From the IMG/VR virus record IMGVR_UViG_3300020060_000028, positions 1-21,457 of that record: a DNA stretch of 21,457 bases; one strand, given 5' to 3'. The stretch comes from a virus. Made by a program: the position numbers and the translations under genes. Position 1 is the first letter of the stretch; the number at the start of each line of letters is the position of its first letter. Below are positions 1 to 21,457 of this stretch, piece by piece. The notes beneath the pieces are model-generated. The model did no database searches, was not told the origin of the DNA, and was given only the letters and a program-made list of their open reading frames with translations.

Positions 1-634
1 CGAACAGCCCGTTTCGGCCGCCTTCGCTCCAGATGATAGCGGTCTTGTCTTTCGCCGTGGTGAGCGCAGCAAGCGCTGCTCGATCTGCAACATAGACGAC
101 CGCATCGACCGCATCCCGGACATCCTCAGCAGCGGCCTTTGTCAGCAGAGAGCGGCCAAATGCAGTGGTCGTAAGCGCGGCGATGGCTGTCAGATCCGCG
201 TCGAGAGGTTGCCCCCCGAGATTCCCAAGGGCTGCTGCCGCATTGGCAACGTCCGAGAGGTTGTTGGCAGCAAGGAGGTCGCCTGTCCCGGTTCCCGTAA
301 AGTTGATGATGGGGTGGATCGGATCTGTTGCATCGACGGACGTACTCACCCCGCCAACGATTGACTGAACAGCGCTACTAGCCAATGCCCCTTGGGCTGC
401 TGAGGCGAAAGCGGTCCCGCCTTGCGCCGCGATCGCCTGCGCTGTGGTCAGCGGGCTCATGCCGGTAATAGTATTGACGCCTGCTTCCGCCTCCGCCTGC
501 GAAGCGAATGGGCGGCCGGCGTTGACTATGTTCGTCAACGTGGCCTTGCGCGTGGTCAGGCCGTCGATCGGCACCACGTCGCTGGCGCTTGGCGCGGCGT
601 CCGCCGGCAGTGCATTGATGCGAATGTTTGCCAT
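1..634 (-). CDS. Tail fibre/tail spike protein, N-terminal part (runs off the left edge)
   Basis: An open minus-strand frame starts with ATG at 634 and stays open for 211 codons to base 1, so the C-terminal, probably receptor-binding, part lies outside the window. The visible part is Ala/Thr/Asp-rich. It begins MANIRINALPADAAPSASD and contains the fibre-type segment LDADLTAIAALTTTAFGRSL followed by VADRAALAALTTAKDKTAII and then WSEGGRNGLF. Segments like these commonly sit just before the beta-helix or enzymatic body of phage spikes; this is family knowledge, and the body itself is not visible. The start lies three bases past the collar gene's stop codon, with only a weak GGT/GGG upstream, so translation is probably coupled to the collar gene. 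It is the last visible gene of the late operon, the usual place for host-recognition proteins. Confidence 0.82.
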   Translation of the reverse strand, partial: MANIRINALPADAAPSASDVVPIDGLTTRKATLTNIVNAGRPFASQAEAEAGVNTITGMSPLTTAQAIAAQGGTAFASAAQGALASSAVQSIVGGVSTSVDATDPIHPIINFTGTGTGDLLAANNLSDVANAAAALGNLGGQPLDADLTAIAALTTTAFGRSLLTKAAAEDVRDAVDAVVYVADRAALAALTTAKDKTAIIWSEGGRNGLF

Positions 635-636
635 AC

Positions 637-1446
637 CTAAACGCCCGTTCTAATGATTTTGTTGAAGATGATGGTCGGCTGCACGTTGTTGTGCGCGGAG
701 CCGGAACCGACTGAGGACGTTGTGAAAGCGTGGGTGTGGTCACCGATGGCGTTCGTGTTCATGGTGCTGCTGGGGCCGCCATTGTCGGCCTTGACGCCGC
801 CACCGCCTGCGCCACCGCCAGTCAACCCGATGACATGAGAGTGTCCGCCATCCGCTGCCGTGGTGCCGCTATGGGTATGAGCAGGAATTTGCGCGGTGAG
901 CAGGGTGTGCGTTTCACCGCCGCCAACGCTACCCATGACATCGCCATTGACGCCGCCCGGCTGGTTAGTGAGACGGTTGGCGGAAGTACCGCCCATGTTG
1001 TCCCGCCCCGCTACGACGCGGCCCCGGGCGTCCGGCAAACTGAAGCTACTGCCATCAAGGGAGCCGTATTGCGTGCCGATGACAGCGAACAGGGCAGTGT
1101 AGGATGCCCGCGCCAGCGATTGGCCTGCGCAGAACAGCCAGCCTGTTGGGGCAAACGAGGTGCCAGCGTAATCAACAACCGTGCCGATCGGCGGGGCAAA
1201 GGAATTAAGCTGGCTAACGTTCACGGAGTCCGTGGCTGCTGTGCCAACGGCGAGGCCCGTCATCTTGAACCCGCCCATGGGGAGGTTCGCGAGCATGGGA
1301 GCAACGCCGGTTCGCAGAAGCGTCACCGACAGGCCCGCCGCGATGTCCTCGATGACCGGGTTGTGCTGGGAGGTTAAAATTGCCTGCCCAGTCACCCCGA
1401 GATAACCGGGGGCCGGGGAAAAATTACCGTTGCTGTCAAAGGGCAA
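637..1446 (-). CDS. Phage tail-collar domain protein
   Basis: This is a short-fibre or collar protein of the virion tip. With the start chosen here it has 269 residues. The N-terminus (DSNGNFSPAPGYLGVTGQ) matches the opening of a common phage fibre family. A tail-collar domain follows at about residues 86-153, with PIGTVVDYAG, GWLFCAGQSL, FAVIGTQYG and LPDARGRVVAGRDNMGG. The C-terminal part is Gly-rich with HxH motifs (HTH, HSH, HTH) and ends near HNNVQPTIIFNKII. I chose TTG at 1446 because AGGAG (1455-1459) lies eight bases upstream. The longer frame from GTG at 1476 would place that ribosome-binding site inside the gene, and the family normally begins at the PFDSNGN sequence. The gene is directly upstream of the fibre/spike gene. 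Confidence 0.88.
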   Translation of the reverse strand: MPFDSNGNFSPAPGYLGVTGQAILTSQHNPVIEDIAAGLSVTLLRTGVAPMLANLPMGGFKMTGLAVGTAATDSVNVSQLNSFAPPIGTVVDYAGTSFAPTGWLFCAGQSLARASYTALFAVIGTQYGSLDGSSFSLPDARGRVVAGRDNMGGTSANRLTNQPGGVNGDVMGSVGGGETHTLLTAQIPAHTHSGTTAADGGHSHVIGLTGGGAGGGGVKADNGGPSSTMNTNAIGDHTHAFTTSSVGSGSAHNNVQPTIIFNKIIRTGV

Positions 1447-1460
1447 GTTCGTCTCTCCTA

Positions 1461-1489
1461 TTGTATCATAGGGCACGTTATGGTATGTT
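1461..1489 (+). promoter_or_regulatory. Candidate sigma70-type promoter of the left HNH gene
   Basis: TTGTAT (1461-1466) and TATGTT (1484-1489) are separated by exactly 17 bases, and the -10 box is preceded by TGG, giving an extended -10 pattern. Each box matches consensus at four of six positions. A transcript starting near 1496 would carry a short leader with CAGGAGA at 1504-1510 before the GTG at 1518. The element lies just outside the collar gene's TTG start but would overlap the longer GTG-started version. It is inferred from pattern only. Confidence 0.35.
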
Positions 1490-1517
1490 TTTCTTCAACT
1501 TTTCAGGAGAAAGCAAA

Positions 1518-2117
1518 GTGCCGTCTAATATCCACCACCCGCTGTATTGCGTATGGCAGGGCATGAGGCGTCGTTGCCTCACCCCGTCCTCCAAGGCTTG
1601 GAATGACTACGGTGGACGGGGCATTTCCATCTGCCCTGAATGGGACGATTTCCGTCAGTTCGTCGCGGATATGGGAGCGCGTCCTAGCCCGCTTCACACG
1701 CTAGACAGGGTCGATAACGATGGGGGTTACACCCCAAAAAATTGCCGGTGGGCTACCCGCAAAGAACAAGCGCGCAATCAACGAACGACATGGCGCGTTA
1801 CGATTGAAGGCAAAGAATACCTTGTCTGCGATCTAGTTGAGCGTTTCGGCCTTAAAGGCGAGACCATCATGGGCCGCGCAAGTAAGGGGATGTCGTTCGA
1901 GCAAGTGACAAAAAAGACGCGCTACACCTATTCGGGCGGAGCTAGGGCGGCTATCGCGGTTCGTGTTGCCAACCAGCTTGCCCGGTCTCATTGCAAAAAC
2001 GGGCACCCATGGACGCCAGAAAACACAGGGCAGCAAAAGACAGGACGCTATTGCAGGGCTTGCCACAGACTAAAGGTCGACCGCCAGCGATCTGAGAAGC
2101 GAAAAGGACGGCCTTGA
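1518..2117 (+). CDS. HNH-type homing endonuclease (free-standing, opposite strand)
   Basis: A 199-residue protein is read from GTG at 1518, with CAGGAGA seven bases upstream. The frame extends further upstream (to an ATG at 1380), but that part is antisense to the collar gene and lacks family similarity. The conserved core runs over about residues 7-90: HPLYCVWQGMRRRC, then YGGRGISICPEW, then LDRVDNDGGYTPKNCRWAT. This pattern is typical of phage HNH nucleases that carry a His-led metal site. Residues 92-133 look like a DNA-binding module (IEGKEYLVCDLVERFGLKGE). The C-terminus has a probable zinc knuckle with C159, C179 and C182 (CKNGHPW and YCRACH). The gene sits on the strand opposite to the phage late operon, between the 704-residue ejection protein gene and the collar gene. 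This is typical of a mobile intergenic homing gene. The predicted role is site-specific cleavage of phage DNA lacking the insertion. Confidence 0.85.
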   Translation: MPSNIHHPLYCVWQGMRRRCLTPSSKAWNDYGGRGISICPEWDDFRQFVADMGARPSPLHTLDRVDNDGGYTPKNCRWATRKEQARNQRTTWRVTIEGKEYLVCDLVERFGLKGETIMGRASKGMSFEQVTKKTRYTYSGGARAAIAVRVANQLARSHCKNGHPWTPENTGQQKTGRYCRACHRLKVDRQRSEKRKGRP

Positions 2118-2148
2118 ATTCGGATGTGAGGACGGGCATATTCAGGCG

Positions 2149-2367
2149 ATGATTATTGATCGCGGAGCCGCCGTTTTCGGAACGGTCGTTGCAGTCATCG
2201 GGTCTGCTGGCATCTATTGGGCAATGCAGAAGTTGGCCCACATCTGGTCGATGCCAGCGTGGATCGCCTTCGTCATCGTTATTGCCGGGTGTATGATACT
2301 CCTAGCGTGGATGCTGGATAGGAGAGCTTTGGCCCGAGCAGCGCGCGAGCGATCCGATCTCTCATGA
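2149..2367 (+). CDS. Small two-helix membrane protein, possible
   Basis: A 72-residue frame lies 31 bases after the HNH stop. It holds two hydrophobic stretches: residues 8-25 (AVFGTVVAVIGSAGIYWA) and residues 36-56 (PAWIAFVIVIAGCMILLAW). A basic tail follows (LDRRALARAARERSD), so the predicted topology is a membrane hairpin with a positively charged end. A holin-like or other small phage membrane protein is possible, but nothing identifies it. Support is limited. There is no strong ribosome-binding site (GAGG is about 20 bases upstream), and the last 89 bases overlap antisense with the 3' end of the 704-residue protein gene. In its favour, the first 130 bases are not covered by any other gene. 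Confidence 0.4.
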   Translation: MIIDRGAAVFGTVVAVIGSAGIYWAMQKLAHIWSMPAWIAFVIVIAGCMILLAWMLDRRALARAARERSDLS

Positions 2368-4393
2368 GCGCTGTTGCCTGATCGGTCTGGCCGAGCTTAT
2401 TGACGCCGCTGTAAACGGCCTGCCCCGCGCCACCTTGGCGGGTTAGAAGCCGCGCGATTTCCGAATAAACAGCATCCTGTTTCTCCGCAACACGCGCCGG
2501 GCTCTGTCCGGCCAACGCCTCGGCAATGCGCTGGACTGATTTTATCGGCTTGGCAATTCCAGCCACCCCCTCTTGGAGTACCCCCGGCCCCGTCATGTCC
2601 TTCACTCGCTGATCCGTAGCTTGACGGGCAAACGTCTTGCTGTTGTCTGCGACTGATGCGCGGAGGTCGAAGGATGTTGCCGCCCGGTCGATCTCATCGA
2701 AAAGAGCATCCGCCTTCGGCTTTCCGATTGCCGCCGTGAGCTTCTCACGATTGGCGCGGCTGGACAGGTCTTTGATCGCCTTGATGGCTTCGCGCGCGTC
2801 AGTGTTGCCGTCCTGAACTGTCCGCGTCACGTTCGCCATTACGTCATCGAAGCGCGAGCGAACACCTTGCGCAAGCGCATCCTTTTCCGGTCCGGTCATC
2901 CCATCCACGGCTTCATCGACCTGATCGCGCGTCATGGACGGGGAAAGAAGCTTTGAACCCAGTTCCACGGCTTTGGAGCGGCGGATTGGATCGGCGGCGG
3001 TTTCCAGCGCATCGCCGTACTCAGGAGCCAGTGCCTTGAGATTGTCGCGCAACTCGCGGGATAGGTTCGAGTAGGATCGACCTTTGGCGGTGGTGCCGCC
3101 TAGCTTGCCAGCGCCGTCCGCCTGATCCGCTACCTCATTCAAACCGCGCGTGATGTAATCCAACTGCCGAACGTCCGGCAACCGCTCCATTGTCACAGTG
3201 CCGTCGTCGGCAACCTTGGCAAGGATCTGGCTAGACTGATGGCCGTCCGCGCGCATGAGAGCGTTTGCCTCAGTGATAGCGCTCTGCGGGACGCGAGTTT
3301 TGACGATCTGCTCGATTGCCTGCCCTCGTGGGTCTGCATAATCGATAGGCGAGGCGTATGCGGCATCGTAGGCGTTCCCGCGCGCTGGTGCGCTACCTTT
3401 CCGGATTGCCGTTCGAGCCGCTGTGACGCCTTCTGGCTGGCCCAGATTGGCGTTCAGAGCATCGACCACCGATTGCGAAGCGCGGCCTGTACGGTCTGTG
3501 ATGGCTTGGCGGGCATCAACCGCACCGGGGCCGCCGCGCTGGATGGCAGTGTCCAACACCGCGCGGGCATTTGGCCCAGCGTCCGCAAGCATCTGTTCGG
3601 ACCCAGCGCGGGCCATATTTGCCTGCCCGGTCGGGCCAAGCGAGCCATCCGCGTTCATCACGTCGCCAAGCAAGCGGAGAGCCTGTGGTGACGCACCCGC
3701 CTGCCTGCCAATAGGCCCGGCTGCAAGGAGATTCTTCCCCGTCTCGTAGATCTTCGACGCGCCAGCCCCGAGCAACGGGAAGGCGCCGCCAGCGACCAAG
3801 CCGCTTCCAGCGCCGATGACGCCTTCCGTGAGGCGACTTTGCGCGTCCGTGCCGCTACCGGCGCCATAAAGGCCGCCAAGGATGCCACCGTCCGCCATGC
3901 CTGCCAGCACGCGCGGCAATAAGGTTGACCCTGCGAACTTGGCAGATGCCGTGAGTGGTCCCGCCACTACGCCCTGCGCCACGCCACCGGCAAGCTGGCC
4001 TGCCAGGTAAGAGCCAGGGTTAGCCTCTTGCGCCTGCCTTTGGTTGCCGCGCATTTCGGAAAGGACTTGATCGCGCGGAACTCCCGTCAATCCGCTTCCG
4101 ATATAGGAACCGATCTCGTCCCCAAACCCAGCCGTGGCTGTATCGGCCGCACCGTAGGCGGCGGAACTGCCCATGCCGATTTGAGGAGTAACCTCACCGG
4201 TCTGCGGATCGTAGCCGTCCACACCCGGCGGAACATAGGCGGGCACATCGCCCGGCTGGTTCGTTGCCGGGTTGACCGCCGCCGCCGTATCCGCGCCAAG
4301 CATCTTTTTAAGCGCAAGCACGGCGCCGGCCGGGTCATCGCCGGTGACGCGGTACTTTTTGCCGTTCGGGCCAGTGATCTGAAACGTCCCCAT
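2279..4393 (-). CDS. Large internal virion/DNA-ejection protein, Gly/Ala-rich
   Basis: The 704-residue protein begins MGTFQITGPNGKKYRVTGDD, a short beta-rich opening (F-x-GPNGK-Y-V) seen at the front of many phage internal virion proteins. Residues about 70-230 are very rich in Gly and Ala with several long weakly hydrophobic runs, suited to membrane interaction during DNA ejection. The C-terminal two thirds is mainly helical and charged, with no recognised catalytic motif. Start and stop are coupled: the ATG overlaps the stop of the GH104 protein gene in TGATG, with GAGGAAA upstream. Its position after the peptidoglycan-cleaving ejection protein and before the collar/fibre genes suggests a role comparable to P22 gp16/gp20 or T7 gp16, acting across the host envelope. 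That comparison rests on position and composition, not on visible homology. Confidence 0.78.
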   Translation of the reverse strand: MGTFQITGPNGKKYRVTGDDPAGAVLALKKMLGADTAAAVNPATNQPGDVPAYVPPGVDGYDPQTGEVTPQIGMGSSAAYGAADTATAGFGDEIGSYIGSGLTGVPRDQVLSEMRGNQRQAQEANPGSYLAGQLAGGVAQGVVAGPLTASAKFAGSTLLPRVLAGMADGGILGGLYGAGSGTDAQSRLTEGVIGAGSGLVAGGAFPLLGAGASKIYETGKNLLAAGPIGRQAGASPQALRLLGDVMNADGSLGPTGQANMARAGSEQMLADAGPNARAVLDTAIQRGGPGAVDARQAITDRTGRASQSVVDALNANLGQPEGVTAARTAIRKGSAPARGNAYDAAYASPIDYADPRGQAIEQIVKTRVPQSAITEANALMRADGHQSSQILAKVADDGTVTMERLPDVRQLDYITRGLNEVADQADGAGKLGGTTAKGRSYSNLSRELRDNLKALAPEYGDALETAADPIRRSKAVELGSKLLSPSMTRDQVDEAVDGMTGPEKDALAQGVRSRFDDVMANVTRTVQDGNTDAREAIKAIKDLSSRANREKLTAAIGKPKADALFDEIDRAATSFDLRASVADNSKTFARQATDQRVKDMTGPGVLQEGVAGIAKPIKSVQRIAEALAGQSPARVAEKQDAVYSEIARLLTRQGGAGQAVYSGVNKLGQTDQATALMRDRIARALLGPKLSYPASTLGVSYTRQ

Positions 4394-6585
4394 CAGGGCA
4401 TTTCCTCAATCGTGAAGCCGTCAATCACTGTTTTCTTCTGCGAGCTTTTCTGGAAGTCCTTGAACAGGTCATAGGGGTTTGGAAGTTTGCTGATCTGCTC
4501 GTCAGCGTCCTGCCAAGAGATTTCGCCACGCTGCGCCTTCCTGGCTACGCCTGCCGCATTGACCTTGTTTTGTGCCACCGCCTTCATCGTATTGGCGATT
4601 ATCTCATTGCCTTGCGGAGTGTTCTTGAGGTTTGGCAAGCTCTGCATGAACAGGGCAACATCGGTATCGGACGAAGACCCTGAGCCGACTGCGCGCATTT
4701 GCGGAGCAAGACGCGAAGTAATCGCCTGATAGGCCTGGATCTCAGGCATCCCATCGATATTGATCCCGAGCGACTGCGCATAAGGCCCAAGGACGGCTTT
4801 CACCTGAGCCTCTTTGCCGGTGCCGATTTGCGAACCAAGATCCAGAAGCTGCTGCATGTCGGACAGGGTTTGCGGCGCGGACTGGCCAGCCGTTACGATT
4901 TCATCCATGCGCTTGGCGGCGGCTTCGTCGCTCTTTTCCAAGAACTTGGACGTGTTGCTGCCCGTATTGATGACGGTTTGCGGGCCGCTCCCACCGGAGA
5001 TCATGAACTGCTGGTATTCCTTTGTTCCGGGCTGCAACCCAGCCTGCTGTGCCCTGATGTCGAGAGCGCGGACGCTATCGGGGATCTTGTCCGGCTTCGC
5101 GTTGAGAGCATCAATCTGCGCCTGCTTGTACTTCATATCCAACTGGTTGGACGGGTCTTGGCTCTGCATCTGCTGCTGAAGCAACATCCCGGCAATCTTG
5201 CGCGTCTGCTCGCTTGCGGCTGGGTTAGATAGTGCTTCGATAATGGCGGGGTTGATGCCCTGCTGAGCCTGTCCGGCCTGGATAGCGTCTGCCGTTCCTC
5301 CAGCCATGACGGGAAGCTGTGACAGGTCTTGCGCCTGTGCAACCTGCTGCTGAGGATCGGAAACTGGCTGCTGAAGCTGTGGCGGCACCTGAGCGCCCTG
5401 CATGGGCATGGGAGCGCCGCCGGTCATCGACTGCGGATTGATGAGCGCTTGCACGACGCGCTGCCCAGCGGGTGTGGTAGCGGCTGGAGAGCCGGCGGGG
5501 TCTTGCAGTGCATTGACAGGCACGCCCTGCGCCGGGCCGGCTTGCGGAACGGGAGCCATCGGATCATTTGGATCAAGCGGAGGGAGGCCGCTGGGATCGT
5601 ATGCAGGAGCCGTGGTGCCGGGAGCCATAGTAGCGAGGGAGGCTGGAGCTGGTGTCATGCCAGCGGACGGGTCGAGGCTGGCGACCTGCACAGGCTGCTG
5701 CGCCTGCTCGGTTGCTGCCACTTGGGTGGCTTGAGCCGGCGTTGCACCCGCACCAAGCGCCCTCTGGTAGGTCGCGACGAACTTATTGGTGTTCGTGCCC
5801 TGCTCGATGCCGCCGGGAAGGCTGGTCCAGATCGGGTTCAGCACCTTGCCAACGCTGGCGATGGTCTCGGGGTCACCAGACTGGAGTGCATCATCCAACG
5901 ACTGACCGGTCTTGGCCTGATACGTTTCGGCGGCGAGGTTCCATGCTGCCTTGTCCTGGTTGGCCGGGGAGAAATCAGGCAACCCAAGCTTCTTGGCCTG
6001 ATCGTCCCACGTCGAGCCGAGGAATTGGTATTTGCCCGCTGCCGATGATGTGCGGCCAGCATTCGGGCCGGTCTGGATATGGACAGCCTTTCCGGGATGG
6101 CGGGAGAAGTCATCGAACTTGCCGCCGCCATAGATGACGTTGTAGTGGCCGCCGCTTTCCGGGCCCGAAATCGTGTTGAGCAGCGCCTTCTGATAGGGCT
6201 TCGCGTCGGTCCACGCGAGTTGATCGCCGCCATAGTCCGCCGCGCCAGAGGCAGATGCTCCAGCACCGGGCGCTGCTGGGAATGCCCCGCTGCTAGGTGC
6301 CCCCGGAAAGCCGCTCGTGCCGCCCTGCAACAGCGATTGCAGGATGCTGCTGTTTGCTGTGTAATTGGCGCCCTCTGCCTTGTCGAGGCGAGACTCCTTG
6401 ATCTTTCCCGATATAGCGTCGGCTACGCGAGCCGCGCCCTGCGTCCACGAAGCGACAGGAGAAGTATCGCCCGCTTTGGCGAGGAGCGCATCAGCAATCT
6501 CACGCTGACGAGCGATCTGCTCTGGCGTGAGCGCCGCACCGCCAGCGCCCCACACGAATGCCTGCAATGGGCTAGGCAGTGCCAT
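4393..6585 (-). CDS. Ejection protein with GH104 (lambda R-type) transglycosylase domain
   Basis: A 730-residue virion protein with a built-in peptidoglycan-degrading domain. I chose ATG at 6585 because GGAGG lies six bases upstream; a longer frame reaches 6630 but has no such site. Residues 1-70 form a helical lead (PEQIARQREIADALL). Residues about 130-278 match the lambda endolysin R family: SGPESGGHYNVIYGGGKFDD with the likely catalytic Glu at 143, then DFSRHPGK, SAAGKYQFLGSTWDDQAKKL, PDFSPANQDKAAW and NPIWTSLPGG. The rest is Pro/Gln/Ala-rich low complexity (about residues 280-460), followed by a helical C-terminus. Lambda R cleaves the MurNAc-GlcNAc bond as a lytic transglycosylase, so this protein probably opens the cell wall locally during DNA entry, as virion-associated lysozymes do. 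It overlaps the preceding gene by 14 bases and the following gene by one base. Confidence 0.88.
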   Translation of the reverse strand: MALPSPLQAFVWGAGGAALTPEQIARQREIADALLAKAGDTSPVASWTQGAARVADAISGKIKESRLDKAEGANYTANSSILQSLLQGGTSGFPGAPSSGAFPAAPGAGASASGAADYGGDQLAWTDAKPYQKALLNTISGPESGGHYNVIYGGGKFDDFSRHPGKAVHIQTGPNAGRTSSAAGKYQFLGSTWDDQAKKLGLPDFSPANQDKAAWNLAAETYQAKTGQSLDDALQSGDPETIASVGKVLNPIWTSLPGGIEQGTNTNKFVATYQRALGAGATPAQATQVAATEQAQQPVQVASLDPSAGMTPAPASLATMAPGTTAPAYDPSGLPPLDPNDPMAPVPQAGPAQGVPVNALQDPAGSPAATTPAGQRVVQALINPQSMTGGAPMPMQGAQVPPQLQQPVSDPQQQVAQAQDLSQLPVMAGGTADAIQAGQAQQGINPAIIEALSNPAASEQTRKIAGMLLQQQMQSQDPSNQLDMKYKQAQIDALNAKPDKIPDSVRALDIRAQQAGLQPGTKEYQQFMISGGSGPQTVINTGSNTSKFLEKSDEAAAKRMDEIVTAGQSAPQTLSDMQQLLDLGSQIGTGKEAQVKAVLGPYAQSLGINIDGMPEIQAYQAITSRLAPQMRAVGSGSSSDTDVALFMQSLPNLKNTPQGNEIIANTMKAVAQNKVNAAGVARKAQRGEISWQDADEQISKLPNPYDLFKDFQKSSQKKTVIDGFTIEEMP

Positions 6586-7549
6586 GAGGTGCCTCCGTCG
6601 CTTTGGCGTAATCGACGTGATAGAAGCCATCGCCGTCCATCATCGCAGCCTCAGGCACCTCATCGGCCATGACGCCAATCTGGATTGGCCCGCCCTTGAG
6701 GCGATACGAGTACACAGAAACGCCATTGAACAACTTGCCGACAAGCTTGATGTCGGTTTTCAGCCTTCGGTCAGAGAAGGGCAGCGCGCCAATTAGTGAG
6801 GAGCCCAACCCAAATAGGCCGCCCATGGTCGCCTGCGAACTCTTGAGATCAGCCTGATATTTGTTGTTCACGAGCCCGGTATAATCGACGCCCGCAACCC
6901 CCGTCTGAGGGGTCGCCGTGGGCTGGAACGGCGAAACCTGCCCGCCCGCCATAAGTGCCGTGATTTCATTGATCGGCTGGTTGCGGTTCTGCACTGCCTC
7001 GCTATATGCCTGCTGCCGGCCATTGAGCGCGAGCTGGTTCAACTGATCCGTGTCGGCATTCGTCATCCGAGACATTTCGGCGTCCCATGCGTCGGAGCCT
7101 TCGCGAATGCCCTTGTTAGCAAGCGTCGTGCGGAGTTGGTCCTGGTTCTGCCCCTGCTGCTGAAGAATGCGCGGCGATGCAAGGTCATAGGCCCATTGGC
7201 TGGCGTCGTCGTTGCTGAAGGTGAACGGGTCGTTGAGGTATTGCTGGAGCTTGCCGGACTGCTCCGCCGCCAGAGTGCCGAGATTGAGGCTCGCCTTGTC
7301 GGATTGCGCCTTGATCGCCTGCTGCTGTGGGGAAAGCGTGGTCGTTGCCGTGAACTGCGGCAGGTTGACCGTCTTGCCATCCGCGCCGACGAAAGAGTTC
7401 GTGCCGGACTGGTTGTACGTCAGCGAGCCGTCCGGGCCGACCTGATTGGTCATATTCAATAATTGTTGCGAAGTGGCAGTGTCCCTATTCATGCCGGATT
7501 GCGCGTTTGCGGTTTCCATCGGATCGGGAGGGCTTGGCGTCGATACCAT
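6572..7549 (-). CDS. Virion protein with short C-terminal S74-like (chaperone/autoprotease) segment
   Basis: The 325-residue protein is Gln/Asn/Ser-rich and predicted helical in residues 60-210. The C-terminal 68 residues start with FSDRRLKTDIKLVGKL and continue VSVYSYRLKG, QIGVMADEVPEAAM and YHVDYAKA. The SDxRLKxDI pattern is the signature of S74 intramolecular chaperone domains found on fibres and spikes, where the Ser (here S259) takes part in self-cleavage. The copy here is short: it stops right after the ADEVPEA and Y-VDY elements and lacks the long helical part of a full chaperone. Many short-tailed phages encode such a protein just before the ejection proteins, so an internal or tail-assembly role is more likely than a free fibre. 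The start ATG overlaps the acetyltransferase stop in TAATG. Confidence 0.72.
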   Translation of the reverse strand: MVSTPSPPDPMETANAQSGMNRDTATSQQLLNMTNQVGPDGSLTYNQSGTNSFVGADGKTVNLPQFTATTTLSPQQQAIKAQSDKASLNLGTLAAEQSGKLQQYLNDPFTFSNDDASQWAYDLASPRILQQQGQNQDQLRTTLANKGIREGSDAWDAEMSRMTNADTDQLNQLALNGRQQAYSEAVQNRNQPINEITALMAGGQVSPFQPTATPQTGVAGVDYTGLVNNKYQADLKSSQATMGGLFGLGSSLIGALPFSDRRLKTDIKLVGKLFNGVSVYSYRLKGGPIQIGVMADEVPEAAMMDGDGFYHVDYAKATEAPHGTA

Positions 7550-7926
7550 TAGAATTTCCAGTCCTGTTTCAGGATGCCGACGAGATAGCCGTCACGAGAC
7601 GGGCCGAAGTGATTGCGCAGAAGGCCTTCAACCTGGCCACCAAGCCGTTCCGCGATGCGGACGATGTGTGGCTGCTCGGTTACGGCTGTCATTCTGATGA
7701 CCTTCAGCGTGTCGAAAGCGTAGTGGCCGACATCGGCAAAGAAGCCCTTTGTCCACCCGTGGCCTGCCACCGTGACATGCACGTCCGTACGCTCGAAATG
7801 ATTGAATATGACGCCGGCTATGACCTCGCCGTTGCGCTCGATACCCATGCAGGTGAACGGCGGGACAATGACCGATCCGACCCGCTCGCCCACAAAGCGG
7901 GCCACGCGCTCGTCGGTTACGATCAC
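7549..7926 (-). CDS. GNAT-family acetyltransferase-like protein
   Basis: The 125-residue protein shows the compressed GNAT fold: strands at GIERNGEVIAGVIFNHFERT, a central segment with HVTVAG and FADVGHYAFDTL, and then the typical C-terminal block VTEQPHIVRIAERLGGQVEG followed by LLRNHFGPSRDGYLVGILKQ. The last block is the classic neighbour-residue, RLGF and EGxLR pattern of acetyl-CoA-dependent acetyltransferases. The substrate is unknown; host or virion proteins are possible. The start is GTG at 7926, overlapping the gp10-like stop in GTGA. The stop overlaps the next start in TAATG, so the gene is tightly built into the tail operon. Similar GNAT genes occur at this position in several short-tailed phages. 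The acetyl-CoA pyrophosphate loop (Q/R-x-x-G-x-G/A) is not obvious, so activity is less certain than fold. Confidence 0.75.
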   Translation of the reverse strand: MIVTDERVARFVGERVGSVIVPPFTCMGIERNGEVIAGVIFNHFERTDVHVTVAGHGWTKGFFADVGHYAFDTLKVIRMTAVTEQPHIVRIAERLGGQVEGLLRNHFGPSRDGYLVGILKQDWKF

Positions 7927-9611
7927 GTAATGATTTCCGCCGTTTGGTATGATGCCTCTATGCGGATCAGTTCATAATCAAGAGCGACGACGGAACCGGA
8001 GGTGATCTGAAACGCCGGGGAAAACGCATAACCGCTCCCTCCAACGGAAACCCATTCCTGGCGCGGCTTCATTTCCCTGGCCGCGCCCCAAACCGATGTT
8101 CCCCAGATGGCATTGCCCCACTCGCTGCCAACCGGGATCGGCGCGGCGTTCGGGGGAGATGGCAGGCTGACGAAATAATCAACCTGCATTGATACGGTGG
8201 TTTTGACACCGACAGGAGCAAGCCCGACCACCCTGGCCAGCCCTGCTATCTTCAGCGATGCAGGAGACCCCAGATCGTCGAACAGCGGAACACAAACGCC
8301 CGTATAGATTTCGCCCTGATCAAGGCCGGAAACGTTCGCTTCAACCACCTTGCCATCCTCGGAGCCGAAGAACAGGCGCTCCTTGAACACCAGGAGGCAA
8401 CGGCCATCCCAATTCAGGCGCCGGCACCATGCGCCTGTCCGCACATTGGCGAGGAACATGGCCGCCGGCTCTTCGCCTGCCGTGGGAAGCGCAATGACGG
8501 CCATCTGCTTCGACGGCCAGACTTCGCAATGCCAGTTCGATCCCCGCCGATCGACCGCCTCGTTCCATGCCACCTCGATTGGGTAGGAAACGGCGGTAGG
8601 ACCGAGCGCTGCCAATTCACGGTTGATCGCTTCACTGAGCCGCACATAGCCAATGGATGTAGCGATGATCAGATCCCCGCCGTCTCGTATCCATGCCTGC
8701 TTGCCGAGGGGCCGGCCTATGCGGTAGACGCCGACTTTATTCCAATCGTCGGCGCTGCTGGGGTTGGCTCCTTGGAAAACAGCAACTTCGCCTTCCGTCG
8801 TGACGAAGATGCACTGTTCGGAAAGACCGCCTTGCTCGCCGGCATCGGTGGACCATGAAGCACCGAACAGAATTGACCCACCAAGCCCGAAGACGCCACC
8901 GAGAGGCAGTTTTTTCAGTTCGCCGCCGATCACATCGACGGGGAGATACCACGCATTAAGACTGTTTTTCTGGAGGAAGAACAACCTTTGCTTGTAGGCC
9001 CACACATAGAACAGGATATCGGGCGTCAAGGCCGCGTCCGGTGCCGCAAAGGTCAGTGCCGGGGTTTCCTCGAATGTCACCCCGTCATAGACGAATGGCG
9101 TATCCTCTCCATTGACACCGCGAAGAAAAGTCCCACCTGCGGTCGCGAACTGAACCACGATCCAGTCACCGCCAACCGTGGCCTCAAGCACCTCCAGCCC
9201 GATGGTGGAGTCTTCCCCGAAGGTGTCGCCCGTATCGGTCTCAAGCGGTTCGTCGTCTTCCGTGGCGATTTCGTAGTTATAGGGAATGAGGATGGTCGTG
9301 ATGTCGTAGATTGCATCCTCGGTGGCGCCGAACATTTGCTCGACCGTGCCATTGATGTAGGCAAACAGCGAGAGTGTCGGTTTGTCGCCCTCCCCCAGGG
9401 TTGCATAGAGCTCCGATCCACGAAGCAGGCGAACGCCGGTCGCGGTCGGGAACATGTTGTCCAGCACCGCTGCACCCGAGACGTTGGTGCCGTCCGCGTT
9501 CTTGGCTTGCGGCTGCGCAAGATTGAGGTTTGACACCCATCCGTTTCGCGGGGCCGGGAATGCCGCCAGTTCGCTCGTGCGCGGCTTCTGGCGCTGCGTC
9601 GGTGTCCTCAT
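7923..9611 (-). CDS. gp10-like packaged-DNA stabilisation/tail hub protein
   Basis: The 562-residue protein is rich in beta strands and short turns. It has repeated aromatic/Gly motifs (FAYINGTVEQMFGAT, LFYVWAYKQRLFFLQKNSLN, WYLPVDVIGGELKKLPLGG, IFVTTEGEVAVFQGANPSS, LLVFKERLFFGSEDGKVVEA), as expected for a beta-propeller. A DNMFPTATGVRLLRGSE segment near residue 53 is typical of the P22 gp10 family, which plugs the portal channel with gp4 and gp26 and retains packaged DNA. P22 gp10 is about 470 residues, so this one is longer. It follows the gp4-like adaptor, as in P22, but a plus-strand HNH gene lies between them. The ATG at 9611 has no strong ribosome-binding site. It ends in the GTGA overlap with the acetyltransferase gene. 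Confidence 0.8.
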   Translation of the reverse strand: MRTPTQRQKPRTSELAAFPAPRNGWVSNLNLAQPQAKNADGTNVSGAAVLDNMFPTATGVRLLRGSELYATLGEGDKPTLSLFAYINGTVEQMFGATEDAIYDITTILIPYNYEIATEDDEPLETDTGDTFGEDSTIGLEVLEATVGGDWIVVQFATAGGTFLRGVNGEDTPFVYDGVTFEETPALTFAAPDAALTPDILFYVWAYKQRLFFLQKNSLNAWYLPVDVIGGELKKLPLGGVFGLGGSILFGASWSTDAGEQGGLSEQCIFVTTEGEVAVFQGANPSSADDWNKVGVYRIGRPLGKQAWIRDGGDLIIATSIGYVRLSEAINRELAALGPTAVSYPIEVAWNEAVDRRGSNWHCEVWPSKQMAVIALPTAGEEPAAMFLANVRTGAWCRRLNWDGRCLLVFKERLFFGSEDGKVVEANVSGLDQGEIYTGVCVPLFDDLGSPASLKIAGLARVVGLAPVGVKTTVSMQVDYFVSLPSPPNAAPIPVGSEWGNAIWGTSVWGAAREMKPRQEWVSVGGSGYAFSPAFQITSGSVVALDYELIRIEASYQTAEIIT

Positions 9612-9612
9612 A

Positions 9613-9641
9613 TTGCACCGACAGCCGCACTGCGGTACAAA
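9613..9641 (+). promoter_or_regulatory. Candidate promoter of the right HNH gene
   Basis: TTGCAC (9613-9618) and TACAAA (9636-9641) are spaced 17 bases apart in the 98-base divergent gap between the gp10-like gene and the HNH gene. The matches to consensus are moderate: three of six at -35 and four of six at -10. The spacer contains a short dyad, CCGCA-C-TGCGG (9625-9635). A start near 9648 would leave a leader of about 60 bases before the ATG at 9710. This is pattern evidence only. Confidence 0.28.
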
Positions 9642-9709
9642 TGACGAACGCGCCCAGTGCTGGAAACACTCGAGCGCGTCCTAACCAACCAACCTGACAA
9701 GAGGCTGAA

Positions 9710-10291
9710 ATGGCTCCCAAACCAATATGCTCGATTCCAGATTGCGGCAAGCCGGCATGCAACATGCGAGGCTGGTGCAATGCTCACTATCACCGCTGGC
9801 GCCTCCATGGCCACCCTCTGGGTGGAGGTACGAAGTTCGGAGAACCGGAAACTTTTTACCAAAAAACAGCCCTCCTTTTTGCTCGCGATGAATGTCTACT
9901 TTGGCCTTTCGGCCTGACTAAAAACGGATACCCACAGATTTGGCGGGACGGGAAGAAACTCTACGTCCATCGGCTAATCTGCGAGGCGATCAAGGGAGCA
10001 CCGCCCTCTAGTGACCACGAAGCCGCGCACTCTTGCGGCGTGAAGGCATGCGTCTCGTCGGCTCACCTTAGCTGGAAAACACACGTCGAAAACGAGGCCG
10101 ACAAGCTTTTGCATGGCACAAGATTGAGTGGAGCGAAGCACACATTGGCTCGGCTTACTGAAACCGATATCCGAACGATCCGAGACCTCGGCGGCAAAAA
10201 AGAACAGGCAGAGATTGCGGAGATTTACGGCGTCTCACAAAGCCACGTCAGTAGCATTCTTAGCGGGCGCCGATGGTCATCCTTATCCTAA
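9710..10291 (+). CDS. HNH-type homing endonuclease with zinc finger and C-terminal HTH
   Basis: A 193-residue protein starts with ATG at 9710 after AAGAGG (9699-9704). The N-terminus carries a Cys/His cluster (C7, C12, C23, H26 in CSIPDC, GWCNAHYHRW) likely to bind zinc. The HNH core covers about residues 75-130: YPQIWRDGKKLYVHRLICEA, then HEAAHSCGVKACVSSAHLSW and ENEADKLLHGTRLSG. Residues 145-187 form a helix-turn-helix (LTETDIRTIRDLGGKKEQAE, IAEIYGVSQSHVSSILSGRR) that probably supplies DNA specificity. It lies on the strand opposite to the late operon, exactly between the gp4-like and gp10-like genes. It overlaps the 3' end of the gp4-like gene by nine bases. This is typical of a free-standing homing gene; it has no virion function. 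It is not closely similar to the left HNH gene and was probably acquired separately. Confidence 0.88.
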   Translation: MAPKPICSIPDCGKPACNMRGWCNAHYHRWRLHGHPLGGGTKFGEPETFYQKTALLFARDECLLWPFGLTKNGYPQIWRDGKKLYVHRLICEAIKGAPPSSDHEAAHSCGVKACVSSAHLSWKTHVENEADKLLHGTRLSGAKHTLARLTETDIRTIRDLGGKKEQAEIAEIYGVSQSHVSSILSGRRWSSLS

Positions 10292-10984
10292 CTGCCATGG
10301 CCACCCGACACTAACATTTGGGTACCGGCGCCGGCCGTTTGACCTAATCACAACGGCGCCGCGATCCCTCGCTTGGGCTTGAGATAGAGCTATCTCGTAC
10401 GTTTCGAGATCCTCAGAAAACTCCAGCCGCTTCTGCGCCCTCCAGCGCCATATGAGGCCCAGGGTGAGCAGGCGTTCGTCAAGCGCGAAGGTATCGCTGT
10501 CGTTGTCAAAGGCGGCCTTGGGCGTGCCGCCCGGAGCGATAGCGAAATTCTTGGAGACATAGGGGAACTTGGCGGTTGCCCCGGACGCGGGGGCCGGCTG
10601 GAATTGGAACTGCCCCCCGGTGAGCAGCCACCATCCGGGAGAGACGACGCCCAGATAGAAGCCGTTCTGGATCATGATCCATGTGTCCATATCGGGCACC
10701 TGGGTATAGCCCCAGAACCAGCTATTGGCATCCGATACGCCCTGCCCGAGGCTCATGCGGTCATAGTCTTCCGGCAACGGAAAGGCTGTGTCCGTCCCGT
10801 TGCCGGCGATTGCGTTGATCTTGGTCAAAGCCTGCCAGTCATGCGACTTCATGATATCGACGCCGACCTCCGTCACGAGATCGGCAATCTCCACCACGGT
10901 CTGCTCCGACGACGAGAATACCGTTGCCGGCTTCGTGCCAATGAGGCGGATCAGGGCAGACTGGCAGGCTGACAGGCAGGTCAT
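10283..10984 (-). CDS. gp4-like head-to-tail adaptor/tail accessory protein
   Basis: The 233-residue protein has a helical front (residues 25-50, EQTVVEIADLVTEVGVDIMK followed by SHDWQALTK) that matches the fold opening of P22 gp4-type adaptors, which bind the bottom of the portal ring. The middle is beta-rich with many aromatics (SWFWGYTQVPDMDTWIMIQN). The C-terminus has a helical pair (LDERLLTLGLIWRWRAQKRL) and then a Pro/Trp-rich ending (VGWPWQLG), as is usual for this family. It starts one base after the stop of the 239-residue gene and precedes the gp10-like gene in operon order. Other head-tail connector families have the same general shape, so the precise type is inferred from the gp10-like partner. 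Confidence 0.75.
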   Translation of the reverse strand: MTCLSACQSALIRLIGTKPATVFSSSEQTVVEIADLVTEVGVDIMKSHDWQALTKINAIAGNGTDTAFPLPEDYDRMSLGQGVSDANSWFWGYTQVPDMDTWIMIQNGFYLGVVSPGWWLLTGGQFQFQPAPASGATAKFPYVSKNFAIAPGGTPKAAFDNDSDTFALDERLLTLGLIWRWRAQKRLEFSEDLETYEIALSQAQARDRGAVVIRSNGRRRYPNVSVGWPWQLG

Positions 10985-10985
10985 A

Positions 10986-11705
10986 TCAGGCGGCGCTCAG
11001 TTCGCGGGCCATGCTGACAAGCGTGTCATGGCTCGGATTGCCCCTTGGCCGGCCGGCGCCGGTCTTGTTGGCGATCCAGTCTTTCAGCGCTTCGGCGTCC
11101 ATATTGGCGAATTCGGCGTCAGAGGCTTGCTGGAGCGCGTCGATCTCTTGCGGCGGCAATTCCTTCACCGGGATGATGGAGGCCCTGAGGGCGGCAAGCT
11201 CGGCCCGCAGTTCGTCCATTTCGGCGGCATTGTTGGCGCCCTTGGAACGATCGGCCATGTAAGCGCGCGCCATCTCCTTCAGCACGTTGGAGGCCATGCC
11301 CAGGCTCTTGAGGCTGTCGCCCTCCAGATGGTAGAGCGACTCGATCGAATAGATGCGCAGCGCGCGGCACAGCGACAGGTTCGCATCGGACATGCCGTAG
11401 GCTTTCAGCATCTCCAGCGGCGTGCCTGCTGCGGTCTGGTCGGCGCCGGCCAGGAATTCACGGTATTGATCAGCCCAGCGCTCGGCATAGGTGACGGTCT
11501 TGCCGTTCTCGCGCTTCCACATCGCATCGACGGGGAAGACGGGCGAATAGTTCTTCGAGCCGGCAAAGCGGACCTCGACAACCTGCCGCATGTTCTTGAC
11601 GAGGTGTCCTTCACGCTCGGAAGCGTTCACGTCCTCGATCGCGTCATAGCGGAACAGCGGGGTGATGGTGATTTCTCGGGTATCGATAGCAACGGACTCG
11701 GCCAT
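10986..11705 (-). CDS. Conserved phage protein of unknown function between capsid and adaptor genes
   Basis: The 239-residue protein has a beta-rich opening with acidic and basic residues (residues 1-55, with MWKRENGKTVTYAERWADQY just after). A helical middle follows (residues 95-150, LKAYGMSDANLSLCRALRIY), then a probable coiled coil (about 155-180, NNAAEMDELRAELAALRASI). The C-terminus includes KTGAGRPRGNPS. No catalytic motif is recognised. The ribosome-binding site AAGGA precedes the ATG at 11705, and the leader shares the 11-mer TCAGACAAGGA with the scaffold gene. It is the first gene after the terminator. By position it could be a head completion or assembly protein, but this is not shown. 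Confidence 0.7.
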   Translation of the reverse strand: MAESVAIDTREITITPLFRYDAIEDVNASEREGHLVKNMRQVVEVRFAGSKNYSPVFPVDAMWKRENGKTVTYAERWADQYREFLAGADQTAAGTPLEMLKAYGMSDANLSLCRALRIYSIESLYHLEGDSLKSLGMASNVLKEMARAYMADRSKGANNAAEMDELRAELAALRASIIPVKELPPQEIDALQQASDAEFANMDAEALKDWIANKTGAGRPRGNPSHDTLVSMARELSAA

Positions 11706-11740
11706 GGTGGTTTTCCTTGTCTGAAAAGGTTTCGGATGTA

Positions 11741-11766
11741 GAAAAGGGCGGCCACGACAGCCGCCC
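11741..11766 (-). terminator. Intrinsic terminator after the capsid genes
   Basis: Read on the minus strand, the sequence is GGGCGGC, a seven-base loop TGTCGTG, GCCGCCC and then TTTTC. This is a perfect seven-base-pair GC-only stem followed by a short U-run. It lies in the 84-base gap between the capsid accessory gene and the 239-residue gene, and nothing else occupies the gap. It probably lowers transcription of the adaptor and tail genes relative to the capsid genes. The U-run is short, so read-through is expected, and no new minus-strand promoter is evident right after it. Confidence 0.75.
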
Positions 11767-11789
11767 TCATTGTCTGGTCTGCGGGAGTG

Positions 11790-12146
11790 TTACGCAGGGA
11801 CGGCGTTTTTGGCGCCACGGCTGACGTGGAAGTACTGGCCGTTGGTGATCGCCGTATTGACGGGCGTGTAGAACCCGCCGGCACCGGTTGCGACAGTGTA
11901 TCCCGGCATGGTGATCACGACCTGCGTGCCGGTGGTGGCGGTCGCTGCGATGTCGGCCGAAGCCTGCACCCAGTAGTATTCGCGACCGTCGTCACCCATC
12001 TCGCTGTCACCCAGCTTGTAGGACGGCAAGCCAGCAATGCTGGTGCCGACGCCAAGCGTGGTGTCCCAATAGGGAAGGCCGGTGAAAACGTCGGAAAGCT
12101 GCGGGCCAAGCTGGGGCGTGGTCCTGAAAGGTACGGAATTTGCCAT
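11790..12146 (-). CDS. Small capsid-linked protein, possible decoration protein
   Basis: The 118-residue protein is predicted to be mostly beta: SVPFRTTPQLGPQLSDVFTG, GREYYWVQASADIAA, GTQVVITMPGYTVATGAGGF, YFHVSRGAKNAVPA. It has no lysine-rich or catalytic regions. AAGGAG lies seven bases before the ATG, one of the strongest ribosome-binding sites here. The gene starts only 24 bases after the major capsid stop, and the pair ends in the intrinsic terminator. It therefore shares the capsid transcript and is expected to be abundant. Small beta proteins in this position are often capsid decoration or stabilising proteins; that role is inferred. Confidence 0.72.
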   Translation of the reverse strand: MANSVPFRTTPQLGPQLSDVFTGLPYWDTTLGVGTSIAGLPSYKLGDSEMGDDGREYYWVQASADIAATATTGTQVVITMPGYTVATGAGGFYTPVNTAITNGQYFHVSRGAKNAVPA

Positions 12147-12170
12147 GATAGGCTCCTTTTGGTTTGAGGA

Positions 12171-13181
12171 TTACGCGGTCTTGAGCCGGACTTGGCTCAA
12201 AGGATTCTCGACCACGAACTGACCGGACCAGACAATGCCCTGAGCCCATGCGTCCTGGTTGATCGGGCGAATGCCGTCACCGGGATGGAAGGGGACAAAA
12301 GCCTGGCCGGGGAACTCGTAGATGGACAGGTTGTCGGTGTTCAGGGCGAAGATGGTGTTGGTCGGCATGACGTTACCGATACCACCGGCCGCCACAACGT
12401 CCACCAGACCGGCTGGGGTCCAGACACCAAGGCTTTCGAAGCCAAGCTGCGTGGCGCGCTGGGTGGTGATGCGCTGGTGAGCGACCGTCGCGGCGGAGAT
12501 GGCTGAGTAGGCGTTCGCGTCCATGACCCAGAGATCCGGATACATGTTGTTGCGGGAGCGGGCCAACGCGACCTTTTCCATGATCGGGCGGGCCGTGGTC
12601 GAATCCCAAGCGGTGAAGCCTGAGACATCGCCAGCGGTGATGTCGTAGTACGTGGTGCGCCAGTTGGCGACCGTACCGCGATCGATGCCGCCATAGGTGC
12701 CCGAGTTGTAGACGATAGGCACGGCGCCGCCGAGACCGATCATCTGCCGCCCGCCTGCACCGGTTCCATCAGCGACGAGTGAGGCTTCCCACTCTTCCTT
12801 GATGGTCTTCTCGGCCGCCTTCAGGTAGAATTCCATCAGGTCGATCTGCTCTTCCTCGCCGCTCGTATAGAGCAGTTCGGTGCCGTTCAGCGAGAACATG
12901 GCGACGACACGGGACCAGTTGAAGACTGCGGAATTCAGCAGTTCCTTCGGGGTGATCTCGATCTTGTCGTAGCCAGTGAACCACTGGGCTGCAAGTTTGT
13001 CGAACTCGATGGGAATGCGAAGCTCAGGGCCGCCGGCACGCTTCACCTTGATGCGGCCGGAATCCTTGAGGATCTTGGTCAGCGGCGTGGACTTGTAAAC
13101 GATGTCCTGCACCGTCTTGGAACGCTTTGCCACGGCAGCGGTGAGCATCTGCCGATATTGGCGATCGGTTACGATAGGCAT
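12171..13181 (-). CDS. Major capsid protein
   Basis: The 336-residue protein has an N-terminal helix (MPIVTDRQYRQMLTAAVAKR). A beta-strand P-domain-like region follows (LRIPIEFDKLAAQWFTGYDK), then a long spine-like helix (about residues 125-160, EEEQIDLMEFYLKAAEKTIK). Next is an A-domain-like part with DLWVMDANAYSAISAATV and IGNVMPTNTIFALNTDNLSI. The C-terminal part has VPFHPGDGIRPINQDAWAQG and VVENPLSQVRLKTA. The order and length fit an HK97-fold capsid protein. The gene directly follows the scaffold and has a strong AAGGAG site seven bases before the ATG, as expected for the most abundant virion protein. No cleaved N-terminal delta domain is visible, consistent with a separate scaffold protein. 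Confidence 0.85.
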   Translation of the reverse strand: MPIVTDRQYRQMLTAAVAKRSKTVQDIVYKSTPLTKILKDSGRIKVKRAGGPELRIPIEFDKLAAQWFTGYDKIEITPKELLNSAVFNWSRVVAMFSLNGTELLYTSGEEEQIDLMEFYLKAAEKTIKEEWEASLVADGTGAGGRQMIGLGGAVPIVYNSGTYGGIDRGTVANWRTTYYDITAGDVSGFTAWDSTTARPIMEKVALARSRNNMYPDLWVMDANAYSAISAATVAHQRITTQRATQLGFESLGVWTPAGLVDVVAAGGIGNVMPTNTIFALNTDNLSIYEFPGQAFVPFHPGDGIRPINQDAWAQGIVWSGQFVVENPLSQVRLKTA

Positions 13182-13193
13182 TGGATTTCTCCT

Positions 13194-14435
13194 TTATGAA
13201 GCCAGCTTGCGCGCTTCGCGCTTGAGCAGCTTCCTGATGTCGGTTTCGTCGTCGCCCTCGTCGGGGTCTTGCCCGTTGGGAGCGCCACGGATGGATTTCG
13301 CGCCAGCATCGTCGGAAGGCACGGGTTTCGCGACAGCAAGGGCCTCATGAGCTTGAGAAGGCGCGACTGAAGAGGTCGGATTGATCCGAACAGCCATGTC
13401 GTACGCAGCTTCAAGCCGTTCCTGAGGAGACAGGGACGCGGGGATTTTTCCTGAGGTGAGGAAGAACGCGATGTCCCCCTCAAGCTCATGGTATCGCGGG
13501 TTCTTCTCCGCGAATGGGGCGATGATCGACTGCACCGTTTGTTCCTGGCGCATCGACTGGAGTTCCTGCTTGAGCGCCTGCACCTCGGGATCGGGCTGGC
13601 GCTGCTGCGTCTGCTGGCGGGGCTGGTTGACAGCCTGCTGATAGGCCTGCGGGTTCTGCGAAATGTGCTGAAGAACATCCATCAGGTTCAGATGCGAGCC
13701 GTCCGCCTTGCGCGGGCCGATCTCGCGCAGAATGCTCTCCAGCCCTGCGATGGGGTTCTGAGCCAAGGCCTTCTCGACCTCGACAACCTTGGCCAGGCTG
13801 TCCTTGAGCTGGCGCCCGTTGCTCTTGGCAATCTCGTCAAACTCACGGATGGGCTCGTAGCGCTCGCCGGCTTCGCGGTATTTCGAGACCTCGGCCTCAT
13901 GCTCCTGCGACATGCGGGCAATTTCGCCCTTCACGGCATGGGGAACGTTGGCCCAGACCTCCTTGGCGCGGGGCAAAAACCGGGCGGGCGGCTCGTGATT
14001 CCTGCCCTCAGACTGGCGCTTATCCGTTTCCGCCCGCTCGGTCGCGGCCTTTTCAGGCTCGCCCTTGTCAGCCTTGGCGTCAACGTCCGGCTCATCGCCA
14101 TCGGTCTTGGCCTTGGCGAATTTGCCGTCATCCGCGCGTGATTTGGCGGGCTTCTCGTCCTTTTCCTTCTCGTCTACCTTGGCCTTGGCGTCCTTCGCGG
14201 CATCCTCGCCCTTTGCCTTGACCTCTTTGGCTTCCTCGCTCCGGATGCGCTCCAGTTCGGCCTTGAGCGTGTCGCCAGCGGTTTCCGGCTTCGCATCGGG
14301 CTTCGGGGCATCAACGTTCGGTTCGGTGAGGCTGGGTTTACCGCCACCTGTGCCGAGAGGTGCGCCGCCCTGGTCAATGGACGTGGAAAGGGGAACGGTG
14401 CCCGCGATGGGCGCCGGCTGCATGTCGGTCGTCAT
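13194..14435 (-). CDS. Capsid scaffolding protein
   Basis: The 413-residue protein is highly charged. Residues about 55-150 are Lys/Asp/Glu/Ala-rich (ELERIRSEEAKEVKAKGEDA, KAKVDEKEKDEKPAKSRADD) and should be largely disordered or helical. Residues 150-230 are helical (RFLPRAKEVWANVPHAVKGE). Residues about 275-310 are Gln-rich coiled coil (QQTQQRQPDPEVQALKQELQ). The C-terminus is strongly basic (RKLLKREARKLAS), which fits a capsid-binding tail like that of P22 gp8. P22 scaffold is about 300 residues, so this is longer. It lies immediately upstream of the capsid gene, the standard place for scaffold. AAGGA precedes the ATG. No protease motif is visible, so it is not an obvious protease-scaffold fusion. 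Confidence 0.82.
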   Translation of the reverse strand: MTTDMQPAPIAGTVPLSTSIDQGGAPLGTGGGKPSLTEPNVDAPKPDAKPETAGDTLKAELERIRSEEAKEVKAKGEDAAKDAKAKVDEKEKDEKPAKSRADDGKFAKAKTDGDEPDVDAKADKGEPEKAATERAETDKRQSEGRNHEPPARFLPRAKEVWANVPHAVKGEIARMSQEHEAEVSKYREAGERYEPIREFDEIAKSNGRQLKDSLAKVVEVEKALAQNPIAGLESILREIGPRKADGSHLNLMDVLQHISQNPQAYQQAVNQPRQQTQQRQPDPEVQALKQELQSMRQEQTVQSIIAPFAEKNPRYHELEGDIAFFLTSGKIPASLSPQERLEAAYDMAVRINPTSSVAPSQAHEALAVAKPVPSDDAGAKSIRGAPNGQDPDEGDDETDIRKLLKREARKLAS

Positions 14436-14465
14436 TTGGGTAATCCTTGTCTGAGGAGGATTGGT

Positions 14466-14822
14466 TTACTGTATCGCCGCGATTTCAGGCGGCAGATTCC
14501 CTGAGAGAACATCCGCCATGGCCTGCTTGACGTCGTTGCGGCGCTCGACGGGATCGGCCACCGCTTCAACGGTCTTCACGGTCTCATTGCCGAGGGCGAC
14601 GTATTCCTCGCCCTTCGGGTTTCCACTGGCCTTGTAGGTGTTCTCAAGGTCGCGCGGGTTGCTGTACCATTTGCCATCGGCCATGCTCTGGACGGGCTCG
14701 GCAAACGGCCTCACGATCTGCGGGCAGGCGAGATGGGAACGCGGGCCGCGAGACATAGGAGCGACCTTGCGATAGACCTTGCGGCCATTGCCGAGGTCGA
14801 TCCACTCATGCGCGTCCATCAT
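14466..14822 (-). CDS. Small conserved phage protein of unknown function
   Basis: A 118-residue product is read from the first of two ATG codons at 14822. That start overlaps the preceding stop in TGATG, so coupling is likely; a longer frame begins at 14864 but lies inside the neighbour. The sequence opens MMDAHEWIDLGNGRKVYRKV and continues SHLACPQIVRPFAEPVQSMA, DGKWYSNPRDLENTYKASGN and YVALGNETVKTVEAVAD. This pattern of an N-terminal beta patch, an RS-L-CP segment and a DGK-Y-S segment recurs in small proteins encoded upstream of scaffold genes in short-tailed phages; their function is not known to me. No enzyme motif is seen, and the single Cys does not suggest a zinc site. Confidence 0.66.
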   Translation of the reverse strand: MMDAHEWIDLGNGRKVYRKVAPMSRGPRSHLACPQIVRPFAEPVQSMADGKWYSNPRDLENTYKASGNPKGEEYVALGNETVKTVEAVADPVERRNDVKQAMADVLSGNLPPEIAAIQ

Positions 14823-15241
14823 CACGCATCCGGCACCGGGTTGGCCCAGGTGTTCAGGCGCCATCCGGTTGCGGTGACCGCAATAGCCTGGAATGAACTG
14901 TTGGCAGCAAGCGCCGCCTCGTTGGGGCCAGCAACGCCGTTGATGGTGTTGGTGCCGGTTGGGCGGATTTCACAGCCAGTCGCCAGCACCGCACCATAGA
15001 TCGTCAGGCCAATGAGTGATGCACTGAGTGGAGGAAGCGTGACGATGTTGTTGGCATCCGCCGAAGTGACCAGCACCATGCCATCGGTCGGCAGGAGAAG
15101 GCCTGTCGTCAAGCCGTTTGCCGTTGCAGTCACGGCGCGTTCAACGGTGCTGGTCGGCTTGGCGGTGTCGATCTGCTTCGCCAATTCCGAGGCGAGAGGC
15201 GGGACCATGCTCAGTTCTACAAGTCGGCTCGTGTTTGCCAT
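14822..15241 (-). CDS. Small beta-rich protein, possibly virion-associated
   Basis: The 139-residue protein is rich in Thr, Ala, Asn and Val: VERAVTATANGLTTGLLLPT, GMVLVTSADANNIVTLPPLS, AVLATGCEIRPTGTNTINGV, FQAIAVTATGWRLNTW. The repeated short strands suggest a beta-sandwich or trimeric beta structure. It has no catalytic motif. AAGGAAAA lies just upstream of the ATG at 15241, and the gene begins 25 bases after the SGNH hydrolase stop. Its location after that hydrolase suggests a structural or decoration partner, but the assignment is only contextual. Confidence 0.62.
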   Translation of the reverse strand: MANTSRLVELSMVPPLASELAKQIDTAKPTSTVERAVTATANGLTTGLLLPTDGMVLVTSADANNIVTLPPLSASLIGLTIYGAVLATGCEIRPTGTNTINGVAGPNEAALAANSSFQAIAVTATGWRLNTWANPVPDA

Positions 15242-15266
15242 GTGAGTTTTCCTTCAGGTTGATGGG

Positions 15267-16862
15267 TTAGCTTGCCAGCGCGGTGCTGATTGCCGCCGCA
15301 CAGATGGGAGACGCGTATTGCTCATATGCCACTGCCGATAGATGCGTTCCGTCCGGGTAAAGCGCTGTGTTGGCAGTCGTGGCGACGAGGCCAAGAACCG
15401 GGTCGGCCGCGTAATCAGCGACCGTGTAGCCGTTGATTGAAGCGTTGGCGCGGATCTGTGTGTTGAGGTCTTGCCGGTCCAAATCCTTTGCAGAACCGGC
15501 CGCACCGAAGCCGGTACGCGGCAAGCATGTACCCACAACGATACGCACGCTCGCGCCAAGCGCCTTCTGAGCCGCAACCCACGTCTGGATGTTCGCCATG
15601 ACGGCTGCGGCAACGCCCGTCCCGGCAATGATGTCGTTCGTCCCCGCCCAAAGATGAAACATGTTCTTGCCGGTGATCGAGCCGCTGTACAGCGTAGCCT
15701 CATGCGCGGCGCGCTGTGTCACAGTCGTCGCCATCGTGATGCCGGCAATGCCGAGGTTCCACACGGCTTTGTTCGATGCCGATACCAGGGCAGACGCGAG
15801 GCGCGGAAGGGTTTTGCAGTCGTCGGTGTAAACACCCTCGGTGATGCTATCGCCGACAAACACGAGGTTGTTGTCAAACGTGGTCGGAATGCCGAACGCG
15901 GCAATCGCCGCCGTGCGGGCATCGGTTATCTGAGTATCGTTAAGCTGCGTCGGATAGATGGCGAACAGGGTGTAGTCCTGCCTTGCTGCCTTGTTCCAAG
16001 CACTCGCAACGGATGAGAACCCGAGATAGCCGCCAGCGATAGCCAGTGTCACCGGAGCCGTGATCGTGCTTTTCGCACCAGTCGTCCGATATATGCCGGA
16101 CCCGGCTGCCCCGGTGCCCAAGCCGTAGAACTCCAGAACGTCCTTTGCGGCAGGCGTCTTGTCGTTCACTGCGGCTGGATACCACCGGATCGACATGAGA
16201 TTGCTCGATGACAAAATGAGCGCATCGGATTGCGCGTTGTTCGGGAACTCATACGGCGTCATGCCTTGGATGGAGACAGATGAGGCAAAGACCATGATCT
16301 TTGTGTTTCCGAGCCGGTCAAACGCAACTCCAGCCGGAATGTTGAAATATCGAGGGATGGCATTGGGCGCGGTGTTGTCCGCCCTTCGCGTGCCGGCGAC
16401 GATTGCGTTTCGATCAGCCAGCAAGCGCGGCATGTTTGCTAGCGTCGTCTGCGTGGCGTGGTTGCCGTTGCCGCTCTGGTCATACCATGTCTTGACCATG
16501 ATGATGTCGGACGGCGAGGCCTTGAAGGCCATGGCCGTGGTGATATCTATCTGCCGGCTGATCGTGCGGTAACCGATGTCCATTTCGGCGCTGTCAGATG
16601 CGCGCACGATGCGGCAGCAAGCAAGAGCCGAGCCGGTGACCGCATTGGTCGAATAGATCGCGCCACCAGATCCTGTCGCGGGCAAGACCAGATTGACGCC
16701 GGGGGTCTCCTGGGTGATCCCGACGACAGGAAGCGCATTGGCCGCGAACGTCACAGGTATACCATAGCCATTGGTCGCCAGCGTCATGGGCGTTCCCCGC
16801 CCATTGGCTGCCACGGTGACCGGAAGGCCGCCAGATGGCTTGATGACGACAGGCCACGCCAT
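15267..16862 (-). CDS. SGNH/GDSL hydrolase with N-terminal repeats and jelly-roll-like domain
   Basis: The 531-residue protein has three visible parts. Residues 11-46 hold three imperfect repeats of about 12 residues (GLPVTVAANGRG, TPMTLATNGYG, IPVTFAANALPV). Residues about 55-325 look like a beta jelly roll of the laminin-G/arabinofuranosidase-B type, with TWYDQSGNGNHATQ at 125-138. Residues 333-531 form an SGNH esterase domain. It has GDSIT at 337-341 with nucleophile S339, block II Gly at 371-374 (GIAG), GTND at 407-410 with N409, and DGTH at 504-507 with the D504/H507 pair. All four blocks are intact, so activity as an esterase or deacetylase on a surface polysaccharide is likely; the substrate is unknown. 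The start overlaps the portal stop in TAATG. Its place within the head genes is unusual for a receptor-acting enzyme. Confidence 0.85.
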   Translation of the reverse strand: MAWPVVIKPSGGLPVTVAANGRGTPMTLATNGYGIPVTFAANALPVVGITQETPGVNLVLPATGSGGAIYSTNAVTGSALACCRIVRASDSAEMDIGYRTISRQIDITTAMAFKASPSDIIMVKTWYDQSGNGNHATQTTLANMPRLLADRNAIVAGTRRADNTAPNAIPRYFNIPAGVAFDRLGNTKIMVFASSVSIQGMTPYEFPNNAQSDALILSSSNLMSIRWYPAAVNDKTPAAKDVLEFYGLGTGAAGSGIYRTTGAKSTITAPVTLAIAGGYLGFSSVASAWNKAARQDYTLFAIYPTQLNDTQITDARTAAIAAFGIPTTFDNNLVFVGDSITEGVYTDDCKTLPRLASALVSASNKAVWNLGIAGITMATTVTQRAAHEATLYSGSITGKNMFHLWAGTNDIIAGTGVAAAVMANIQTWVAAQKALGASVRIVVGTCLPRTGFGAAGSAKDLDRQDLNTQIRANASINGYTVADYAADPVLGLVATTANTALYPDGTHLSAVAYEQYASPICAAAISTALAS

Positions 16863-19336
16863 TAGGCCTGCTCCTTTGCTGCCGTGCGCTCTGCAAGCGT
16901 CCGTTGGCGATCGGTATCCGTCTCAGTGAAGTGCTGCTGACGATCGGCCCGCCCTTCCTGCCGCTCGCCTAGCTGTTCCGTGTGCTGCTGCTGACGTTCG
17001 TTCAACTGCGCGTTGCGGTCGCCTTCGACCGCCTTCTGCTGCATGCCCTGTGCAGCCATAGCTTGGTCCACCTGCTGCGTCTGGACAGCCTGTTCCGCCG
17101 AATACTCGGAAAGCTTCTGCTTGCGCTCATCAAGGCCGATCGATGCAAGGATCTTGGCCGTGTCGGCTGTCAGCTTGTTGATCTCTGCCTGAAGCTTGCC
17201 GGACTTCGACTGCATGTCAGCCACCTGGAGTTGCAGCTTGGCGTTCTCCTGTTCGGCCTTCGTCTTGTCGGCCTGCGCCTTGATCTGGAGCTCGGCAATC
17301 TTGCGTTCGTTATCGGCCTGCGCCTGCTGGCCTTTTGCCTGCGCCGACATCAGAGAGGCCTGAGCCTTCACGCCCTCAGCCTCGGCCAGCTTGTTGTTGG
17401 CATCTGCCATGGCCTTTTCGGCATCGCCATTGCCCTGCCCCTGGCCGGCGATCTGTGCTGCCATTTGCGGAGCGGCATCAACGAAGTCATCAATGAGGCC
17501 ATTCAGCTCACGGCCAACACGATAAGGTGCCGTGACGAACTTGAGGAAGCCACCGGCCAGAGCCGCACCGGATTCGCCCATGGCAGCAAGCCCGGTAAGC
17601 GCCTGTGTGGACTGCGCCACCACGCCGAGGAATTCATTGCGAGACTGTTTCTCCTGCATCTCATCGGTCATGATGGTGGAATCGGTGGCAATCTCGAAGG
17701 CAAAGCCGCGCGTCTTGTCGTCGCGCAGAAGCTCAATCACATCTTCGATCGGGACGGTTTCCTCCGCCTGCTTGAGCGGGCCTGAGTACTTCTGCACAAT
17801 CGCCTGTTGCGCCTGCTGGAACTGCTGCTGAGCCTGCTGTGGGTCGATCTGTTGAGGCTGTCCGGGTTGAGGCTGTTGCTGCTTCTGCATGGCCTGCTGA
17901 GCCATTTCCTTGGCTTTCTCGCCAAGCTCCGTCAGTTCCTTTTTGGCGGCGGCCTCGATCTCCTTGACCGTCTTGGAAATCTCGGCTTTCGTCGGGATCT
18001 CCAACTGCGCCATGTCGAGCAACGTCTCTTTCGAGAACTTGTCAGACGCTATCTCGGCCACGATGCGCGCCACATCCCTGGCCACACGCTGCAATTCATC
18101 GATCTTGTCGCGCACACGAACCGAACCATACTGGCTCTTGAGCTGCTGAGCGCCCAATGTCTCTTCAGCCTCAGTGGCACCGCGCATAATGTCGGATATG
18201 CCGGAAAGCTGATAGAAATCCTCGATCAACTGGCCGCGCGCTTCGATCAGGCCTTGAATAGCCGTGGCAATGTCGGCCAGCGGCATCCACGTGACGAAAC
18301 CAGTTGCCGAACCTGAGACGAGCGCCGCCCCAGGCACCGAGATAATGATCTCGTCATCATCCGAGCGTAGCGCTGCCTGGATTGCGTCTCCAATGTCGCC
18401 ACCGGCCGGCACAAGGCCCTTCAGCTTGATCTTGTCCAGCAACAGGTAAATGCGGCTGGTGAGCGTGCTGATCTTGGCCAGATGCGCTGCATAGCGCGTG
18501 TAATCAGGCACCGGAACAAGAGAACGCCTGCGCAGCGTGCCATAGGCGGGCCGTGGACAGGGGAAGAAGTCCTTGAGCGTCAGATGGGGCTTGCCCTCAT
18601 CCAGCATCACAGGACAGTCAGGAGCGGCCCAATACACCTTGTTGTCGTTGCGGTGCCAGACTTCCCAGACGCCAGCTTTCTTGCTGTCGTCGGCGCCGCC
18701 ATTGTCCTTGTCATCACGGCGGATTTCAGTCTTTGCCTGCTGATAGGCCTTGCCGCTGGTTTTGGCGAAGCGCTTGCGCATCTCCGCCTTGGTCATCCAT
18801 GCCCTGCGAGCTACCCATCCGACATCAACCCACGCTCTGGCTGGCTCGTGAAGGAAGTCCGTCCGGTCAACCTGATCGACGCAGGCGCGCTGCTCGCCGT
18901 CCTCGCTCTCATATGTGACCCACAAGACACCGCGATTGGTAAATGCCAGATCGTCCCTGAGCGAAAGCATGGCCTGATCGATGTTGGTGCGGTCAAAGGC
19001 CGAGGTGACGACACGCTCAAGCAATTCCGCGGTGGTGTTGTAGAGCGGCCGACGATCGGCAAACATCGGAGCGACGGCTGGAACCGGAGCATGGGCATAG
19101 ATCGCCGGCTTGAGGATCTCCATGCTGGCCCAGAACAGATCGTATTCGGGATCGAGCCAATCGTTGTCATAGTTGTTGTCACGGCTGTAGATGTCGTCAA
19201 TGCGCCGGCATGTGTCCTGATAGTCGCGGAACGTGTCCGTCGCCTTCTTGATGGCAGACAGCACGCGAGATGAGGACTTGGCTTCGCCCTCAACCTCCAG
19301 GCTATCGCTGTATTCGGATTCTTCGACTTCAGCCAC
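16862..19336 (-). CDS. Portal protein (P22-type, with long coiled-coil C-terminus)
   Basis: An 824-residue portal forms the dodecameric DNA gate at one capsid vertex. The N-terminal half resembles large portal proteins of short-tailed phages: YDNDWLDPEYDLFWASMEIL, VTSAFDRTNIDQAMLSLRDD, WVTYESEDG, VWHRNDNKVYW, and a stem/wing region with IEDFYQLSGISDIMRGATEA followed by EETLGAQQLKSQYGSVRVRD. A Gln/Pro-rich linker follows (KQQQPQPGQPQQIDPQQAQQ). The last 180 or so residues form a highly charged helical barrel-like segment (AKGQQAQADNERKIAELQIK). The start is GTG at 19336, eight bases inside the preceding 62-residue gene. At 824 residues it is longer than P22 gp1 (about 725). The long C-terminal coiled coil could extend into the capsid as a barrel, as in P22. 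Confidence 0.87.
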   Translation of the reverse strand: MAEVEESEYSDSLEVEGEAKSSSRVLSAIKKATDTFRDYQDTCRRIDDIYSRDNNYDNDWLDPEYDLFWASMEILKPAIYAHAPVPAVAPMFADRRPLYNTTAELLERVVTSAFDRTNIDQAMLSLRDDLAFTNRGVLWVTYESEDGEQRACVDQVDRTDFLHEPARAWVDVGWVARRAWMTKAEMRKRFAKTSGKAYQQAKTEIRRDDKDNGGADDSKKAGVWEVWHRNDNKVYWAAPDCPVMLDEGKPHLTLKDFFPCPRPAYGTLRRRSLVPVPDYTRYAAHLAKISTLTSRIYLLLDKIKLKGLVPAGGDIGDAIQAALRSDDDEIIISVPGAALVSGSATGFVTWMPLADIATAIQGLIEARGQLIEDFYQLSGISDIMRGATEAEETLGAQQLKSQYGSVRVRDKIDELQRVARDVARIVAEIASDKFSKETLLDMAQLEIPTKAEISKTVKEIEAAAKKELTELGEKAKEMAQQAMQKQQQPQPGQPQQIDPQQAQQQFQQAQQAIVQKYSGPLKQAEETVPIEDVIELLRDDKTRGFAFEIATDSTIMTDEMQEKQSRNEFLGVVAQSTQALTGLAAMGESGAALAGGFLKFVTAPYRVGRELNGLIDDFVDAAPQMAAQIAGQGQGNGDAEKAMADANNKLAEAEGVKAQASLMSAQAKGQQAQADNERKIAELQIKAQADKTKAEQENAKLQLQVADMQSKSGKLQAEINKLTADTAKILASIGLDERKQKLSEYSAEQAVQTQQVDQAMAAQGMQQKAVEGDRNAQLNERQQQHTEQLGERQEGRADRQQHFTETDTDRQRTLAERTAAKEQA

Positions 19337-19517
19337 CGGACACGCTCACCAGTTCGAAGCGCGCAACATCACGGGTCGGGTCAAACTCCTTTATCTCAAA
19401 CAAATGCTTCTCTATCCGTGCGCCAACCACGAACCATCTAGTGATGCGCGGGCTCCTGACCTTGTCGGCGGCGATAGTTATCGCCCTGATCCTGCAATGC
19501 GGGTTCGCCATGCTCAT
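19329..19517 (-). CDS. Small protein between terminase and portal, unknown function
   Basis: A 62-residue protein starts MSMANPHCRIRAITIAADKV and contains RITRWFVVGARIEKHLFEIK, with mixed strands and basic residues. Its ATG overlaps the terminase stop in ATGA, and its stop lies eight bases inside the portal gene. Translational coupling on both sides supports it being real. A second ATG two codons in (19511) is an alternative start. No motif identifies a function. Small ORFs at this position occur in several related phages, but their role is unknown to me. Confidence 0.6.
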   Translation of the reverse strand: MSMANPHCRIRAITIAADKVRSPRITRWFVVGARIEKHLFEIKEFDPTRDVARFELVSVSGG

Positions 19518-20881
19518 CTCCTGCCCGCTTTCGGCAAAGCCGGCGCGAGAACGTATCCATCTTCCATCTGGTAGATCGGCTTGGGCGCTTCTGGCTTTGG
19601 AGTGGGCAGATCGCGCCAGGCCATGGCCATGTATCGAAAGGCGTCAGCCAGATGCGATGACCAGTCATGCACTTCACTGGCCTTGAATGTCTTCTTGTCG
19701 TCGTCCCATTCGCGCCGGTACTGTTCGAGCGCCGAAATGCCCTGCTCCTCACAACGAGGATGGAAGACAGACCGAGCCAGCGTCTTGCGGGCCGCGTTGA
19801 TGCCGTCCAGCTTGCCAGCCAATGGCACGACTTGCGGGTGAAGCCCAAAGCCCTGCATCGTCTCGACGCGGGTTCGTCCTGTGCCCCATTCCTTGACCTT
19901 GGCGTCGTGGGGCACGAAGTCCGTGCCGTCTACCCAGCCATGAAGTTCGGCACGCTGCTTTACAACCTCTGCGAAGTGATCAACGCCAACGCCGGACTGG
20001 CTGTAGCAATCGAGGATGAAGACCTGCGTCCCAACGACCTGAAACCACCAGATCGACGTGTCGTCCTTGACGCCGATATCCCATGCTCTGTGGACTGGCC
20101 GGCCTTCAACAGGCTCGATGTCGGCTATCCGCCCTTCCCTGCGAACCGCCACCATCTCACGGGCATAGAAGGCGCCCAGGATCGCCGCGTTGAAGCTGAC
20201 CTCGTATTCCTGCTCGAACTGGGCGCGGCCTATGTCCTCGCCGTATAGCGCGATGTATTCCGCGAGGCTCTCGTCAATCTGCTGCTGGGAAAGCGCGTTG
20301 GTGTCGTAGATGCTGAGCGATTCAGCGAACCATGATGGATTGGCCCTCGCCATGTCCAGCAGGGCCTTGAAGTGATTGCGCCCTCTTGGGGTGGAGATGA
20401 ACGCGGCCCAGCCGTTGTTTTCCTCCAACATCGGGCGGATGTAGCCCCAGGCCGATGGATTGGCCAAGGCGAACTCTGAGAACGTGACGCCGGCAACACC
20501 AGCACCAACCAGGCTGTTGTAGCGATCGGAGCCGACGAGCTGCCATGTGGCGCCGTTGACGAAGCGAATGAACATCTCCTGCTCATTGGTGCTGCTTCGA
20601 AGCTCGTGCGGGAAAGCCTCGTCTATGCGCCTTTTGCCAGTGTGCGGATTGACCGCTGCCCACAGTGCTTTGCGGGCCTGGGCATACTCAGGGAGCGCCG
20701 TCCAGTACGTTGCAGGGCGTTCAAACGCCGCAACCGCCGTCCGATGCAGTAGCACATCATCCTTGCCGGCTCGCCTGTGCCATGCGCCTATGGCCCTCCT
20801 GCCGCCCTTTTCCAGATAGTCCCACAATGGACGCTGATAGGATCGTGGCGCCCACTTGTGCGGCAGTTCAATTGTCGGCAT
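19514..20881 (-). CDS. terL: Terminase large subunit (DNA-packaging ATPase/nuclease)
   Basis: The 455-residue protein is the packaging motor. The ATPase half shows a Walker A variant HRRAGKDD at 35-42, Walker B at 131-138 (GVTFSEFA, catalytic E136), and the coupling motif FISTPRG at 161-167. The nuclease half has AWDIGVKDDTSIWWF with D268 as first metal ligand, HD at 325-326, and the C-terminal HDWSSHLADAFRYMAMAW with D413. These are the features of large terminases with an RNase H-like nuclease domain. The length is normal. The gene overlaps the small subunit by 14 bases and couples to the next gene through ATGA. The start ATG at 20881 lacks a strong ribosome-binding site, fitting coupled translation. 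Confidence 0.93.
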   Translation of the reverse strand: MPTIELPHKWAPRSYQRPLWDYLEKGGRRAIGAWHRRAGKDDVLLHRTAVAAFERPATYWTALPEYAQARKALWAAVNPHTGKRRIDEAFPHELRSSTNEQEMFIRFVNGATWQLVGSDRYNSLVGAGVAGVTFSEFALANPSAWGYIRPMLEENNGWAAFISTPRGRNHFKALLDMARANPSWFAESLSIYDTNALSQQQIDESLAEYIALYGEDIGRAQFEQEYEVSFNAAILGAFYAREMVAVRREGRIADIEPVEGRPVHRAWDIGVKDDTSIWWFQVVGTQVFILDCYSQSGVGVDHFAEVVKQRAELHGWVDGTDFVPHDAKVKEWGTGRTRVETMQGFGLHPQVVPLAGKLDGINAARKTLARSVFHPRCEEQGISALEQYRREWDDDKKTFKASEVHDWSSHLADAFRYMAMAWRDLPTPKPEAPKPIYQMEDGYVLAPALPKAGRR

Positions 20882-21143
20882 GTCGCCGTATGATAATCTG
20901 CAAAGGGCCGCCGTCCTCGCCAGTGTGTTCTACGTTGGCCAGCTTGGCATGGATATACGGTGCGGCCTTCTCGGCAGCCCAGCATCTGGAATCGAATGCC
21001 ATCGACTCGTCCCGCAAGACGTTCAGCATGAACTCAAGCGGGGTCAGCCCTTCCTTGGCTGCTTTCTCGGCAACATCTCTTGAGCGCTTGGTGATAGAGC
21101 CAGACTTGCGCCCAGCGCCGTCGCGCTTACCGCCATGGCTCAT
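20868..21143 (-). CDS. terS: Terminase small subunit
   Basis: A 91-residue protein begins MSHGGKRDGAGRKSGSITKR and continues AAKEGLTPLEFMLNVLRDES and AAEKAAPYIHAKLANVEH. The N-terminal GGKRDGAGRKxGS element and the EGLTPLEFML block are typical of a widespread family of phage small terminase-like proteins directly upstream of terL. It is expected to recognise the packaging site and form a ring that loads DNA to the large subunit. It is shorter than P22 gp3 (about 160 residues). AAGG lies about 12 bases before the ATG. The repeats immediately upstream (about 21144-21169) could be part of its recognition region, but this is untested. Confidence 0.82.
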   Translation of the reverse strand: MSHGGKRDGAGRKSGSITKRSRDVAEKAAKEGLTPLEFMLNVLRDESMAFDSRCWAAEKAAPYIHAKLANVEHTGEDGGPLQIIIRRHADN

Positions 21144-21169
21144 CTTGATTGACCTTGATTGAATTCAAT
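21144..21169. repeat. Direct repeat and palindrome upstream of terS
   Basis: CTTGATTGA occurs at 21144-21152 and again at 21154-21162, a 10-base period. It is followed by the perfect 12-base palindrome ATTGAATTCAAT at 21158-21169. The block is AT-rich in an otherwise GC-rich window and spans the short gap between the lipoprotein stop and the terS start. It could be a protein-binding site (terminase or regulator) or simply a leader. Confidence 0.45.
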
Positions 21170-21299
21170 TGCCGGGAGCAGGCGCCAATTCCCGCTCCAG
21201 CTCGCTCCCCGACATACAGCGCATGTTGCGGGGGTTGTCCTGGCAGGGATGGGTGCAGGCGGATAGCGTTATGAGCGCTGCGAGGATGAGTGCGCGCAT
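21165..21299 (-). CDS. Small lipoprotein, possible outer-membrane spanin (Rz1-like)
   Basis: A 44-residue frame starts with ATG at 21299 and ends with TGA at 21165-21167. The N-terminus MRALILAALITLSAC is a short lipoprotein signal with the lipobox LSAC, so Cys15 would carry lipid after signal peptidase II cleavage. The mature part is about 30 residues with Pro, Cys and charged residues (THPCQDNPRNMRCMSGSELE, RELAPAPGN). Rz1-like outer spanins are small proline-containing lipoproteins, often located near lysis genes just before terminase, which suggests that role. No overlapping Rz (inner spanin) frame is seen in the 158 bases upstream, though it could lie beyond the window. There is no clear ribosome-binding site. 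Confidence 0.58.
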   Translation of the reverse strand: MRALILAALITLSACTHPCQDNPRNMRCMSGSELERELAPAPGN

Positions 21300-21344
21300 G
21301 GGCTGGCCGATCTGATTGGTGGATAGCAAACGACGCGGGAAGCG

Positions 21345-21457
21345 ATGAGCTTCTTCCCTATTGGCCCGGCGGTGACATGCCCGCTACAGAACGACCGCAA
21401 ATCATCTGGTGAAATAATAGATGCTAAACGTTTCTGGTGCAAGGGCATTCACGCCGC
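21345..21457 (+). CDS. Possible plus-strand ORF running off the right edge
   Basis: An ATG at 21345 preceded by GGGAAG (about four bases upstream) opens a frame that stays open for 37 codons to the window end. It reads MSFFPIGPAVTCPLQNDRKS, then SGEIIDAKRFWCKGIHA. No family is recognised from this fragment. It would be divergent from the lipoprotein gene. The same 158 bases contain no long minus-strand frame, so this is the best coding candidate here, but 113 bases is too short to be sure. Confidence 0.33.
   Translation, partial: MSFFPIGPAVTCPLQNDRKSSGEIIDAKRFWCKGIHA

Follow-up and report, generated by a model that had tools for sequence, protein, structure and literature searches.

A predicted SGNH esterase on a repeat anchor, encoded in a variable slot between portal and scaffold genes of a phage lineage

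Gene order and the SGNH gene

The window analysed here is the entire virus record IMGVR_UViG_3300020060_000028, a stretch of 21,457 bases. Its minus strand carries, in order, a small gene at the terminase-small-subunit position, the large terminase, the portal, the SGNH gene, g140, g133, a scaffold-position protein, the major head protein and the tail genes. No RNA families or tRNAs were found in the window. The features of the head region are as follows.

16862..19336, minus strand: portal (phrog_12082, E = 9e-210)
15267..16862, minus strand: whole SGNH gene, 531 aa, comprising anchor, GH54/LamG-like domain and SGNH hydrolase domain (ORF call, Pfam)
16713..16862, minus strand: five-unit N-terminal anchor, residues 1-50 (repeat-family profile; alignment of 38 anchors)
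15873..16697, minus strand: lectin-like or GH54-AbfB-like domain, residues 56-330 (PF09206, E = 2.3e-4, below cut-off; PDB profile search)
15270..15872, minus strand: SGNH hydrolase domain, residues 331-531 (PF13472, E = 1.2e-14)
15840..15854, minus strand: SGNH block I, GDSIT, residues 337-341, nucleophile Ser339
15741..15752, minus strand: SGNH block II, GIAG, residues 371-374, Gly374
15633..15644, minus strand: SGNH block III, GTND, residues 407-410, Asn409
15342..15353, minus strand: SGNH block V, DGTH, residues 504-507, Asp504 and His507
14822..15241, minus strand: g140, second slot gene, helix-anchor family (RLVELSMVPPLASELAKQI), C-terminal part variable (helix-anchor profile, E = 3e-13, the window sequence being one of its twelve members)
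14466..14864, minus strand: g133, conserved, closing the slot (phrog_21669)
13194..14435, minus strand: scaffold-position virion structural protein (phrog_25516)
12171..13181, minus strand: major head protein (phrog_9953)

The SGNH open reading frame starts with ATG and runs from 16862 to 15267 on the minus strand. Where it joins the portal gene, the coding strand reads GGCCTAATGGCG; TAATG here holds both the stop codon of the portal (TAA) and the start codon of the SGNH gene (ATG) in overlap, so that the coupling to the portal noted in a preliminary description of this DNA is borne out. The same description placed the gene between portal and scaffold genes; the neighbouring genes agree with this (portal phrog_12082, scaffold-position protein phrog_25516 and, beyond it, major head protein phrog_9953), but g140 and g133 also lie in this interval.

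The SGNH domain scores above the Pfam cut-offs of both Lipase_GDSL_2 (PF13472; 55.6 bits against 32.9) and Lipase_GDSL (PF00657; E = 5.4e-9, 36.9 bits against 23.6), and the four blocks described earlier as intact, GDSIT, GIAG, GTND and DGTH, are all present. In a payload alignment of the window protein with three relatives, S339, G374, N409, D504 and H507 are invariant; a joint alignment with loci L220 and L122 was dropped, as the SGNH parts were misaligned. The dN/dS of the gene against the three relatives is 0.05-0.11, which indicates purifying selection, the ratios being rough because synonymous sites are near saturation. The PDB relatives of the domain (4ppy, 4iyj and 4hf7) are putative GDSL acylhydrolases. 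The sequence thus places the domain in the SGNH superfamily with its blocks intact, and an esterase role is predicted from it. An AlphaFold model of the whole protein, made with four close sequences, has a pLDDT of 29 and is too poor for a flavodoxin-like fold or the triad geometry to be read from it. A search of the family of genome G001 (298 genomes) gave an SGNH relative in G001 itself only.

The region between anchor and SGNH domain is less well defined. Its match to PF09206 (GH54) reaches 20.8 bits against a cut-off of 25 and extends across 60 residues only. The PDB profile search matched AbfB (1wd3, E = 5e-12), a GH54 alpha-L-arabinofuranosidase B, over no more than the first ~70 residues of the AbfB catalytic domain (AbfB residues 15-87), and the later region was unaligned. 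The catalytic residues of AbfB, Glu221 and Asp297, both lie well downstream of the matched stretch. Because the AbfB match stops after the first ~70 residues, glycosidase activity is not indicated. Membership in GH54 was rejected, the 60-residue match being below the cut-off and no match above the cut-off covering the catalytic domain. A model of this region alone, from 15 sequences, is of low confidence (pLDDT 41). The jelly-roll-like domain of the preliminary description has indirect support in its likeness by sequence to AbfB, but the fold is unconfirmed, since both models are poor (pLDDT 29 and 41).

Elsewhere in the window, a tail-collar domain gene at 1476-637 belongs to a separate tail-collar/fibre module. 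The gene at 7923-9611 (minus strand) bears the PHROG label amidase (phrog_5107, E = 3e-141); since it comes next to the tail gene at 10283-10984 and after it, a structural protein of the tail seems likelier, and the label may be wrong. These two genes are separated by a stretch of ~670 bp, occupied by an opposite-strand ORF of 193 aa (9710-10291, plus strand) that by eye resembles an HNH endonuclease; their homologues adjoin each other in relatives such as L009.

The N-terminal anchor

The first 50 residues consist of five GxPVT-type units of about 9-12 residues each, roughly WPVVIKPSGG, LPVTVAANGRG, TPMTLATNGYG, IPVTFAANA and LPVVG, of which the first and last were placed through alignment and by eye. 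The three 12-residue repeats reported earlier are the clearest part of this series. The repeat-family profile matches the window anchor with E = 3.6e-16; the repeat profile was made from nine hand-picked sequences and the helix profile from twelve, both including the window, and their E-values are consequently not independent. The anchor was also considered as a tandem DNA repeat, which was rejected because a DNA repeat search gave no repeat family there.

The anchor family occurs in 44 of the 77 slots compared (76 related loci and the window). Of these 44, 35 are genes of 49-74 aa and two measure 84-85 aa; the other seven, the window gene among them, are fusions with lengths of 167-652 aa. 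An eighth fusion is found in L026, the contig of which stops short of g133. For the most part the anchor is thus a stand-alone gene of about 50-60 residues, made of the units only and beginning not more than about 50 nt from where the portal gene ends. The repeats had been proposed as the part that attaches the enzyme to the virion. In dozens of relatives they recur at this position, either as stand-alone genes or N-terminal to different payloads, which supports the prediction that they are a likely virion-attachment element. The anchor has no resemblance to any protein of known location.

In the alignment of 38 main-type anchors (L026 and the cultured phage Mwe-JY13 included), five units can be read in every one, at a mean pairwise identity of 45% (minimum 22%), and forms with four or six units are absent. 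By a strict motif count the maximum is likewise five, with five units in 19 of 45 anchors and three in the window. The constancy of the number, being counted among homologues, may reflect descent. A three-unit subtype (eight cases) is at odds with a simple five-fold rule. In about 14 slots lacking a multi-unit anchor, the first protein has a single GGAPVT-like unit, mostly followed by a beta-rich-looking stretch.

A first repeat scan, with a hand-made hybrid query, returned only loci already known or similar ones. A tblastn search of 50,697 phage records with a short repeat query gave no match; the method is too weak for this anchor, which is readable by eye in Mwe-JY13 in spite of that result.

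The portal-scaffold slot and its payloads

The slot, measured between the end of the portal gene and g133 (or, in loci where no g133 was detected, the scaffold gene), varies from 189 to 4,989 bp in the 76 related loci. The loci, many of them metagenomic contigs, were found in searches seeded with the window portal and major head protein; near-duplicates were removed by identity over only the 160 bases around the portal end, and ORFs were assigned with a simple rule that takes the longest one. The helix-like anchor family (RLxELxMVPPLAKEVAxQI) is found in 66 of the 77 slots, and in each of the 39 relatives that have both families the helix-anchor gene is the downstream one of the two. The related phages Mx8, BUCT555 and ctMlz233 carry no more than one or two small genes at the slot position, which marks the slot genes as accessories.

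The payloads recognised, on one or other anchor or otherwise within the slot, differ widely. They include an SGNH protein in L122 (Pfam E = 4e-4, below the cut-off; phrog_8480, E = 2e-43), a SASA carbohydrate esterase in L110 (above the cut-off), a GH26 domain in L101 (above the cut-off, on a short start of two to three units), a LamG domain fused to the repeat anchor in L026, and collagen sequences in L016 and L093, while many match nothing. In Mwe-JY13 (protein XAI95110.1), a five-unit-like anchor at the same position is fused to a lectin-like payload, which from residue 53 onward is present in 115 phage records. Judged from these contents, the gap between portal and scaffold genes is a hypervariable exchange slot for putative glycan-binding and glycan-cutting domains. 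That an esterase should be embedded in the head module had seemed odd in the preliminary description; the location stands, but the oddity becomes an instance of a general cargo slot in this lineage. The lineage is a little-known group, and no description of the slot or the anchor was found in the open-access literature; novelty is thus not proven.

Some further slot proteins may be mentioned. The slot of L163 has, as a separate gene beside the anchor gene (L163:4163-5281), a protein that matches the Mtd (major tropism determinant) second domain (PF21916, E = 6e-24); Mtd is a tail-fibre receptor-binding protein of phage BPP-1. A reverse transcriptase, as would accompany this Mtd-like payload in a diversity-generating element, was found on none of the 14 contigs searched, that of L163 included. 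Three slot proteins open with three helix-anchor units (L127:9832-12960, 1042 aa; L110:9537-12050, 837 aa; L122:6448-7803, 451 aa). The lectin-like payload of the Mwe-JY13 slot protein also forms the C-terminal end of gp203 of Sinorhizobium phage phiM12 (L225; NC_027204.1, 160054-162381), which is annotated with a partial GDSL-lipase domain.

An exchanged cassette

Over the stretch that begins at about residue 46-58 and runs to the C-terminus, the window protein shares 78-89% identity with proteins encoded by Mesorhizobium genomes and by other virus records. At the DNA level the region is a mosaic: the portal resembles L005, L006, L015 and L112, the segment from codon ~52 to the stop resembles L033, L034, L004 and L003 (75-79%), and the start of g140 again resembles L006 and L112. 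L034 is the same locus as L002. By tblastn over 17 kb, L002-L004 share no other gene with the window. By these DNA resemblances, the lectin-like and SGNH part is a swapped cassette, delimited by codon ~52 on one side and the stop codon on the other. Its acquisition would best be explained by recombination with a pool common to rhizobial (pro)phages and unrelated phages of soil bacteria.

The cassette follows an HK97-type major capsid gene in L002, L004 and L033 (in L033 as judged by similar gene order and length). In L003 the cassette comes after a large helicase/primase-like gene and outside a head module, which leaves three of the four loci with the cassette inside the head module. Directly upstream of the cassette in L002, L003, L033 and the more distant L220 lies a gene of 90-102 aa; the small gene preceding the L002 cassette gave no PDB match. 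In L004 (7914-9460) the SGNH gene is frameshifted early in its lectin-like part.

A proposed displayed glycan esterase and its alternatives

The reading that we hold to be reasonably probable is that the gene product is a virion-displayed glycan O-acylesterase, probably an O-deacetylase, on an anchor with an exchangeable payload, and located on the capsid rather than the tail. Residues 1-50, the lineage's own anchor, would hold the protein on the particle; the domain at residues 56-330 would probably bind polysaccharide, and the SGNH domain would strip acyl groups off host surface polysaccharide and in this way aid adhesion or receptor access; the slot would provide the anchor gene either alone or fused to an exchangeable payload. 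The esterase of the preliminary description is kept as a prediction, and it is probably part of the particle. Three points favour the capsid as the more likely site: in unrelated prophages the cassette stands behind capsid genes, the window has separate genes of tail-fibre type, and the number of units agrees with a five-fold vertex.

The protein may instead be a fibre or spike subunit at the tail or portal vertex, the gene lying merely by position in the head cluster and the anchor binding tail or connector. We consider this unlikely, though it has support in the Mtd-like protein of the L163 slot, in the match of the collagen-like payloads to tail-fibre families, and in the known phage SGNH deacetylases, which are tail fibres (PMC9569702). 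Against it are the same cassette behind capsid genes in unrelated prophages, the window's own tail-collar/fibre module (1476-637), and the number of five units, which does not suit a tail with a symmetry of three, six or twelve. A moron or lysogenic-conversion enzyme that acts in the cell rather than in the virion, altering host surface glycans and, for example, blocking superinfection, would agree with a mobile cassette that in L003 stands behind a helicase/primase-like gene and not behind head genes. It is rendered improbable by the translational coupling to the portal within the late structural cluster, by an N-terminus that it has in common with stand-alone slot genes lacking any enzyme domain, and by a sequence in which no signal peptide is evident by eye. 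Least probable of all, and hardly to be expected, is that the SGNH domain is catalytically dead and serves only as the binding module of an adhesin; binding domains do occur on the same anchor elsewhere (LamG in L026, lectin-like in Mwe-JY13), but the catalytic positions are all invariant among the aligned relatives and purifying selection is strong.

Comparison with known systems

Glycan-active enzymes are normally regarded as parts of the tail, head-mounted glycan binders are known from the gene transfer agent RcGTA, and head fibres are known from a few phages. The RcGTA head spike consists of the fibre Rcc01080 and the base protein Rcc01079 (PMC7296036). Each vertex bears a single fibre, which is fixed to five base proteins through five hydrophobic residues and is responsible for binding to the capsule (PMC7296036, PMC10218006). 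The likeness to the displayed esterase would lie in a flexible carbohydrate-binding fibre with a short N-terminal anchor bearing five repeated hydrophobic residues, a functional analogy only, as no homology was found and none is claimed. The RcGTA period is two residues, against 9-12 in the window anchor, and the unit sequence also differs; RcGTA moreover has a base protein that forms a pentamer, and the text consulted mentions no esterase (PMC7296036). No jelly-roll base protein was recognised between portal and SGNH genes in the window, where the two overlap in TAATG.

By this analogy, an anchor of exactly five units may be matched in symmetry to the five-fold vertices at which it would attach. 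Somewhat speculatively, the five tandem units of one polypeptide may fill the five equivalent sites of a vertex, giving one exchangeable enzyme or lectin per vertex and making the gap a dedicated slot; relatives that have a single unit and a beta-rich domain of their own could occupy these sites as pentamers.

With the SGNH/GDSL hydrolases (PF13472) the window protein shares all four blocks, and it differs in the preceding GH54-like domain and the phage anchor. G7C gp63.1 and Possum gp66 likewise contain an SGNH domain that is proposed or shown to deacetylate host surface polysaccharide, that of the Possum fibre acting on host O-polysaccharide (PMC9569702). Both are tail fibres, whereas the window gene lies in the head cluster, between the portal and scaffold-position genes, and has a different anchor.

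If true, a conserved anchor with exchangeable payloads would allow the lineage to alter its surface chemistry with the tail genes untouched, and the anchor could serve as a natural display handle of one copy per vertex. The cultured phage Mwe-JY13, having the same anchor type, makes the idea directly testable.

Related portal and major head proteins in the same order as in the window are found in the podovirus head cluster of Mx8 type, in the Myxococcus phage Mx8 and the Rhizobium phage RHph_I3_18. Mx8 has a single gene of 109 aa between portal and scaffold-position gene, with no anchor genes and no payload. Two different head modules of the present lineage lie roughly 40 kb apart on one contig in IMGVR_UViG_3300025759_000075 (L019 and L023) and likewise in IMGVR_UViG_3300025889_000002 (L020 and L032).
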